Positions 1-64,000 of a stretch of 64,000 nt of DNA are shown piece by piece. The stretch is from assembly GCF_001856665.1 (NCBI RefSeq), contig NZ_CP017781.1, positions 3,116,001 to 3,180,000 on the forward strand, read 5' to 3'. The stretch's first letter is position 1. Every line of letters begins with the position of its first letter. The stretch is from Rhodobacter xanthinilyticus. GTDB lineage: Bacteria; Pseudomonadota; Alphaproteobacteria; Rhodobacterales; Rhodobacteraceae. The position numbers and the translations under genes were made by a program. Under the pieces are notes generated by a model. The model saw only the letters and a list, made by a program, of their open reading frames with translations. It searched no databases and was not told the DNA's origin.

Positions 1-1120
1 CCATCACCGCCAGCGTGCCAAGCGTCATATGCGCGTTCACATGGCCCATATGCGCCACGCGCAGAAAATCGCCCGCCTGCGGGGTGCCGGGTTCGGCCAT
101 GCCCAGCCCGATCCCGAGCGTGACCCCCGCCTTCTGCTCGGCCCAGGCACGCAACCGCGCCGCCCCGCCGCCGCCGATCCGCGCCGCGGTGACCGACGAG
201 CCCCGGAACGCCGGGTCCGCGACATTGAGCCCGAGATCGCCGCCCTGCCCCCAGGCATCGAACGCCGCCCAGACCGCGCCCGCGAGCGCCCGGTGCCGCG
301 CCCAGACATTCTCGAGCCCCTCCTCATCGAGGATCATCGCCAGCGATTCGCGCAGCCCGAAAAGGTGATGCGTCGGCGCCGTGCCCGCGAAATGCAGATA
401 ATAAGCCTCGGCAAAAATCCGCGGGTTCCAGTTCCAATAGGGCGTCGCGAGATCCGAGCCCCGGCAGGCCGCGACCGCCTTGTCCGAGACCCAGACAAAC
501 CCGAGCCCCGGCGGCACCATCAGCCCCTTCTGGCTCGCCCCCACCATCACATCGACGCCCCAGTCGTCGAACCGGAACTCATCGCAGCCGATCGAGGCCA
601 CGCAATCCACCGCCAGAAGCGCCGGGTGCCCCGCCGCATCGATCGCCGCGCGCATCGCCGCGATATCGTTGCGGATCGAGGTCGCGGTATCGACATGGGT
701 GACCAGCACCGCCTTGATCTTGCGCGCGGTATCGGCGCGCAAGGCGGCCTCGAGGCGGCCCGGGTCGGCCGGCGTCTGAAGCCCGAAATCCACCACCTCG
801 ACCTCGACCCCCATCGCGCGGGCGTGCTCGGCCCAGCCGATCCCGAACCGCCCCGTCGCCAGCACGAGCGCCTTGTCGCCGCGCGAGAAGAGGTTCGCGA
901 TCGCCGCCTCCCAGGTGCCGTGGCCGTTCGAGATATAGATCGCGACATGCCCCGAAGAGAGCGCCACCCGGCGCAAATCGGCCAAGATCTGTGCGGTCAT
1001 CTCGACGATCTCGCCCTCATAGATATTGGGCGCAGCGCGGTGCATGGCGCGCAATACGCGGTCGGGCATGGCCGAGGGGCCGGGGATGGCGAGGTAGGGG
1101 CGGCCGTGGGCGAGGCTCAT
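1..1120 (-). CDS. Class V PLP aminotransferase (serine/aspartate-glyoxylate type), 3' end outside window
   Basis: About 373 residues are visible from an ATG at 1120 with a GGAGACC-type ribosome site; the C-terminus runs off the left edge. The N-terminus reads MSLAHGRPYLAIPGPSAMPD, typical of the alanine/serine/aspartate-glyoxylate aminotransferases, and the PLP lysine lies in GASQKGLM after the DCVASIGCDE strand. The family moves an amino group from serine, alanine or aspartate to glyoxylate in the cytosol. The sequence alone does not separate an SgaA-type enzyme from a BhcA-type (beta-hydroxyaspartate cycle) enzyme, and no other bhc gene is in view. It is transcribed divergently from the ABC exporter at 1269. 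Confidence 0.85.
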   Translation of the reverse strand, partial: MSLAHGRPYLAIPGPSAMPDRVLRAMHRAAPNIYEGEIVEMTAQILADLRRVALSSGHVAIYISNGHGTWEAAIANLFSRGDKALVLATGRFGIGWAEHARAMGVEVEVVDFGLQTPADPGRLEAALRADTARKIKAVLVTHVDTATSIRNDIAAMRAAIDAAGHPALLAVDCVASIGCDEFRFDDWGVDVMVGASQKGLMVPPGLGFVWVSDKAVAACRGSDLATPYWNWNPRIFAEAYYLHFAGTAPTHHLFGLRESLAMILDEEGLENVWARHRALAGAVWAAFDAWGQGGDLGLNVADPAFRGSSVTAARIGGGGAARLRAWAEQKAGVTLGIGLGMAEPGTPQAGDFLRVAHMGHVNAHMTLGTLAVM

Positions 1121-1268
1121 GGGGGTCTCCTTCTGTGTGCCCCATCGGTAAGCCGCCGCCCCGGCGCGGTCAACGCCCGCCCGGCGGGGGGCCGCCTTGC
1201 GGGGCGCGCCTTGCTTGCCGCATCCGCGCTTTCACGCTAGACCAAGCCCACCCAACCCGAGGACGACC

Positions 1269-3017
1269 GTGGCACGCACCCTTACCCTTTACGGCTCGCG
1301 CGACCTGCTCGCCCGGATGTGGTCGGGCTACCTGCGCCCGCATTGGCCGAAAATGGCGCTCGCGGCGCTCCTGATGGTGATCGAGGGCTCGACGCTTGGC
1401 GCGCTGAGCTGGATGCTCGAGCCGCTCTTCGACAAGGTCTTCGTGGGCGGGCGGGCGGATATGATCTGGCTCGTCGGCGGCGCGATCTTCGGGCTCTTCG
1501 TGATCCGCGCGGTGACCTCGGTCGCCTCGCGCACGCTGCTCTCGGCCGTGGCGCTCGGCACCTCGACGGCGATGCAGGTGGACCTTTTGCGCCACATGCT
1601 CACCCTCGACCAACGCTTCTTCCAGGAAAACCCGCCCGGCGCGCTGATCGAGCGGGTGCAGGGCGACACGCAAGCCGTCCAGGGCGTCTGGGCGATCTTC
1701 ATCACCGGCGCGGGCCGCGATGCGGTGGCGCTCGTCTCGCTCTTTGCCGTCGCGATCTCGATCGACCCGATCTGGACGCTCGCCGCGCTGATCGGCGCGC
1801 CGCTCCTGATCCTGCCCTCGGTCGCCGCGCAACGCTATATCCGCCGCAAGACCGGCCAGATGCGCACCAATGAGGGCCTGCGCGCGACCCGCCTCGACGA
1901 GGTCTTCCACGGCATCTCGGCGGTCAAACTGAACCGGATGGAGAGCTATCAGAGCACCCGTTTCGCCCGCATCGTCGCCGAGGTCCGCCGCGCGCAGATC
2001 AAGATGGCCGCCTCGCAATCGCTGATCCCCGCGCTGATCGATGTGATCACGGGCTTTGGCTTCTTCGCGGTGCTGATGCTCGGCGGGCGCGAGATCATCG
2101 CGGGCGAGCGCACGGTGGGCGAGTTCATGTCGTTCTTCACCGCGATGTCGCTGGCCTTCCAGCCGCTGCGCCGGCTCGGCGGCCTCGCCGGCAGCTGGCA
2201 GACCGCCGCCGCCAGCCTCGAGCGCATCTACCGCCTCTTCGACACCCGCCCCTCGGTGCAAAGCCCCGCCGCGCCCCGCGCCCTGCCCGCCTCGACCGAG
2301 ATCCGCCTCGAAGATGTGCGCCTCTCCTATGACGGCACGCCGGTGCTGCGCGGCCTCAGCTTCACCGCCGAGGCCGGCAAGACCACCGCCCTCGTCGGCC
2401 CCTCCGGCGCGGGGAAAAGCACGGTTTTCAACCTGCTCACCCGGCTGATCGACCCGGAGGCCGGCCGCGTCACCGTGGGCGGCGTGGATGTGCGCGAGCT
2501 CGACCTCGCCGAGCTGCGCGGACTGTTCTCGACCGTCGCGCAGGAGGCCGCGCTCTTCGACGAGACGATCCGTGAGAATATCCTGCTCGGCCGCGAGGAT
2601 GCCTCCGCACAGGCGCTCGAGCGCGCGCTCGAGGCCGCCTATGTCGATGAATTCACCAAGGCGCTGCCCGCCGGGATCGACACCGCCGCGGGGCCGCGCG
2701 GCTCGGCGCTCTCGGGCGGCCAACGCCAGCGCGTCGCGATCGCCCGCGCGGTGCTGCGCAACGCGCCGATCCTGCTCCTCGATGAGGCCACCTCGGCGCT
2801 CGACACGGCGTCGGAGGCGAAGGTCTCCGCAGCCCTTGACCGCCTCGCCGAGGGGCGCACCACGCTCGTCATCGCCCACCGCCTCTCGACCGTGCGCGAC
2901 GCCGACAAGATCGTCGTGATCGCCGCGGGCGAGGTCGTCGAGGAGGGCACGCATGACGAGCTGCTCGCGCGCGGCGGCACCTATGCGGGCCTGTGCCGGA
3001 TGCAGCTGGTCGAATAA
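1269..3017 (+). CDS. ABC exporter, fused membrane and ATPase domains (MsbA-like)
   Basis: 582 residues. I chose the GTG at 1269 ([18 protein letters not shown]) because a GAGGA site lies just upstream; an earlier TTG would add about 24 poorly coding residues. The N-terminal half has the six-helix exporter domain. The ATPase half has Walker [10 protein letters not shown] near residue 376, signature LSGGQRQR near 481 and Walker [12 protein letters not shown] near 503. Half-transporters of this family work as dimers and flip lipids or export hydrophobic compounds; the substrate cannot be told here. The gene is followed closely by the YgfZ gene on the same strand. Confidence 0.9.
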
Positions 3018-3051
3018 CCGCCCCGCCCTATATCGCGGACAGGAGGCCATG

Positions 3052-3780
3052 ATGCGCAAGATCTATGAAATCACCGGAAAGGACCGCGAACATTTCCTGC
3101 AAGGGCTGATCACCAATGACGCCCGCCGCCTCGCCGAGGGGCCGATTTACGCCGCCCTCCTGACGCCGCAGGGCAAATATCTCGCCGATTTCCTCCTCGT
3201 GCCGCGGGGCGACAGCCTGCTCTTCGACATCGACGAGAGCCTCGCCGAGGCCACGGTGAAACGCCTCGCCATGTACAAGCTGCGCGCCGATGTCACGATC
3301 ACGCCGAGCGATCTCCAGGTGGCGCGCGGCACCGGCCCCGCCCCCGAAGGCGCCGTGGCCGACCCGCGCCACCCCGCGCTCGGCTGGCGCCTCTATGGGG
3401 CCGAGACGGGCGATGATGGCTCGGATTGGGACGCGATCCGGGTCGAGAACCTGATCCCCGAAACCGGCATCGAGCTAACCCCCGAGACCTATATCCTCGA
3501 GGCGGGCTTCGAGCGGCTGCACGGCGTCGATTTCCGCAAGGGCTGTTACGTCGGCCAGGAGGTCACCGCGCGGATGAAACACAAGACCGAGCTGCGCAAG
3601 GGCCTCGCGCGGCTGCGCATCGAGGGCGCGGCGCCGGTGGGCAGCGAGATCACCGACGCCGAGGGCCGCGCGGCGGGCACGCTCTACACCCAGGCCGGCG
3701 GCTTCGCGCTTGCGCATCTGCGGTTTGATCGCGCCGAGGGGCCGCTGCTGGCCGGCACTGCCCGCCTCACCCGCCCCTGA
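3052..3780 (+). CDS. ygfZ: YgfZ/CAF17-type folate-binding Fe-S maturation protein
   Basis: 242 residues. The family signature KGCYVGQE is at about residues 163-170, with the GcvT-like fold around it. YgfZ uses tetrahydrofolate to help build or repair certain Fe-S enzymes, including the radical-SAM enzyme MiaB. Two consecutive ATGs (3049 and 3052) follow an AGGAGG at 3041-3046; the second has the better spacing and is used. Only 34 bases separate it from the ABC exporter upstream, so the two are probably co-transcribed. Confidence 0.9.
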   Translation: MRKIYEITGKDREHFLQGLITNDARRLAEGPIYAALLTPQGKYLADFLLVPRGDSLLFDIDESLAEATVKRLAMYKLRADVTITPSDLQVARGTGPAPEGAVADPRHPALGWRLYGAETGDDGSDWDAIRVENLIPETGIELTPETYILEAGFERLHGVDFRKGCYVGQEVTARMKHKTELRKGLARLRIEGAAPVGSEITDAEGRAAGTLYTQAGGFALAHLRFDRAEGPLLAGTARLTRP

Positions 3781-3887
3781 CGCGGCGCGGCGTTAGCGTT
3801 CACGTTTGCGCGACCATCCCGCCCTGCGCCCGCCCGGGCCGCGGCGGAAATCACGTCGAAGTTTATCGGATTTTTGCGATCTCGTGG

Positions 3888-3916
3888 TTGATTGGTAGGC
3901 CCAAGCGTCTATATAT
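3888..3916 (+). promoter_or_regulatory. Candidate sigma-70 promoter for the small gene at 4072
   Basis: TTGATT (3888-3893) is followed after about 16-17 bases by TATATA/ATATAT (3910-3916). This is the most promoter-like stretch in the 291-base gap between ygfZ and the gene at 4072. It would give a leader of about 150 bases. Pattern match only. Confidence 0.35.
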
Positions 3917-3947
3917 GCCGGGTTGCGACGAGAGAGGGCGACTAAAT

Positions 3948-3974
3948 CCTGTGACAGGTATGCGCTAGACGCAT
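3948..3974 (+). promoter_or_regulatory. Two adjacent dyads in the leader of the small gene
   Basis: CCTGTGACAGG (3948-3958) is an 11-base perfect dyad. It is followed at once by ATGCG-ctaga-CGCAT (3960-3974), a five-pair stem with a five-base loop. Both lie between the candidate promoter and the start at 4072, so they could be a protein-binding site or leader structure. Confidence 0.3.
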
Positions 3975-4071
3975 GACTGCCATGACTTAGGGGGCATATC
4001 GAATCGGGGCCCAAGCGCCCTAGATGCTCTGCACGCCAGGAAACGCAAGAGCAATAACAAAGGACGGAATA

Positions 4072-4392
4072 ATGCGCGATTTCGTTGACGGCTCCGCATT
4101 CAATTACGAGCAAGGCCAACGCGCCCGCAAACTCTTTGCGGCCGTCGTTCTCGCCGCGCTCGATGATGCGATTGCCGATGACAAGAAATATGGCAACGGC
4201 CCCGAGCAGATCGCCCGCTGGGCGCGCTCGCGTGACGGGCGCGAGGTGCTGTCCTGCGCCGGGATCGACCCGAACGAGCGCGTTGTGAAGGGCCTGATGG
4301 AGTTCGTCTCCAAAGGCGTGCGCACCTCGGTCGCGCTGTCGCGCGAAGAGAGCGAACGTCGCATGGCGGCGGAAGAAGCCGAGGCGGCCTGA
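4072..4392 (+). CDS. Conserved small Rhodobacterales protein of unknown function
   Basis: 106 residues, beginning MRDFVDGSAFNYEQGQRARK at an ATG preceded by AAGGACGG. It is soluble, charged, probably all-helical and has no signal peptide. The sequence resembles a small conserved family that I remember from Rhodobacterales genomes (possibly DUF6280; this label is from memory). It has its own long upstream region and a strong terminator, so it looks like a well-regulated single-gene unit. No function can be assigned. Confidence 0.8.
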   Translation: MRDFVDGSAFNYEQGQRARKLFAAVVLAALDDAIADDKKYGNGPEQIARWARSRDGREVLSCAGIDPNERVVKGLMEFVSKGVRTSVALSREESERRMAAEEAEAA

Positions 4393-4411
4393 CCCCCGCC
4401 CCGGCATGGCG

Positions 4412-4445
4412 AAAAGGCGCGCCCGCGGGCGCGCCTTTTGCTTTT
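4412..4445 (+). terminator. Intrinsic terminator after the small gene
   Basis: A perfect 28-base palindrome at 4412-4439 (arms AAAAGGCGCGCCC and its complement) is followed by TGCTTTT. It also reads as a terminator on the minus strand, where it would lie beyond the end of the PopZ-like gene, so it is probably bidirectional. Confidence 0.85.
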
Positions 4446-4461
4446 CCCGCGCCGCGAGAGG

Positions 4462-5469
4462 TTACTCGAAATCGCGGCTGGTCAACGCGCGCTGGATCTC
4501 GCGCCGCACGAGCTTGCGCACATTGCGCGTGATCCGCTCGCCCAAAGTGCCCTGCAGCTCGGCGCGGATCATCTGAGCCACCATCTGGCGCAGCATCTCC
4601 TCGTCGATCAGCCCCTCGGCAACGAGATCGGGGCCGCCCTCCTCCGCCGCGTCGATATCGGCGAATTCCGCATCGAGATCATCCTCGGCCAGCGCCTCGC
4701 GCAGGCTCTCGTAGCTCGAGCGCAGCCCCGCCGCAGCCGGCGCCTCGACATGCGCGTCCGACAGATGCAGCCGCGTGGGCGCCTCCTGCTCGTCGCTCCA
4801 ATCGAGCGCCTCATCCGCCTCGGCCCAGGCCGCATCCTGCAAATCCGGGTCGCCCGGCGCTTCGTAAGACACCGCCTCGGCGAGCTCGTCCACAGGCTCG
4901 GGGCTCTGCGCCACATCGGCCTCCATCGCCGCCTCCTCCTGCGCCCCATCGGGCGCCTGCGCGGCCTCGACCGCCTCCACCTCGGGCGGCAGCTCGGTCA
5001 GCGGCTCGGTCCCCTCCGGCGCAAAGTCATGCCCCTCATCGGGCTCGAACTCGATCTCGTTCTCCGCGACCAGCGCCTCCATCTGCGCGATCGTCGACTC
5101 GAGCCGGCTCAGCTCCTGCCCGATGTCTTCCTCCTGCGCGGCCGCCGCCGCCCCATCGAAAGCCGGGTCGACGAGCGCGAGCGGCGCCTCCGGCTCGGGC
5201 TCCGGCTCGGGCTCAGGGGCCACCTCGGGGGCCTCCGCCTCCGCCTCACCGATCCGCTGCGCCGGGGTCAGAACGAGGCACTCGACCTCAACCTCCGGCA
5301 CATTGTGGACCGCCTCGACCAGCGCCTCGACCTCCGGCAGCTCGGCCGCCTCGACAGGCGCCGGCTCCGGCGCGGGGCGCCGATGCGTCACCGCGATATC
5401 CTCCGACACCAGCCGGCGAATCGACGAAAGCACGTCTTCGATTTCGATCTGTTTTCCGAGCTCAGACAT
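4462..5469 (-). CDS. PopZ/DUF2497-like acidic polar-organising protein
   Basis: About 335 residues. The N-terminal motif EIEDVLSSIRRLVSED closely resembles the opening helix of PopZ (EEILASIRRIISED in Caulobacter). A long middle region is very rich in Glu, Ala and Pro with runs such as EPEPEPEPE. The last about 50 residues form a basic amphipathic helix pair ending IQRALTSRDFE. This is the PopZ plan: interaction helix, disordered acidic linker, oligomerisation helices. PopZ forms polar condensates that anchor ParB and other factors. Two ATGs (5472, 5469) follow GGAG; the second is better spaced. The assignment rests on short motifs and architecture. Confidence 0.6.
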   Translation of the reverse strand: MSELGKQIEIEDVLSSIRRLVSEDIAVTHRRPAPEPAPVEAAELPEVEALVEAVHNVPEVEVECLVLTPAQRIGEAEAEAPEVAPEPEPEPEPEAPLALVDPAFDGAAAAAQEEDIGQELSRLESTIAQMEALVAENEIEFEPDEGHDFAPEGTEPLTELPPEVEAVEAAQAPDGAQEEAAMEADVAQSPEPVDELAEAVSYEAPGDPDLQDAAWAEADEALDWSDEQEAPTRLHLSDAHVEAPAAAGLRSSYESLREALAEDDLDAEFADIDAAEEGGPDLVAEGLIDEEMLRQMVAQMIRAELQGTLGERITRNVRKLVRREIQRALTSRDFE

Positions 5470-5553
5470 CATGCTCCAATCCTGCTGCGAGCGCGGCCGC
5501 CTGTCCAGCCCCGTCGCCCGATTTCTCCGCCGCCGGGCAGAGATACAACGCGC

Positions 5554-5583
5554 AGCACAAAGCCCGCGACACTGCCGCGGGCT
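5554..5583 (-). terminator. Terminator downstream of tolC
   Basis: Read on the minus strand, AGCCCGCG-GCAGTGT-CGCGGGCT (5583-5561) forms an eight-pair stem followed by TTTGTG. It lies 22 bases past the tolC stop. Confidence 0.65.
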
Positions 5584-5605
5584 TCGCTCCGGCCGAAACC
5601 GCGGC

Positions 5606-6982
5606 TCAGTTCTTGCCGATCGCCTGCATCACGCGGTCAAGGCTCTTGCCGCGGGTGGAGGTATAGGGCGCATTCTTGACGGCGTTGTAATAGGCCGCCG
5701 GGTCATAAGTCGGGATGCCGAGCTTCAGATCGGTCACCGTCAGAAGACCCATAGCAGACAGAAGTTGATAATAGGCTACCTGCAGCTTGGCCTCCGCATC
5801 GATCCGCGAGGCCCGCGCATCGAGCAGCGTCTGCTCCGCATCGAGCACATCAAGCGTCGTGCGCGCGCCGAGCGTGGCCTCTTCCTTCACGCCGTCATAG
5901 GCGATCTGCGCGGCCTGGCTTTGCTCGGCATAGGCGCGGATCTGCGCGCGATAGACATCGATCTGCGCCCAGGCCTGCGCCACGCTGTCCGAGAGCTCAA
6001 CGCCTGCCTGTTGCAGCGTCGCCCGCGCGCTCGCGGCATTCGCGATCGCCTGACGATGTGCCGACGGCAGAGCCCCGCCCGAATAGATCGTCTGGCTCAG
6101 CCCGATCGTCGCCTGCTGGGTCTCGTAGCCGCCCTCGTCATTCTTCAGCGCCATCGAGCCGGTGATCTTCGGCAGCCGCTGCGCCGCCGCCGCCTGCACC
6201 GCCAGATCATAGGCCGAGACCGAATGTTGCGCCTGCTTGATCGCGGGGTGATTGCGCAGCGCGACCGAGCGCGCCTCGTCGAGCGATTTGGGCAGCTTCG
6301 GCGCCTTCGGCAGCGCGGCGAGCGATTGCGGGTAATGGCCGACGGCCGCCTTGTAGGCCTCCCGCGCGACCTGATAATTCCCGCGCGCCGCCGCGAGCGT
6401 GGCCCGCGCCGCGGCGAGCTGCGCCTCGGCCTGCGACACGTCGGTCTTGGTGACCTCGCCCACATCGAACCGATCCTGCGTCGCCTTCAGCTCCTCGCCG
6501 ATCACGCGCACCGAATTCTCGTTGATCGCGACCTGCTCGGCGGTGCTCTTCACGCTGGTATAGGCGCTGATCGCCGAGAGCAGCACATCTTGCTCGACCG
6601 AGCGCAGCGCCTCGCGGGTGGCCAGCACCGATTCCTTCTGGATATCGACCGCGAGCCGGTTGCGCCCGAAATCCCACAGCGTCATCGACGCCGCGAGCGA
6701 CACGCTGCCCGATTGCCGATCAAGGTTCGGTGCGGTGTCGAGCCGGGTGTAGCCATAATCGGCCGTCCATTGCAGCACCGGGCGCAGCGCCGCGACCGCG
6801 GTCGCCACATCTTCATCGGCGGCGCGCAGCACGGCGCGGTTCTTCTCGAGCAGGTGCGAATTGCGATAGGCCGAAACCAGCGCGTCGGCGAGCGTTTCGG
6901 CGCTCGCGACGGCCGGCGCGGCGATCAGCCCGACAACCGCCGTTACGGCGAGCAAAAGGGGTTTCAGGGTCTTGCGCGTCAT
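5606..6982 (-). CDS. tolC: TolC-family outer-membrane efflux channel
   Basis: 458 residues from the ATG at 6982 (MTRKTLKPLLLAVTAVVGLI), chosen because GAGG lies upstream and a normal signal peptide ending AVASA follows. The rest is the duplicated alpha-helical TolC repeat with conserved blocks such as LWDFGRNR, QDRFDVGEVTKTDVSQAEAQL and ARTTLDVLDAEQTLLDAR. TolC proteins trimerise in the outer membrane and give the exit duct for type I secretion and RND or ABC efflux. The RND pump at 42.7-47.9 kb has no channel gene of its own and could use this one (inference). It lies downstream of pcm on the same strand. Confidence 0.93.
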   Translation of the reverse strand: MTRKTLKPLLLAVTAVVGLIAAPAVASAETLADALVSAYRNSHLLEKNRAVLRAADEDVATAVAALRPVLQWTADYGYTRLDTAPNLDRQSGSVSLAASMTLWDFGRNRLAVDIQKESVLATREALRSVEQDVLLSAISAYTSVKSTAEQVAINENSVRVIGEELKATQDRFDVGEVTKTDVSQAEAQLAAARATLAAARGNYQVAREAYKAAVGHYPQSLAALPKAPKLPKSLDEARSVALRNHPAIKQAQHSVSAYDLAVQAAAAQRLPKITGSMALKNDEGGYETQQATIGLSQTIYSGGALPSAHRQAIANAASARATLQQAGVELSDSVAQAWAQIDVYRAQIRAYAEQSQAAQIAYDGVKEEATLGARTTLDVLDAEQTLLDARASRIDAEAKLQVAYYQLLSAMGLLTVTDLKLGIPTYDPAAYYNAVKNAPYTSTRGKSLDRVMQAIGKN

Positions 6983-7098
6983 GCCTCGGTCCTCACTGGG
7001 TTTTGCCATTCGACTTCTACGGTCGAGCGGTGCCGGGCCGCCGCGGCGCCCCAGACATTCAGTTTATTCTATATGACCCTGGCGAGGCTTTGTCACGC

Positions 7099-7749
7099 TC
7101 AGAGCACGAAACCTTTTGCCGCAGCAAAGCCCGCCAGCAGCGGCGCGGTCGCGTTGAACGCGTAGCGCCAGCTCACCTCGCCATCGATCTTGCGGCCGAT
7201 GCGCACGGTGCCGAGCGCGCCCTCCATGAACAGCGCCGCGATTCGGCCGCCCTCCTTGAGCTGCGCGAGCAGCGCCGCCGGCACCTCTTCGACGCCGCCC
7301 TCGATGATGATCGCATCATAGGGCCCGTGCTTGGCCGAGCCCTCGACGAGCGCGCCGGCCACCACCGCGACATTGTCGCAGCCCGCCTGCGCGAGCGCCG
7401 CCTCGGCCTGCGCGGCGAGATCGCCCTCTTCGAGCGCGACCACGGCTTCCGCCATCCGCGCGATCACCGCCGCCGAATAGCCGAGCCCGCAGCCGATATC
7501 GAGCACGAGATCGGTCGGCTGAATGTCGAGCGCATCGAGCATTTTCGAGAAGTTGCGAGCCTCGAGGATCACCCGGCCCGGCGCGACGGAGATGTTCTCG
7601 CCGACATAGGCGGCCTCACGGCGCGCGGCGGGCACGAAATCCTCGCGCGCGACGGCGAGCATCGCCTCGATGATCGGGAATTTCGTCACGTCATTGGGGC
7701 GGACCTGCGTATCCACCATCATGGTGCGGCGCGTGGCGAAATCTTGCAT
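7099..7749 (-). CDS. pcm: Protein-L-isoaspartate O-methyltransferase family
   Basis: 216 residues from the ATG at 7749 ([20 protein letters not shown]). The SAM-binding motif is [15 protein letters not shown] at about residues 83-97, followed by later Rossmann strands ([14 protein letters not shown]). The [12 protein letters not shown] opening is typical of the alphaproteobacterial branch found next to tolC. The family methylates isoaspartyl residues to start protein repair; this branch deviates from E. coli Pcm in motif I, so the true substrate is less certain. It is 116 bases upstream of tolC. Confidence 0.82.
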
Positions 7750-7931
7750 GTCTGAACTCTTCGGTCTGGATGTGCCTGAGAGGCGTTTTGCCACAGAACC
7801 CCGTGCGGAGCAACATGCCACAGACATCGCCCCCGCGCGCGCGGCCCCCCTGTTGCTCCGAGGTTTCAGCCACACGCATTGCCCCCTTGCGCGGGCGCGC
7901 GCGATCCATTAGGTGAGTTGCACCTTGAGCT

Positions 7932-8005
7932 GGCGGGTTGGCGGAGAGGTTACGCAGCGGATTGCAAATCCGTGAAGACCGGTTCGATTCCGGTACCCGC
8001 CTCCA
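7932..8005 (+). tRNA. tRNA-Cys (GCA), CCA encoded
   Basis: The acceptor arms GGCGGGT (7932-7938) and ACCCGCC (7995-8001) pair fully. Discriminator T is followed by an encoded CCA (8003-8005). The anticodon stem CGGAT/ATCCG encloses the loop with GCA at 7964-7966, and the T arm carries GGTTCGATTCC. Cys identity agrees with U73 and the GCA anticodon. Confidence 0.97.
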
Positions 8006-8133
8006 AGCTCTCACGCGCCTCTCTTGCAAACCGGCGTGACACGATCCCCCAGCCACACCATCAGCCCGCTTTACAGACCGCGAGCTGAGCCGCTAGCGTC
8101 CGGGGCATTGGCTGACGCAAGGGTATCTTCGAA

Positions 8134-8655
8134 ATGATTCAGTGGGTTTTGCAGCAGGTTCTCGCGCGGGCGGAGGCCCGCATCGGCGTCCGGCTTGATT
8201 ATGCGCGCCAGATCGCCCGGACCGACCTCGGGCTGATGCTGCGCTACGGCAAGATCTTCGGCTTCCTCGACCCGAACCGGAAGGTGCCGGCGGCGGCCTA
8301 TCATGTCGCGCGCCTGCGCGGGGCGATCAGCGCCGATTGCGGCACCTGCGTGGAGGCGGAGATCAATCTGGCCAAGGCCGCGGGCCTCTCGCCGGAGGTG
8401 ATCGGCGCGGCGCTGCGCGCAGATCATGCGGGGCTGGGCGAGGATCTGGCGGCGGTGGCGCGGCTGGCGGATGCGGTCGTGCGCGACCGGGTCGACGCAC
8501 CGGAAGACCGCGAGCGGGTGCGGCGTGCCTTTGGCGAGGCGGGGCTGATCGAGCTGAGCTATGCGATGACCGGCGCCGCGCTCTTGCCGGGGGTGAAGCG
8601 CGCGATGGGCTATGCCACGGTGTGCAGCCTCGACACGCTGCGCAAGCTGGCCTGA
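8134..8655 (+). CDS. Carboxymuconolactone decarboxylase/AhpD-like protein
   Basis: 173 residues, alpha-helical, with a CxxC motif in SADCGTCVEAEINLAKAAG followed by the LSPEVIGAAL helix, as in the CMD/AhpD superfamily. AhpD-type proteins use the CxxC and a following His as a disulfide relay; here the His position is occupied by acidic residues, so classical AhpD chemistry is doubtful. No partner peroxidase gene is nearby. It starts 128 bases after tRNA-Cys and has only a weak ribosome site (AAGGG). Confidence 0.65.
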   Translation: MIQWVLQQVLARAEARIGVRLDYARQIARTDLGLMLRYGKIFGFLDPNRKVPAAAYHVARLRGAISADCGTCVEAEINLAKAAGLSPEVIGAALRADHAGLGEDLAAVARLADAVVRDRVDAPEDRERVRRAFGEAGLIELSYAMTGAALLPGVKRAMGYATVCSLDTLRKLA

Positions 8656-8666
8656 GCGCCGCCGGC

Positions 8667-8843
8667 CTAGGCGCCCGCGTCCGGGCGGGGTTTTGCCGCC
8701 CCCCCACGCGCGCCCCGGCAGCGCTCCGAGCAATAGCGCACCTGCTCCCAGTCGCGCGCCCATTTGCGCCGCCAGCTGAAGGGGCGCCCGCAGACCGCGC
8801 AGATCTTCACCGGCAGATCCGATTTGCGCCGCGCCTTCACCAT
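8667..8843 (-). CDS. DUF2256 zinc-ribbon small protein
   Basis: 58 residues from the ATG at 8843. The core [20 protein letters not shown] followed by VRYCSERCR gives two Cys pairs (CxxC and CxxxC) that should bind zinc, which is the DUF2256 hallmark. The function of this family is unknown. The start overlaps the end of the SDR gene upstream (stop 8839-8837), so the two are translationally coupled. Confidence 0.85.
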
Positions 8844-9499
8844 TCGACCCGCTCCCCCTTCCAATCCCAGAACGTGCCGGTCTCGGCCGGCGTCAGGCGC
8901 GCCAGCACCGCGAGCAGCGCCTGCGCCGAGCGCTGCGGCGTGATCGTCGGATGGCGCCCGGCATAGGGCGCGCTCAGATCAGTCGCGACGGTGCCCGGAT
9001 GCAGCGCCACCACGATCGCCTCGGGGCGCTTGCGCGCGATCTCGATCGCGGCGGTGCGCAGGATCTGGTTCTGCGCGGCCTTGGCGGCGCGATAGCTGAT
9101 CCAGCCGCCGAGCCGGTTATCGCCGATCGAGCCCACCCGCGCCGAGAGCGAGGCAAAGACCGACCGCCGCCCGCGTGCCAGAAGCGGCGAGAAATACCGC
9201 AGCGCCAGCGCAACCCCGGTGGCATTGAGCGCAAATTGCGCGGCCATCGCCTGCGCGGTGACGGCGCTGAGCGATTTTTCCGGGCCATGCGCGCCGATCT
9301 GCAGCGCGCCGATGGCGTTCACGATCAGATCGAACTCGCCCGCGAGCCCCGCAGCCGCCTGCGCCACGCGCGTCTCGTCGGTCAGATCGAGCCCGTCGTC
9401 GCGCCGCGACAGGCCGATCACCTCGGCGCCCCCCGCGCGCAGCGCCTCGGCCAGCGCCGCGCCGATCCCGCCGCTCGCCCCCAGCACCAGCGCCCTCAT
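8837..9499 (-). CDS. Short-chain dehydrogenase/reductase (C-factor-like)
   Basis: 220 residues. The NAD(P) motif LGASGGIG is at residues 6-13, a catalytic Ser is in the [11 protein letters not shown] strand, and the YRAAK dyad has Tyr136 and Lys140. Short SDRs of this kind resemble CsgA/C-factor proteins; the substrate is unknown. It is the first gene of a two-gene unit with the DUF2256 protein. Confidence 0.85.
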
Positions 9500-9657
9500 C
9501 GCGCCCCCTCCGCCGCCGCGCGCCGGGGCGTCGTAACGTCTGCGTGAGGCCGCGCCGGGGCGATGATCCGCGCGCCGATCCGCCCCGTAACCCTATCATG
9601 GACGGCCCGAGGATGCCGCCTGAGCAAAACCGACAGACCACAAAATGGAGTTTCCAG

Positions 9658-10143
9658 ATGCTGCGTAACCTGATGCTGACGACCACCGCCACGCTGATGC
9701 TTGCCGGGGCTGCTTTTGCCGAGGGCCAGAAGAGTGACATCGTCGATACGGCCGTTTCGGCGGGCAATTTCACCACGCTGGTCGCGGCGGTGCAGGCGGC
9801 GGGGCTCGTCGATACGCTGAAGGGCGAGGGCCCGTTCACCGTCTTCGCGCCGACCGATGAGGCCTTCGCCAAGCTGCCCGCGGGCACCGTCGACACGCTG
9901 CTCAAGCCCGAGAACAAGGATCAGCTCGTCGGGATCCTGACCTATCACGTCGTCCCCGGCGCGGTGAAATCGACCGATCTGACCGAGGGCCTGACCGCCA
10001 AGACCGTGCAGGGCGCGCCGGTGACCTTCACCCTCAAGGACGGCGCGATGGTCAATGACGCCAAGATCACCGCGGCCGATATCGAGGCCTCGAACGGCGT
10101 GATCCATGTGATCGACACCGTGATCATGCCGCCCGCGAACTGA
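9658..10143 (+). CDS. Secreted fasciclin (FAS1) domain protein
   Basis: 161 residues from the ATG at 9658, with GGAG upstream. A signal peptide ([21 protein letters not shown]) precedes one FAS1 domain that has the conserved [15 protein letters not shown] block, the YHVVPG block and the final [13 protein letters not shown] block. FAS1 proteins act in adhesion or as small periplasmic or extracellular binding proteins. It is a single-gene unit with its own terminator. Confidence 0.92.
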
Positions 10144-10164
10144 TCGCGCAGCGCGCAAAGGCGC

Positions 10165-10195
10165 AAGGCCCCGGGCATCGCTCGGGGCCTTTTTC
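10165..10195 (+). terminator. Terminator of the fasciclin gene
   Basis: AAGGCCCCGGGC and GCTCGGGGCCT pair around a short loop and are followed by TTTTTC, 22 bases after the stop. Confidence 0.88.
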
Positions 10196-10320
10196 ATCGA
10201 CGAGGGCGCGCGCGCAAAGCCGCAGCGCGGATCGGGGAGAGAAAAGCGGTCCATGGCCCTGAGCCTAGACCGCGCGCGGGCGAAATCAAGCCGCCCCGCC
10301 CCCGCCCCCGGGCCCGACGC

Positions 10321-10350
10321 AAAAGCGAAATGGGGCCCGAAGGCCCCATT
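10321..10350 (-). terminator. Terminator of the TRAP operon
   Basis: On the minus strand ATGGGGCC-TTCG-GGCCCCAT (10349-10330) is followed by TTCGCTTTT. It sits just beyond the dctP stop. Confidence 0.8.
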
Positions 10351-10355
10351 CCCGA

Positions 10356-11450
10356 TTACTTGCTCGCGCAGGCGCGGATCTTCTCGATATCCGGGCCATT
10401 GGGGTTGCGGCCGAGGTTGAACGGCGCCGAAGCCGCGCGCCAGTTCGAGTAATCTTGCAGATATTCGAGCTGGCTCAGATAGATCTTGGCCGAGCTCGGG
10501 CTCTCGCAAGCCGCCTCCTCGATCACCGCATTCGCCATCGTCTGGATCTGCTCCAGCGCCGCGTCATCCATGCGGGTGATCTCGTTGACCTCCTTGAACT
10601 GCTTGTAGGCGTCATTGGCGCGCCGCTCGGTGAAGGACAGCGACCACATCAGGTTCGCCTCCGCCGCGATTTCGAGCTTCTCGCGGGTCTCGGGGCTGAG
10701 CGCCTCCCAGGCCTGCTTGTTGATCATCACCCCGAAGATCGAGGCCGATTGGTGCCAGCCCGGCGTCGCCCAGTATTTCGTGACCTGCTGGAAGCCGCCC
10801 GACCAGTCGACGTTGGGCGTCGAGAATTCCGCCCCGTCGATCACCCCGCGCTCGAGCGATTGATAGATCTCGCCGCCCGCCATCGACACCTGCGAGCCGC
10901 CGAGCTGGTTGAGCAGCCGCCCCTGCTCGAGCCCCGACAGACGCAGCCGCTTGCCCTGCAGATCGGCGATCGTGCGGATCGGCTCCTTGGTGTGGAAGCC
11001 CGATTCGTTGTTGGTCACCGCATAGGGCAGATAGACCATGCCGAACTTGCCATAGACCTCGTTATAGAGCTCCTTGCCGCCCCATTGCTGGATCCAGTTC
11101 ACATAATCGACCGCGTTGAACAGGCTCGCGGTGGTGGCCAGCGGCGAGAACGCCGGGTCGCGGCCCGCCCAATAGCCCGGCCAGTCGCCGCCGGCCTGGA
11201 TCGTGCCGCTCTCGACCGCGCCGAAGACTTCGCCCGCCGGCACGAGGCTCCCGCCCTCGAAGAACTCGATCTTCAGCTCGCCCGCGGTCAGCTTGTTCGC
11301 CAGATCGACGAAATGCTTGTCCATCTCGATCAGCTCGAGCGAATTGGGCCAGGTGGTGGTCATCTGCCAGCTCGTCTCGGCCTGGGCAACCGCGCCCGCG
11401 CCGATCAGCGCCAAGGTGAACACACCGGTTTTCAGGGTCTTGGTTTGCAT
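10356..11450 (-). CDS. TRAP transporter substrate-binding protein (TakP-like)
   Basis: 364 residues from the ATG at 11450; GAGGAG lies six bases upstream, so the TTG one codon earlier is rejected. A signal peptide ends AGAVAQA. The mature protein has the DctP fold with the stretch GGEIYQSLERGVIDGAEFST and the NVDWSGGFQQVTKYW block, which resemble TakP of Rhodobacter sphaeroides, a binder of 2-oxo acids. The periplasmic protein would deliver an organic acid to the DctQM permease encoded just upstream. The exact ligand is not determined. Confidence 0.9.
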   Translation of the reverse strand: MQTKTLKTGVFTLALIGAGAVAQAETSWQMTTTWPNSLELIEMDKHFVDLANKLTAGELKIEFFEGGSLVPAGEVFGAVESGTIQAGGDWPGYWAGRDPAFSPLATTASLFNAVDYVNWIQQWGGKELYNEVYGKFGMVYLPYAVTNNESGFHTKEPIRTIADLQGKRLRLSGLEQGRLLNQLGGSQVSMAGGEIYQSLERGVIDGAEFSTPNVDWSGGFQQVTKYWATPGWHQSASIFGVMINKQAWEALSPETREKLEIAAEANLMWSLSFTERRANDAYKQFKEVNEITRMDDAALEQIQTMANAVIEEAACESPSSAKIYLSQLEYLQDYSNWRAASAPFNLGRNPNGPDIEKIRACASK

Positions 11451-11481
11451 CAACTTCTCCTCCTCAGTCAGTGCAATTGGG

Positions 11482-12807
11482 TCATTTGGTGTTGTAAAGC
11501 GTGTCCGGCAGCCAGGTGATCAGCTGCGGGAAGAGCGCGAGCGCGAGCGACATCGCCACGATCAGCCCGATGAACGGCATCACCCCGAGAATGATGTCCG
11601 AGGTCTTGATGCTGCGCGGCGCCAGCGCGCGCATGTAGAACAGCGCATAGCCGAACGGCGGCGTCAGGAACGAGGTCTGCAGCACGACCGCGGTCAGCAC
11701 CACGAACCACAGCTCGCTCACCCCCATCTCCCGCACCACCGGCAGGAAGATCGGGAAGGACAGCAGCACGATCCCCGTCCAGTCGAGGAACATCCCCATC
11801 ACGAAGATCACAATCATCATCATCGTGATCAGCATCCACGGCTCCATGTCGAGCCCGCGCATCATGTTTTGCGCCGCATGCAGCCCGCCGGTGATGTTGA
11901 ACACGCCGGTGAAGGCGGTCGCGCCGACCACGATGAACAGGATCATCGCCGAGGTCCGCCCGGTTTCCCACAGCGCCGAGGCGAAGGTCGCCCATTCGAA
12001 CTTGCCGCGGAAGATCACGATCAAAAGCGCCAGGAACGCACCGATCGCCGAGGCTTCGGTGGCGGTGGCGATCCCCGCGAGCATGGTGCCGAGGATCCCG
12101 AAGATCAGCACCAGCGGCGGCAGCGCCTCAAGCAGCAGCATCGGCAAGAGCTGCGAGACCGGCACGCGCTCCTCCATCGAGACCGGCGGCGCCAGATCGG
12201 GCCGGAAAAGCGCCACGAGCGCCACATAGCCCGCATACAGCAGCCCCAGCACCACGCCCGGCACCATCGCCCCGGCAAAGAGCTCGCCCACCGAAAGCGA
12301 CGAGTTCGACGACATCAGGATCAGCATGATCGAGGGCGGGATCAGGATGCCAAGGCACCCCGAGGCCGCGATCAGCCCGGTCGTGAGCCGCTTCGAATAG
12401 CCGTATTGCAGCATCGGCTTGAGCGCCATCACCCCCATCACCGTGATCGAGGCGCCGATGATGCCGGTGGTCGCGGCCAGCAGGATCGAGATGAACACCA
12501 CCGCGAGCCCAAGCCCGCCGGTCACCCGCCCCATCAACAGCCGCAGCGTCTCGAACATCCGGTCGGTCACGCCGCTGTCGGACAGGAACCGCGCCATCAG
12601 CACGAAGAGCGGAATCGCGATCAGGATGTAATTGTCGAGCACCTCGCCGAAGATCCGGTTGATAACGATGCCGAGCACCATCGGCTTGCCCGCGATCAGC
12701 GCGCCGAGCACCGCCGTGCCGCCCAGCACGAAGGCCAGCGGATGCCCCATGAAGAGACCGAGCAACAACAGCCCGGCCATGATCAGGCCAATGACTTCAC
12801 CCGACAT
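11482..12807 (-). CDS. dctM: TRAP transporter large permease DctM
   Basis: 441 residues, hydrophobic throughout, about twelve membrane segments, with DctM landmarks GHPLAFVLGG near the N-terminus, TGIIGASITVMG, and CLGILIPPSIMLIL. It is the sodium-coupled transport subunit. Its start overlaps the small permease gene by 11 bases and dctP follows after 31 bases. Confidence 0.94.
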   Translation of the reverse strand: MSGEVIGLIMAGLLLLGLFMGHPLAFVLGGTAVLGALIAGKPMVLGIVINRIFGEVLDNYILIAIPLFVLMARFLSDSGVTDRMFETLRLLMGRVTGGLGLAVVFISILLAATTGIIGASITVMGVMALKPMLQYGYSKRLTTGLIAASGCLGILIPPSIMLILMSSNSSLSVGELFAGAMVPGVVLGLLYAGYVALVALFRPDLAPPVSMEERVPVSQLLPMLLLEALPPLVLIFGILGTMLAGIATATEASAIGAFLALLIVIFRGKFEWATFASALWETGRTSAMILFIVVGATAFTGVFNITGGLHAAQNMMRGLDMEPWMLITMMMIVIFVMGMFLDWTGIVLLSFPIFLPVVREMGVSELWFVVLTAVVLQTSFLTPPFGYALFYMRALAPRSIKTSDIILGVMPFIGLIVAMSLALALFPQLITWLPDTLYNTK

Positions 12808-13300
12808 GCGGCGGCTCCTGCTTGTTCAACACCAGTTTGAGCACCTCGGAGACGCCCTGCACCAGCAACAGCCCCGCCGCGACCGCCATCGCGATCTTGA
12901 CCGGATAGACCGGCAGCTGAATCGCGCCATAAGTGGTTTCATTTTGCGCCAGCGAGCGCATCGCGAACTCCCAGCTGCGGGTCGCGAAGACCCAGGCGAA
13001 CGGGAAGAAGAAGATCAGATAGCCGAGGATCTCGACCACCCGGCGCGGCTCCGGCCGCAGCGTTTCGGTCACCAGATCGACGCGCACATGCGCCTGATGG
13101 CGCAGCGCATAGCCGCCGAGCAGGATGAAGTAAAAACCGTAGAGTTGTTTCGTCAGATCGAACGCCCAGAGTGTCGGCGCGTTGAAGCCATAGCGCAGGA
13201 CCACATCGTAGATGATCATGAGCGCGAAGATGACCGCAACGAAGGCCACGACGCGGCCCACAATCTCGTTCAACCCGTCGAAGAGACGGATCAGCACCAT
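12797..13300 (-). CDS. dctQ: TRAP transporter small permease DctQ
   Basis: 167 residues with four membrane segments. The start at 13300 (MVLIRLFDGLNEIVGR) is fixed by GGGAGG seven bases upstream; the in-frame TTG at 13315 lies within that ribosome site. DctQ pairs with DctM. It is the first gene of the dctQ-dctM-dctP operon, divergent from the LysR gene at 13425. Confidence 0.9.
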   Translation of the reverse strand: MVLIRLFDGLNEIVGRVVAFVAVIFALMIIYDVVLRYGFNAPTLWAFDLTKQLYGFYFILLGGYALRHQAHVRVDLVTETLRPEPRRVVEILGYLIFFFPFAWVFATRSWEFAMRSLAQNETTYGAIQLPVYPVKIAMAVAAGLLLVQGVSEVLKLVLNKQEPPHVG

Positions 13301-13424
13301 TAGATTTCCTCCCAAATGTCAGGCGACCGGCGCGATCCGCACCAGTCCCCCTCCCCTCGATCGTGATTAAAGGGCGGTCTGGCGCCGTTTGACATGGGTA
13401 AATGTGCAGAGGTAAGTTGCAAAA

Positions 13425-14327
13425 ATGCAGACAACTTTTGACTGGAACGATCTGAAATTTTTCCTAGCGCTGGCGCGGCTGAAGCGGATGACGGTGGCCG
13501 GGCGGGCGCTCGGCATCGACCAGACGACTGTGGCGCGCCGGATCCGGGCGCTCGAGAAAGCGGTGGGCGCGCAATTGTTCATCCGCGACGAGGCGGGCTA
13601 TGCGCTCACCCAGGCGGGCGAGCGGCTGTTGCCGATCGCGATGGAGGTGGAGCGCTCGAGCACCCGGGTGCATGAGCAGATCGTGGGCGAGGCCGGGCGG
13701 CTGGCGGGCATGGTGCGGATCGGCGCACCCGATGGCTTGGGCACCTATGTCGTCACGCCGCTCCTGGCCCGGTTTCAGCGCGACAACCCCGATGTCGATG
13801 TCGCGCTCGTGGTGCGCTCGCGGCAGTTCCAGATGTCGCATCAGGAGGTGCATCTCTCGCTCGATCTGGCCTTGCCCACAAGCGGGCGGCTGCTGGCGCG
13901 GCGGATGACCGATTACCACCTGCATTTCTTCGCCGCGCCCGATTATCTGCGCCGCTATGGCCGCCCCGAGCGGCTGCGCGATCTGCGCCACCACCGGCTC
14001 GTCGGCTATATCCCGGAGATGCTGTTTTCCGACGAATTGCGCTATCTCGAGGAGCTCGGGATCACCACGCCGGTGGGCTTCGCCTCGACCTCGATGATCG
14101 CCCAGCGCGAGGCGGTGCGCGAGGGCGCGGGGCTCGCCATCCTGCCGCGCTTCATGGCGCTCGACGACCCCGATCTCGAGCCCGTTCTGGTCGAGGATTG
14201 TGTGCTCACCCGCACCGTCTGGATCCTCAGCCACCAGAGCACCGAAGACCTCGCGCGGGTGCGTGTCGTGTCGGAATATCTCCAACAGGTCGCCCGCAAG
14301 GAACGCCACCGCTTCCTGATCTCCTGA
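13425..14327 (+). CDS. LysR-family transcriptional regulator
   Basis: 300 residues. The winged helix-turn-helix covers about residues 5-64 (FDWNDLKFFLALARLKRM, then VAGRALGIDQTTVARRIRALE), followed by a periplasmic-binding-like effector domain. The gene is divergent from the TRAP operon and upstream of the acyl-CoA ligase pair, so either may be its target (inference). TGCAGA occurs twice (around 13405 and over the start codon), so it may bind its own start region. Confidence 0.9.
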   Translation: MQTTFDWNDLKFFLALARLKRMTVAGRALGIDQTTVARRIRALEKAVGAQLFIRDEAGYALTQAGERLLPIAMEVERSSTRVHEQIVGEAGRLAGMVRIGAPDGLGTYVVTPLLARFQRDNPDVDVALVVRSRQFQMSHQEVHLSLDLALPTSGRLLARRMTDYHLHFFAAPDYLRRYGRPERLRDLRHHRLVGYIPEMLFSDELRYLEELGITTPVGFASTSMIAQREAVREGAGLAILPRFMALDDPDLEPVLVEDCVLTRTVWILSHQSTEDLARVRVVSEYLQQVARKERHRFLIS

Positions 14328-14452
14328 GCGCGGGGGCGCAATCTGCCTTCCCTAGCGTCAACTTTTCCGGCGATAGACAAGCCCGGGCCGAATGCGCTCC
14401 CTTTTCCGCGGAGAAGGGCGCCCCCGACGGGGCGTCGAAGGGGAGGAAACGC

Positions 14453-16120
14453 ATGCTGTCTCGCAAGGAGAGCTATGCCGCGACCATGTCGGCATTTCAC
14501 TGGGATATTCCCGAACATTACAACATCGGCGTCGATGTCTGCGACCGCTGGGCCGCGGCCGACCCGGCGCGCATCGCGCTGATCGAGGTCGGCGAGGATG
14601 GCTATGGCCCGGCGCGCGAGACCAGCTTTGCCGAGCTGCGCGCGGCCTCGAACCGCTTTGCCAATGTGCTGCGCGGGCTCGGGCTGGGCGGCGACGGCGT
14701 CAGCGCGGGCGACCGCGTCGCGATCTTGCTGCCGCAGCGGCGCGAAACCGCGATCGCCCATATCGCGGCCTTCAAGGCGGGCTGCGTCTCGCTGCCGCTG
14801 TTCACGCTCTTTGGCCCCGAGGCGCTGCTGCACCGGCTGCGCGACAGCGGCGCGCGGGTGCTCGTGACCGATCACGCCAGCCTGCCGATGATCGCCGAGA
14901 TCCGCGCCGATCTCCCCGATCTCGAGACGGTCTTCACCGTCGACGGGCCGGCCGCCGGCGCGCAGGATTTCGACGCCGCCCTCGCCGCCGCCCCGGAGGA
15001 GTTCACCCCGGTCGCGAGCCGCGCGAACGCGCCGGCGCTTCTGATCTACACCTCCGGCACCACCGGCAACCCGAAGGGCGCGCTCCATGCCCATCGGGTG
15101 CTGCTCGGCCACCTGCCCGGTGTCGAGATGAGCCATGATTTCCTGCCCCAGCCGGGCGACCGGATCTGGACCCCGGCGGATTGGGCCTGGATCGGCGGGC
15201 TGCTCGATGTGCTGCTGCCCGCGCTCCATCATGGCGTGCCGGTGGTGGCCTGCCGGTTTCGCAAATTCTCCGCCCGCGCGGCAGCCGATCTGATCCGCCG
15301 CTTCGGGGTGCGCAACGCCTTCTTGCCGCCGACCGCGCTGAAGCTGATGAAGGCCGACCCCGAGAGCGCGGGCTGGGCGCTCGACATGCGCTCGGTCGCG
15401 TCGGGGGGCGAGCCGCTCGGGGCGCAGCTGCTCGATTGGGGGCGGCAGGCGCTCGGCGTCACGATCAACGAGTTCTACGGCCAGACCGAATGCAACATGG
15501 TCGTGTCGAGCTGCGGCGCGCTCGAGGCGCCGGAGAACGGGCTGATGGGCTGGCCGGTGCCGGGCCACCGTGTCGATGTGATCGACGAGACCACCGCCGC
15601 GCGGCTGCCCGACGGGGTGGAGGGCGCGATCGCGATCCTCGCGCCGGACCCGGTGATGTTCCTTGGCTACTGGCAACAGCCGGTGGCCACGGCGGAGAAA
15701 TTCGTGATCGGCCCGGAGGGGCGCTGGCTGGTGACGGGCGACCGCGGCCTGCGCCGGCCCGACGGGCGACTGATGTTCAAGGGCCGCGCCGATGACATCA
15801 TCTCGACCGGCGGCTACCGGGTCGGCCCGGCCGAGATCGAGGATTGTCTGATCGCCCATCCGGCGGTGGCGATGGCGGGGGTGGTCGGCCAGCCCGACCC
15901 GCTGCGCGGCGAGATCGTCGCGGCCTTTCTCAAGCTGCGCGCCGGGGCGCAAGACAGCCCCGCCCTGCGCGAGGACATCGCCGCCCATGTCCGCACCCGC
16001 CTGGCCGCCTATGAATACCCCCGCGCGATCTATGTCGTCGATGAGCTGCCGGTGACCACCACCGGCAAGATCATCCGCGGCGCGCTGCGCAAACGCCTGA
16101 TCGAGGAGATTTCCCAATGA
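14453..16120 (+). CDS. Acyl-CoA synthetase (AMP-forming; medium-chain/acetyl-CoA synthetase type)
   Basis: 555 residues from the ATG at 14453, with GGGAGG upstream. The phosphate-binding loop YTSGTTGNPKG is at about residue 198, the adenine/acyl motif is NEFYGQTE, and the hinge motif LVTGDRG and C-terminal lysine motif TTTGKIIRG (about residue 537) are all present. Such enzymes form an acyl-AMP and then acyl-CoA in the cytosol. The short length and motif wording place it nearer to the acetyl/medium-chain branch than to FadD. It overlaps the crotonase gene by ATGA, so the acyl-CoA is probably the crotonase substrate precursor. Confidence 0.88.
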   Translation: MLSRKESYAATMSAFHWDIPEHYNIGVDVCDRWAAADPARIALIEVGEDGYGPARETSFAELRAASNRFANVLRGLGLGGDGVSAGDRVAILLPQRRETAIAHIAAFKAGCVSLPLFTLFGPEALLHRLRDSGARVLVTDHASLPMIAEIRADLPDLETVFTVDGPAAGAQDFDAALAAAPEEFTPVASRANAPALLIYTSGTTGNPKGALHAHRVLLGHLPGVEMSHDFLPQPGDRIWTPADWAWIGGLLDVLLPALHHGVPVVACRFRKFSARAAADLIRRFGVRNAFLPPTALKLMKADPESAGWALDMRSVASGGEPLGAQLLDWGRQALGVTINEFYGQTECNMVVSSCGALEAPENGLMGWPVPGHRVDVIDETTAARLPDGVEGAIAILAPDPVMFLGYWQQPVATAEKFVIGPEGRWLVTGDRGLRRPDGRLMFKGRADDIISTGGYRVGPAEIEDCLIAHPAVAMAGVVGQPDPLRGEIVAAFLKLRAGAQDSPALREDIAAHVRTRLAAYEYPRAIYVVDELPVTTTGKIIRGALRKRLIEEISQ

Positions 16121-16890
16121 CCGATTCTGCCGTTCTGTTCGAGGCCGAGGGGCCGGTGGCGGTGATCACGCTCAACCGCCCGGCGCGGCGCAATGCCATT
16201 GATGGCGCGGCGGCGGCGGGGCTTGCCGCGGCGTTGGCGCGGTTCGAGGCGGACCCGGATCTGCGGGTGGGCGTGCTGTGCGGCGCGGGGCCGGTGTTCT
16301 GCGCGGGGATGGATCTGGCGGCCTTCGGCGCCGGTCAGGGCGAGGCGGTGCTCTTCGGCCCGGGCGGCTTTGCCGGGCTGACCGAGGCGCGCCGGAGCAA
16401 GCCGCTGATCGCGGCGGTGCAGGGCGCGGCGCTCGCGGGGGGCTGCGAGCTCGCGCTCGCCTGCGATCTGATCGTGGCCGAGGAGGAGAGCCGCTTCGGC
16501 CTGCCCGAGGTGATCCGCGGTCTGGTCGCGGGGGCGGGCGGGGCGCTGCGGCTCGCCGCGCTGATCCCGCCGGCGCGGGCGCGCGAGATCTTGCTGACCG
16601 GGCGGATGATCGACACCGCCGAGGCCTGGGATCTGGGGCTGATCGCGCGGCGCGCAGCCCTTGGCACGGCGCGCGCCGCCGCGCTCGGGCTCGCGCAGGA
16701 AATCGCCGCCAACGCGCCTTTGGCGGTGCGCGAGACGCTGCGGCTCAGCCGCGCCGCCGAGGCCGCGCAGCTCGCCCCGCTCTGGCCCGAAAACGCCCGC
16801 ACGCTGCGCGAGATCATGGCGAGCGAAGACGCCCGCGAGGGGGCGCGCGCCTTTCTTGAGCGGCGCGCGCCGGTCTGGCAGGGCCGCTGA
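16117..16890 (+). CDS. Enoyl-CoA hydratase/isomerase (crotonase) family
   Basis: 257 residues. The CoA-binding/oxyanion segments VITLNRPARRNAI and GAALAGGCELALACDLIVA are intact, followed by RFGLPEVIRGLVAG. The position of the usual hydratase glutamates is only partly conserved, so hydration of an enoyl-CoA is likely but isomerase or hydrolase activity is possible. It is coupled by ATGA to the ligase gene. Together they look like part of a small aromatic or branched acid catabolic unit. Confidence 0.85.
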   Translation: MTDSAVLFEAEGPVAVITLNRPARRNAIDGAAAAGLAAALARFEADPDLRVGVLCGAGPVFCAGMDLAAFGAGQGEAVLFGPGGFAGLTEARRSKPLIAAVQGAALAGGCELALACDLIVAEEESRFGLPEVIRGLVAGAGGALRLAALIPPARAREILLTGRMIDTAEAWDLGLIARRAALGTARAAALGLAQEIAANAPLAVRETLRLSRAAEAAQLAPLWPENARTLREIMASEDAREGARAFLERRAPVWQGR

Positions 16891-16918
16891 CCCCGCCCCC
16901 CCGGCCCGGGGCCGTCGC

Positions 16919-18277
16919 TCAGCCCCGGCCGGCCGCCTCGGCGGCGAAATGCGCCCGCGTCAGCTTGACGATCACCGGCGAGAGCAGGAGCAGCGAGATC
17001 AGGTTCGGGATCGCCATCAGCGCATTGAGCGTATCGGCCACCAGCCAGGCGAAATCGAGGCTCAGCGTCGCGCCGAAGAAGATCGACACCGTCCACAACA
17101 GCCGGAACGGCTTTTCGCTCACCGTGCCGAGCAGGAACTGCCAGCATTTCTCCGCGTAATAGGCCCAGCCGAGGATCGTCGTGAAGGCAAAGAGCGCCAG
17201 ACAGATCGTCAGGATGTATTTGCCCGCCCCCGGGATCGCCGCCTCGAAGGCCTGCGAGGAGAGCGGCGCGCCGGTCTCGCCGCCCGTCCAGACGCCGGTG
17301 ACCATGATCGCAAGCCCCGTCAGCGTGCAGATGATGATCGTGTCGATGAAGGTCCCCATCATGCCGATCACGCCCGAGAACACCGGGTCGGAGGTCGAGC
17401 CCGAGGCCTGCGCGATCCCGGCGGTGCCAAGCCCCGCCTCGTTCGAGAAGATGCCGCGCGCCACACCCTTTTGCATCGCGAGGATCATCGAGGCACCGAG
17501 GAAACCGCCCGCCGCCGCCGAGCCGGTGAAGGCGTCCGAAACGATGGTCACGATCGCCGCGGGGATATTGCCGGCAAAGATCGCGAGCACGAAGAGCACG
17601 CTGATCAGATAGACGATCGCCATGAACGGCACGATCTTCTCCGCCACCGCGCCGATTCGCTTGATCCCGCCAAGCACGACGAGGCCGGTGAGCACGGTCA
17701 GCACCGCGCCGGTGATCCAGGTCTGCACGCCGAAGGAATTCTCGATCGCGCTCGCGATGCCATTGGCCTGCACCATGTTGCCGATGCCAAAGCCCGCCAG
17801 CCCGCCGAAAAAGGCAAAAGCGGTGGCGAGCCAGCGCCAGTTCCGCCCCAGCCCGTTCTTGATCGCAAACATCGGGCCGCCGATATGCTCGCCCCTGTCA
17901 TCGACCTCGCGATACTTCACCGCGACCACCACCTCGGCGTATTTCGTGGCCATGCCGACGAAGGCGGTGACCCACATCCAGAACAGCGCGCCGGGCCCGC
18001 CGACCGCGATCGCGGTGGCGACGCCGGCGATATTGCCGGTGCCGATCGTCGCCGAGAGCGCGGTCATCAGCGCCGCATAGGGGGTGATCTCCCCCTCCGC
18101 CGCGGAGCCGGGCGTGCGGCTCCTCCAGATCATCTTGAAGCCATAAACGAGCTTGCGCAGCGGCATGAAGCCGAGGCGGAGCTGAAGATAAAGGCCGGTG
18201 CCGAGGATCAGCACGATCATCGGCACGCCCCAGACGATACCGTTGAGCCAATTGAAGAAAGTCAGTAGCAGTTCCAA
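16919..18277 (-). CDS. Sodium:alanine (AGCS) family symporter
   Basis: 452 residues from a TTG at 18277. GGAG lies seven bases upstream and no closer ATG exists. About ten to eleven membrane segments carry the AGCS signatures ALSATIGTGNIAGVATAI and GVARGIFSNEAGLGTA. The family imports alanine or glycine with sodium at the inner membrane. It converges on the crotonase gene with a 28-base gap. Confidence 0.9.
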   Translation of the reverse strand: MELLLTFFNWLNGIVWGVPMIVLILGTGLYLQLRLGFMPLRKLVYGFKMIWRSRTPGSAAEGEITPYAALMTALSATIGTGNIAGVATAIAVGGPGALFWMWVTAFVGMATKYAEVVVAVKYREVDDRGEHIGGPMFAIKNGLGRNWRWLATAFAFFGGLAGFGIGNMVQANGIASAIENSFGVQTWITGAVLTVLTGLVVLGGIKRIGAVAEKIVPFMAIVYLISVLFVLAIFAGNIPAAIVTIVSDAFTGSAAAGGFLGASMILAMQKGVARGIFSNEAGLGTAGIAQASGSTSDPVFSGVIGMMGTFIDTIIICTLTGLAIMVTGVWTGGETGAPLSSQAFEAAIPGAGKYILTICLALFAFTTILGWAYYAEKCWQFLLGTVSEKPFRLLWTVSIFFGATLSLDFAWLVADTLNALMAIPNLISLLLLSPVIVKLTRAHFAAEAAGRG

Positions 18278-18462
18278 ACGCAGATCTCCTTTGATCCCTC
18301 GCACCGCCGCCCTTGCGGGGCCGGCGCGCGGATATGCGGCGCTCAGCGCCCCGCGGGGCGCCGATGCGCGGATGCCCGCGTCTCTCCCCCATGGGCGCGC
18401 CGAGTTCAAGATCCACCACGCGATTTGCCGCGCCGGGCAAGCCGCCCTGCGCCCAGCGCAGA

Positions 18463-19182
18463 TCAGACGGTGAGGAACGCGCGCACGAAAGCGCTCGCCG
18501 GGCGGGCGCGCAGGTCTTGCGGGCGGCCGATCTGCTCGATCCGGCCCATCGACATCACCACCACCAGATCAGCGAGCGCCATCGCCTCTTCCTGATCATG
18601 GGTCACGAAAACCGAGGTCAGCCCGGTCTCGTCATGGATATCGCGCAGCCCCTGACGCAGCTCGCGGCGCACCTTCGCATCGAGCGCGCCGAAGGGCTCG
18701 TCCAGCAGCAGCATCCGCGGCTCGATCGCCAGCGCCCGCGCCAGCGCCACCCGCTGACGCTGCCCGCCGGAAAGCTGGCCGGGGTAGCGCGCGCCGATGT
18801 CGGGCAGCTGGATCAGCGCGAGCAGATGCCCCACCCGCCGCGCGATCTCGGCCTTCGACGGGCGCCGGGCCCGCGGCCGCGCGGCGAGCCCGTAACCGAT
18901 GTTCTGCGCCACCGTCATATGCCGAAAGAGCGCATAGCTCTGAAAGACAAACCCCGCACGGCGCTCCTGCACGGTCATCCCCGTGGCATCCTCGCCGTCG
19001 AAGAGCACCCGCCCCGAGCTCGGGATCTCGAGCCCGCCGAGGATCCGCAACAGCGTCGTCTTGCCCGACCCGGAGGGCCCGAGCAGCGCCACCAGCGCCC
19101 CCGAGGGGATTGACAGCGACACCGGATGCAGCGCCGTCGTCGCGCCGAAATCCTTGGCGATTTCATCAATTTCGATCTGCAT
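18463..19182 (-). CDS. cysA: Sulfate/thiosulfate ABC transporter ATPase CysA (short form)
   Basis: 239 residues from the ATG at 19182. Walker [10 protein letters not shown] is near residue 36, followed by Q-loop [13 protein letters not shown], signature [15 protein letters not shown] and Walker [14 protein letters not shown]. coli-type CysA proteins are about 350-365 residues with a C-terminal TOBE regulatory domain; this one stops right after the ATPase domain ([11 protein letters not shown]). It is the last gene of the cysP-T-W-A operon. Confidence 0.9.
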
Positions 19183-19193
19183 GGCAGGCCCTT

Positions 19194-20036
19194 TCAATGG
19201 CCGCTCAGGCCCGCGCCATGGCCGGCGCGGTCGAGCAGGGTTTTGGCAAGCAAGGTGAGCAAGGCGAGCGCGGTCAGCACCGCGGCGAGCGCGAAAGCCG
19301 CGACCGTCAGATATTCGTTGTAGAGCATCTCGATGGTGATCGGCACGGTGGCGGTCTGGCCGCGGATCTTGCCCGAGACGACCGCGACGGCGCCGAACTC
19401 GCCCATCGCGCGGGCATTGGCGAGCAACACCCCCGCGAGCAAGGCCCCGCGGATTTTGGGCAGCGTCACGGTGAAAAACACCCGCCAGCCCCCCGCGCCG
19501 AGCGTCAGCGCCGCCTCCTCCTCGGCGCGGCCCTGCTCGACCATCACCGGGATGAGCGCGCGCGCGATGAAGGGGAAGGTCACGAAAAGCGTCGCAAGCA
19601 CCACCCCCGGCAGCGCGAAGATCACCGGCACCCCCTGCCCGACGAGCCAGCCGCCGAGGCTCGAATTCGCGCCAAAGAGCAGCACGAGCGCGAGCCCCGC
19701 CACCACCGGCGAGACCGAAAACGGCAGATCGATCAGCGAGATCAGGAGCGCCTTGCCGCGAAACTCGAAGCGGGTGAGCCACCACGCCGCCGCCAGCCCG
19801 AAGACCGCGCCAAGCGGCACCGTGATCGCCGCGACAAGGAGCGTGAGCCGGATCGCGGCCCGCGCCTCCGGGGCGGCGAGGCTCGCGAGCGCCGCCCCCG
19901 GCCCCTTCGCCAGCGCCTGCGCAAAGACCATCACGAGCGGCGCCAGCACCAGAAGCGCCAAGATCCCCCCCGCCGCACCGATCACCCCCCGGCGCAGCGC
20001 CGGCGCTTCGGTCGTGACGCGCAACCTCTCAGACAT
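19194..20036 (-). CDS. cysW: Sulfate ABC transporter permease CysW
   Basis: 280 residues, six membrane segments. The EAA-type loop that contacts CysA is seen at [19 protein letters not shown], and [16 protein letters not shown] is a CysW-typical stretch. It overlaps cysT by eight bases and lies 11 bases before cysA. Confidence 0.92.
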
Positions 20037-20865
20037 CGCCCATCCTCCGCCGGCTCCAGACCTGCAGCAGATTGATCGCGAGCAGCATCACGAAACTGAT
20101 CGCGAGCATCGCCACCCCGATCGCCGCCGCCCCCGCGTCATCGAATTCCTCGAGCTTGATCACGATCAGCAGCGGCGCGATCTCGGTCTGCATCGGGAGA
20201 TTGCCGGCGATGAAGATCACCGAGCCATATTCCCCCACCCCCCGCGCCAGCGCGAGCGCAAAGCCGGTGAGCGCGGCGGGCATCAGCATCGGCCAGATCA
20301 CCCGGCGCAGCGTGGTGAGCCGCCCCGCGCCGAGCGTGGCCGAGGCCTCCTCCAGCTCGCGGTCGATCTCGGCCACCACCGGCTGCACCGTGCGCGTCAC
20401 GAACGGCAGCCCGACAAACAGCAGCGCGAGGAAAATCCCCGCCTCGGTATAGGCGATGCGCCCGCCAAGCCGCGCCGCGAGCGCGCCAAACGCCCCGCTC
20501 GGCGCGGAAAGCGCGGTGAGCGCGATCCCCGCCACCGCGGTGGGCAGCGCGAAGGGCAGATCGACCGCCGCATCGAGCAGCCGCCGCCCGGGGAAATCAT
20601 AGCGCTCGAGCGCCCAGGCGAGCACCAGCCCGAGCCCGAGATTGACCGCCGCCGCGAGCGCCGCGAGCCGGAACGAGAGCCCCAGCGCCGCCCAGACCCG
20701 CGGCCGGTTCACCTCCGCCCAGAGCCCCTCGGCCCCAAGGCTCGCACCCTGCACCAAGAGCGCCCCGATCGGCGCCAGCACCACGAGCGCGAGCATCGCA
20801 AGCGTGATCCCCGCGCTCAGCCCAAGCCCCGGCATCGGCGAGGGCTGGATGAATGACCGTGCCAT
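20029..20865 (-). CDS. cysT: Sulfate ABC transporter permease CysT
   Basis: 278 residues from the ATG at 20865 (MARSFIQPSPMPGLGLSAG), with GAGGG upstream. Six membrane segments, the EAA loop ASATLGAGRLTTLRRVIWP and the block LALARGVGEYGSVIFIAGN identify CysT. It forms the membrane channel with CysW. Seven bases separate it from cysP. Confidence 0.92.
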   Translation of the reverse strand: MARSFIQPSPMPGLGLSAGITLAMLALVVLAPIGALLVQGASLGAEGLWAEVNRPRVWAALGLSFRLAALAAAVNLGLGLVLAWALERYDFPGRRLLDAAVDLPFALPTAVAGIALTALSAPSGAFGALAARLGGRIAYTEAGIFLALLFVGLPFVTRTVQPVVAEIDRELEEASATLGAGRLTTLRRVIWPMLMPAALTGFALALARGVGEYGSVIFIAGNLPMQTEIAPLLIVIKLEEFDDAGAAAIGVAMLAISFVMLLAINLLQVWSRRRMGDV

Positions 20866-20872
20866 CGCGCCC

Positions 20873-21985
20873 TCACTTCGCCGTCGAGATCTGATCGAAA
20901 ACCCCGCCCGCGCCGAAATGCTCGGGCTGCGCCTGCGCCCAGCCGCCGAAGTGCGAGATATCGACCAGATCGAGCGCCGGCAGCCGCGCGACATCCTCCG
21001 CCGCCGCGGCCGAAGCATCCCAGGCGCGATAATAATGTTTGAACGCAATCGCTTGCGCCTCGGGCGTATAGAGGAAGTTCAGATAGGCCTCGGCCAGCTC
21101 CCGCTGTTCGGGGCGCGCGAGATTGGCCTCGACCAGCGCCACCGGCGGCTCGGCCCGCACCGAAACCGAGGGCACCACGATGTCGAACCGGTCCGCGCCA
21201 AGCTCGGCAAGCGCCAGATGCGCCTCATTCTCCCAGGCCAGCAAGACATCGCCGATCCCGCGCTGCGCAAAGGTCGTCGTCGCGCCACGCGCGCCGGTAT
21301 CGAGCACCGGCACATGGGCGAAGAGCTCCGCCTCGAAGGCGCGCGGGTCGCGGCCGGCCTTCTCCGCCCAGGCCCAGGCCGCGAGATACGCCCAGCGCGC
21401 CCCGCCCGAGGTCTTCGGGTTGGGGGTGATCACCTCGACGCCGTCCTTGATCAGATCGCCCCAATCGGTGATCCCCTTCGGATTGCCCTCGCGCACCAGA
21501 AACACGATCGTCGAGGTATAGGGCGCCGAGTTATGCGGCAGCCGGCCCTGCCAATCCGCCGGCAGCTTGCCCGCCGCCGCGATCTTGTCGATGTCGGAGG
21601 CGAGCGCCAGCGTCACCACCTGCGCCCCGAGCCCCTCGACAACCGCGCGCGCCTGCGCCCCCGAGCCGCCATGCGAGGTCTCGATCTCGGGCGCCTCATG
21701 GCCCTGCGCGACCCACCAATCGGAAAACGCCGCATTCACCTCGCGGTAGAGCTCGCGCGTCGGGTCGTAGCTGACATTGAGCAGCGTTTCCGCCCGCGCG
21801 CCCTGCGGCGCAAAGCCCGCAAGCCCGAGCGCGACGAGAAGCGCCGACGCGCGCAACAGCCGGGCGATCGGCCAGCCGGTGATCCGCCGCAGACCATCGG
21901 CGATGGTCACACGGCCATCGGCATGGCGCGCGATGATCGGGCCTTGGGCGCTGACATGGCGGCTGAGGGTAATCGTCGTGATCAT
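20873..21985 (-). CDS. cysP: Sulfate-binding periplasmic protein CysP/Sbp
   Basis: 370 residues from the ATG at 21985, which has AGGA upstream. The mature part begins near ETLLNVSYDPTRELYREVN and carries the family blocks SHGGSGAQARAV and NPKTSGGARWAYLAAWA. The hydrophobic signal segment (RASALLVALGLAGFAPQGARA) is preceded by about 45 extra residues, which is unusually long for a signal peptide; a GTG inside this extension (VTIADGL) is an alternative start. It heads the cysPTWA operon, with candidate operator half-sites upstream. Confidence 0.9.
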   Translation of the reverse strand: MITTITLSRHVSAQGPIIARHADGRVTIADGLRRITGWPIARLLRASALLVALGLAGFAPQGARAETLLNVSYDPTRELYREVNAAFSDWWVAQGHEAPEIETSHGGSGAQARAVVEGLGAQVVTLALASDIDKIAAAGKLPADWQGRLPHNSAPYTSTIVFLVREGNPKGITDWGDLIKDGVEVITPNPKTSGGARWAYLAAWAWAEKAGRDPRAFEAELFAHVPVLDTGARGATTTFAQRGIGDVLLAWENEAHLALAELGADRFDIVVPSVSVRAEPPVALVEANLARPEQRELAEAYLNFLYTPEAQAIAFKHYYRAWDASAAAAEDVARLPALDLVDISHFGGWAQAQPEHFGAGGVFDQISTAK

Positions 21986-22080
21986 GGCTTTTCCTTTCAA
22001 ATCAACGGTGTGGTGGTCTGTTTCCTGGCCGGCGCCGGCCATTTTGGCGGGGCGGCTTATGCCTCAAATATCCACCGGGT

Positions 22081-22093
22081 TTATCGTGATTAT
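22081..22093 (-). promoter_or_regulatory. Candidate Rrf2/DecR operator upstream of cysP
   Basis: TTATCGTGATTAT here is the exact reverse complement of the 13 bases at 22727-22739 between the Rrf2 and Lrp genes. It lies 96 bases before the cysP start. A shorter copy, TCGTGATTTTA, is at 22120-22130. Confidence 0.5.
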
Positions 22094-22119
22094 CAAGGGA
22101 ATATTCTCGCCTTTCTTTG

Positions 22120-22130
22120 TCGTGATTTTA
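22120..22130 (-). promoter_or_regulatory. Second TCGTGATT half-site upstream of cysP
   Basis: TCGTGATTTTA repeats the core of the site at 22084-22091, 36 bases away and in the same direction. It would suit a second regulator-binding position. Confidence 0.35.
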
Positions 22131-22159
22131 GGAGTTTCTTCTCCCCGCCCCGCCCGAAA

Positions 22160-22184
22160 TCAAAAACCCCGCCAGAGGCGGGGC
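22160..22184 (-). terminator. Terminator of the Rrf2 gene
   Basis: On the minus strand CCCCGCC-TCT-GGCGGGG (22183-22167) is followed by TTTTTGATTT. It lies 25 bases past the Rrf2 stop, so cysP needs its own promoter. Confidence 0.88.
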
Positions 22185-22208
22185 GCGGCGGCTTGTGGTC
22201 AGGGGCGC

Positions 22209-22658
22209 TCAGACCTCGAGCAGATCCCGCCCGGTGCCCGCCCGCAGCATATCCTCGAGCGTGAGCGAATCGATCAGCACCAGATAGGACCAGAACACCT
22301 CGGCAAAGACCTTGCGGATCCGGCAGCTCGCCTCGTCGGTGCAATCCTCGCAGCGTTGATAGGCGCTGCGCGACAGGCACGGCAGCGGCGCGATCGGCCC
22401 GTCGATCCGGCGCAGGAGCTCCGAGATCGAGATCTCGCGCGGCGCCTTGAGCAGGCTGTAGCCGCCCGAGCGCCCGCGGATCGAGGCGACCACGCCCTGC
22501 TTGCGCAGATCGAGCAGGATATGCTCGAGAAACCGCTTCGGCGTGCCCGAGCGCGTCGCGATCTCCTCGATCGTCAGCGGCGCGGGCGCCTCGGCCCCGG
22601 CCTCATCGGCCAGAACCAGAAGCGCCTTGAGCGCATATTTCATCTTCTGCGTGATCAT
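22209..22658 (-). CDS. Rrf2-family transcriptional regulator of the cys region
   Basis: 149 residues. The N-terminal winged helix (MITQKMKYALKALLVLADEA) and the wing block RGRSGGYSLLKAPREISISE are typical of Rrf2/CymR/IscR proteins. A later cluster of cysteines, CLSRSAYQRCEDCTDEASC, resembles the Fe-S ligand region of IscR-like members but with different spacing. It lies just upstream of cysPTWA and divergent from a DecR-like gene; control of sulfate uptake in response to cysteine or Fe-S status is the likely role (inference). Confidence 0.85.
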   Translation of the reverse strand: MITQKMKYALKALLVLADEAGAEAPAPLTIEEIATRSGTPKRFLEHILLDLRKQGVVASIRGRSGGYSLLKAPREISISELLRRIDGPIAPLPCLSRSAYQRCEDCTDEASCRIRKVFAEVFWSYLVLIDSLTLEDMLRAGTGRDLLEV

Positions 22659-22726
22659 GGCCCAGCATTACGGGCGCGATGGGCACAAATCAACGTCGAT
22701 CTGGTCGGGATTCCGCCGCCCGGGCC

Positions 22727-22748
22727 ATAATCACGATAATAGTGATAG
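22727..22748. promoter_or_regulatory. Dyad operator in the Rrf2/DecR divergent promoter
   Basis: ATCAC-N7-GTGAT (22730-22746) forms an inverted repeat between the divergently transcribed Rrf2 and DecR-like genes. Its left 13 bases reappear, inverted, upstream of cysP. This is the best candidate operator in the window. Confidence 0.55.
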
Positions 22749-22795
22749 ACTTTTGAGAGATATGGCGCATAGTGAGTCGACCCGAGGAGGCACCG

Positions 22796-23269
22796 ATGAC
22801 CGCACTCGACCTGATCGACCGCAAGATCGTCGCGCAACTGATGGAAGACGCCACCCTGCCGGTGGCCCGGATCGCCGAGCGCGTCGGCCTGTCGCAGACG
22901 CCCTGCTGGAAGCGGATCCAGAAACTCGAGGCGAGCGGCGTGATCGCGCGGCGCGTGGCGCTCGCCGATCCGCAGGCGCTGGGGCTCGGGCTGACCGTCT
23001 TCGTCACCCTCGAGGCCGCCGACCAGACGCCCGACTGGCGCGCCCGCTTCTGCGCCGCGATCGAGGCGAGCCCGGAGGTGATGGAACTGTGGCGCGTGGC
23101 GGGCCAGGGCGATTATCTTCTGCGCCTCACCCTGCCCGACATGGCGCGCTTCGACGCCTTCTGCACGCGGCTGACCGCGGCCGTGCCGATCCGCAAGATC
23201 ACCTCGCATATGGCGCTCGAGCCGATCAAGCACACCACCGCCTATCCGGTGGATCTGCAAGGCCCCTGA
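22796..23269 (+). CDS. Lrp/AsnC-family regulator, DecR-like
   Basis: 157 residues from the ATG at 22796 after GAGGAGG. The helix-turn-helix includes LSQTPCWKRIQKLEASGVI and the ligand-binding domain has LGLGLTVFV and VAGQGDYLLRL, which match from memory the cysteine-responsive DecR (YbaO) of E. coli. DecR activates cysteine-desulfidase genes when cysteine is high. Its position next to the sulfate importer supports a role in sulfur control. Confidence 0.85.
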   Translation: MTALDLIDRKIVAQLMEDATLPVARIAERVGLSQTPCWKRIQKLEASGVIARRVALADPQALGLGLTVFVTLEAADQTPDWRARFCAAIEASPEVMELWRVAGQGDYLLRLTLPDMARFDAFCTRLTAAVPIRKITSHMALEPIKHTTAYPVDLQGP

Positions 23270-23287
23270 GGCCTTGCCGCGCCGCGC

Positions 23288-23800
23288 TCAATTCGCCGCC
23301 GGCGGCGCGACGAGCGCCCCCGCGATCTCCATCTCGCTCTTCTCCGAGGCCGCCGCCACCTCGAGAAGGGTCTGCCCGGGGCCGCTGACGGTATAGCCAA
23401 GGCCCTGCAATTTCGTCACCAGCCCCGCCCCGTCGAGCCCGAGGATCGGCGCGACATCGGCGATCGGCGCGCCCAGCGCCAGATGCGCGAGCGCAAATTG
23501 CGGCGGCCCGCTGCGCCCCCCCTCGGCGCCCATGACCGGCACCACGAAGGCCGCCGCCGCCGCCACCGAGACCGCCAGCGCGATCGCCATCGGCGCGCGT
23601 TTGAAATAGCCCAGGAACGGGCGCCAGTTGCGCCAGATATGCAGCACGAAGGGCAAGATCAGCACCATCGAGAGCCATTCATGCATGCCGTGAAAATAGG
23701 CCGGCCCGAGCCCGAGAAAGAGCGCCACCCCCGAAATCAGCGATACAAGAAACAACCCCGTGGTGAGCGGTGTCGCGTAACTGTTGAAAAACTTGACCAT
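23288..23800 (-). CDS. DUF4405-type membrane protein
   Basis: 170 residues. Three membrane segments are likely (residues about 8-30, 42-60, 70-92), with histidines in the first loop and second helix (FHGMHEW, FVLHIW) spaced as in small haem-binding DUF4405 proteins. The C-terminal half is soluble and Ala-rich. The function is unknown; a role in membrane redox processes is only a family-level guess. It converges on the DecR-like gene. Confidence 0.7.
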   Translation of the reverse strand: MVKFFNSYATPLTTGLFLVSLISGVALFLGLGPAYFHGMHEWLSMVLILPFVLHIWRNWRPFLGYFKRAPMAIALAVSVAAAAAFVVPVMGAEGGRSGPPQFALAHLALGAPIADVAPILGLDGAGLVTKLQGLGYTVSGPGQTLLEVAAASEKSEMEIAGALVAPPAAN

Positions 23801-23965
23801 TTTTCTCTCTGTCGTGCAGGTTGCGATTGCCGTGTCGAACGGCGGGCGGGCGCAGTTCCGTCGCTGAAAAATGATCGCGCGCGCGCCGCCGGCGCCGCCC
23901 TCCGACCAATCCGTGCTTGCCCCCCTGCGGGCGAGCCCCTAAACCCGCGCCAAAAGGGGGACCCG

Positions 23966-25753
23966 ATGGCACGCAGACCGCAAGCACCGCTCGACGACCG
24001 TCCGACCACCAAGCGCATCGGTGCGCTCAAGGGGCTCGGGCCGTTCATCGCCCCCTACAAGGGCATCGCGCTGGCCGCGCTGATCGCGCTGATGGTCACC
24101 GCCTCGATCAGCCTGATCCTGCCGATCGCGGTGCGCCGCGTGGTGGATGGCTTCCAGCAAGGCGCGGAACTCCTCGACCAGTATTTCTTCGCCGCGCTGG
24201 TGATCACCGCGCTCCTGGCCGTCGGCACCGGCGCGCGCTACTACCTCGTCACCCGCTTTGGCGAGCGCGTGGTGGCCGATATCCGCAAGGCCGTCTTCGA
24301 CCGCGTGCTCGGCATGAGCCCGGCGTTCTTCGAGCGCATCCTGACCGGCGAGATCATCTCGCGGATCACCACCGATACCACGCTGATCCTTTCGGTGATC
24401 GGCTCCTCGGTCTCGGTGGCGCTGCGCAACATGATGATCTTCGCGGGCGGCATGGTGATGCTGCTCGTCACCTCGGCGAAGCTGACCGGCCTCGTGCTGC
24501 TGATCGTGCCGGTGGTGATCGTGCCGATCGTGGTGCTCGGGCGCCGCCTGCGCGGGCTCTCGCGCGAGAACCAGGACTGGATCGCGAATTCCTCGGGCGC
24601 CGCCTCCGAGGCGCTTCTCGCCGCGCAGACAGTCCAGGCCTTCACCCATGAGCCGCAAACCCGCGCCCATTTCGGCGAGGTCACCGAGAAGAGCTACGCC
24701 TCCGCCCAGCGCCGCATCACCACCCGCGCGATCATGACGATGATCGTGATCTTCCTCGTCTTCGCGGGCGTCGTCGGCGTGCTCTGGGTCGGCGCGCGCG
24801 ATGTGCGGCTGGGCGAGATGTCGGTGGGCGAGCTGGTGCAATTCGTCATCTATGCGGTGATGGTCGCAGGCTCGGTCGGCGCGCTCTCCGAGATCTGGGG
24901 CGAGCTGCAACGCGCCGCGGGCGCCACCGAACGCCTCGTCGAGCTCCTCGCCACCGAGGACAGCGTGCAAGACCCCGCCCATCCGCTGCCGCTGCCGATG
25001 CCCGCGCGTGGCGAGATCCGCTTCGAGGATGTGGTCTTCCACTACCCCTCGCGCCCGGAAACCTCGGCGCTCGATCACGTCACGCTGCATATCGCGCCGG
25101 GCGAGACCGTCGCCCTCGTCGGCCCCTCGGGCGCCGGCAAGACCACCGTGATCCAGCTCATCCAGCGCTTCTGGGATCCGCTCTCGGGCACCGTGAAGAT
25201 CGACGGCCATGACCTGCGCAGCCTCGCGCGCGCCGATTTCCGCCACGCCATCGCGCTCGTGCCGCAAGACCCGGTGATCTTCGCCGCCTCCGCGCGCGAG
25301 AACATCCGCTTCGGCAGCCCCGGCGCCTCGGACGCCGATGTCGAGGCCGCCGCCCGCGCCGCCCATGCCCATGACTTCCTCACCGCCCTCCCCGATGGCT
25401 ACGAGACCTATGTGGGCGAGCGCGGCGTGATGCTCTCGGGCGGCCAAAAACAACGCATCGCCATCGCTCGCGCGATCCTGCGCGACGCGCCGATCCTGCT
25501 CCTCGACGAGGCGACCTCGGCGCTCGACGCCGCCTCCGAGCGCGAGGTTCAGGCCGCCGTCGACCGCCTCGCGGTGGGCCGCACCACGATCATCATCGCC
25601 CACCGCCTCGCCACCGTGAAACGCGCCGACCGGATCGTCGTCTTCGAGGAAGGCCGGATCGTCGCGCAAGGCACCCATGACGAACTCGTCGCCCAAGGCG
25701 GCCTCTATGCCGAACTCGCGCGGCTGCAATTCACCGACGGCACCCCCGCCTGA
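23966..25753 (+). CDS. ABC exporter, fused membrane and ATPase domains
   Basis: 595 residues from the ATG at 23966. Six-helix exporter domain, then Walker A GPSGAGKTT near residue 386, signature LSGGQKQRIAIARAI near 489 and Walker [13 protein letters not shown]. It resembles the BmrA/MsbA-type half-transporters common in Rhodobacteraceae; the substrate is unknown. It is a paralogue of the protein encoded at 1269-3017 but clearly diverged. A long inverted repeat follows the gene. Confidence 0.88.
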   Translation: MARRPQAPLDDRPTTKRIGALKGLGPFIAPYKGIALAALIALMVTASISLILPIAVRRVVDGFQQGAELLDQYFFAALVITALLAVGTGARYYLVTRFGERVVADIRKAVFDRVLGMSPAFFERILTGEIISRITTDTTLILSVIGSSVSVALRNMMIFAGGMVMLLVTSAKLTGLVLLIVPVVIVPIVVLGRRLRGLSRENQDWIANSSGAASEALLAAQTVQAFTHEPQTRAHFGEVTEKSYASAQRRITTRAIMTMIVIFLVFAGVVGVLWVGARDVRLGEMSVGELVQFVIYAVMVAGSVGALSEIWGELQRAAGATERLVELLATEDSVQDPAHPLPLPMPARGEIRFEDVVFHYPSRPETSALDHVTLHIAPGETVALVGPSGAGKTTVIQLIQRFWDPLSGTVKIDGHDLRSLARADFRHAIALVPQDPVIFAASARENIRFGSPGASDADVEAAARAAHAHDFLTALPDGYETYVGERGVMLSGGQKQRIAIARAILRDAPILLLDEATSALDAASEREVQAAVDRLAVGRTTIIIAHRLATVKRADRIVVFEEGRIVAQGTHDELVAQGGLYAELARLQFTDGTPA

Positions 25754-25783
25754 GGGCGCGCCCGGCCCTGCCTGCGGAATTTT

Positions 25784-25835
25784 GCGTATTTTTGCCAAGA
25801 AGAAGCGCAGCCGTTTCTTCTTGGCCCAAATACGC
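25784..25835. repeat. Long imperfect inverted repeat, probably a bidirectional terminator or REP-like element
   Basis: The 21-base arms at 25784-25804 and 25815-25835 match at 19 of 21 positions around a 10-base loop. The outer parts are A/T-rich and the inner parts carry CCAAGAAGAA and its complement, so transcripts from either side would form a stem with a U-rich flank. It lies 31 bases after the ABC exporter stop. No gene is present in the 207-base gap. Confidence 0.75.
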
Positions 25836-25960
25836 TCTTTTCGCCGTCGGGGCTGAGGCGGGCGCGGCAAATTTCCCCTGTCGCCCGTCGCGCGTCTGTT
25901 GCACTCTGCCCGCAGCTTGGCTGGGGCCGCTCCGGCCAGCCTTTTGCAAAGGAGTAAGAC

Positions 25961-26404
25961 ATGGGTTTGTGGAATTTCGTGAAAGACGCCGGCAAATCGC
26001 TTTTCGGCTCGAAGGCCGAAGCGGGCGAGGCGCCGAAGGAAGAGGTGCTGAAGGCTGAGCTCAAGGAACTCGGGCTCGATGCCTCGGGCGTGGATCTGAA
26101 GGTCGAGGGCGACAAGGTCGTGGTCTCCGGCAAGGCGATTGACGCCGAAACCAAGGAAAAGATCATCCTCGCGGTCGGCAATGTCGGCGGCGTGGCCGCG
26201 GTCGAGACCGAGGATGATGCCGATACCCAGGACGCGGTCTTCCACACCGTGGTGAAGGGCGACACGCTCTCGGCCATTGCCAAGAAGACGCTCGGCAACG
26301 CCAACCGCTACATGGAAATCTTCGAGGCCAACAAGCCGATGCTGAGCCACCCCGACAAGATCTACCCCGGCCAGGTGCTGCGCATCCCCGGCGGCAAGGC
26401 CTGA
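25961..26404 (+). CDS. BON-LysM protein (Kbp/YgaU-like)
   Basis: 147 residues starting MGLWNFVKDAGKSLFGSKAE after AAGGAG. A BON domain spans about residues 25-80 and a LysM domain about 93-143 (HTVVKGDTLSAIAKKTLGN, then IYPGQVLRIP). This is the arrangement of E. coli Kbp (YgaU), a cytoplasmic potassium-binding protein induced by osmotic stress. No signal peptide is visible, which fits a cytoplasmic location. Confidence 0.9.
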   Translation: MGLWNFVKDAGKSLFGSKAEAGEAPKEEVLKAELKELGLDASGVDLKVEGDKVVVSGKAIDAETKEKIILAVGNVGGVAAVETEDDADTQDAVFHTVVKGDTLSAIAKKTLGNANRYMEIFEANKPMLSHPDKIYPGQVLRIPGGKA

Positions 26405-26563
26405 TCCCCGGGCGGGCGCCCCGGCCGGGCCCGCCCGCCCCTCTCCCTGCGTCAAGTTGACCATGACGTCACGTTGCGGGGCCCGCGCACCCTTGCCCGA
26501 ACCGGGCGGTTTGTCGCATCCTGCGTCAGCCCGCGGAGGAACGGGCAAGGGAGGAAGACCGAG

Positions 26564-28453
26564 ATGCCGAGCTTTGTTTCGACCGCCGATCGCGACGCGA
26601 TCGAGGCGCAGATGCCGTGGGAGGCGCGGGGCTGCGCCACCACGATGTATGAGTTCCTGACCCGCACCCGCGACGCCCATGGCGCGCGCCCGGCGCTGTC
26701 GTTCCAGCTGACCTCCGGCCCGAAAGACCCGGCTGTGACGCTGACCTGGTCCGAGGTCCACGCCCGCGTCACCCAGATCTCGAATCTGTTGCGCAAGCTC
26801 GGCGTGACCGAGACCGACACCGTCGCCTATCTGCTGCCCAACTGCATCGAGACGGCGCTCGTGCTGCTTGCCGGCGCGGTGACCGGCATCGTCAACCCGA
26901 TCAACCCGCTGCTCGAATCCGAGCAGATCTCGGCGATCTTGCGCGAGACGAAGGCCAAGGTTCTCGTCACGCTCAAGCCCTTCCCGAAGACCGACATCGC
27001 GCAAAAGGCCGCCGAGGCGGTGAAATTCGCGCCCAATGTCCAGACCATCCTCGAGATCGACCTCAACCGCTACCTGACGCCGCCGAAGAGCTGGATCGTC
27101 CCCTTCATCCGCCCCAAGCTCGAGACCAGGCACCACGCCGATGTCTACGACCTCAACCGCGAGGCGGCGAAGATGCCCGCCGACCGGCTGACCTTCGCCG
27201 ACAGCAAGGGCGACCGGGTCGCGGCCTATTTCCACACCGGCGGCACCACCGGCATGCCCAAGGTCGCGCAGCACAAATATTCCGGCATGATCTACAACGG
27301 CTGGCTCGGCGGCACGCTGCTGTTTGACAAGACCGATGTGATGATCTGCCCGCTGCCGCTGTTCCACGTTTTCGCGGCCTACCCGATCTTGATGTCCGCC
27401 ATCGAATCCGGGGCACATGTCGTGATGCCCACCCCGGCGGGCTATCGCGGCGAGGGCGTTTTCGACAATTTCTGGAAACTGGTCGAGCGCTGGGGCGTGA
27501 CCTTCCTGATCACCGTGCCGACCGCGATCTCGGCGCTCATGCAGCGCCCGGTGAACGCCGATATCTCCTCGCTGCGCACCGCGATCTCGGGCTCGGCTGC
27601 GCTGCCGATCGAGCTTTACAACCGCTTCAAGGAGGCCACCGGCGTCGAGGTCTGCGAGGGCTATGGGCTGACCGAGGCGACCTGTCTGGTCGCGGTGAAC
27701 CCGCCCGATGGCAACAAGAAGGTCGGCTCGGTCGGCCTGCCGCTGCCCTATTGCCATGTCCGCATCCTGCGCGCGACGCGCGAGGGCTATATCGAATGTG
27801 CCACCGACGAGATCGGCGAGATCTGTGTGGCGAACCCGGGCGTCTACGAGGGCTCGACCTATACCGAGGCCGACAAGAACCACGATCTCTTCGCCGAGGA
27901 CCGCTTCCTGCGCACCGGCGACCTCGGGCGTCTCGATGCCGACGGCTATCTGTGGATCACCGGCCGCGCCAAGGATCTGATCATCCGCGGCGGCCACAAT
28001 ATCGACCCCGCCGAGATCGAGGAAGCGCTGCTCAGCCACCCGAAGGTCGCCTTCGCCGGCGCCATCGGCCAGCCCGACAGCTTCGCGGGCGAGCTGCCCT
28101 GCGTCTATGTCGAGCTGATCGCCGGCGCCGCGCTGAGCGAGGCCGAGCTCGCCGCCCATGCCAAGAAACATATCCACGAACGCGCCGCGATCCCGAAACA
28201 TATCGAGGTTCTGCCCGAACTCCCGAAAACCGCGGTCGGCAAGATCTTCAAGCCCGAGCTGCGCAAACGCGCGATCCGCCGGGTGCTTGATGAGGCGCTG
28301 CGCGAGGCGGGGCTCGCGGCCGAGGTCGCCGAGGTGGTCGAGGACAAGAAACGCGGCCTCGTCGCGCAGCTTGCCCGCACCGGCACGGTCGATGAGGCGG
28401 CGCTCAAACACAAGCTGGGCGAGTTCACCGTGCCTTGGGAGTGGAAAAAGTAA
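26564..28453 (+). CDS. Acyl-CoA synthetase (AMP-forming, long-chain type)
   Basis: 629 residues from the ATG at 26564, preceded by GGGAGGAAG. The phosphate loop FHTGGTTGMPK is at about residue 221, followed by EGYGLTEATC, the hinge RTGDLGRLDADGYLWITGR and the C-terminal lysine motif TAVGKIFKPELR (about residue 559). It would activate fatty or related acids to CoA esters. A C-terminal extension after the lysine motif is longer than in FadD. No beta-oxidation gene lies next to it. A clear terminator follows. Confidence 0.87.
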   Translation: MPSFVSTADRDAIEAQMPWEARGCATTMYEFLTRTRDAHGARPALSFQLTSGPKDPAVTLTWSEVHARVTQISNLLRKLGVTETDTVAYLLPNCIETALVLLAGAVTGIVNPINPLLESEQISAILRETKAKVLVTLKPFPKTDIAQKAAEAVKFAPNVQTILEIDLNRYLTPPKSWIVPFIRPKLETRHHADVYDLNREAAKMPADRLTFADSKGDRVAAYFHTGGTTGMPKVAQHKYSGMIYNGWLGGTLLFDKTDVMICPLPLFHVFAAYPILMSAIESGAHVVMPTPAGYRGEGVFDNFWKLVERWGVTFLITVPTAISALMQRPVNADISSLRTAISGSAALPIELYNRFKEATGVEVCEGYGLTEATCLVAVNPPDGNKKVGSVGLPLPYCHVRILRATREGYIECATDEIGEICVANPGVYEGSTYTEADKNHDLFAEDRFLRTGDLGRLDADGYLWITGRAKDLIIRGGHNIDPAEIEEALLSHPKVAFAGAIGQPDSFAGELPCVYVELIAGAALSEAELAAHAKKHIHERAAIPKHIEVLPELPKTAVGKIFKPELRKRAIRRVLDEALREAGLAAEVAEVVEDKKRGLVAQLARTGTVDEAALKHKLGEFTVPWEWKK

Positions 28454-28460
28454 CCCCCCG

Positions 28461-28485
28461 ACGGCGCCTTCGGGCGCCGTTTTGC
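28461..28485 (+). terminator. Terminator after the long-chain acyl-CoA ligase
   Basis: ACGGCGCC-TTCG-GGCGCCGT (28461-28480) is a perfect eight-pair stem with a UUCG loop, followed by TTTGCTT. Confidence 0.9.
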
Positions 28486-28546
28486 TTCGCGACGGTTGCG
28501 CGCGCGCCAAGGGCGGCGAATATGGGCGGCAAACGGAGGGCGGCGG

Positions 28547-29305
28547 ATGAACTGGCTGGCATGGGAACATTGGGGCTATGCGGTGCTTGCGGTGGTGGGC
28601 ACGGGGCTTGCGGTCTGGGCGGTGGATCACGCGCTGATGCGCCCCGCCGTCGCCCATCGGCTCAAACCCTATCGCGGCGTGGTCGCCCCCTTCATCAACG
28701 TCAATGCGATGCTCTTCGGGCTGACGCTCGCCTTCATCGCCGATGACACCTGGTCCTCACGCGACCGGGCGATGGATGCGGTCTTTCGCGAGGCCGACAG
28801 CCTGCGCAGCCTGATCGTGCTCTCCGAGGCGCTCGGCGCGCCGCTCTCGGCCCAGCTCACCGCCGCCGCCACCACCTACGGCGCCGCCGCCGCGGCCGAA
28901 TTCAGCGCCCTGCGGCAAAGCCACGCCGACCCCGCCGCCAGCGCCGCCGCCGATGCGCTGCTCGCCCTCGCCGCGAGCCCCGCGCTGCGCGCCGCCGCGG
29001 GCGATCCGGTGCAAAGCCAGATCCTCGACAAGGTGATGCTCCTGCGCGACGACCACGACATGCGCGTCGCCCTCATGCAGACCCACCTCAACCCGTTGAA
29101 ATGGCTCGGCATGGCGATCCTCGGCTTCCTCACGATCCTGTCGATCGCGGCGGTGCATCTGGAAAACGTCCGCGCCGGCACCTTCGCGATCGCGATCTTC
29201 GCCCTCGCCTCGGCGCCGACCTCGGCGCTCGTGCTCGTTCAGGGCAACCCGTTTCAGGAGCCCGCCGCCGTCACCGCCGAGCCAATTCTCGACGCGATCC
29301 GCTAG
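28547..29305 (+). CDS. DUF4239 (bestrophin-like) membrane protein
   Basis: 252 residues from the ATG at 28547 with GGAGG upstream. There are membrane segments near residues 10-28 and 48-65 and two more at the C-terminus (about 182-202 and 208-228), separated by an Ala-rich soluble region. This pattern and the FINVNAMLFGLTLAFIADD block match the DUF4239 group, distantly related to bestrophin channels. The function is unknown. Confidence 0.7.
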   Translation: MNWLAWEHWGYAVLAVVGTGLAVWAVDHALMRPAVAHRLKPYRGVVAPFINVNAMLFGLTLAFIADDTWSSRDRAMDAVFREADSLRSLIVLSEALGAPLSAQLTAAATTYGAAAAAEFSALRQSHADPAASAAADALLALAASPALRAAAGDPVQSQILDKVMLLRDDHDMRVALMQTHLNPLKWLGMAILGFLTILSIAAVHLENVRAGTFAIAIFALASAPTSALVLVQGNPFQEPAAVTAEPILDAIR

Positions 29306-29359
29306 GCGCGCTCAATCTCCATTGACCAAACGCGATTCTCCACGCATATCCCGGCCATC

Positions 29360-31159
29360 ATGACCGATCTCGATCACATCCGTAACTTCTCCATCGTGGC
29401 CCATATCGACCACGGCAAATCCACCCTCGCCGACCGGCTGATCCAGATGACGGGGACGGTGGCCGAACGCGATATGAAGGCGCAGCTCCTCGACTCGATG
29501 GATATCGAGCGCGAGCGCGGCATCACGATCAAGGCCAACACCGTGCGGATCGAATATCCCGCCAAGAACGGTCAGACCTATATCCTGAACCTGATCGACA
29601 CCCCCGGCCACGTCGACTTCGCCTATGAAGTCTCGCGCTCGATGCGCGCGGTCGAGGGCTCGCTTCTGGTCGTCGATGCCTCGCAGGGCGTCGAGGCGCA
29701 GACGCTCGCCAACGTCTATCAGGCGATCGACGCGGGCCATGAGATCGTGCCGGTGCTCAACAAGATCGACCTGCCCGCCGCCGACCCGGAGGCCGTGAAG
29801 GCCAATATCGAGGATGTCATCGGCATCGACGCCTCCGACGCGATCCCGATCTCGGCGAAAACCGGACTCGGCATCCCCGATGTGCTCGAGGCGATCGTGC
29901 AGCGCCTGCCCGCGCCGAAAGGCGACCGCAGCGCGCCGCTGAAAGCGATGCTGGTCGACAGCTGGTATGACCCCTACCTCGGCGTCGTCGTCATGATCCG
30001 CGTCATGGATGGCGTGATCAAGAAGGGCGACCGGATCAAGATGATGCAGACCGGCGCGGTCTATGGCATCGACAAGCTCTCGGTGCTCAAACCGCAGATG
30101 GTCGATATCGCCGAGCTCGGCCCGGGCGAGATCGGCGTCTTCACCGCCTCGATCAAACAGGTCCGCGACACCCGCGTGGGCGACACGATCACCCATGAGA
30201 AAAAACCCTGCGCGGCGCCGCTGGCGGGCTTCAAACCCGCGCAGCCGGTGGTGTTCTGCGGCCTCTTCCCGGTCGACGCCAATGATTTCGAGGCGCTGCG
30301 CGACGCGATCGAGAAACTCGCGCTCAATGACGCGAGCTTCAGCTACGAGATGGAGACCTCCGCCGCGCTTGGCTTCGGCTTCCGCTGCGGCTTCCTCGGG
30401 CTGTTGCACCTCGAGGTGATCCGCGACCGGCTCGAGCGCGAATATGATCTCGACCTGATCACCACCGCGCCCTCGGTGGTCTTCAAGCTGCACATGAAGG
30501 ACGGCGAAGTGCGCGATCTGCACAACCCCGCTGACATGCCCGACCTGACCTATGTCGACCATATCGAGGAGCCGCGGATCAAGGCGACGATCATGGTCCC
30601 CGACGATTACCTCGGCGATGTGCTCAAGCTCTGCCAGGATCGTCGCGGCATCCAGCTCGACCTGACCTATGCCGGCTCGCGCGCGATGGTGGTCTATGAC
30701 CTGCCGCTCGCCGAGGTCGTCTTCGACTTCTACGACCGGCTGAAATCGGTCACCAAGGGCTATGCGAGCTTCGATTACCAGCTGAGCGAATATCGCGAGG
30801 ATTTCCTCGTGAAAATGTCGATCCTGGTCAATGACGAGCCGGTCGACGCGCTCTCGATCATGGTCCACCGTGACCGCGCCGAAAGCCGCGGCCGCGCGAT
30901 GGTCGAGAAGCTCAAGGAGCTGATCCCGCGGCACATGTTCAAGATCCCGATCCAGGCCGCGATCGGCGGGCGGGTGATCGCGCGCGAGACGCTCTCGGCG
31001 ATGCGCAAGGACGTGACCGCGAAATGCTACGGCGGCGACGCCACGCGGAAGAAGAAGCTCCTCGAGAAGCAGAAAGCCGGCAAGAAGAAGATGCGTCAGT
31101 TCGGCAAGGTCGAGATCCCGCAATCGGCCTTCATCTCGGCGCTCAAGATGGACGACTGA
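29360..31159 (+). CDS. lepA: Elongation factor 4 (LepA)
   Basis: 599 residues, full length. The GTPase motifs are AHIDHGKST (14-22), the RGIT switch I, DTPGHVDF and [10 protein letters not shown]. The C-terminal LepA-specific domain ends [20 protein letters not shown]. LepA is a ribosome-associated GTPase that acts in translation or ribosome assembly under stress. Its stop codon abuts that of the convergent cardiolipin synthase gene. Confidence 0.98.
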
Positions 31160-32560
31160 TCACAGGATCGGCGCGAAGAGCCGCGCGAAAGGCGCCGCGA
31201 GCCGGAGGGCGAGCGGCGCCTTTTTCATGGGCCGCTCCCAGGGCCCGGCGGCGGCGAAATCGGCCTCCAGCATCGCGCCGACCTCGCGCGCAAAGCCCTC
31301 GTCGAAGATCAGCGCGCTGGCCTCGAAATTGAGCCTGCACGACCGGCTGTCGAGATTGTGCGAGCCGATCGCGGCCATCGCCTCATCGACCAGCACCACC
31401 TTCTGATGCATGAACCCCGGCCCGTAGCGGTAAAACCGCACCCCCGCGCCGCGCATCTCCTCGAGGAAGGCAAACCCGGCGAGCCAGACGAGCCAATGGT
31501 CGCGCCGCCCCGCCACGATCACCCGCACATCGACCCCGCGCAGCGCCGCGAGCCGCAGCGCCTGCATCAACCCGGGGTCGGGCGCGAAATAGGGCGAGGC
31601 GATCCAGACCCGCGCGCGCGCCGCCGTGATCGCCTGCGCGAAGTAGAGCCCGCCCGACTCGCGCGGATCCGAGGGCCCCGAGGCCAGCACCAGCGCCCGC
31701 GCCGCCCCCGCGGGCTCGGGCGCCCAGTCGAGCGCGAGAGGCTCGCCCGTCGCCCAATGCCAATCCTCCGCGAAGGCGAGCTGGAGCTGCGCCACGACCG
31801 GCCCCGCGAGCCGCACCATCGTATCGCGCCACGCCCCGAAGCGCGGCGTCGGCCCCAGATATTCGGCGCCGAAATTCGCCCCGCCGGTGAACCCCACCCG
31901 CCCGTCGATCACCGCGATCTTGCGATGGTTGCGGAAATTGACCCGCGGCAGCGCGCCGAGCCGCCCGCCATGGCGCGCATGGAAGTTGACGATCTCGACG
32001 CCCGCGGCGCGCAGCTCGGCCAGATAGGCGCGGCCGAGCCCATAGCTGCCGAACGGGTCATAGAGCACCGCGACCCGCACCCCCGCCCGCGCCCGCGCGA
32101 TCAGCGCGCCGGCGAGATCGCGCCCGAGGCTGTCATCGCGCAGGATATAGGTCTCGATCAGGATATAGCGCTCGGCCCGCGCGATCTCGGCGAACAGCGC
32201 GTCGAAAAACGCGGCCCCGTCGATCAAGAGCCGCGCCTCGGCGCCCTCGGTGACGGCCTGCCCGGCGATCGCCTCGAACCCCGCCACCAGCCCGTCGCCC
32301 GCCGGCCCCGGCGCCGCGGGCCGCGCGCCCCCCCGCGCCGCGATCTCGGAGAGCTGGCGCGCGCGCAGCCGCTCGGGGTAGCGGAAATCGCCAAAGACCA
32401 GATAGGCCGGCACCGCGAGATAGGGCAGCACGAGCAGGAACACCGTCCAGCCGACCGCGCCCTGCGGCGTGCGCGCCCCGGCGATGGCCCGCGCCGCAAG
32501 CCAGATCGCGGCGCCATGCAGCGCCAGAACCGCCGCGGAAATCAGCAAAGCCAGGCTCAC
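31160..32560 (-). CDS. cls: Cardiolipin synthase (phospholipase D family)
   Basis: 466 residues from a GTG at 32560. Two N-terminal membrane segments are followed by two HKD motifs: His212-Lys214-Asp219 (NHRKIAVIDG) and His385-Lys387-Asp392 (MHQKVVLVDE). The enzyme joins two phosphatidylglycerols to cardiolipin in the inner membrane. It follows thiD after 31 bases on the same strand and may be read through from the thiamine operon. Its stop abuts that of lepA (TGATCA). Confidence 0.9.
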   Translation of the reverse strand: MSLALLISAAVLALHGAAIWLAARAIAGARTPQGAVGWTVFLLVLPYLAVPAYLVFGDFRYPERLRARQLSEIAARGGARPAAPGPAGDGLVAGFEAIAGQAVTEGAEARLLIDGAAFFDALFAEIARAERYILIETYILRDDSLGRDLAGALIARARAGVRVAVLYDPFGSYGLGRAYLAELRAAGVEIVNFHARHGGRLGALPRVNFRNHRKIAVIDGRVGFTGGANFGAEYLGPTPRFGAWRDTMVRLAGPVVAQLQLAFAEDWHWATGEPLALDWAPEPAGAARALVLASGPSDPRESGGLYFAQAITAARARVWIASPYFAPDPGLMQALRLAALRGVDVRVIVAGRRDHWLVWLAGFAFLEEMRGAGVRFYRYGPGFMHQKVVLVDEAMAAIGSHNLDSRSCRLNFEASALIFDEGFAREVGAMLEADFAAAGPWERPMKKAPLALRLAAPFARLFAPIL

Positions 32561-32591
32561 GGCGCCCCCTATCTACCCTCTCGCCGCCAGC

Positions 32592-33311
32592 CTAGCCCCC
32601 CGCGCCCCCCGCCGGCAAGGCCGCGAACCGCGCGCTGACCGCCGCCTTCGCCGCCCGGGTCGCCTCGGCCAAGCCCCGCCCGCGCGCCAGCCCCGCCGCG
32701 ATGCCGGAGGCGAGCTCGCAGCCCGTGCCGCGCAGCGCGCCCGCCCGGCGCGGCGCGGCGAAATCGGTGACGCCGCGGAGCTGATAAAGCCGGTCGACGG
32801 CCTCCGCCCCCGCGCCATGCCCGCCCTTCACCAAAACCGCCCCGCAGCCCGCCGCCAGAAGCGCCGCGACCGGGTCCGAGGCGCCCAGCGCCGCGCCAAT
32901 CGCCGCAAGCTCGGGCAGGTTCGGGGTGATCAACGCCGCCCGCGGCGCCAGACGCGTAAGCAGCGCCGCCAAGCCCCCGCCATCGAGAAGCGCGCCGCCT
33001 GCGCTGGCATCCAGAACCGGGTCGAGCACCATCGGCGCGCGCGGCAAGGCCCCGGCCACCGCCGCCACCCGCGCCGCATCGACGAGCATCCCGATCTTCA
33101 CCGCGCCGACCGCCCCCGCCGCCCGGATCTGCGCCGCGACCACCTCGGGCGGCACCGGCGCCAGCGCGCAGACCCCGCCCGCGCCCTGCGCCGTCACCGC
33201 CGTGGCCGCAACCCGCGCCGCCACGCCCTGCGCCGCCGCCGCCGCCACATCGCGCAAGAGCCCCGCGCCGCCGCTCGAATCGAGCCCGCCGATCAGCAAG
33301 ACCGCGCTCAT
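32592..33311 (-). CDS. thiD: Hydroxymethylpyrimidine (phosphate) kinase ThiD
   Basis: 239 residues from the ATG at 33311. It has the ribokinase-fold HMP kinase pattern: N-terminal GGLDSSGGAGLLRD, KIGML, DPVLDASAG, ITPNLPE, VKGGH and the anion-hole motif GALRGTGCELASGIAAG. It phosphorylates HMP and HMP-phosphate to HMP-diphosphate for joining with the thiazole by ThiE. It is shorter than the usual about 265 residues but complete in motifs. ATGA overlap with thiF; last thi gene. Confidence 0.93.
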   Translation of the reverse strand: MSAVLLIGGLDSSGGAGLLRDVAAAAAQGVAARVAATAVTAQGAGGVCALAPVPPEVVAAQIRAAGAVGAVKIGMLVDAARVAAVAGALPRAPMVLDPVLDASAGGALLDGGGLAALLTRLAPRAALITPNLPELAAIGAALGASDPVAALLAAGCGAVLVKGGHGAGAEAVDRLYQLRGVTDFAAPRRAGALRGTGCELASGIAAGLARGRGLAEATRAAKAAVSARFAALPAGGAGG

Positions 33312-34204
33312 TCCCCCGCCGCGAGCATCGCCGCCCTCCCCCCCGCCGCCACATGCGCCGCCGCCGCCCGCCACGCCCGCAGCCCGCTCGCGCAGACAAA
33401 GACCGCCCGCCGCCCGGGCACCGGCGCCCCCGGCGCCGCCGCGCGCAGGTCGATCACACAATCCCCCGCGCCGATCTCGGCCGCCGCGATGAACCGCAGG
33501 GGCGTGGCGGGCTCCTCGGCGCCCTCGAAGCGAAACCCGCCCATCCGCCAGCGCGCGAAATCCATCGTGACGAGCCGCGCAAGCCCGCCCCGCCCGAGCA
33601 GGATCGAGAGCGCGATCTGCGCCGCCGTGGCGCCGAGCGCGGCGACCACGGGCCCCATCACCCCGCCGCCCGCGCAGCTCTCGGCGCGCGCGGGCGGCTC
33701 GGGGAAAAGCGCCCGATAGCTCGGCCCGCCGCCGCAAAACCCGCCCGCATAGCCGCGCCAACCCTGCGCCGAGGCGCTGACCAGGGCCAGCCCCCGCGCC
33801 GCGCAGAGATCGGAGAGCGTGTAGGTCACCGCGAAACTGTCGGCGAGGTCGAGCACGAGGCCGACCCCCTCGACGAGCCCCGGCGCAGAGCCCGGATCGA
33901 GCCGGGCCACGCGCGCCTCGACCGCCACCCCGGGGTTGAGGCGCAGAAGTTCGCGCGCGGCGATCTCGGCCTTTGGCGCGCCGAGATCGGCCATCCGGTA
34001 GAGCACCTGCCGATGCAGATTGCTCTCCTCGATCCGGTCGGGGTCGACGAGCCGCAGCGCGCCCACCCCCGCCCCCGCCAAGAGCGGCAGCGCGGCGGCG
34101 CCGAGCCCGCCCGCCCCCACGACCAACACCCGCGCCGCGCCGAGCCGCGCCTGACCGGCGGTGCCCACCTCGGGCAAGATCTCCTGGCGTGCGTAGCGGC
34201 TCAT
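33308..34204 (-). CDS. thiF: ThiF-type adenylyltransferase with short rhodanese-like tail
   Basis: 298 residues from the ATG at 34204. The nucleotide loop VVGAGGLGAAALP is at residues 28-40, and DRIEESNLHRQVLY is the E1 signature. ThiF adenylates the ThiS C-terminus before sulfur transfer. The usual PCYRCLFPEPP reads PSYRALFPEPP here, so the first zinc CxxC is lost, and no second CxxC is seen. The last about 55 residues include VIDLRA and VCASGLRAWRAA (Cys271), a rhodanese-type active loop in a very short domain. ATGA overlaps on both sides. Confidence 0.88.
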   Translation of the reverse strand: MSRYARQEILPEVGTAGQARLGAARVLVVGAGGLGAAALPLLAGAGVGALRLVDPDRIEESNLHRQVLYRMADLGAPKAEIAARELLRLNPGVAVEARVARLDPGSAPGLVEGVGLVLDLADSFAVTYTLSDLCAARGLALVSASAQGWRGYAGGFCGGGPSYRALFPEPPARAESCAGGGVMGPVVAALGATAAQIALSILLGRGGLARLVTMDFARWRMGGFRFEGAEEPATPLRFIAAAEIGAGDCVIDLRAAAPGAPVPGRRAVFVCASGLRAWRAAAAHVAAGGRAAMLAAGE

Positions 34205-34806
34205 CGCCACGCCTCCGTCGCCGCGAGCCAGGTGCGCACCCGCGCCTCCGGGTCGGGCGCCTGGGCGATATCGGTCACCACCGCCGCACTATCGGCGCCC
34301 GCGCCAAACACCCCGGCCAGCCGCTCGGGCACCAGCCCCCCGATCGCGACAAGCGGCACCGCGCCCGCCAGCGCCTTCCAATCCGCCAGCCGATCGAGCC
34401 CCTGCGGCGCCCATTTCATCGCCTTCAGACGCGTCGGATAGATGGGCCCGAGCGCCACATAAGCGGGCGAAAGCGCGAGCGCGCGGGCAAGCTCGGCCTC
34501 ATCATGGGTCGAGAGCCCGTAGCGCACGCCCTCTCGCCGCAGCGCAGCAAAATCCGCCGTCTCCATATCCTCCTGGCCCAGATGCACCGCCCCGATCCCC
34601 AGATCGAGCGCGAGCTCCCAAGCGTCATTCAGGATCAGATCGGCGCCAGATGCTGCGCAGCAATCGCGCGCGCGGATCGCTTCGCTGCGCAGCATTTCGG
34701 GCGTGAGCCCCTTGGCGCGGAGCTGCACCGTGCGCACGCCGAGGGGCACCAGACGCTCCAGCAGACCCGCCGAACCGGCGATCAGATAGAAAGGATCGAG
34801 CCGCAT
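34201..34806 (-). CDS. thiE: Thiamine-phosphate synthase ThiE
   Basis: 201 residues from the ATG at 34806. TIM-barrel with the pyrophosphate-binding motifs TVQLRAKG, LILND, GAVHLGQEDM, GLSTHDEAE and VAIGGL. It joins HMP-PP and thiazole phosphate to give thiamine phosphate. The start shares one base with the thiG stop (TGATG). Confidence 0.94.
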   Translation of the reverse strand: MRLDPFYLIAGSAGLLERLVPLGVRTVQLRAKGLTPEMLRSEAIRARDCCAASGADLILNDAWELALDLGIGAVHLGQEDMETADFAALRREGVRYGLSTHDEAELARALALSPAYVALGPIYPTRLKAMKWAPQGLDRLADWKALAGAVPLVAIGGLVPERLAGVFGAGADSAAVVTDIAQAPDPEARVRTWLAATEAWR

Positions 34807-35564
34807 CAGGAAAGCTCCGCCAGACCGAAGATCGGGGTTGAGGCCGCGGCCATGTCGCGCGCGCCGATCAGCCCCGCCTCGAAAGCCGCCCGCCCCGCCG
34901 CCACCGCCGCCCCGAAGGCGCGCGCCATGCCGACCGGGTCGCGCGCCTTGGCGACGGCGGTGTTCAGAAGCACGCCGTCGAAGCCCATCTCCATCGCCTC
35001 GGCGGCCTGGCTCGGCGCGCCGATGCCGGCGTCGATGATCAGCGGCACGCCCGCGAAATGCGCCCGCATCGTGGCCAGCCCCGCGCGGTTGCGCAGCCCC
35101 TGCCCCGAGCCGATCGGCGCGCCCCAGGGCATCAGCACCCGGCACCCCGCCTCGAGGAGCTTCTCGCCGAGGATCAGATCCTCGGTCGTGTAGGGGAAGA
35201 CCTCGAACCCCTCCGCGCAGAGCACCCGCGCCGCCTCGAGAAGCGCGAAGGGGTCGGGCTGGAGCGTGTCGGCATGGCCGATCACCTCGAGCTTGATCCA
35301 GCGCGTGGCGAAAACCTCGCGCGCCATCTGGGCGGTGGTGATCGCCTCGCGCGCGCTATGGCAGCCCGCGGTATTGGGCAAGATCCGCCGGCCGCTCGCG
35401 GCGATCAGCTCGCGGAAGGCTGCGCCGCCCGGCCCCTCGCGGCGCAGCGAGACGGTGATCACCCCCGCCCCGGAGGCCGCGATCGCCTGCGCGAGAACGG
35501 CGGGCGAGGGATATTGCGCGGTGCCGAGCAGCAGCCGCGAGCCCGGGTCGAAATCGTAAAACAT
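34806..35564 (-). CDS. thiG: Thiazole synthase ThiG
   Basis: 252 residues from the ATG at 35564. The Schiff-base lysine is Lys91 in RWIKLEVIG, and [13 protein letters not shown] and [19 protein letters not shown] bind the phosphate. It builds the thiazole from deoxyxylulose phosphate, dehydroglycine and ThiS-thiocarboxylate. It follows thiS with no real gap. Confidence 0.96.
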
Positions 35565-35565
35565 C

Positions 35566-35752
35566 TCAGCCTCCCTGCATCGGCGCGAGAACCTCGACCC
35601 GCGCCCCGGGCGCAAGCCGCGCCGCCGCACGCGCGGCACGCGCCACGAAAGCGCCATCGAGCGCGGTCGCCACGCCCTCGGGGCCAAGCCCCCTCTCGGC
35701 CAGTAGATCGGCCAGCGTTTCCGCCCCGGTCTCGACCGTCTCCCCGTTGAGC

Positions 35753-35763
<11 letters not shown>
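35566..35763 (-). CDS. thiS: Sulfur carrier protein ThiS
   Basis: 65 residues from the ATG at 35763. Ubiquitin-like beta-grasp protein beginning MRIELNGE and ending in the required Gly-Gly (APMQGG), which is adenylated by ThiF and then thiocarboxylated. The start lies within the last codons of thiO (11-base overlap). Confidence 0.95.
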
Positions 35764-38487
<2,724 letters not shown>

Positions 38488-38520
38488 TCAAGCGATGAGA
38501 CCCAGGCCAACAGGATAGAA

Positions 38521-38580
38521 AGGGGCCAAACGGCCCATGCTGCGTTGCAGCGAAGCGGGCCCGATGGCCCGAAAGGGCCA
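38521..38580 (-). promoter_or_regulatory. Two hairpins between TPP aptamer and thiC (possible expression platform)
   Basis: TGGCCC-gaaa-GGGCCA (38565-38580) and, nearer thiC, GGGCC-gttt-GGCCC read on the minus strand (38536-38523) followed by CTTTCT. The second resembles a weak terminator about 45 bases before the start codon. They may form the switch downstream of the aptamer. Confidence 0.4.
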
Positions 38581-38593
38581 CCCGTGCTTGGCA

Positions 38594-38710
38594 GGGGGGA
38601 GGCGGCTTCCGGTCTTCCTACGCCAGTATCAACTGGGTCAGGTTCGAAGGGTCGCTTCACCGGGGTTGCCCCCAATCAGCCTCTCAGTCCCCTAGGCGGG
38701 ACTCCCCTGA
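38594..38710 (-). promoter_or_regulatory. TPP riboswitch (THI box) of the thiC operon
   Basis: On the minus strand the THI-box landmarks appear in order: the 5' closing arm GGGGAG, GGACTGAGAGG (CTGAGA at 38687-38682), ACCCTTCGAACCTGA, then CTGGCGTAGGAAG and the 3' closing arm CTCCCC. This is the conserved aptamer for thiamine diphosphate, about 115 bases before thiC. Confidence 0.96.
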
Positions 38711-38722
38711 CGTGGCCGCAAG

Positions 38723-38742
38723 CTGCGGCGAAACCGCCGCAG
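38723..38742 (-). terminator. Terminator of putA, directly before the thiC leader
   Basis: On the minus strand CTGCGGCG-GTTT-CGCCGCAG (38742-38723) follows the putA stop by 16 bases and ends only about 13 bases before the riboswitch. The T-tract is weak (CTTG), so termination may be partial. Confidence 0.6.
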
Positions 38743-38758
38743 CGTCAAGTGTGTTTTC

Positions 38759-41700
38759 TCAGCCCGCGAGCAAAGCCGCGTTGCCGCCCGCCGCGGTCGT
38801 ATCGACGCACAGGTGCCGCTCATGGAGCACATGCGCGCGATCGGGCGCCGTGGTCAAAAGCGGCACGATCGGCCCCGCGCGCTCGGCCAGGGCCTGCGCA
38901 TAGGCCCGCGCGCGCGCCGCCTCGCCCCACCAGAGCGCGCCCGAAAAGCCCTCGAGCCCGCCCAGCGCCTCGGGCGAGAGCGCCCCCTCGACCGCGACCG
39001 CGCGCCCGCCAAGCCCCTCGACCACCGCGACCTGCGCCGCGCGCGCCGCCGCCCCCGGGCCGAGGCAGAGCACCGGCGGCCGGGTGTAGAAGCTCAGCCG
39101 GTTGAGCTCGCCCGTCGGGCCCGGCATCAGCTCCTCGCCGACCTTCGCCGCGACAAAACCCGCAAGCGCCGCCCGCAGCGCGCCGAGATCGGCCGGCGCC
39201 TCGGGCGCATCCTCGCCCGCCGCTTGCTCGGGCGCCGCGAAGAACCGCGCGAGGTAAAGCGGCCCGCCCGCCTTCGGCCCGGTGCCCGAAAGCCCCTCGC
39301 CGCCGAAGGGTTGGCTGCCCACCACCGCGCCGATCTGGTTGCGGTTGACGTAGATATTGCCGGCGTGGATCGCCTCGGCGACATCCTGCACGCGCTGGTC
39401 GATCCGGGTATGGAGCCCGAAGGTCAGCCCGAAGCCGCGCGCGTTGATCCGCGCCACCACCTTGTCGATCTCGCCCGCCTTGTAGGTCGCCAGATGCAGC
39501 ACCGGCCCGAAGATCTCGCGCTCGAGATCCTCGATCCCGCGCACCTTCAAAAGCGTCGGCGCGACGAACGTGCCCGCAGCGGGCGCCGCAACGCGGTGCA
39601 TCACCCAATCGGCATGGGCGGCGATATAGCCCTCGATCCCGGCCTTCGCGCGCGCGTCGATCACCGGCCCGATATCGGTCGCGAGATCCCACGGATCGCC
39701 GAGCGCCTGCTCCTCCATCGCGCCCTTGATCATCTCGATCAGATGCGGCGCGACATCCTCCTGCACATAGAGGCAGCGCAGCGCCGAGCAGCGTTGCCCC
39801 GCCGAGCGGAAGGCCGAAGCCACGACATCGCGCACCGCCTGTTCGGGCAGGGCCGTCGTGTCGACGATCATCGCGTTGAGCCCGCCGGTCTCGGCGATCA
39901 GCGGCGTGCCGGGCGCGAGGTTCGCGGCCATGGTGCGCGCGATCGTCTGGGCGGTCTCGGTCGAGCCGGTGAAGACCACCCCCTTGATCCGCGGATCGGA
40001 GGTGATCGCGGCGCCCACCACGCGCCCGGGCCCCGGCAGAAGCTGCAACGCCGAGGCCGGCACGCCCGCCTCGTGCATCAGCCGCACCGCGATCGCCGCG
40101 ATCATCGGCGTCGGCTCGGCGGGTTTGGCCAGCACCCCGTTCCCTGCCATCAGCGCCGCGGCGATCTGCCCGGTGAAGATCGCAAGCGGGAAGTTCCAGG
40201 GGCTGATCGCGGCGATCAAGCCGCGCGCGGGCGCCGTCGCGGCCTCCCCCTCGCGCGCATAATAGCGTAGGAAATCGACCGCCTCGCGCAGCTCGCCCAC
40301 CGCATCGCCCCAGCTCTTGCCCGCCTCGCGCGCCAGCGTCGCGAAGATCAGCCCGTAATTCGCCTCGTAGAGATCGGCCGCGCGGCGCAGCACCGCGGCG
40401 CGCTCGGCCGGGGCCGCCCCCCAGGGCCGCGCATCGTCGAGCGCGCGCGCGACCGTCGCCGCATCGGCCTCGACCACCCAGCCCACCGCCTCGCCCGTCG
40501 CCGGGTTGAGCACCGGATGGGTCTCGCCTGAAGGCGCCGACACGGTGATCGGCGCCGCATCGGGCAGGCTCACCGACCGCGCCGCCTCGATCTCCTCGAT
40601 CACCCGCGCATCCGAGAGATCAAAGCCGCGCGCATTGACCCGGCCCGCGCCGAAAATCGCCTCGGGCGCGACGAGCCCCGCCGGCGCCCGCGCCGTCTCG
40701 AGCGCGGCGAAGGGGTCGCGCGCGATCGCCTCGGGCGCCACGCTCTCATCGACGATCTGATGCACGAAGGACGAGTTCGCGCCGTTCTCCAGAAGCCGCC
40801 GCACGAGATAGGCCAGAAGATCGCGATGCGCCCCCACCGGCGCATAGATCCGGCAGCGCCCCTGCGTCTCCTTCAGCACGATATCATGGAGCCGCTCGCC
40901 CATCCCATGCAGGCGCTGCAGCTCGAAGGGGCGCCCCTCGGCCAGCTCGAGGATCGCGGTGACGGTATGGGCGTTGTGCCCGGCAAATTGCGGGAAGATC
41001 CGGTCGCCCATCGCGAAAAGCTTCTTCGCCAAACAGATATAGCTGACGTCCGTCGCCACTTTCGAGGTGAAGAGCGGGAAGCCCGGGTGCCCCTCGACCT
41101 GCGCGAGCTTCATCTCCGCGTCCCAATAGGCGCCCTTCACCAGCCGCACCGAGATCTTGCGATCGTAGCGCCCGCACATCTCGTAAAGCGCGTCGATCGC
41201 GGCGCCCGCGCGTTTGCCATAGGCCTGCACGACGACGCCGAGCCCATCCCAGCCGGCGAGCGAGGGCGCGGCCATCACCGCCTCGATCACCTCGAAGGAG
41301 AGGCTCAGCCGCGCCTGTTCCTCGGCGTCGATATGCATGCCGATGCCGACGGCCTGCGCCTGTTCGGCGAGCCGCACCACGACCGGCACGAGCTCGGCCA
41401 TCACCCGCGCCTCATTGGCCACGTCATAGCGCGGATGCAGCGCCGAGAGCTTGATCGAAATGCCCGGGTTCGCGACCACCGAACCATGGGTCGCGACCTT
41501 GCCGATCGCGGCGATCGCGCGGCTGTAGGCCTCCTCGTAGCGGCGCGCATCAGCCGCGGTCATCGCCGCCTCGCCGAGCATGTCATAGCTGTAGGTAAAG
41601 CCCTGCGCCTCGCGGGTGCGGGCGCGCTCGAGCGCCTTCTCGATCGTCTCGCCGAGCACGAATTGCCGGCCCATCTCCTTCATCACCCGCCCGACCGCGA

Positions 41701-42184
41701 CCCGGATCACCGGCTCGCCGAGCCGCTTGATCAGCCCGCGCAGCGTGCCCGCCACGCCCGGCTGATCATCGTCGAGCACCTTGCCGGTCAGCATCAGCGC
41801 CCAGGTCGAGGCGTTGACGAGCGAGGAGGCCGCGGTGCCGAGGTGCTTGTTCCATTCCGCCGGCGCGATCTTGTCCTCGATCAGCGCGTCGATCGTCTCG
41901 GCGTCAGGCACCCGCAACAGCGCCTCTGCCAGACACATGAGCGCCACGCCCTCGCGCGTCGAGAGCCCGTATTCGGCGAGGAAATGCTCCATCAGCGTGG
42001 GCTTCGCCTCGCGCCGGATCCGCCCGATCAGCTCCGCCGCCCGCGCCGAGATCGCCGCGCGGGTCTCGGCCGTGATCCCGGCCTCGGCGACGAGCCGCGA
42101 CAGCAGCGCGCCCTCGGGCGCGAATTTGGCCTCGGGGCCCTCGAGGGTGGGGAAACTCGGGAACGGGATCGGGGTCTGCTGCAT
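38759..42184 (-). CDS. putA: Bifunctional proline dehydrogenase / glutamate semialdehyde dehydrogenase PutA
   Basis: 1141 residues. The FAD-dependent proline dehydrogenase barrel spans about 120-470 (RLVKGAYWDAE, FAGHNAHTV), and the aldehyde dehydrogenase domain about 545-1020 (SPWNFPLAIFTGQ, FTGST, catalytic Cys near 799 in AGQRCSALR). A C-terminal about 100-residue domain follows. It oxidises proline to glutamate at the membrane. The ribbon-helix-helix DNA-binding domain of E. coli PutA is absent, so control must come from elsewhere, most likely from the divergent PutR. Confidence 0.97.
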   Translation of the reverse strand: MQQTPIPFPSFPTLEGPEAKFAPEGALLSRLVAEAGITAETRAAISARAAELIGRIRREAKPTLMEHFLAEYGLSTREGVALMCLAEALLRVPDAETIDALIEDKIAPAEWNKHLGTAASSLVNASTWALMLTGKVLDDDQPGVAGTLRGLIKRLGEPVIRVAVGRVMKEMGRQFVLGETIEKALERARTREAQGFTYSYDMLGEAAMTAADARRYEEAYSRAIAAIGKVATHGSVVANPGISIKLSALHPRYDVANEARVMAELVPVVVRLAEQAQAVGIGMHIDAEEQARLSLSFEVIEAVMAAPSLAGWDGLGVVVQAYGKRAGAAIDALYEMCGRYDRKISVRLVKGAYWDAEMKLAQVEGHPGFPLFTSKVATDVSYICLAKKLFAMGDRIFPQFAGHNAHTVTAILELAEGRPFELQRLHGMGERLHDIVLKETQGRCRIYAPVGAHRDLLAYLVRRLLENGANSSFVHQIVDESVAPEAIARDPFAALETARAPAGLVAPEAIFGAGRVNARGFDLSDARVIEEIEAARSVSLPDAAPITVSAPSGETHPVLNPATGEAVGWVVEADAATVARALDDARPWGAAPAERAAVLRRAADLYEANYGLIFATLAREAGKSWGDAVGELREAVDFLRYYAREGEAATAPARGLIAAISPWNFPLAIFTGQIAAALMAGNGVLAKPAEPTPMIAAIAVRLMHEAGVPASALQLLPGPGRVVGAAITSDPRIKGVVFTGSTETAQTIARTMAANLAPGTPLIAETGGLNAMIVDTTALPEQAVRDVVASAFRSAGQRCSALRCLYVQEDVAPHLIEMIKGAMEEQALGDPWDLATDIGPVIDARAKAGIEGYIAAHADWVMHRVAAPAAGTFVAPTLLKVRGIEDLEREIFGPVLHLATYKAGEIDKVVARINARGFGLTFGLHTRIDQRVQDVAEAIHAGNIYVNRNQIGAVVGSQPFGGEGLSGTGPKAGGPLYLARFFAAPEQAAGEDAPEAPADLGALRAALAGFVAAKVGEELMPGPTGELNRLSFYTRPPVLCLGPGAAARAAQVAVVEGLGGRAVAVEGALSPEALGGLEGFSGALWWGEAARARAYAQALAERAGPIVPLLTTAPDRAHVLHERHLCVDTTAAGGNAALLAG

Positions 42185-42294
42185 GGGAAACTCCTTGGAT
42201 TTCCATGAGAACTAGCCGAATCGATCTGGACGATGTGACCAAGGATATGCGATTTTGCAGTGAAATCGACCGAAATTCTGACAGGATTCAGATC

Positions 42295-42753
42295 ATGGAC
42301 CTTGATGCCACCGATAAACGGATTCTGGCCGAGCTCGTCGCCAATGCCCGGATCTCGACGACCGAGCTGGCGCGCAAGGTCGGGCTGTCGAAAACCCCGG
42401 TCGCGGCGCGGATCAAGGCGATGGAGGAGATCGGGCTGATCACCGGCTACCGCGCGATTCTCTCGCCGCTCAAGCTCGGGCTGACCCATGTGACCTATCT
42501 CGAGGTGCGCCTGAGCGACACGCGCGAACGCGCGCTGCGCGCCTTCAACGAGGCGGTGCGCGCGATCCCCGAGGTCGAGGAATGTTACATGATCGCGGGC
42601 GGGTTCGATTACCTTCTCAAGGTCCGCTCGCGCGATATGGCCGATTACCGGCGGATCATGGGCGAGAAGATCTCCGCCCTGCCCCATGTCCACGCCACCT
42701 CGAGCTATGTCGCGATGGAGGCGGTCGTGGAGCAGAGCTGGATGAGCCTTTAA
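42295..42753 (+). CDS. putR: Lrp/AsnC-family proline regulator PutR
   Basis: 152 residues from the ATG at 42295. Helix-turn-helix ISTTELARKVGLSKTPVAARI and the Lrp ligand domain (LEVRLSDTRERALRAFNEAV). Its divergent position 110 bases from putA matches Rhodobacter capsulatus PutR, an Lrp-type activator of putA that responds to proline. Its stop overlaps that of the convergent RND gene (TTAA). Confidence 0.9.
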   Translation: MDLDATDKRILAELVANARISTTELARKVGLSKTPVAARIKAMEEIGLITGYRAILSPLKLGLTHVTYLEVRLSDTRERALRAFNEAVRAIPEVEECYMIAGGFDYLLKVRSRDMADYRRIMGEKISALPHVHATSSYVAMEAVVEQSWMSL

Positions 42754-45700
42754 GGCGCCCCGGGCGCGGGCGGGCGCACCCGGAACACCGCGCAATAAAG
42801 CGCCGGCGCGAAGAGCAGCGTGATCAGCGTGCCCGCGATGATGCCGCCCATCATCGCGAAGGCCATCGGCGCCCAGAACACCTCGCGCGAGATCGGGATG
42901 AGCGCGAGGCTCGCCGCCGCGGCGGTCAGCAAGATCGGGCGCGCGCGGCTGTCGGAGGCCTCGAAGACCGCCTCCCAGCGGCTCTTGCCGGCGCCGATCA
43001 AGACCTCGACCTCGTTGATCAGGATGATCGAGTTGCGGATCAGGATGCCGACGAGCGCGAGCACGCCGAGGATCGCGACGAAGCCCAGCGGCGCGCCGGC
43101 CGGCAAGAGCGCCGTGACCACGCCGATCATCCCCAAAGGCGCCACCGCCAGCACGATGAACATCAGCCGGAAGCTCTGCATCTGGATCATCACCAGCGTG
43201 AGCATGAGCAGCACCATCAACGGCACCACCGCGATGATCGGCGCCTGGCTCTCGGCGCTCGATTCCGCGACGCCCCCCGCCTCGATCCGGTAGCCCGGCG
43301 GCAACCCGGCCGAGACCTCGGCGATCATCGGCGCGAGATCCTTGACGATGGTGGCGGGCTGCGCGCCGCCGTCGATGGCGGCCTTCACGGTGATCACCGG
43401 CACGCGGTTGCGCTGATGGATCACCGGCGCCTCGGTCTGCCATTCGAGCCGCGCGAAGGAGAGAAGCGGCACCGGCTCGCCCGCCGGGCTCATCAGCTGC
43501 AACGAGCTGAGCGCCTCGATCGAGGAGCGGTCCTGCGCGGCGCCGCGCACCACCACATCGACAAGGTCGCGCCCGGCGCGCAGCTCGGTCGCGCTGAAGC
43601 CCTCGAACATCGCCTGCAGCGAGGTTGCGACCTCCTTTTGCGTCAGCCCGAGCTGGCGCAGCCGCGCCTGATCGAGCACCACCCGCGCCACCCGCACCGG
43701 CTCGCCCTCGTCGAGCATGATCCGCACCAGCCGCGGATCGGCCGAGATCTTCTCTGCGAGCCCCCGCGCCTGCGCGAGCAGCACATCGCGATCAGGCCCC
43801 ATCAGCCGGTATTGCACCGGCTTGCCGACCGGCGGCCCGAGCTCGAGCGTCTTGATGAAGACATCGACCCCGGGGCGGTCCTTCATGTGCTCTTGCAAGG
43901 CCGCACGCAGCGCGTTGCGCGCCTCGAGACCCTTGGTCATCACCACGATCTGCCCGAGATAGGGCGCGGGCGTCGGGATATCGAGCGAGAGCAGGAACCG
44001 CGGCGCCGAGCGCCCGACATAGCTCGACCAATAGGCGACCTCCTCGCCGCGGGTCGCGAGAAAGCCCTCGATCTCGGCCATCGCGGCATCGGTGGCGCCG
44101 ATCGCGGCGTTCTGGCGCAGCGTCACGTCGATCAGAAGCTCGGGGCGGTCGGAGGCGGGGAAGAACTGTTGCTCGACAAAGCGCATCCCGAACATCGCCG
44201 CGCCGAAGGCCGCGAAGGTCAGCCCGATGGTCAGCCATTTCGCCGCCATCGCCGCGCGCAGGATGCGCCGGAAGCCGCGCCGCAAGGGCCCGGCGCGATG
44301 CGCCTCATGGTGCAGCTTCGCGGGCAGGAAGGTCACCCCGAGCAGAGGCGCAAAGAGCACCGCGACGACCCAGGACAGCAACAGCGAGATCGCGATCACA
44401 TAGAAGAGCGAGAGCGTATATTCGCCCGCCTGGCTCGAGTTCAGCCCGATCGGGATGAAGCCCACCACGGTGACGAGCGTGCCCGAGAGCATCGGGAAGG
44501 CGATCGAGCTCCAGGCATGGGAGGCGGCCTTCGTCAGGCTCTCGCCGAGCTCGAGCCGCGCGATCATCGTCTCGATCGCGATCATCGCATCATCGACCAG
44601 CAGCCCGAGCGCGATGATCAGCGCGCCAAGCGAGATCCGTTGCAGCGTCACCCCCATCAGATCGAGGATCACGAAGGTCAGCGCGAGCACCAGCGGGATC
44701 GACATCGTGACGACGAGCCCCGCCCGCATCCCGAGCGAGACGAAGCTGACCAGCAGCACGATCCCCACCGCCTCGGCGAGCGCGCGCAGGAAATGGTTGA
44801 CCGACTCCTCGACGACGCGCGGCTGATCGGCGACCTTGTGCAGCCCGATGCCGACCGGCAGCCCCGCCTCGACCCGCGCCATCAGCGCCTCGAGCTCGGT
44901 GCCGAAGGCGAGGATATTGGCACCCTGACGCATGCCGATGATCAGCGCGAGCGCGGGCTGGCCGTTATAGCGGTAAAGCGCGGCGGGCGGGTCCTCATAG
45001 CCCGCGCTGACCTCGGCGACATCGGCCAGCGTGAAGAAGGTCTCGCCCACCCGCAAGGGCGCGCCGGCGAGCTCCTCGGCGGAGGCGAACTGCCCGCTCA
45101 GCCGCACCGCGATCATCTCGCCCTCGGTGCGGATCACCCCCGAGGGCACGATCGCGTTTTGCGCGGCGAGCGTGTTGAGCACCGCCGCCCGGTCGAGGCC
45201 CAGCGCCGCGAGCTTTCGCGCGGAGAATTCGACATGCACCACCGGATCGAGCGCGCCGAGGATCTCGACCTTGCCGGTATCGGCCAGCGTCAGCACCGCC
45301 GAGCGCACCTCCTCGACCCGGTCCTTGATCTCCTGCGGGCTGAAGCCGTCATAGGTGAAGGCGTAGATATTGCCGTAAACGTCGCCGAAACTGTCATTGA
45401 AGGCGAAGCCCGCGAATTCCGCCGGGAACTCGCCCTGGATATCGGCCATCATGTCGCGCACCTTGCGCCAGGTCTGGGTGACGGCGGCGCCGCGCACCTG
45501 CGGCTTGAGCTCGAGATAGACGATCGCGCGGCCCGGATAGGTCTCCGAGCGGGTGAATTTGCGGTCGGGCAGCTCCTGGAGTTTCTTCTCGATCCGGTCG
45601 GTGACCTGCTCGCGCATTTCCTCGGCGGTGGCGCCGGGCATCGCGGCCGAGATCGTCATGATCTTGATCGTGAAGGAGGGGTCCTCCTCGCGGCCGAGGT

Positions 45701-45803
45701 TGATGTAGGAAATCACCCCCGCGACCAGCGAGACGATGATCAGGAACCACACCATCGAGCGATGCCGCAGCGCCCAGTCCGAAAGGTTGAACCCGCCCAT
45801 CAT
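42750..45803 (-). CDS. RND-family efflux permease (AcrB superfamily)
   Basis: 1017 residues. Two repeats of one plus five membrane segments with large periplasmic loops; the proton-relay aspartates are in GLLVDDAMIAIE of the fourth segment. The divergence from AcrB and the short length fit the hydrophobe/amphiphile group often encoded with two adaptors in Rhodobacteraceae. It exports drugs, solvents or lipids by proton exchange. It is the last gene of a three-gene operon, joined by ATGA to the adaptor upstream. Confidence 0.93.
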   Translation of the reverse strand: MMGGFNLSDWALRHRSMVWFLIIVSLVAGVISYINLGREEDPSFTIKIMTISAAMPGATAEEMREQVTDRIEKKLQELPDRKFTRSETYPGRAIVYLELKPQVRGAAVTQTWRKVRDMMADIQGEFPAEFAGFAFNDSFGDVYGNIYAFTYDGFSPQEIKDRVEEVRSAVLTLADTGKVEILGALDPVVHVEFSARKLAALGLDRAAVLNTLAAQNAIVPSGVIRTEGEMIAVRLSGQFASAEELAGAPLRVGETFFTLADVAEVSAGYEDPPAALYRYNGQPALALIIGMRQGANILAFGTELEALMARVEAGLPVGIGLHKVADQPRVVEESVNHFLRALAEAVGIVLLVSFVSLGMRAGLVVTMSIPLVLALTFVILDLMGVTLQRISLGALIIALGLLVDDAMIAIETMIARLELGESLTKAASHAWSSIAFPMLSGTLVTVVGFIPIGLNSSQAGEYTLSLFYVIAISLLLSWVVAVLFAPLLGVTFLPAKLHHEAHRAGPLRRGFRRILRAAMAAKWLTIGLTFAAFGAAMFGMRFVEQQFFPASDRPELLIDVTLRQNAAIGATDAAMAEIEGFLATRGEEVAYWSSYVGRSAPRFLLSLDIPTPAPYLGQIVVMTKGLEARNALRAALQEHMKDRPGVDVFIKTLELGPPVGKPVQYRLMGPDRDVLLAQARGLAEKISADPRLVRIMLDEGEPVRVARVVLDQARLRQLGLTQKEVATSLQAMFEGFSATELRAGRDLVDVVVRGAAQDRSSIEALSSLQLMSPAGEPVPLLSFARLEWQTEAPVIHQRNRVPVITVKAAIDGGAQPATIVKDLAPMIAEVSAGLPPGYRIEAGGVAESSAESQAPIIAVVPLMVLLMLTLVMIQMQSFRLMFIVLAVAPLGMIGVVTALLPAGAPLGFVAILGVLALVGILIRNSIILINEVEVLIGAGKSRWEAVFEASDSRARPILLTAAAASLALIPISREVFWAPMAFAMMGGIIAGTLITLLFAPALYCAVFRVRPPAPGAP

Positions 45804-46846
45804 TCTTCCCTCGCGCCAAGCTCTTGGCCGGGGGTGACCGAATGGATCCCCCGGATCAGGATTTCATCGCCCGCCGCGAGGCCCTGGGTGACGAGCACCC
45901 GCCCCTCGGGCCCCGGCAGGAGCGTGACCGCCACCGCCTCGGCGCGCCGCCCCGGGCCCACCCGCCAGACGCGCGCGCCCTCGCCCATGTCGAACACCGC
46001 CGCGCGCGGCAGGCTCAGCGCCGCGACCTCCGGCAGATCGAGCCGCACATCGACGAGCGCGCCGAGCCGCGGCGCCCGCGCCGCATCCTCGAGCGCGATG
46101 CGCAGCCGCCGCGCCCGCGTGCCGCCCTCGGCCACCGGCTCGATCAGCCGCAGCGTGCCGGCCATCGGCGCGCCGCCCTCGATCCGCGGCGTGATGACAA
46201 ACCGGCTCTCGGGCGCGATCACGGCGAGCACCTCCTGCGGCACGTCGATGAGCACATCGCGCCCCTCCTCGGTGGCGAGGCTCAGAACCGGCGTGCCCGC
46301 CGCGACCATCGTGCCGGGCTCGACATAGGCCGTCACCACGACCCCGCTCGCCGGCGCGCGCAACGTGCCATAACGCGCCGCATCGACCGCGCGCACGAGA
46401 TCGGCCTGCGCCGCACGCAACGCCGCGCGCGCGGCATCGGCCTTGGCCTGCGCCGCCTCGCGCACCGCCTCCGAGGCGACCTCGCGGCGGCGCAATTCCT
46501 CAGCCCGCGCAAGGCTTTGCGCGGCGAATTCGGCCTGCGCCTGAGCCGCGTTCACCGCCGCCTGCGCCGCCGAGACATCCTCGGAGAGGGTGATCTGATC
46601 GAGCCGCGCGAGCACCTGCGCACGCGCCACCCGGTCGCCCACCGAGAACCGGCGGATCTGCATCCGGCCCGGCGTCTGAAAGGCGAGCGTGGTCTCCACC
46701 CGCGCCGCCACCACGCCCGGGAAGGAGCGCAGATGCGCGGCCTCCGAGGTGACGATTTCCGAAACCACCGGGCGCAGCGCCTCCTCGGCCCGCCCCGCCC
46801 CGGGCGCCACCGCGAGCGCCACCGCCACCAGGATCGCCGCCCTCAT
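45800..46846 (-). CDS. RND periplasmic adaptor protein (second of two)
   Basis: 348 residues. Signal peptide (AVALAVAPGAGRA), then HlyD/AcrA-type lipoyl halves around an alpha-helical hairpin (residues about 88-150) and a beta-barrel domain. It bridges the permease to an outer-membrane channel. It overlaps its neighbours by ATGA on both sides. Confidence 0.9.
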   Translation of the reverse strand: MRAAILVAVALAVAPGAGRAEEALRPVVSEIVTSEAAHLRSFPGVVAARVETTLAFQTPGRMQIRRFSVGDRVARAQVLARLDQITLSEDVSAAQAAVNAAQAQAEFAAQSLARAEELRRREVASEAVREAAQAKADAARAALRAAQADLVRAVDAARYGTLRAPASGVVVTAYVEPGTMVAAGTPVLSLATEEGRDVLIDVPQEVLAVIAPESRFVITPRIEGGAPMAGTLRLIEPVAEGGTRARRLRIALEDAARAPRLGALVDVRLDLPEVAALSLPRAAVFDMGEGARVWRVGPGRRAEAVAVTLLPGPEGRVLVTQGLAAGDEILIRGIHSVTPGQELGAREE

Positions 46847-47904
46847 CGCACGCCCTCCACCGCCGTCACCGGCCGTCCGGGGTAGAGCAGATGCGCCCCC
46901 TCCGCCGCGACCAGCGTGCCCGCCGCGAGCCCGCCGGACAGCTCGACCCGCTCATCGGTGTAGCGCAGCACCTCGACCGGCGTGAGCCGCGCGCGCCCCG
47001 CGCCCGGGTCCACCACCCAGACCGCCGCGCGCCCGCCCTCGACCGCGAGCGCCGACCACGGCACCGAAACCGCCGCCCCGAGCGGCAGATCGAGCCGCCC
47101 CGCCACCGCCGCGCCGAGCCCGGGCGCCTCCGGCCCCTCGGCGAGCGCCGCCTTGATCCGCACCGTGCCGGTCTGCGCGCTCACCACCGGAGAAATCTCG
47201 CTCACCACCGCACGCACCTGCCGCTCCGCCCCGTCAAGGCTGCGCAGCGCGATCTCGCGGCCGGCGAACGCGGAGATCTGCGGCGCATCGGGCACCTGAA
47301 ACACCGCGATCCGCCGCCCCGCCCGCGCCAGCGTGATCACCGGCTGCGCCGCGCCCACGACTTGGCCCGCCTCGGCCGAGCGCGCGGTGACCACCCCCGC
47401 CACGGGCGCGCGCAGCTCGGTGTCGCGCAGGGCCTGCGCGGCCTTGGCCTGAGCCGCGCGGGCCTGATCATCGGTGGATTGCGCGCTCAGCTCCGCCTCG
47501 AGCGCCGCATCGAGCGCGGCCTGCGTCATCGCCCCGCGCGCGGTCAGCCCCTCGGTGCGCTCGCGCGCCTGCCGGGCCTGGGTCAGCGTCGCCTCGGCGG
47601 CGCGGCGCTGCGCCTGGGCCGCGGCCAGAGCGGCGCGCGCCTGCGCCGGGTCAACCCGGCCAAGGAGCTGCCCGACGGCGACCGTCTCGCCGACCTCGAC
47701 CGCAATCTCGAGGATCTGCCCGCCGGAGCGGAACCCGAGCGGCACCGCCTCCGCCGCCTCGACCTCGCCGGTGAGCTCGAGCCGCAGCTCCGCCGTCACC
47801 GGCTGAGCGGGCACCACGCGCACCGCGAGCGGCTCCTCCGCCGCCGCGGCCCCGCCGAGCGCCCATAGCCCCGCCGCCGCGATCATCCCAACCCGGTCGC
47901 GCAT
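46843..47904 (-). CDS. RND periplasmic adaptor protein (first of two)
   Basis: 353 residues. Signal peptide ending GGAAAA, lipoyl halves, a helical hairpin (about 85-150) and a C-terminal barrel with PVEVLRYTDERVELSGGL. It is clearly a different protein from the second adaptor and both are intact. It heads the operon after GGGGGAG and is divergent from the TetR gene. Confidence 0.9.
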   Translation of the reverse strand: MRDRVGMIAAAGLWALGGAAAAEEPLAVRVVPAQPVTAELRLELTGEVEAAEAVPLGFRSGGQILEIAVEVGETVAVGQLLGRVDPAQARAALAAAQAQRRAAEATLTQARQARERTEGLTARGAMTQAALDAALEAELSAQSTDDQARAAQAKAAQALRDTELRAPVAGVVTARSAEAGQVVGAAQPVITLARAGRRIAVFQVPDAPQISAFAGREIALRSLDGAERQVRAVVSEISPVVSAQTGTVRIKAALAEGPEAPGLGAAVAGRLDLPLGAAVSVPWSALAVEGGRAAVWVVDPGAGRARLTPVEVLRYTDERVELSGGLAAGTLVAAEGAHLLYPGRPVTAVEGVR

Positions 47905-47966
47905 CCCGCTCTCCCCCCTGATCCTTCTCCCCTACGGGCGTCACTCTCACATCTGACGCGAAAAAA

Positions 47967-47982
47967 TAAACCGTTTCGTTAA
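47967..47982. promoter_or_regulatory. Candidate TetR operator in the RND/TetR divergent promoter
   Basis: TAAACCGTTTCGTTAA has the partial dyad T-n-AAC-N6-GTT-n-A in an A/T-rich stretch between the two genes. Only four pairs per arm match, so the call is weak. Confidence 0.3.
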
Positions 47983-48059
47983 GTCACTTCGCCGCACCCC
48001 CGCGCCGCCCGCCGCGCGGCGTTCTTGTGATCGCGCCGGCGCGCCGATAGACTGGCCCG

Positions 48060-48710
48060 ATGACCACGGCCCCCAGACCAGATCCCGAGACCGGCCCCGA
48101 GACCGGCTGGCGCGGCTCGCGCGAGCTGTGGCTCGACGCCGCCTATGGCGCGCTCGTCGAGGGCGGGATCGACGCGGTGAAGATCCAGCCGCTCGCCGCC
48201 CGCCTCGCGCTCTCGCGCACGTCGTTTTACTGGTTCTTCAAGGATCGCGCGGCGCTCCTCGAGGCGCTGGCCGAGCTCTGGGCGGCGCGCACGACCGCGC
48301 CCCTGATCGCCGCCTGCGAGGGCTATGCCGCCACCGAAACCGAGGCGATGCTGACCGTGACGGCGGGCTTTCTCGACGAAACCTTCGATTCGCGGCTGGA
48401 ATTCGCGGCGCGGGGCTGGGCGCTGCAAGACCCCGCGATGCGCGCGCGCCTGCATGAGGCCGACAGCCGCCGCCTCGAGGCGCTCGTCGCGATGCTGATG
48501 CACTGGGGCCATGACCCGCTCGACGCCGATGTGCGCGCCCGCGCGATCTATCTCGTGCAGATCGGCTATATCGCGATGCAGACCGCCGAGAGCCTCGAGA
48601 CCCGGATCCCGCGGGTGGCCAATTACGTCGAGATCTTCACCGGCCGCAGCCCCACCGACGAAGAGCTCGCCCGGTTCCGCGCGCTCGTGCTCTCCCGCGC
48701 GGCGCGATAA
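48060..48710 (+). CDS. TetR-family transcriptional regulator
   Basis: 216 residues. The N-terminal TetR helix-turn-helix covers about 20-70 (LDAAYGALVEGGIDAVKIQP, then ARLALSRTSFYWFFKDRAAL), followed by a helical ligand domain. It is divergent from the two-adaptor RND operon and is most likely its local repressor. Confidence 0.9.
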   Translation: MTTAPRPDPETGPETGWRGSRELWLDAAYGALVEGGIDAVKIQPLAARLALSRTSFYWFFKDRAALLEALAELWAARTTAPLIAACEGYAATETEAMLTVTAGFLDETFDSRLEFAARGWALQDPAMRARLHEADSRRLEALVAMLMHWGHDPLDADVRARAIYLVQIGYIAMQTAESLETRIPRVANYVEIFTGRSPTDEELARFRALVLSRAAR

Positions 48711-48784
48711 TTTCGCGGCAAAATTGAAACCATTTGCGCGCTCCTGCGTATAAAGGGAATGACCCTGATCCGCGGAGCCTCGTG

Positions 48785-49324
48785 ATGCCTCTTCGCCTTC
48801 GTCTTGCCGCGCTCGCCGTGGCGCTGCTCTCCCCCGCCGCGCTCGCCGCCGAACCCGCGCCGAGCTTCACCTTCCCCGCGATCGAGGGCGGCACGATCGA
48901 CACCGCCCAGTGGCGCGGGCGGCCGGTTCTGGTGGTCAATACCGCCTCGATGTGCGGCTTCACGCCCCAATATGACGGGCTGCAAGACCTGCAAGACCGC
49001 TACGGGGCGCGCGGGCTTGTCGTGCTCGCCGTGCCGTCGGATGATTTCCGCCAGGAGCTCGATACCGCCAAGGAGGTGAAGGAGTTCTGCGCGCTGAATT
49101 TCGATCTCAGCCTGCCGATGACCGATATCGAACATGTTCGCGGCTCGGCGGCGCATCCGTTCTACCGCTGGGTGCGGGAAACCTCGGGCTTTGCGCCGGG
49201 GTGGAATTTCAACAAGGTGCTGCTCGATGGTGAGGGGCAGGTCGTGGGCCATTGGGGCGCCACGACCGAGCCCGAAGCGCCCGAGATCACCCAGGCGATC
49301 GAGCCGCTCCTGACCAAGGGCTGA
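48785..49324 (+). CDS. Glutathione peroxidase, exported
   Basis: 179 residues from the ATG at 48785 after GGAGCC. A signal peptide (MPLRLRLAALAVALLSPAALA) precedes the thioredoxin fold with the peroxidatic Cys57 in NTASMCGFTPQY and the WNFNKVLLDGEG block. Cysteine, not selenocysteine, is used. Non-secreted homologues are more common, so this one probably detoxifies peroxides in the periplasm, perhaps with a thioredoxin-like donor. Its stop abuts the dipeptidase stop. Confidence 0.9.
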   Translation: MPLRLRLAALAVALLSPAALAAEPAPSFTFPAIEGGTIDTAQWRGRPVLVVNTASMCGFTPQYDGLQDLQDRYGARGLVVLAVPSDDFRQELDTAKEVKEFCALNFDLSLPMTDIEHVRGSAAHPFYRWVRETSGFAPGWNFNKVLLDGEGQVVGHWGATTEPEAPEITQAIEPLLTKG

Positions 49325-50383
49325 TCAGCCGCCCCAGGTGCGTTCGAGCACGCCGAGCCAGTTGCGATAGGCGATCTTCTCGACGAGATCCGCGCCATAG
49401 CCATGGTCGCGCATCGCGCCGATCAGCCCCTGTAGCCCCGCGACATCGCCCAGAACCTCGGGGATCTCGGCGCCGTCGAAATCCGAGCCGAGCCCGACGT
49501 GATCCTCGCCGAGCCGCGCGATCAGGTGATCGAGGTGGCGCAGCATCGGCGCCCAGCCGCGGGTCGCGTCCTGGCAGCCATCCTCGTTGAGGAAGCCCAC
49601 CGCGTAGTTGACGCCCACCATGCCGCGGCTCTCGCGGATCATGTCGAGCTGACGGTCGGTGAGGTTGCGCGAGGAGGGCGTGAGCGCATGGGCGTTGGAA
49701 TGAGTCGCGACCAAGGGCGCGTCCGAGAGCCGGGCGATATCGTCGAAGCCCTTCTCGTTCAGATGGCTCAGATCGAGCATGATTTTCAGCGCGTTACATT
49801 CTTTGACCAGCCGCTTGCCCGCCTCGGTCAGCCCCGGCCCGGTATCGGGCGCGGACGGATAGGCAAAGGGCACGCCATCGCCGAAGACCGTCGGGCGCGA
49901 CCACACCGGCCCGAGCGAGCGCAGCCCCATCGCATGGAAGACATGAAGCGCGTTCAGATCCTCGTCGATCGCCTCGGCGCCCTCCATATGCAGGATCGCG
50001 GCGATCACACCTTCGGCCATCGCGGCGCGGATCTCGGCCGCGGAGCGCACGATCCGGAGCGCGCCGCCCGAGGCCCGCTCCATCCACATCAGATGCCCCG
50101 CCGCCTCGATCGCGGGCGCGATCGCGGCCTGGAACGGGATCAGATCGGGCAGCGGCAGCGCATAGGGCGGGGTCTCCATCTGCGCCATCAGCTCGGCATC
50201 GTCATGGGCCACGGGCGAGGGCAGGTAGATCGCGAAGAACCCGCCCGCAAAGCCGCCCGCGCGCATCCGCGGCAGGTCGAGATGGCCGCGCCCCTCGCCG
50301 GTCAGCCAGATTTCCTCGCGCTTTTCAGGCGCGAGCAAGAGCCGCAAAAGGAGGTCGTTATGGCCATCGAAAACGGGGATCAT
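49325..50383 (-). CDS. Membrane-dipeptidase (peptidase M19) family enzyme
   Basis: 352 residues from the ATG at 50383. The zinc ligands His8 and Asp10 are in VFDGHNDLLLR, the bridging Glu is in ILHMEGAEAID, and LVATHSNAHAL and HVGLGSDFDGA are family blocks. M19 enzymes cleave dipeptides, often with a D-residue. No signal peptide is visible, so it would act in the cytosol. It is coupled by ATGA to the ABC ATPase gene, which fits hydrolysis of imported dipeptides. Confidence 0.92.
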   Translation of the reverse strand: MIPVFDGHNDLLLRLLLAPEKREEIWLTGEGRGHLDLPRMRAGGFAGGFFAIYLPSPVAHDDAELMAQMETPPYALPLPDLIPFQAAIAPAIEAAGHLMWMERASGGALRIVRSAAEIRAAMAEGVIAAILHMEGAEAIDEDLNALHVFHAMGLRSLGPVWSRPTVFGDGVPFAYPSAPDTGPGLTEAGKRLVKECNALKIMLDLSHLNEKGFDDIARLSDAPLVATHSNAHALTPSSRNLTDRQLDMIRESRGMVGVNYAVGFLNEDGCQDATRGWAPMLRHLDHLIARLGEDHVGLGSDFDGAEIPEVLGDVAGLQGLIGAMRDHGYGADLVEKIAYRNWLGVLERTWGG

Positions 50384-51159
50384 GCGCTGTCCTTTCCCGC
50401 AGGGTCGAGCATCCGGTCCGCCGAAGCCTCGAACAGGCTGCGCGCGTAATCGGTCTTCATGCGGGCATGGGCGAGGTCGTCGCGCACCAGCTCTTCGACC
50501 GCGCGGCCATGCTGCATGACGAGCACCCGGTCGCACATGTGATCGATCACCGCAAGGTCGTGACTGACCATCAGGAAGGTCAGCCCTCGCTCCTCGCGCA
50601 AACGTGCGAGCAGGTTCAGAACCTCCGCCTGCACCGAGGCATCGAGCGCCGAGGTCGGCTCGTCGAGGAGCAGGATCTCGGGCTCGAGCATCAGCGCGCG
50701 GGCGATCGCGACGCGCTGACGCTGGCCGCCGGAGAGCTGATGGGGGTAGCGGAAGCGGAACGAGGCGGGCAGCCCGACATCCTCGAGCGCGCGCACCACC
50801 TTCGCATCCGAGCCGCCGATGCTATGGATCGCGAGCGGCTCGGTGAGCGTGCGGTCGATCGTGTGGCGGGGGTGCAGGCTCGCATAGGGGTCCTGGAAGA
50901 CCATCTGCACCCGCGCCGCGAAGGCCTTGGCGCCATGATGGGCGAGCGCTTTGCCATGGATGCGGATCTCGCCCTCGGAGATCGGCGCGAGCCCGCACAG
51001 CGCGCGCAGGATCGTCGATTTGCCCGAACCGCTCTCGCCCACGAGCCCGTAGCTCTCGCGCGCGGCGACGGTGAGCGACACGCCCTCGATGGCGCGCACC
51101 TTGCGGCCCTTGGCGTCGAAAATGACCGAGAGATTCTCGATTTCGATGAGGTTATTCAT
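50380..51159 (-). CDS. Dipeptide/oligopeptide ABC transporter ATPase (DppF-like)
   Basis: 259 residues from the ATG at 51159. Walker A GESGSGKST, MVFQDPYASLHPR (OppF/DppF hallmark), [15 protein letters not shown] and ILLLDEPTSALD. It pairs with the DppD-like ATPase encoded just upstream (eight-base overlap). The C-terminal Fe-S/oligopeptide tail of larger homologues is short here. Confidence 0.92.
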   Translation of the reverse strand: MNNLIEIENLSVIFDAKGRKVRAIEGVSLTVAARESYGLVGESGSGKSTILRALCGLAPISEGEIRIHGKALAHHGAKAFAARVQMVFQDPYASLHPRHTIDRTLTEPLAIHSIGGSDAKVVRALEDVGLPASFRFRYPHQLSGGQRQRVAIARALMLEPEILLLDEPTSALDASVQAEVLNLLARLREERGLTFLMVSHDLAVIDHMCDRVLVMQHGRAVEELVRDDLAHARMKTDYARSLFEASADRMLDPAGKDSA

Positions 51160-51985
51160 TGGCCCAGGCCCCCGTCCGATCCAGCCCCGGCAAAGGCGCG
51201 CGCGCCCCCCCGATCCGCGGCAGGCAATTGAGGAGCCCCTGCGTATAGGGGTGTTTCGCGGCGAGAAGATCGCCCGCCGCGAGCTCCTCGACGATGCGCC
51301 CGCGATACATGACAAGCACCCGGTCGCAAAACCGCGCGACCAGCCGCAGGTCATGGCTGATGAAGATCAGCCCCATGCCGCGCTCGCGCACCAGCCCGTC
51401 GAGGATCGACATCACCTCCGCCTGCACCGTCACATCGAGCGCCGAAGTGGGCTCGTCGGCGATCAGGAGATCGGGCTTCGGGATCAGCATCATCGCGATC
51501 ATCACCCGCTGGCCCATACCGCCCGAGAGCTCATGCGGCCAGGCCTCCATCACCCGCTCCGGGTCGCGGATCTGCACCGCCTCGAGCGCCTCGATGGCGC
51601 GCCGGCGCGCCTCGGCGCGGCCCAGCCGGTCGCGGCGCAAGAGCCCCTCCATGAGCTGCGCGCCGACCCGCATCACCGGGTTGAGCGAATATTTCGGGTC
51701 CTGCATGACCATCGCAAGGCGCGGGCCGCGCAGCGCGCGCATCTGCCGCTCGGTGGCGCGGGTGAGGTCGATGCCGTCGAACTCCATCCGGTCGGCCTCG
51801 ATCCGCCCCGGCGGGCGGATCAGCCGCAGCACCGAGCGCCCGGTGATGGTCTTGCCCGAGCCGCTCTCGCCGACAATGCCGAGCCGCTCGCGGCCGAGCG
51901 AGAAGGAGACGCCCCGCACCGCCTCGACCGGGCCGGTTTCGGTGGCGAAGGTGACGCGCAGGTTTTCAATGTTGAGAAGGCTCAT
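51152..51985 (-). CDS. Dipeptide/oligopeptide ABC transporter ATPase (DppD-like)
   Basis: 277 residues from the ATG at 51985. Walker A GESGSGKTI, MVMQDPKYSLNPVMRVG, LSGGMGQRVMIAMML and LLIADEPTSALD, then the C-terminal HPYTQGLLNCLPRIGG that marks the DppD/OppD group. ATGA overlap with the permease gene upstream. Confidence 0.92.
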   Translation of the reverse strand: MSLLNIENLRVTFATETGPVEAVRGVSFSLGRERLGIVGESGSGKTITGRSVLRLIRPPGRIEADRMEFDGIDLTRATERQMRALRGPRLAMVMQDPKYSLNPVMRVGAQLMEGLLRRDRLGRAEARRRAIEALEAVQIRDPERVMEAWPHELSGGMGQRVMIAMMLIPKPDLLIADEPTSALDVTVQAEVMSILDGLVRERGMGLIFISHDLRLVARFCDRVLVMYRGRIVEELAAGDLLAAKHPYTQGLLNCLPRIGGARAPLPGLDRTGAWANE

Positions 51986-52893
51986 CGCGAGGCACTCCGC
52001 GGGTCGAGCACATCGCGCAACCCGTCGCCCAGAAGGTTGAAGCCGAGCGAGACGATGAAGATCGCAAGCCCCGGCATGGTGGCGACCCACCATTGTTCAA
52101 AGAGGAACTTGCGCCCCGAGGAGATCATCAGACCCCATTCCGGCAAGGGCGGCTGCACGCCGAGCCCAAGGAAGCCGAGCCCCGCCGCGATCAGGATCAC
52201 GCCGGCCATGTCGAGCGTGACGCGGATGATCACCGAAGGCAGGCACATCGGCACGACATGACCCCAGATGATCCGCGCCGCCCCCGCGCCTTGCAGGCGC
52301 ACCGCGGCGATGTAATCGGAGTTGCGCACCGTCAGCGTCTCGGCGCGGGCAACGCGGGCGTAGGGCGGCCAGGCGGTCAGCGCGATCGCGAGCACCGCAT
52401 TCTGCACCCCGGGCCCCAGCACCGCCACCAGCGCGAGCGCCAGGATCAGCCGCGGGAAGGCGAGGAAAATATCGGTCACCCGCATCAGGACGGTATCGAC
52501 CCAGCCGCCGTAATAGCCCGCGACCGTGCCGATCAGGAGCCCCAGCACCGGCGCCGTCACCGCCACCATCGCGACAATGGTCAGCGTGATCCGCGCGCCA
52601 TGGACGATCCGGCTCCAGATATCGCGGCCGAAATCATCGGTGCCGAGCCAATGCCCCGGCGTGCCCGGCGGCAAGAGCCGCTGGCCGAGGTTCTGCATGA
52701 ACGGGTCATGCGTCGCAAAGAGCGGCGCCGCCACCGCCATCAGGCACAACACCACGATGATCGCGAGGCCGAACATCGCCAGCGGGTTGCGTTTGAGCCG
52801 CAGCCAGGCAAGCCAGGCCTGGCCAAGGCGGGCCTGGCGGCGCGAAGACGGGCTCGGGTCGGTGAGCCAACGGGTCAGAGCAGTCGAAGCCAT
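51982..52893 (-). CDS. Dipeptide ABC transporter permease (DppC-like)
   Basis: 303 residues from the ATG at 52893. N-terminal cytoplasmic tail, six membrane segments, HWLGTDDFGRDIWSRIVHGAR (DppC/OppC hallmark) and the EAA loop AAVRLQGAGAARIIWGHVVP. It shares one base with the dppB-like stop. Confidence 0.93.
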   Translation of the reverse strand: MASTALTRWLTDPSPSSRRQARLGQAWLAWLRLKRNPLAMFGLAIIVVLCLMAVAAPLFATHDPFMQNLGQRLLPPGTPGHWLGTDDFGRDIWSRIVHGARITLTIVAMVAVTAPVLGLLIGTVAGYYGGWVDTVLMRVTDIFLAFPRLILALALVAVLGPGVQNAVLAIALTAWPPYARVARAETLTVRNSDYIAAVRLQGAGAARIIWGHVVPMCLPSVIIRVTLDMAGVILIAAGLGFLGLGVQPPLPEWGLMISSGRKFLFEQWWVATMPGLAIFIVSLGFNLLGDGLRDVLDPRSASR

Positions 52894-53948
52894 CAGCGCG
52901 CCCTCGGGTCGACAAGACGATAGATCAGGTCGGAGACCATGTTGAGCGTGACAAAGGCCACCCCCACCACCACCGTGCCGCCCAGAACCGCCGGCATGTC
53001 GGCCGCGAAAAGCGCATCGGTGATATAGCTGCCCAGGCCCGGCCAGGCGAAGATCGTCTCGGTCAGCACCGAGCCCTCCAAGAGATAGGCGTAGCTCAGC
53101 GCGATCACCGTGATCAGCGGCACCGAGACATTGCGCATCGCATGGACCCAGATCACCCGCCATTCGGGCATGCCCTTCACCCGCGCGGTGGTGATATATT
53201 CCTGGCTGAGCTCGCCCAGCATGAAGCTGCGCGTCATCCGGCTGATATAGGCCATCGAGACATAGCCCAAGATCCCCGCCGGCAGGACGATATGGGTGAG
53301 CGCATTGGCAAACACATCCCACGCGCCGTTGAGCGCGCTGTCGATCAAGATCGCGCCGGTGTAGCGCGTCATGGTGAATTCGAGCATCATCTCATAACCC
53401 GCGTCGAGCCGCCCCGGCCCGCCGACCCAGCCCAGATGCCCGTAGAAGATCAAGAGCCCGATCAGCCCGAGCCAGAACACCGGCATCGAATAGCCCACGA
53501 GCCCGACCAGCCGCACCAGCTGATCGGCGAGCGTGCCCGGCCGCGTCGCCGCCAGAACCCCCGCCGGCACGCCGAGGATCACCCCGAAGATCGTGCCGAG
53601 CGTGGCGAGTTCGAGCGTCGCAGGGAAATAGCGCGCGATCTCGGAAACGACGGGCTCGCGGGTGCGGATCGACTGGCCGAGATCGCCGTGCAGCGCATCG
53701 CGGACATAGATCAGGAACTGCTGCCAGAGCGGCTCATCGAGGCCGAGGCTGTCGCGCACGGCGGCATATTGCTCGGCCGTGGCACGTTCACCCACGATCG
53801 AGAGCACCGGGTCGATCGGCACCACGCGGCCGATGACGAAGGTCACGAGCAAGAGCCCAAGGAGCGTGAAGGCCAGCGTCACGAGCCCGCTCAGGAGCGG
53901 GCGCAGATGCCGGGTGGCGGAGGCGGGGGAGGTGTCGGTCACGGACAT
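52893..53948 (-). CDS. Dipeptide ABC transporter permease (DppB-like)
   Basis: 351 residues. Six membrane segments, the block LGLDEPLWQQFLIYVRDAL, LGQSIRTREPVV and the EAA loop TTARVKGMPEWRVIWVHAMRN. It forms the channel with the DppC-like protein. It lies 45 bases after the binding-protein gene, with a strong hairpin between. Confidence 0.93.
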   Translation of the reverse strand: MSVTDTSPASATRHLRPLLSGLVTLAFTLLGLLLVTFVIGRVVPIDPVLSIVGERATAEQYAAVRDSLGLDEPLWQQFLIYVRDALHGDLGQSIRTREPVVSEIARYFPATLELATLGTIFGVILGVPAGVLAATRPGTLADQLVRLVGLVGYSMPVFWLGLIGLLIFYGHLGWVGGPGRLDAGYEMMLEFTMTRYTGAILIDSALNGAWDVFANALTHIVLPAGILGYVSMAYISRMTRSFMLGELSQEYITTARVKGMPEWRVIWVHAMRNVSVPLITVIALSYAYLLEGSVLTETIFAWPGLGSYITDALFAADMPAVLGGTVVVGVAFVTLNMVSDLIYRLVDPRAR

Positions 53949-53958
53949 CGGTCTGAAC

Positions 53959-53987
53959 GCCGCGCCCCGGGGAGCCCGAGGCGCGGC
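53959..53987 (-). promoter_or_regulatory. Intercistronic hairpin between binding protein and DppB genes
   Basis: GCCGCGCC (53959-53966) and GGCGCGGC (53980-53987) form an eight-pair G/C stem directly after the binding-protein stop. No U-tract follows. Such stems commonly protect the upstream binding-protein mRNA and lower downstream expression. Confidence 0.65.
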
Positions 53988-53993
53988 AAGGTC

Positions 53994-55592
53994 TTACTTC
54001 GTCACCAGCCAGTAGGTCGCGCTATCGGTCGCGCCGCCGGCATGGAAGCCCGAGACATTGGCGCGCATCGCGTCCTGGCGGGCCTGCTGGAACATCGTCA
54101 CGAAGGCCGAGCTGTCGCGGTGGATGCGCTGCATCTCCTCATACATCGCCTTGCGCTTGTCAGTGTCGCGCTCGGTCACCGCGGCGGCGGTCATCTCCTT
54201 GAGCGCACCCGGATCCCAGGCGGTCCGCCAGGCGAGATAGCCGGTGGCCTTGGCCTCGTCGGAATTGTCCGGGTTGTCGGCGAAGGTCGACGCGTTGGTC
54301 TGCGGGTCGGGGTAATCCGGGCCCCAGGTCTGCAGCGTGATCTCATGCTGGCGCGCGCGATATTTCTCGAGCACCTGCTTGCCGTCGCCGACATCGAGGG
54401 TCACGTTGATGCCGATCTGGCCGAAGGTGTTCTGCACCGATTGCGCGATATCCATCCGCTCGGGGTTGTTGCGCACCGTGATCGAGACATTGAGCGGCAG
54501 CGTCACGCCCGACTCGGCCAAGAGCGCCTTGGCCTTCTCGAGATCCAGCGCATAGGGCGTGTCATCGAGCGCGCCGAGGAAACCCTGCGGCAGGAACGCC
54601 TGATGGGGCACCCATTGGCCCTTCAGGATGGTGTCGGTCATGCCGGTGTAATCGACCGCATAGCGCATCGCCTCGAGCACCTTCGGGTTCGCCAGATCGG
54701 CGACCTTCTGGTTCATCGCGAGGTAATAGATCTGGCCGCCGACATCGTTCTTGACGGTGATGTCGGGGTTGCCCTCGATGCCCGCGATATCGACCGGGGT
54801 CATTTCGCGGCCGATATCGATATCGCCCTTCTCGAGCAGGAGCCGCTGCGTCGCGCCCTCGGGGATATGGCGCATCAGCACGTTCTTGATCGGCGCATCG
54901 CCGCGCCAATGGCCCTCGCGCGCGGTCAGGATATAGCCCTCGTTCGGCTTGAAGCTCTTGAGCACATAGGCGCCGGTGCCGGCCGAATTGCTCTTGAGCC
55001 ATTCGTTGCCCATGTCGCCGTTGACCTCATGCGACATCACCGTCTCCATGTCGACGATCTCGGCCACGCCCGCGGTCAGACAGTTGTAGATGAAGCTCGG
55101 CGCATAGGCCTTGTCGGTCTTCAGCGTGAGCGTGTCGCCCTCGGCGGTGATCATCGCATCGACATTGTCCTTGGTCAGGCCGAATTGCGTGAGGATGAAG
55201 GCCGGGGTCTTGTCGAGCTTGACGACGCGCTTGAGCGAGGCCGCGGCGACCTCCGCGGTGACCGGGTTGCCCGAGGAGAAGGTGATCCCCGATTTCATCT
55301 TGAAGGTGTAGGTCATCCCGTCGTCCGAGACGGACCAGCTTTCCGCCAGACCGGGGACCAGCTCGCCCGGCTTCGTCGGGTCAAGCTCGATGAGCGTGTC
55401 ATAGAGGTTGTTGTTGAGATCGGTGCCGGAGAATTCGAAGGCCTCGGCCGGGTCGATCGAGACGATATCGTCGATCGCATCGGCGAGCACGAGCGTGTCG
55501 GCGGGCGTGCCGGCGTGCAGCGCGGCCGGCGCGGCGCAGGCCATCAGCGCGGCGATCGCAGTGGCCTTGACGAAAGCGTTGGGGGTATTCAT
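53994..55592 (-). CDS. Peptide/dipeptide-binding protein (SBP family 5)
   Basis: 532 residues from the ATG at 55592 after GGGAG. A signal peptide ends APAALHA. Family 5 landmarks include DTLIELDPTKPGELVPGLAESW near the N-terminus and the IGINVTLDVGDGKQVLEKY domain. It captures the substrate in the periplasm. The M19 dipeptidase at the end of the operon suggests dipeptides, but family 5 also binds other solutes. Confidence 0.92.
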   Translation of the reverse strand: MNTPNAFVKATAIAALMACAAPAALHAGTPADTLVLADAIDDIVSIDPAEAFEFSGTDLNNNLYDTLIELDPTKPGELVPGLAESWSVSDDGMTYTFKMKSGITFSSGNPVTAEVAAASLKRVVKLDKTPAFILTQFGLTKDNVDAMITAEGDTLTLKTDKAYAPSFIYNCLTAGVAEIVDMETVMSHEVNGDMGNEWLKSNSAGTGAYVLKSFKPNEGYILTAREGHWRGDAPIKNVLMRHIPEGATQRLLLEKGDIDIGREMTPVDIAGIEGNPDITVKNDVGGQIYYLAMNQKVADLANPKVLEAMRYAVDYTGMTDTILKGQWVPHQAFLPQGFLGALDDTPYALDLEKAKALLAESGVTLPLNVSITVRNNPERMDIAQSVQNTFGQIGINVTLDVGDGKQVLEKYRARQHEITLQTWGPDYPDPQTNASTFADNPDNSDEAKATGYLAWRTAWDPGALKEMTAAAVTERDTDKRKAMYEEMQRIHRDSSAFVTMFQQARQDAMRANVSGFHAGGATDSATYWLVTK

Positions 55593-55754
55593 CGGCGGAC
55601 TCCCTGTCCTGATTTCTTTTTGCGCATGGGGGTTTACGCGACGCGCGCCCCATGTCTGGGCAGGAGACTGACCCGCTTCGCGCGGGAAATCAAGAGATCG
55701 TGAAGCGCCATGTTGCCGCAAACAACCGATGCGGGAGTGGTGCCCAAATTCGCG

Positions 55755-56405
55755 TCAGAGCGCGCCGAGCCACTCCGCCGCGATCAGCCCGCGCAAGCTG
55801 TTGCCGACGAAAACCGCCCGCGCGGCGGCGAGGTCGGCGGGGGTCAGACGCGCCTCGCGCCAGCCCTGCGCGAGCATCTCGGCGCGCAGGACGCCAGGCA
55901 GGAGCCCGCAGCCAAGCGCCGGCGTCAGCCGCGCGCCGTCGGGCATCTCGACGAAGATCGAGGTGATCGTGCCCTCGCAGATCGCCCCGTCCGTGTTGCA
56001 AAAGACGAGCTCATCGACCCCCGCGGGCAACGCCGCGCGCGCGCGGTCATAAAGCGCGCGCTGGGTGGTCTTGACCCGAAGCCAGGGGTCGGCGGCGCGT
56101 AGCCGCTCGGGCGCGAGCGCGACCCGCCAGCGCCCCGCCGCGGGCCCCAGCGGCGCGCTGGTGATCTCGACCGCGCCGCCCGCATCAAGCGTCAGCCGGC
56201 ACCGCAAGGGCGCCACCGGCGCGCCCAGCCCCGCAACCGCCGCATCGAGCCGCTCAGGCGCGCAGGCAAAGCCAAGCCGCGCCGCCGCGCCGATCAGCCG
56301 CGCCCGATGCGCGCCCCAGCGCCGCGCGCCCTCGCCCGGCCACAGGCCAAAGGTCTCGATCAGCCGGGTGCCCGGCGGGATATCTGCGCAAAACGGCTCT
56401 TCCAC
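55755..56405 (-). CDS. pabC: Aminodeoxychorismate lyase-type class IV aminotransferase
   Basis: 216 residues from a GTG at 56405, fixed by GGAGG four bases upstream. The PLP lysine lies in RVKTTQRALYDRAR and the glutamate in DGAICEGTITSIF, as in PabC. It would release 4-aminobenzoate from aminodeoxychorismate for folate synthesis. It overlaps the end of pabB by 46 bases in another frame, so the two must be translationally coupled. It is shorter than the usual about 270 residues. Confidence 0.85.
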   Translation of the reverse strand: MEEPFCADIPPGTRLIETFGLWPGEGARRWGAHRARLIGAAARLGFACAPERLDAAVAGLGAPVAPLRCRLTLDAGGAVEITSAPLGPAAGRWRVALAPERLRAADPWLRVKTTQRALYDRARAALPAGVDELVFCNTDGAICEGTITSIFVEMPDGARLTPALGCGLLPGVLRAEMLAQGWREARLTPADLAAARAVFVGNSLRGLIAAEWLGAL

Positions 56406-57487
56406 AGCGCCTCCTGATATTCGGCCCCGGCGGTGCTGTCCCAGACGACCCCACCGCCGACATTGAGCACCCCGCGCCCCCCCGCCACCATCAGCGTGCG
56501 GATCGCAACGTTGAACGACGCCCGCCCATCGGGCGCCGCCCAGCCGATCGTGCCGCAATAGACCTCGCGCGGGAAGGGTTCGAGCGCGCGCAAGATCTCC
56601 ATCGCGCGCAGCTTCGGCGCGCCGGTGATCGAGCCGCAGGGGAAGAGCGCGCGCAAGATCGCTCCGATCCCCACCCCCGGCAAGAGCCGCGCGGTGACGG
56701 TGCTCACCATCTGATGGACGGTGCGATAACTCTCGATCTCGTAAAGCCGCGGCACGCGCACCGAGCCGACCTCGGCCACCCGGCTCAGATCGTTGCGCAG
56801 AAGATCGACGATCATCAGATTCTCGGCGCGGTTCTTCACATCGCCCTGCAACCAGTCGCGCTTGGCCCGGTCGGCCTCGGGGCTCGCGCCGCGCTCGACC
56901 GTGCCCTTCATCGGGCGGGTGGTGATCAGGCCCTCGGCGTCGGTCTCGAAGAAAAGCTCGGGCGAGCGGCTCAGAAGCGCGGGCAGATCCTGCTGCACGA
57001 CAAGCGCGCCATGGCCGACCGGCTGGCGCTCGACGAGCGCGGCATAGATCTCGGCAGGCGTGCCCGAGACCGTGCAATCGATCGGGAAGGTCAGGTTCGC
57101 CTGATAGACATCGCCCGCGCCGATATAATCATGGAGCCGCGCGAAGGCCTGCGCGTAATCCTCGGCCGTCCAACGCGGCGCGAACTCCTCCACCGTGCCG
57201 CGCGGGGCGGGCAGATCGGGCGCGGGCTCGGGCCCGTCATAGACCCCGAACCGCAGGAGCGGCAGCACGCGCCCCTCGGGCATCGCCCGCTCCAGCCGCG
57301 GCTCGAGCGCATGGCCAAGCTCATAGCTCGCATAGCCCGCAAGCCATTTTCCTGCGGCGCGTGCGGCGTCGAGCGCATCGAGCGCCGGCGCGACGTCATC
57401 GAGGGTGCGGGCCTCGATGAGCGCATGGGGGCGGGCGAAGAGGCACGGCTGAGGGCGTTGCGTGCCCTGATCAAAACGAACGTCCAC
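56360..57487 (-). CDS. pabB: Aminodeoxychorismate synthase component I PabB
   Basis: 375 residues from a GTG at 57487 (VDVRFDQGTQRPQPC) with AGGGG upstream; an in-frame TTG further upstream would add 22 poorly coding residues. The chorismate-binding domain has RPMKGTVERG with the PabB-type lysine (TrpE has Ala there), NLMIVDLLRNDLSRV, and GSITGAPKLRAMEI. It makes 4-amino-4-deoxychorismate. No glutamine amidotransferase (PabA) gene is nearby. Confidence 0.92.
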   Translation of the reverse strand: MDVRFDQGTQRPQPCLFARPHALIEARTLDDVAPALDALDAARAAGKWLAGYASYELGHALEPRLERAMPEGRVLPLLRFGVYDGPEPAPDLPAPRGTVEEFAPRWTAEDYAQAFARLHDYIGAGDVYQANLTFPIDCTVSGTPAEIYAALVERQPVGHGALVVQQDLPALLSRSPELFFETDAEGLITTRPMKGTVERGASPEADRAKRDWLQGDVKNRAENLMIVDLLRNDLSRVAEVGSVRVPRLYEIESYRTVHQMVSTVTARLLPGVGIGAILRALFPCGSITGAPKLRAMEILRALEPFPREVYCGTIGWAAPDGRASFNVAIRTLMVAGGRGVLNVGGGVVWDSTAGAEYQEALWKSRFAQISRRAPG

Positions 57488-57603
57488 TGTCGCGCCCCTG
57501 AACTGGTTTTCTCGGCGAGCCTGATCTCTAGAGGCAAACGGCTCCGGGCTCAATCCTGCACGGGTGTGGCGGTTTTCGCTTTTGTGTGTGTTGAATGCGC
57601 AAA

Positions 57604-57619
57604 GCCGCCCTTGGGCGGC
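57604..57619 (-). terminator. Hairpin next to the tRNA remnant
   Basis: GCCGCCC-AA-GGGCGGC on the minus strand followed by TTT. It stands just after the tRNA-end fragment in the minus direction, as a tRNA terminator would. Confidence 0.6.
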
Positions 57620-57627
57620 ATTTATAT

Positions 57628-57645
57628 TGGTTGCGGGGGCAGGAT
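57628..57645 (-). other. 3' end of an initiator tRNA, probable attachment-site remnant
   Basis: On the minus strand this reads ATCCTGCCCCCGCAACCA: the 3' side of the T stem, the acceptor 3' strand, discriminator A and CCA of tRNA-fMet as I know it from alphaproteobacteria. The remaining tRNA (anticodon, D arm, 5' acceptor) is absent upstream. Fragments of this kind are left by integrases that target tRNA 3' ends. Confidence 0.6.
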
Positions 57646-57678
57646 CGCATCATGACTTGCCGAGCGCGCAAGTAAAGA

Positions 57679-57689
57679 TGGTTGCGGGG
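57679..57689 (-). repeat. Second short copy of the tRNA 3' end
   Basis: TGGTTGCGGGG repeats the first 11 bases of the fragment at 57628, 51 bases further right; on the minus strand it reads CCCCGCAACCA. It may mark a second, nested integration event or part of the attachment site. Confidence 0.45.
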
Positions 57690-57740
57690 ACGCGCTTCAG
57701 TCTCAACTTGCTGACACGGTCAGCCGCGTAAGCCTTTTCG

Positions 57741-57834
57741 ACCTGAAGACCAGCGGTACAATCGGACCCGACCCATGTAAGCCAACGAATTCAACTTGCC
57801 CAGACTGGGCGAGCGGTTGGACCTGAAGTCCAGC
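57741..57834. repeat. Direct repeat pair ACCTGAAG(A/T)CCAGC
   Basis: ACCTGAAGACCAGC (57741-57754) and ACCTGAAGTCCAGC (57821-57834) match at 13 of 14 bases, 80 bases apart. CCTTTTC lies before the first and after the second copy. Their place beside the attachment-site remnant suggests recombinase or regulator binding. Confidence 0.5.
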
Positions 57835-57874
57835 CTTTTCTTATTCGCAAGAGCACGTTGGACACTTCGTGCAT

Positions 57875-60517
57875 TCATGGTTTGATCGAAGACCCGTCGA
57901 TCGACTGGGGCTCCGGGAAGAGTGCGATGATGCGTCTGAGCTTGGGACGCCTGAATGGAAGGTCTGAAACCAGGACGGTAGCTGCAAGTTTCTCGCACAA
58001 CTCATCCAGAGCCGCACACTCCGCAGGGCTGGGTGAATCTTCGGTATTCTCTATGGGCTCCAGCTCATTGAGTCGCATCAGGAGCTCCCAATCGCGGAGC
58101 GCCACGGCCATATCGCCGGTGCCGTCGATTCCAACAACGATCCTATGCACTGTAGCGCCAGTGCCAGTGATCTCGTCCTCGACTTGCGCTACAAGAAGTG
58201 GCGCTGAAATGCCGCGAGCACGCGACAGGAACACCGGCTGATCCATGCTGTGCGATATTGCGCGATCAAGCAAAGGATGGCCAACGCCAACAAGCCTGGT
58301 TAGGGAATGGTCCGAGCGCATAAAGCGATCAAAGGTGAGTGCGTCGTACCTGTCGCGTAGCTCGATGCTCCCTCGCCAAGCCTCAGGTGTAGCGACTGAA
58401 AGGCCCTCGTCACCTTTCGTAACACGACGGCCTGCCAGCGCCATGGCGTTGCGGAAGAAGGGTTCCAATGCAGGAAGGTCGAGTTTGGGAATTTCCGCCC
58501 CTGCCGACTGAAAATCGTATCGAGCGACATTCCCGAGCATTGCCCGCACTGTTTCAACGGCATCACGCCCGCCAAACTGCTGAGTACTCTGGTCAAACCA
58601 GCCTGCAAGGCCACTGCCGCTGCGCATAGAACCTTGTGAATAGATATCATCAAAGAACTGGCTCCCAGCCATCCCGATGACCAGCTGGGAGATGTCCTCT
58701 GGATCATCCATTGAAGCGGAAAGGGTTTCCTGAATCCGCGCAAGTTTCTCCTGCAGGAGAGACCATATCCTTGCTTCCACCGTTTCTGGGTTACGCAGCA
58801 GGAAGACACTTACCGCACGCTTCTGACCGTAGCGATTCAGCCGGCCAACGCGTTGATGCAATCGCATGGGGTTCCATGGCATGTCGATGTGAACAAGCAC
58901 GGCACAGCGTTCCTGCAGGTCGATGCCTTCGCCGCCGGCCTCGGTGGAAATCAGAAAACGGGTCCGACCTGCGTTGAAATCTTCAGCAGCAGAGTCGCGT
59001 GACAGCACGATTGCCGTTTCAGCGCCTGTGGCGGAGGTGACAACTAGACGCTCGTCACCATTGATGAAGCCAACGCAGCCTTTTCCGAAACGCGCCTCGA
59101 GCGCCTCATGAACAAGTGCTTGCGTCGCCTTGTACTCCGTAAACAAGAGCAGCGGCTCACCTTCAGGGAGATCACGTTCGATCAGGTCGAGTAGCGTTGC
59201 AATCTTTGTTTCGCGGTCAATCTCGGTCGAGAGAGCCAAAATCTCGTCGAGGCGGGCAATCTCATCCTGCATCAGCAAGACTGCGGTCTCGCTCGGACGG
59301 GCTTCTTCGGCCTCAGCGATTTCGTCGAAAGTCTCAGGTTCGCTGATGTCACGAGGCGTTGCATCCAGAAGGGAGTTTGCCAGCATAGCTCGCCTGCGCC
59401 GCAAAGCCCGAGTGATTGCAGCAATTGAGCTGGCCGCAAGCTTTTGCAGGGCGATCAGCAAGAGCATCCGGGCGGTCTGCTGGCGGCCGGAAAGACTTGC
59501 CGCATAGGCTCGTCCATCGATGATGAATTCGCTCATTGTATGATAGAATTCAGCCTCAGCTTCAGAAAACCCGTAGTCAACGGAGCGGGTTACCACCGGG
59601 CGAAACAGCTTGTTCCCGTCGAGATCAGTCACCAGTGCTTTGTTATTTCGGATCATTGCATTCGGCAGTGCCGAAAGCTGCTCCTTCATTTCTTTTTCCG
59701 GATCGAAAAGATCGGGCCGCACGAGCTGCATGAGTGCCAGAAAGCCGAAGTCCTTGCCCCTGTGTGGCGTGCCGGTGAACAAGACCAGTGAATCGATCCG
59801 ACCAGCATCCTGGAGCTCGCGCAGCAAACCGTAGGTCAGAGTAGCTGCCCGCTCCTGCGCCTGGAAGTGATGCGCTTCATCCACGATGACCAAGTCCCAC
59901 GGCTCGGCTTGCAGCAGGCGTTTGCGGGGCTTCTCCATGCGCAGAGTGTGGAAGGACGCAACTACCTGGTGCGCGGTTTCCCAGAAACTGATACGACCTC
60001 GGTCACTGTCCGCAGTAAACTCCTGCAGACGGATATCGAACATCGTTTTCATTCGGGCCCGCCACTGCGGAACCAGCCGTGCTGGCGCAAGAACAAGTAC
60101 ACGCCTCACTCTGCCGGATGCGATCAACGGCTCAAGGATCAGCCCGGCTTCGATCGTCTTGCCAAGCCCGACATCGTCTGCAACCAGCCAGCGAATTGGC
60201 CATGCGCGCGTTACTTGTCGGCACACCCAAAGCTGGTGCGGCAGCAATTGGACTCGGGAACGCGAAAACACTCCCCATTGATCGTTCACCGAAGCGATGG
60301 CCAATGCCTGCGCTCTGCAGAGAACAGCGCGACTGTCATCCATCTGGCCGCCCAGCAACGCAGTTTCGAGAGATCGCTGAAGGCTGATACTCTCGCGCTC
60401 GACTTGATGGATGGCTGTGCCGAACCGGGCCAGCACCGTAGGGCCGAGGTCGGCCACTACAAACCCCTCGCCATGTATGTGATGGCGAACCAGCTGATCC
60501 GCTTCAAGCTTCGTCAT
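57875..60517 (-). CDS. RapA/SNF2-type DEAD/DEAH helicase (candidate defence protein)
   Basis: 880 residues from the ATG at 60517. A short N-terminal beta-rich module (residues about 8-45, HHIHGEGFVVADLGPTVLAR) resembles the Tudor-like part of RapA. It is followed by motif I DDVGLGKTIEAG (Lys120), motif II DEAH (213-216), motif III LFTGTPHRG and the C-terminal RecA motifs STEAGGEGIDLQ and QRVGRLNRYGQ. A C-terminal about 250-residue region has no recognisable motif. Such ATPases move along double-stranded DNA and remodel bound proteins. The start overlaps the GHKL gene by 14 bases, so both are made together. Lower G+C and mixed codon use point to transfer. Confidence 0.85.
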   Translation of the reverse strand: MTKLEADQLVRHHIHGEGFVVADLGPTVLARFGTAIHQVERESISLQRSLETALLGGQMDDSRAVLCRAQALAIASVNDQWGVFSRSRVQLLPHQLWVCRQVTRAWPIRWLVADDVGLGKTIEAGLILEPLIASGRVRRVLVLAPARLVPQWRARMKTMFDIRLQEFTADSDRGRISFWETAHQVVASFHTLRMEKPRKRLLQAEPWDLVIVDEAHHFQAQERAATLTYGLLRELQDAGRIDSLVLFTGTPHRGKDFGFLALMQLVRPDLFDPEKEMKEQLSALPNAMIRNNKALVTDLDGNKLFRPVVTRSVDYGFSEAEAEFYHTMSEFIIDGRAYAASLSGRQQTARMLLLIALQKLAASSIAAITRALRRRRAMLANSLLDATPRDISEPETFDEIAEAEEARPSETAVLLMQDEIARLDEILALSTEIDRETKIATLLDLIERDLPEGEPLLLFTEYKATQALVHEALEARFGKGCVGFINGDERLVVTSATGAETAIVLSRDSAAEDFNAGRTRFLISTEAGGEGIDLQERCAVLVHIDMPWNPMRLHQRVGRLNRYGQKRAVSVFLLRNPETVEARIWSLLQEKLARIQETLSASMDDPEDISQLVIGMAGSQFFDDIYSQGSMRSGSGLAGWFDQSTQQFGGRDAVETVRAMLGNVARYDFQSAGAEIPKLDLPALEPFFRNAMALAGRRVTKGDEGLSVATPEAWRGSIELRDRYDALTFDRFMRSDHSLTRLVGVGHPLLDRAISHSMDQPVFLSRARGISAPLLVAQVEDEITGTGATVHRIVVGIDGTGDMAVALRDWELLMRLNELEPIENTEDSPSPAECAALDELCEKLAATVLVSDLPFRRPKLRRIIALFPEPQSIDGSSIKP

Positions 60518-63500
60518 AGTTCGTCACCATGAGGTCGTCGTCCAGAACGCGGTAATCACTTCCAAGGAAACCATGTCTTGCAGAGATCATTAGCAATTGT
60601 TGCTCATGCTGCCCATCGCTGATGATCTGCATTGGCAAATCCAGATCGCCAAAGAAACCTGCGTCGTCAGGGCCGAGGTGATCTTTCACAATGCCGTAGA
60701 TCTCACGGGTCTGGTCCATGTCCCCGGCCTCCCCCAAGTCAAGGTCAAGCTCGCTGCGACACAATCTGCGGACGCGATCAGAGGCTGCCCAGCCATAGGG
60801 ATAGAGGCAATTTCGTTCATCCTCACCCCACAGACCGGCGCGCAGGCCTTCCCGGATCAACCAGTTGGCCCCAAGTCCCAGACTCTGCGTCAGCGGTGCG
60901 CCTTCAAGTCCCCGCCTTTGCCAGATCGGCGATGCGCTCAGCTTCCACACTTCTTTCAGCGAGATCACCTTCTGAGTTTGTAAAACCTTCGGCAGGTTAC
61001 GGTAGGCATCGATGTAATCAGGAAGCCAGCGTGCCAGAACGTAAAGGTCAGCCAAAGCCCGACGCCACTGAGGATAATCAATTCGCCAGGCGTCGGCGCG
61101 AGCGAAGTCTTCAAGCCTGAGCAGCCATGGGGTGGGGTCGTTAGGCAGTTTCGCCTCGGCCATTTCCTGCCACCAGCCCGTTTGCCTCGCTTTAGTGACA
61201 AAGTTGCGATGCGCGCCCTCCGGAGCCCGGCCCAGAGTGCGAAAGATCGCCAGCGCAAAGAACGTGAACCAGTCCTCACGCCGGGATGCAACATCCTGCG
61301 CTGCCAGGTTACGCGGGTGGAATCCATGCGGATAGACCCTTGCCTCGTAGGTCATCCGTTCCTTCTGGTGGTTCTCTTGCCACCAGTCGTGAAGCCGTCG
61401 AAGAAATGCTTGAGAGTCGGCTGGTTTATGTTCAGCCTCGGGCTGAACCCCACCGGACCAAAGAAGGCGCTGTTCAATGGGGTAGAGGATTCCGAGCAAT
61501 TCTGGCAGATCTTCGGGAGCAACTGCTTTCGCAAACGGGCATGCGCGGAATTCGTCCGATGTATTTGGGAGCCAACCGGGGCGATCTTCCGCCAACAATT
61601 GCCCCAGTTCTCTGCCATGCCTGCCCTTGAGGATGTAAGATAAGACAGCGCACTGCAGGGCTTCGTCACTGGCAAGCTTGGCCCACTGCGCGAGCGCGAT
61701 TGGTCCGCGCTGAAAGCCGCTTTGGCGCATTGCAAGGCGGTAGAAAGTCAATGCAGCGCCATCATAATCACGATCTGCAAGGTGCTTAGAAGGTGCAAAC
61801 CCCAGAACGCGCCGTTCCTCCTCATCCCCGTCCGTTGCATTTTGCGGCGGCAAGGCTGCCGTGTGCCACCTCCCGTCACTCATCTTGAACAACAAGGACG
61901 ATAGAAACTCCAAGAGTTCGCCTTCTTCCTGCTTGTCCAAAGACTTTACCAGATCGTCATCGACAAGCCTCCCAAGACGTTGCGCGAGATCAGGTGCGGC
62001 GCGTTTTTCCGCGCCGATCTCGTGGCGTAACAGATCGACCAGCTTGAATGATCTCGGACGATCAAAGCCCAAGCTTTCAATCCGGTCTGCAACCTCCTCT
62101 GCTATGGCAGCGCCCCCGATCACACTCATTGCCTGCCAGTCATTCAGCGAGGCGAGCAGTTTACGATCGGCTATCGCCCCCATCATTACGAAGCGGGCTT
62201 CATGAGCCCTCAGAAAAGGGCTAAAGGGCATGGGCAGACCCGTGGCCAGTGCAGAACGCTCCGCTATCAGCCTGCCAAAACCGCGATCCTTCCCATGCAG
62301 TTGGCTAGCAAGCGGGTCGCCTTGATCTTTGGCGAACAGTCGGTCGAGCGATCGCAAGAAACCTTGTGGGCCACGATCCTCTGACCTGTCCGACAACCCG
62401 GCGCGTTCGGCCAAAACAGCCCAATGCTGCGTAACCAGATCATGAAGTTCCACAAGCCGCAGGCCGAGCGTGCGTCCAAACTCGGCAAACATCCCTTGGC
62501 GCTCGGTTTCGCTACCAGCCAGGCGACCGCGGCCCGGATCAACCCGAAAGCGTCTCCCGTTCATCAGCCAGCCAACGGAAAGCACCTCTGCAAGCGGCGC
62601 CAGCAGCCACAGACGCGGCAAGCCCTCGGGCGCGGCTACTGGTCCCTGCATGTCCAGCGGCAGGAACAGAGTTGTCTCTTCGCCAAGGTCGAGAGCGAGC
62701 GCATGACCGAAACCGCGCCCACCGAACGATACCAGCCTGATCCGCTGCGCATCCAGTTCGCAGAACTCGGCAGACCAGTCTCCGGAGGCGTCGATCTCGA
62801 TATGTCGGACCGATCGGCTCATCGCTGGCAACCACGGCGCCGCCTGCGTGAAATCAGCTAGCGCCCGTCCTACATCCTCGTGACCCTCAGGATCTATCTC
62901 AACTTCGATCACCGTTGCAGGCCGCCCATGAGCGCTTCGCCTCACCGACAGCTCACGGCCCTCAGCCCATGCTTCCGGCAGCATACCGCCCTTGATCCGG
63001 CAGGACACGAAATGGCTGGCGATCGACACCCGCCTCGAAAGAAGGTGCACACTCTTGAACCCCAGGCCGAAACGGCCAGTCACGTCCTCGCGCTTTTCCG
63101 AAAGGTTCATCAACAGCATGTTGAAGAGATCATTGCGCCAGCCCTTCTTTATCCCTTCGTCGACATTCGGGCCTGGGTGGTTGATCAACCGCCCCCAATG
63201 GCTGACGGCCAACCGGTCATGGCCATATTCCAGACGAAACCGCCCCTCCGTAGGGACTGGATGCTGATGGGTCGCATCATCAGCGTTCTGGAATAGCTCG
63301 AAGAGCACACGGGAAGGATCGTAACCATAATCCTTGATCCGCTGTCGTATCGCGATGAGGAGTTCGTCAGCCTTCTTCGGGGATGCAACCTTTTCCCATA
63401 GCTCACGCTTCGCGGCCGGTCGGGCTTCTTCTTGCCTCTTTCCGGCAGGATGGGAATCGATCCTGTCCCTGTAGGCTTTTCGAGCCTCCCAGAGCCCGGA

Positions 63501-64000
63501 CCCATTCTGAGGTCTCAATTCGTCCAGGACCTGCGGCAAGCGATCTTCAAGTTCGGCCCTCGCGGCATCGACTGTGGCCTGATCCAGCCGATCACATTCG
63601 TCGGCAAGACGGTCAAGCGCTTCCAGGCAAGCTGCCTGCTCTTTGCGGTAGCCGATGAAGACTTCTGCCAAGGTCAGGCACAGCGTCTTCACATCAGCCG
63701 ATGTAACCGCCGTCCCGGAGAAAGCCGCGATCTGGAGCGTTCGCGCACCGATAAGCTGCTTATTATGCCAAAAGTTCTTCCAGCCGACATGGACGTTCCC
63801 AAGGACGCCCAGAGGTTTGACCTCGCCCGTCGGGAGGTTCGCAATAGTTCCGGTAAGTGTCTCGGTCGAGATTTCAGAAGGTGGCACCGTAAGTGATTGG
63901 AATTGCACGAACCGCGAAAGACGCTTGTCTTCAAATTTCTGTCCAAACGTCTCTGGTTGGAAGTGCAGAGCGACCTCACTGTCAATTCTGCTCCAGATGC
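60504..64000 (-). CDS. Very large sacsin/Hsp90-like (GHKL) ATPase protein, 5' end outside window
   Basis: At least 1164 residues; the frame stays open to the right edge (visible start of protein IWSRIDSEVALHFQ), so the GTG at 63908 is not assumed to be the start. The Bergerat N-box is VLFELFQNADDA (63299-63273 for its ELFQNADDA core), the glycine box is TGRFGLGFKSVHLLS (around 63080-63040), and SHWGRLI stands where sacsin-type ATPases have HNGRPF. The N-terminal about 180 residues and the C-terminal about 750 residues match nothing I recognise. Proteins with this ATPase occur in bacterial defence islands. It is translationally coupled to the helicase downstream. Confidence 0.75.
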   Translation of the reverse strand, partial: IWSRIDSEVALHFQPETFGQKFEDKRLSRFVQFQSLTVPPSEISTETLTGTIANLPTGEVKPLGVLGNVHVGWKNFWHNKQLIGARTLQIAAFSGTAVTSADVKTLCLTLAEVFIGYRKEQAACLEALDRLADECDRLDQATVDAARAELEDRLPQVLDELRPQNGSGLWEARKAYRDRIDSHPAGKRQEEARPAAKRELWEKVASPKKADELLIAIRQRIKDYGYDPSRVLFELFQNADDATHQHPVPTEGRFRLEYGHDRLAVSHWGRLINHPGPNVDEGIKKGWRNDLFNMLLMNLSEKREDVTGRFGLGFKSVHLLSRRVSIASHFVSCRIKGGMLPEAWAEGRELSVRRSAHGRPATVIEVEIDPEGHEDVGRALADFTQAAPWLPAMSRSVRHIEIDASGDWSAEFCELDAQRIRLVSFGGRGFGHALALDLGEETTLFLPLDMQGPVAAPEGLPRLWLLAPLAEVLSVGWLMNGRRFRVDPGRGRLAGSETERQGMFAEFGRTLGLRLVELHDLVTQHWAVLAERAGLSDRSEDRGPQGFLRSLDRLFAKDQGDPLASQLHGKDRGFGRLIAERSALATGLPMPFSPFLRAHEARFVMMGAIADRKLLASLNDWQAMSVIGGAAIAEEVADRIESLGFDRPRSFKLVDLLRHEIGAEKRAAPDLAQRLGRLVDDDLVKSLDKQEEGELLEFLSSLLFKMSDGRWHTAALPPQNATDGDEEERRVLGFAPSKHLADRDYDGAALTFYRLAMRQSGFQRGPIALAQWAKLASDEALQCAVLSYILKGRHGRELGQLLAEDRPGWLPNTSDEFRACPFAKAVAPEDLPELLGILYPIEQRLLWSGGVQPEAEHKPADSQAFLRRLHDWWQENHQKERMTYEARVYPHGFHPRNLAAQDVASRREDWFTFFALAIFRTLGRAPEGAHRNFVTKARQTGWWQEMAEAKLPNDPTPWLLRLEDFARADAWRIDYPQWRRALADLYVLARWLPDYIDAYRNLPKVLQTQKVISLKEVWKLSASPIWQRRGLEGAPLTQSLGLGANWLIREGLRAGLWGEDERNCLYPYGWAASDRVRRLCRSELDLDLGEAGDMDQTREIYGIVKDHLGPDDAGFFGDLDLPMQIISDGQHEQQLLMISARHGFLGSDYRVLDDDLMVTNYDEA

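Follow-up and report, generated by a model that had tools for sequence, protein, structure and literature searches.

A conserved gene pair for a giant sacsin-like ATPase and a RapA-like SNF2 helicase is a predicted defense cassette on mobile DNA

We analyzed a stretch of 64,000 nucleotides from Rhodobacter xanthinilyticus (positions 3,116,001 to 3,180,000 of contig NZ_CP017781.1), which we call the window. At its right end, two genes lie on the minus strand: one encodes a RapA-like SNF2 helicase of 880 amino acids (57875..60517), and the other encodes a giant sacsin-like ATPase with two GHKL modules (60504..64000), whose frame runs off the edge of the window. The ATPase gene extends as far as window position 67910 (G000:C1:3183910), where it starts with ATG, and it encodes 2,468 amino acids, so the window contains only the C-terminal 1,164 residues. 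The stop of the ATPase gene and the start of the helicase gene, as read directly from the sequence, overlap by 14 bp (60504..60517, minus strand). A preliminary description of this DNA had reported two genes overlapping by 14 bases, for a helicase of 880 residues and an ATPase of at least 1164 residues, and both genes lie just where it had placed them.

The pair lies on a genomic island. At the island's left edge, 18 bp (57628..57645, minus strand) exactly match the 3' end of a tRNA-Met (CAT) gene that is intact and lies at G000:C1:2613103; this is the sole other exact copy of these 18 bp in the genome. The tRNA-end remnant that had been noticed earlier is therefore real, and it is probably what is left of an attachment site. 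Just beyond the tRNA end is an inverted repeat (57604..57619), which might be the old terminator of the tRNA; its role on the minus strand was judged by eye, and it was scored only as a terminator-like site on the plus strand, in a region with 11 such sites versus 9.9 expected by chance. The G+C content per kb is 56.5–61.2% at 58–64 kb of the window versus 62.7–77.9% at 1–57 kb, so the region of the gene pair is indeed lower in G+C, although the earlier estimate by eye ("mid-50s") was slightly low. To the right of the pair, the island contains IS21 copies, a restriction-endonuclease remnant, resistance-type genes, and conjugation genes. One IS21 copy is 110 bp upstream of the start of the ATPase gene, and the endonuclease remnant (RE_endonuc) sits between two IS21 copies, also upstream of the ATPase. 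The preliminary description had looked to the next genes on the right for a nuclease, among others, and one is present only as this remnant.

The helicase contains the Pfam domains SNF2-rel_dom (2.2e-14) and Helicase_C (1.8e-13). In an alignment of 45 homologs, motif II (DEAHH, residues 213–217, 59867..59881) and motif VI (QRVGR, residues 555–559, 58841..58855) are invariant, and so is motif I (Walker A; DDVGLGKT, residues 114–121, 60155..60178) except for L118, which is nearly so; all three are encoded on the minus strand. Among the structural matches listed, the best is RapA (8spg; Z = 25.1, rmsd 11.1, 687 residues aligned, nearly the whole chain), which bears out the earlier label of RapA-like. 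The PADLOC profile PDLC02634, which is named DrmD, fits residues 9–825 with 773.6 bits. It also matches two distant homologs of the helicase (870.8 and 767.2 bits) and probably represents, judging from these scores, the very subfamily to which our helicase belongs.

The ATPase chain contains two tandem GHKL/Hsp90-like modules, which are homologous to each other (hhalign: 97.7%, E = 1.7e-12, 104 columns). The full-length protein matches SACS from Pfam (6.4e-25; 88.8 bits, cutoff 32.8) and, in two stretches, the sacsin N-terminal ATP-binding domain from NCBIfam (NF047352, P_loop_sacsin; 119.7 bits, cutoff 50), so the initial call of a sacsin-type GHKL ATPase holds. The second Hsp90-like module, with N and middle domains, is encoded within the window (62046..63569, minus strand; residues about 1448–1955; pLDDT of 87.4 in the AlphaFold model), and its GHKL ATP-binding core is at 62991..63395 (minus strand; residues about 1506–1640). 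In the AlphaFold model, the C-terminal half of the ATPase has the N+M fold of Hsp90 (Hsp90/TRAP1, Z = 14.3), and the SR1 region of human sacsin matches the second module (Z = 13.7, rmsd 3.3, 162 residues aligned). Both GHKL sites are intact in all 43 aligned rows of full-length homologs, which represent 42 distinct homologs because L015 and L021 are two rows for a single place. Within the second core, the N-box residues E1538, N1542, and D1545 and the G2-box residues G1612, G1615, G1617, and K1619 are each invariant in these 43 rows. The homologs are single chains of about 2,400–2,600 residues. We saw by eye no nuclease motif of the Rx4-6H type, as in the HEPN domain of sacsin, among the near-invariant residues of the ATPase's C-terminus, and Pfam identified no nuclease or methylase domain in either protein.

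The two genes are conserved together as a cassette. Among the best 80 of the 247 relatives, 56 loci had enough room on the contig, and 52 of these 56 have a same-strand helicase of the same subfamily no more than 1 kb downstream. In the other four loci, the ATPase gene is shortened or fragmentary in two cases and not in the other two. (Among the homologs, L011, L043, and L075 are shortened or broken.) The ATPase and helicase frames overlap in 39 of the 52 loci, by exactly 4 bp in 20 of them; because the helicase starts are the starts of the longest frames, the overlaps are inflated in some loci. The preliminary description had staked its proposal on the homologs of the two genes being neighbors, and they are.

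The two proteins also diverge together (Mantel r = 0.94; 0/999 permutations), and the ATPase is the more diverged one in every one of the 861 pairs (median identity of 0.23 for the ATPase vs. 0.46 for the helicase). This fits a sensor in an arms race, but relaxed constraint could also explain it. Between Qipengyuania pacifica (L044) and Sphingosinithalassobacter portus (L056), DNA identity is 44–77% across the final 4.2 kb of the ATPase gene and rises to 95–99% from about 350 bp beyond that gene onward; a sliding comparison places the sharp step shortly inside the helicase gene. This step suggests that the ATPase side was exchanged while the motor and the right flank were unchanged. Another pair of loci (L073 and L078) shows a gradient instead, with 44–71% identity in the part of the ATPase that was compared, about 69–76% in its last 260 codons, and 77–88% in the helicase. 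We had considered that the two lineages share a breakpoint of exchange near ATPase residue 2,150, and we dropped this idea given the step within the helicase gene in one and the gradient in the other.

The pair is rare and patchily distributed. Homologs are found in about 11 phyla, and the ATPase is present in 4 of 101 genomes of relatives and, in a second survey, in 2 of 385 genomes (own genome included in both counts), so these are not core genes, as had been expected. The helicase alignment matched 3 of 398 Pseudomonadota genomes at 1e-120, with a near full score only in the own genome (1270.6 bits). The two other matches (L135 and L136; 426 and 412 bits) have no ATPase of the same family in the short flanks examined. 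The helicase tree mixes orders and phyla (for instance, it places Edaphobacter with Verrucomicrobia), and several of the homologous copies are on plasmids. One scan of viral contigs with the ATPase gave no match, which is a weak test as the patterns came from one sequence, and the helicase matched no phage record at E = 1e-20.

The genes around the pair are rich in defense genes, including Tiamat, DISARM, Zorya, type I and type III restriction-modification, and RecB-like nucleases. We scanned 195 of 200 chosen neighbors with PADLOC (omitting two very long ones, from L014 and L056, two from L044, and one from L075): one set of 94 proteins had matches to 178 models and the other set of 101 to 436 models, versus 9 models for a control of 91 proteins that were taken at 13 arbitrarily chosen places in genomes related to the own one (these are counts of models, not of proteins). 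Defense islands also gather other cargo. In three Sphingomonadales, the pair occupies one conserved chromosomal site, with differing defense-type genes beside it. There is no third gene that most loci share, and the commonest neighbor cluster is present in 9 of 67. In five loci, a gene of the TM0106/RecB-like cluster shares 4 bp with the start of the ATPase gene (our search for a TM0106-like partner elsewhere in the own genome, which had no positive control, did not find one), and a gene of the McrB-like cluster adjoins the pair in three. DISARM genes adjoin the pair or the ATPase in L013, L031, and L057; in L057, the ATPase lies between DrmMI and DrmA, DISARM's own DrmD is upstream, and there is no partner helicase.

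Because the two genes are kept together in many unrelated bacteria, often beside known anti-phage genes, they probably form a defense system. Specifically, we lean toward a predicted two-component defense cassette on mobile DNA, with a sensor or clamp ATPase, a RapA-like motor, and nucleases as options. The preliminary description had proposed a defense module, and the conserved cassette, the mobile and variable DNA, and the defense-rich neighbors agree with this; the anti-phage activity is still a prediction. The giant protein is built, in a single chain, of two tandem Hsp90-like modules (GHKL plus middle domain) with long, fast-changing regions between them. It might sense infection or foreign nucleic acid and close as an ATP-driven clamp, and the closed clamp would recruit or release the SNF2 motor, which would run along the invading DNA and block or strip the replication or transcription machinery. 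Optional partners in some lineages may be nucleases (TM0106/RecB-like, McrB-linked, or type III-like). A bolder and rather improbable version is a nuclease-free silencing machine, in which a double-Hsp90/MORC-like clamp entraps the invading DNA, the SNF2 motor compacts it or strips polymerases from it, and the exchangeable ATPase sets recognition; this would be a prokaryotic counterpart of silencing by MORC/SMCHD1 and SNF2 remodelers.

The pair might instead be an accessory of the neighboring restriction or DISARM systems that provides an adjacent nuclease with ATP-driven looping or translocation of DNA, as proposed in 2008 for MORC/paraMORC of restriction operons (PMC2292703, in the available text). 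The overlapping TM0106/RecB-like genes, the adjoining McrB-like and DISARM genes (above all in L057), and the endonuclease remnant upstream of the own ATPase all fit this reading, but the pair stays together while its partners differ, with the commonest cluster in so few loci, and we give it a modest chance. It is a little less likely that the pair serves the mobile element or general physiology, such as RapA-like recycling in transcription, sacsin-like chaperone work, DNA repair, or plasmid upkeep: although the closest folds listed are RapA and Hsp90/sacsin, several copies are on plasmids, and the own copy shares its island with conjugation genes, the ATPase is absent from 97 of 101 genomes of relatives, and in the three Sphingomonadales the pair has differing defense-type genes beside it at a conserved site. 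That the genes are decaying passengers, kept by hitch-hiking, seems very unlikely, as the frames and the ATPase motifs are intact in the own genome and in the other full-length homologs (42 distinct in all), despite the nearby IS21 copy and the three shortened or broken homologs.

If the predicted defense cassette is real, then the two proteins are a machine that totals about 3,350 residues and occurs in about eleven phyla, a defense core that was overlooked because annotation gives only "hypothetical protein" beside "helicase." The pair would then connect the immunity of bacteria with clamp ATPases such as sacsin/Hsp90 and MORC and with RapA/SNF2 remodelers. Also, the natural exchange of a fast-diverging partner beside a motor that is conserved would allow recognition to be mapped through swaps.

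The preliminary description did not recognize the pair as a named system, and neither did we: the exact pair has no name among the PADLOC and NCBIfam profile matches or in the literature searched. Despite the PADLOC name of its profile, the helicase does not make this DISARM. It shares with DrmD the SNF2 family, a similar core, and the match to PDLC02634, and the pair sometimes adjoins DISARM, but its partner is a giant ATPase, and it misses the NCBIfam cutoffs for DrmD (250.3 vs. 610 bits for NF038317 and 152.6 vs. 950 bits for NF038318). As noticed earlier within the window, the DISARM core genes DrmA and DrmB are lacking: one PADLOC profile for each (PDLC02567 and PDLC02583) had no match in the whole genome, and each matches 2 of 14 control genomes. 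PF09369, which we take to be the former DUF1998, has no match in the own genome either and matches 8 of the 14 controls. MzaA of the Mza system, in which a MutL-type ATPase has Z1 and AIPR partners, is not among the PADLOC matches listed for the pair (for the helicase, the best 25 of 46).

Tiamat's TmtA is a single-gene GHKL protein. The first GHKL domain of the ATPase matches TmtA models (82.3 bits), but the best match covers only residues 10–118 of 2468 and profile positions 59–158 of 1486, and the ATPase, unlike TmtA, has two modules and nearly always a helicase partner. RapA has a fold like the helicase's, but the helicase misses the RapA equivalog of NCBIfam (180.1 vs. 576 bits), and its gene is mobile and paired. 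Eukaryotic sacsin is likewise a giant chain with Hsp90-like modules in tandem; it is described as having three modules (PMC3710099, in the available text), versus two here, and the full ATPase has no DnaJ or HEPN match, as Pfam at E = 0.001 lists only SACS and HATPase_c_3. Druantia III (DruH-DruE) is a two-gene analog, by analogy only, with a likely sensor and a helicase; DruE is described, in the available sources, as a helicase-nuclease, whereas our helicase has no recognized nuclease domain.

The closest precedent qualifies the novelty that the preliminary description had claimed. The exact pair has no name, but a PADLOC profile already fits the helicase, and Iyer et al. (2008; PMC2292703, in the available text, which has 0 occurrences of "sacsin") had predicted operons of GHKL ATPases and SNF2-type helicases in restriction contexts (MORC/paraMORC). 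Those systems, for which a MORC-specific sequence motif is described, combine a GHKL plus S5-type module with a neighboring superfamily II helicase (SWI2/SNF2 in one group) in a defense context, and here too a GHKL ATPase adjoins a superfamily II helicase. As for methylases and nucleases, no such gene is common to the majority of loci of our pair: the own locus has only the RE_endonuc remnant and other loci have variable nuclease-type genes. Unlike in MORC/paraMORC, the ATPase here is one chain of about 2,400–2,600 residues with two modules. This kind of operon was thus already predicted in 2008, and the present pair is a variant of it.

The preliminary description had reported a GHKL/sacsin-type ATPase gene and an SNF2 helicase gene that overlap by 14 bases, and this pair is real: the overlap can be read directly. 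The helicase frame lies at 57875-60517 on the minus strand. The ATPase gene, on the same strand, is cut by the window, and it encodes 2,468 residues from its ATG once the adjoining chromosome is added. Two GHKL modules are present in the ATPase, one at about residues 19-118 and the other at about 1506-1640, and a profile comparison shows them to be related (hhalign 97.7%, E = 1.7e-12, 104 columns). We aligned 43 full-length ATPases (42 distinct). In the first ATP site, E32, N36, D39, G98, G101, G103, and K105 are each conserved in 43/43 rows, and so is every one of E1538, N1542, D1545, G1573, R1574, N1577, G1612, G1615, G1617, and K1619 in the second. We take these residues to have the roles of their counterparts in the GHKL family.

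The predicted fold of the C-terminal half of the ATPase (from a 40-sequence alignment; pLDDT 87.4, pTM 0.60) resembles the N and middle domains of Hsp90 (TRAP1: Z 14.3, rmsd 6.3, 336 aligned) as well as the SR1 domain of human sacsin (Z 13.7, rmsd 3.3, 162 aligned). The helicase was predicted from a 41-sequence alignment (pLDDT 85.5, pTM 0.81), and its best structural match is RapA (Foldseek E = 4.1e-29; against 8spg, Z 25.1, rmsd 11.1, 687 aligned). Helicase motifs I, II, III, V, and VI show little or no variation across 45 rows. Pfam scans of the two proteins revealed neither a nuclease nor a methylase domain.

The ATPase is present in 7 of 72,556 plasmid records (by tblastn; one of these hits covers only 5%) and in 4 of 101 genomes of relatives, including R. 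xanthinilyticus itself. When a six-row alignment was scanned against genome contigs, 247 relatives came up, the best 80 of which gave 77 loci. We examined 86 loci, of which 67 encode a family-level ATPase (above 140 bits) and 19 encode only other sacsin-like proteins. In 6 of the 67, the locus is cut by the contig end, and another 5 offer less than 600 bp of room, which leaves 56. A helicase of the same type as ours (at least 616 bits) lies within 1 kb on the same strand in 52 of the 56. The exceptions are L011, with a shortened ATPase; L057; L059; and L075, which has fragments, with a helicase fragment 1.1 kb off. The two frames overlap in 39/52 linked loci (by exactly 4 bp in 20), are 0-25 bp apart in 10, and are 677-819 bp apart in 3. 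In L052, the gap (17458-18277) holds two small frames that by eye are Phd-type antitoxin-like and VapC-type PIN toxin-like; L054 and L065 have gaps of comparable size between the two genes.

In five loci (L010, L013, L048, L055, and L057; four cyanobacterial and one from Sphingomonas), the ATPase is split over at least two frames, each of which still matches; this may be a natural subunit split or decay. A Deinococcus wulumuqiensis plasmid (pDrdI; L137, 3813-17413) carries a second, separate pair. Behind this pair come a NucS-domain endonuclease gene and type I restriction-modification genes, and the annotation places an additional small frame at the start of its helicase.

The evolutionary distances of the two proteins agree (Mantel r = 0.94, 0/999 permutations, 42 pairs), and the ATPase is the more divergent partner in 861/861 comparisons (median identity 0.23 vs. 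0.46). A helicase tree of 42 rows groups an Acidobacteriota row with Verrucomicrobiota, a Neomarinimicrobiota row with γ-proteobacteria, and Aureimonas with Novosphingobium. This mixed tree is consistent with horizontal transfer, which the tree method does not prove. Going by record titles, the tree covers Pseudomonadota, Chloroflexota, Verrucomicrobiota, Spirochaetota, Lentisphaerota, Acidobacteriota, Thermodesulfobacteriota, Fidelibacterota, and Tharpellota; plasmid records add Deinococcota and Cyanobacteriota, the latter also found in genome contigs. Three Sphingomonadales have a common right flank at one chromosomal site but differ in the left flank, which holds a ResIII/endonuclease gene (L036), SNF2, N6/N4 methylase, and ResIII genes (L044), or DEAD-MZB and UvrD genes (L056). 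L044 and L056 are 44-77% identical in DNA across the final 4.2 kb of the ATPase gene; from L044 position 17500, about 350 bp beyond the end of that gene, identity is 95-99%.

In R. xanthinilyticus, G+C per kb falls from 62.7-77.9% over 1-57 kb to 56.5-61.2% over 58-64 kb. At its left edge, this low-G+C island carries 18 bp (window 57628-57645) that match the tRNA-Met (CAT) 3' end exactly, so the element was probably inserted at a tRNA end. A second copy of the left flank, 94% identical, lies at G000:C1:2588328-2588632, with an IS21 end directly behind a tRNA-end fragment and 25 kb from the intact tRNA-Met gene; it is read as a past duplication or rearrangement. Just upstream of the ATPase gene, at 68021-73796 in window numbering (14021-19796 of the adjoining DNA, L003), are two inverted IS21 copies (100% complementary over 2,533 nt) spaced by 710 nt. 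This spacer encodes a remnant of restriction-endonuclease domain PF19778 (1e-6, 29.0 bits vs. a cutoff of 23.4), oriented the same way as the pair. Because PF19778 sits within a ResIII protein in L036, we read the remnant as type III-like. Farther right, a LysR regulator gene is nearest to the IS21 copy, and a resistance-type and transfer region of the island (L004, 1782-17854) encodes a DDE transposase, phage-type integrase, and GNAT acetyltransferase and holds a pterin-binding (DHPS-type) gene as well as Trb/VirB conjugation genes. The island looks like a composite, conjugative-type element with resistance-type genes; its right end was not found.

We clustered the neighboring genes across the pair loci. 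A TM0106/RecB-like cluster (assigned via NCBIfam in L017 and annotation in L011) occurs in 9 loci, in 5 of which it shares 4 bp with the start of the ATPase gene. We also found a small-gene cluster in 8 loci, with two members annotated as HEPN (L010, L011); a WYL-type cluster in 6 (annotated in L010); a McrB-like cluster in 3, each followed by a further gene (the L017 member scores 116.9 bits, under the cutoff of 637); and, in 3 loci, a DrmA-related cluster next to DrmB. These assignments come from annotation in L013 and from PADLOC in L031 (DrmB) and L057 (DrmA and DrmB). With PADLOC at E = 1e-10, 94 neighboring proteins matched 178 models and 101 neighboring proteins matched 436, whereas a control set of 91 proteins, drawn from 13 arbitrarily chosen places in relatives of our genome, matched 9, each in one protein; these are counts per model, and related models overlap, so they should be read as a contrast, not as a measure of enrichment per protein. 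Among the matches listed are MkoA/MkoC, PDC-S68, WYL, TmtA, ZorA, type I and III enzymes, DrmMI, type IIG, PglX, GajB, and SoFic.

In Myxacorys californica (L057, 1145-27200), a two-frame giant ATPase lies inside a DISARM operon without the usual helicase, with DrmD and DrmMI upstream and NERD/UvrD-like, DrmA, and DrmB genes downstream; this ATPase may plug into DISARM. On Haematobacter massiliensis pOT1-5 (L011, 7526-18285), a Tiamat TmtA-like gene (1.3e-238) is directly upstream of the shortened ATPase, which has no helicase. Also, of the 19 loci without the main ATPase family, 8 (L083, L091-L096, and L098) share a distinct pairing, in which an SNF2 protein of 1,009-1,204 amino acids is directly upstream (-29 to +36 bp) of a sacsin-like protein of 1,009-1,067 amino acids in six loci and of 615 and 151 in two. 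L091, the one we scanned, has a TmtA-like protein with a weak type IV-REase match.

Hsp90, MutL, and MORC function as dimers of GHKL-type ATPase modules. Our pair has two intact Hsp90-like ATPase modules per chain and an intact RapA-like SNF2 motor, with close linkage and co-divergence, and it is found on mobile DNA in defense-rich surroundings. We lean towards the view that it serves defense as a core system of its own. The giant ATPase would be both sensor (as it diverges faster than the helicase) and single-chain clamp; closure of the clamp would let the SNF2 motor act on foreign DNA, and the optional nucleases would contribute degradation.

A 2008 analysis (PMC2292703) had already predicted that, in restriction systems, GHKL proteins work together with superfamily II helicases, among them a SWI2/SNF2 group; the term sacsin does not occur in that paper. 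The consulted parts of PMC3710099 treat the HEPN domain of animal sacsin, and those of PMC12839542 report a RapA-like architecture for BREX and related helicases, with 0 occurrences of Hsp90, GHKL, or sacsin. For DISARM, our comparison draws on passages of PMC9142583. The pair is undescribed in the consulted passages of PMC12458937, PMC8195603, and PMC11077055, and a search confined to titles, abstract starts, and passages of the open-licence literature gave no description. Because a GHKL and SNF2 partnership was predicted in 2008 and the pair itself is undescribed in that literature, it is a variant within a known category, not a new category.
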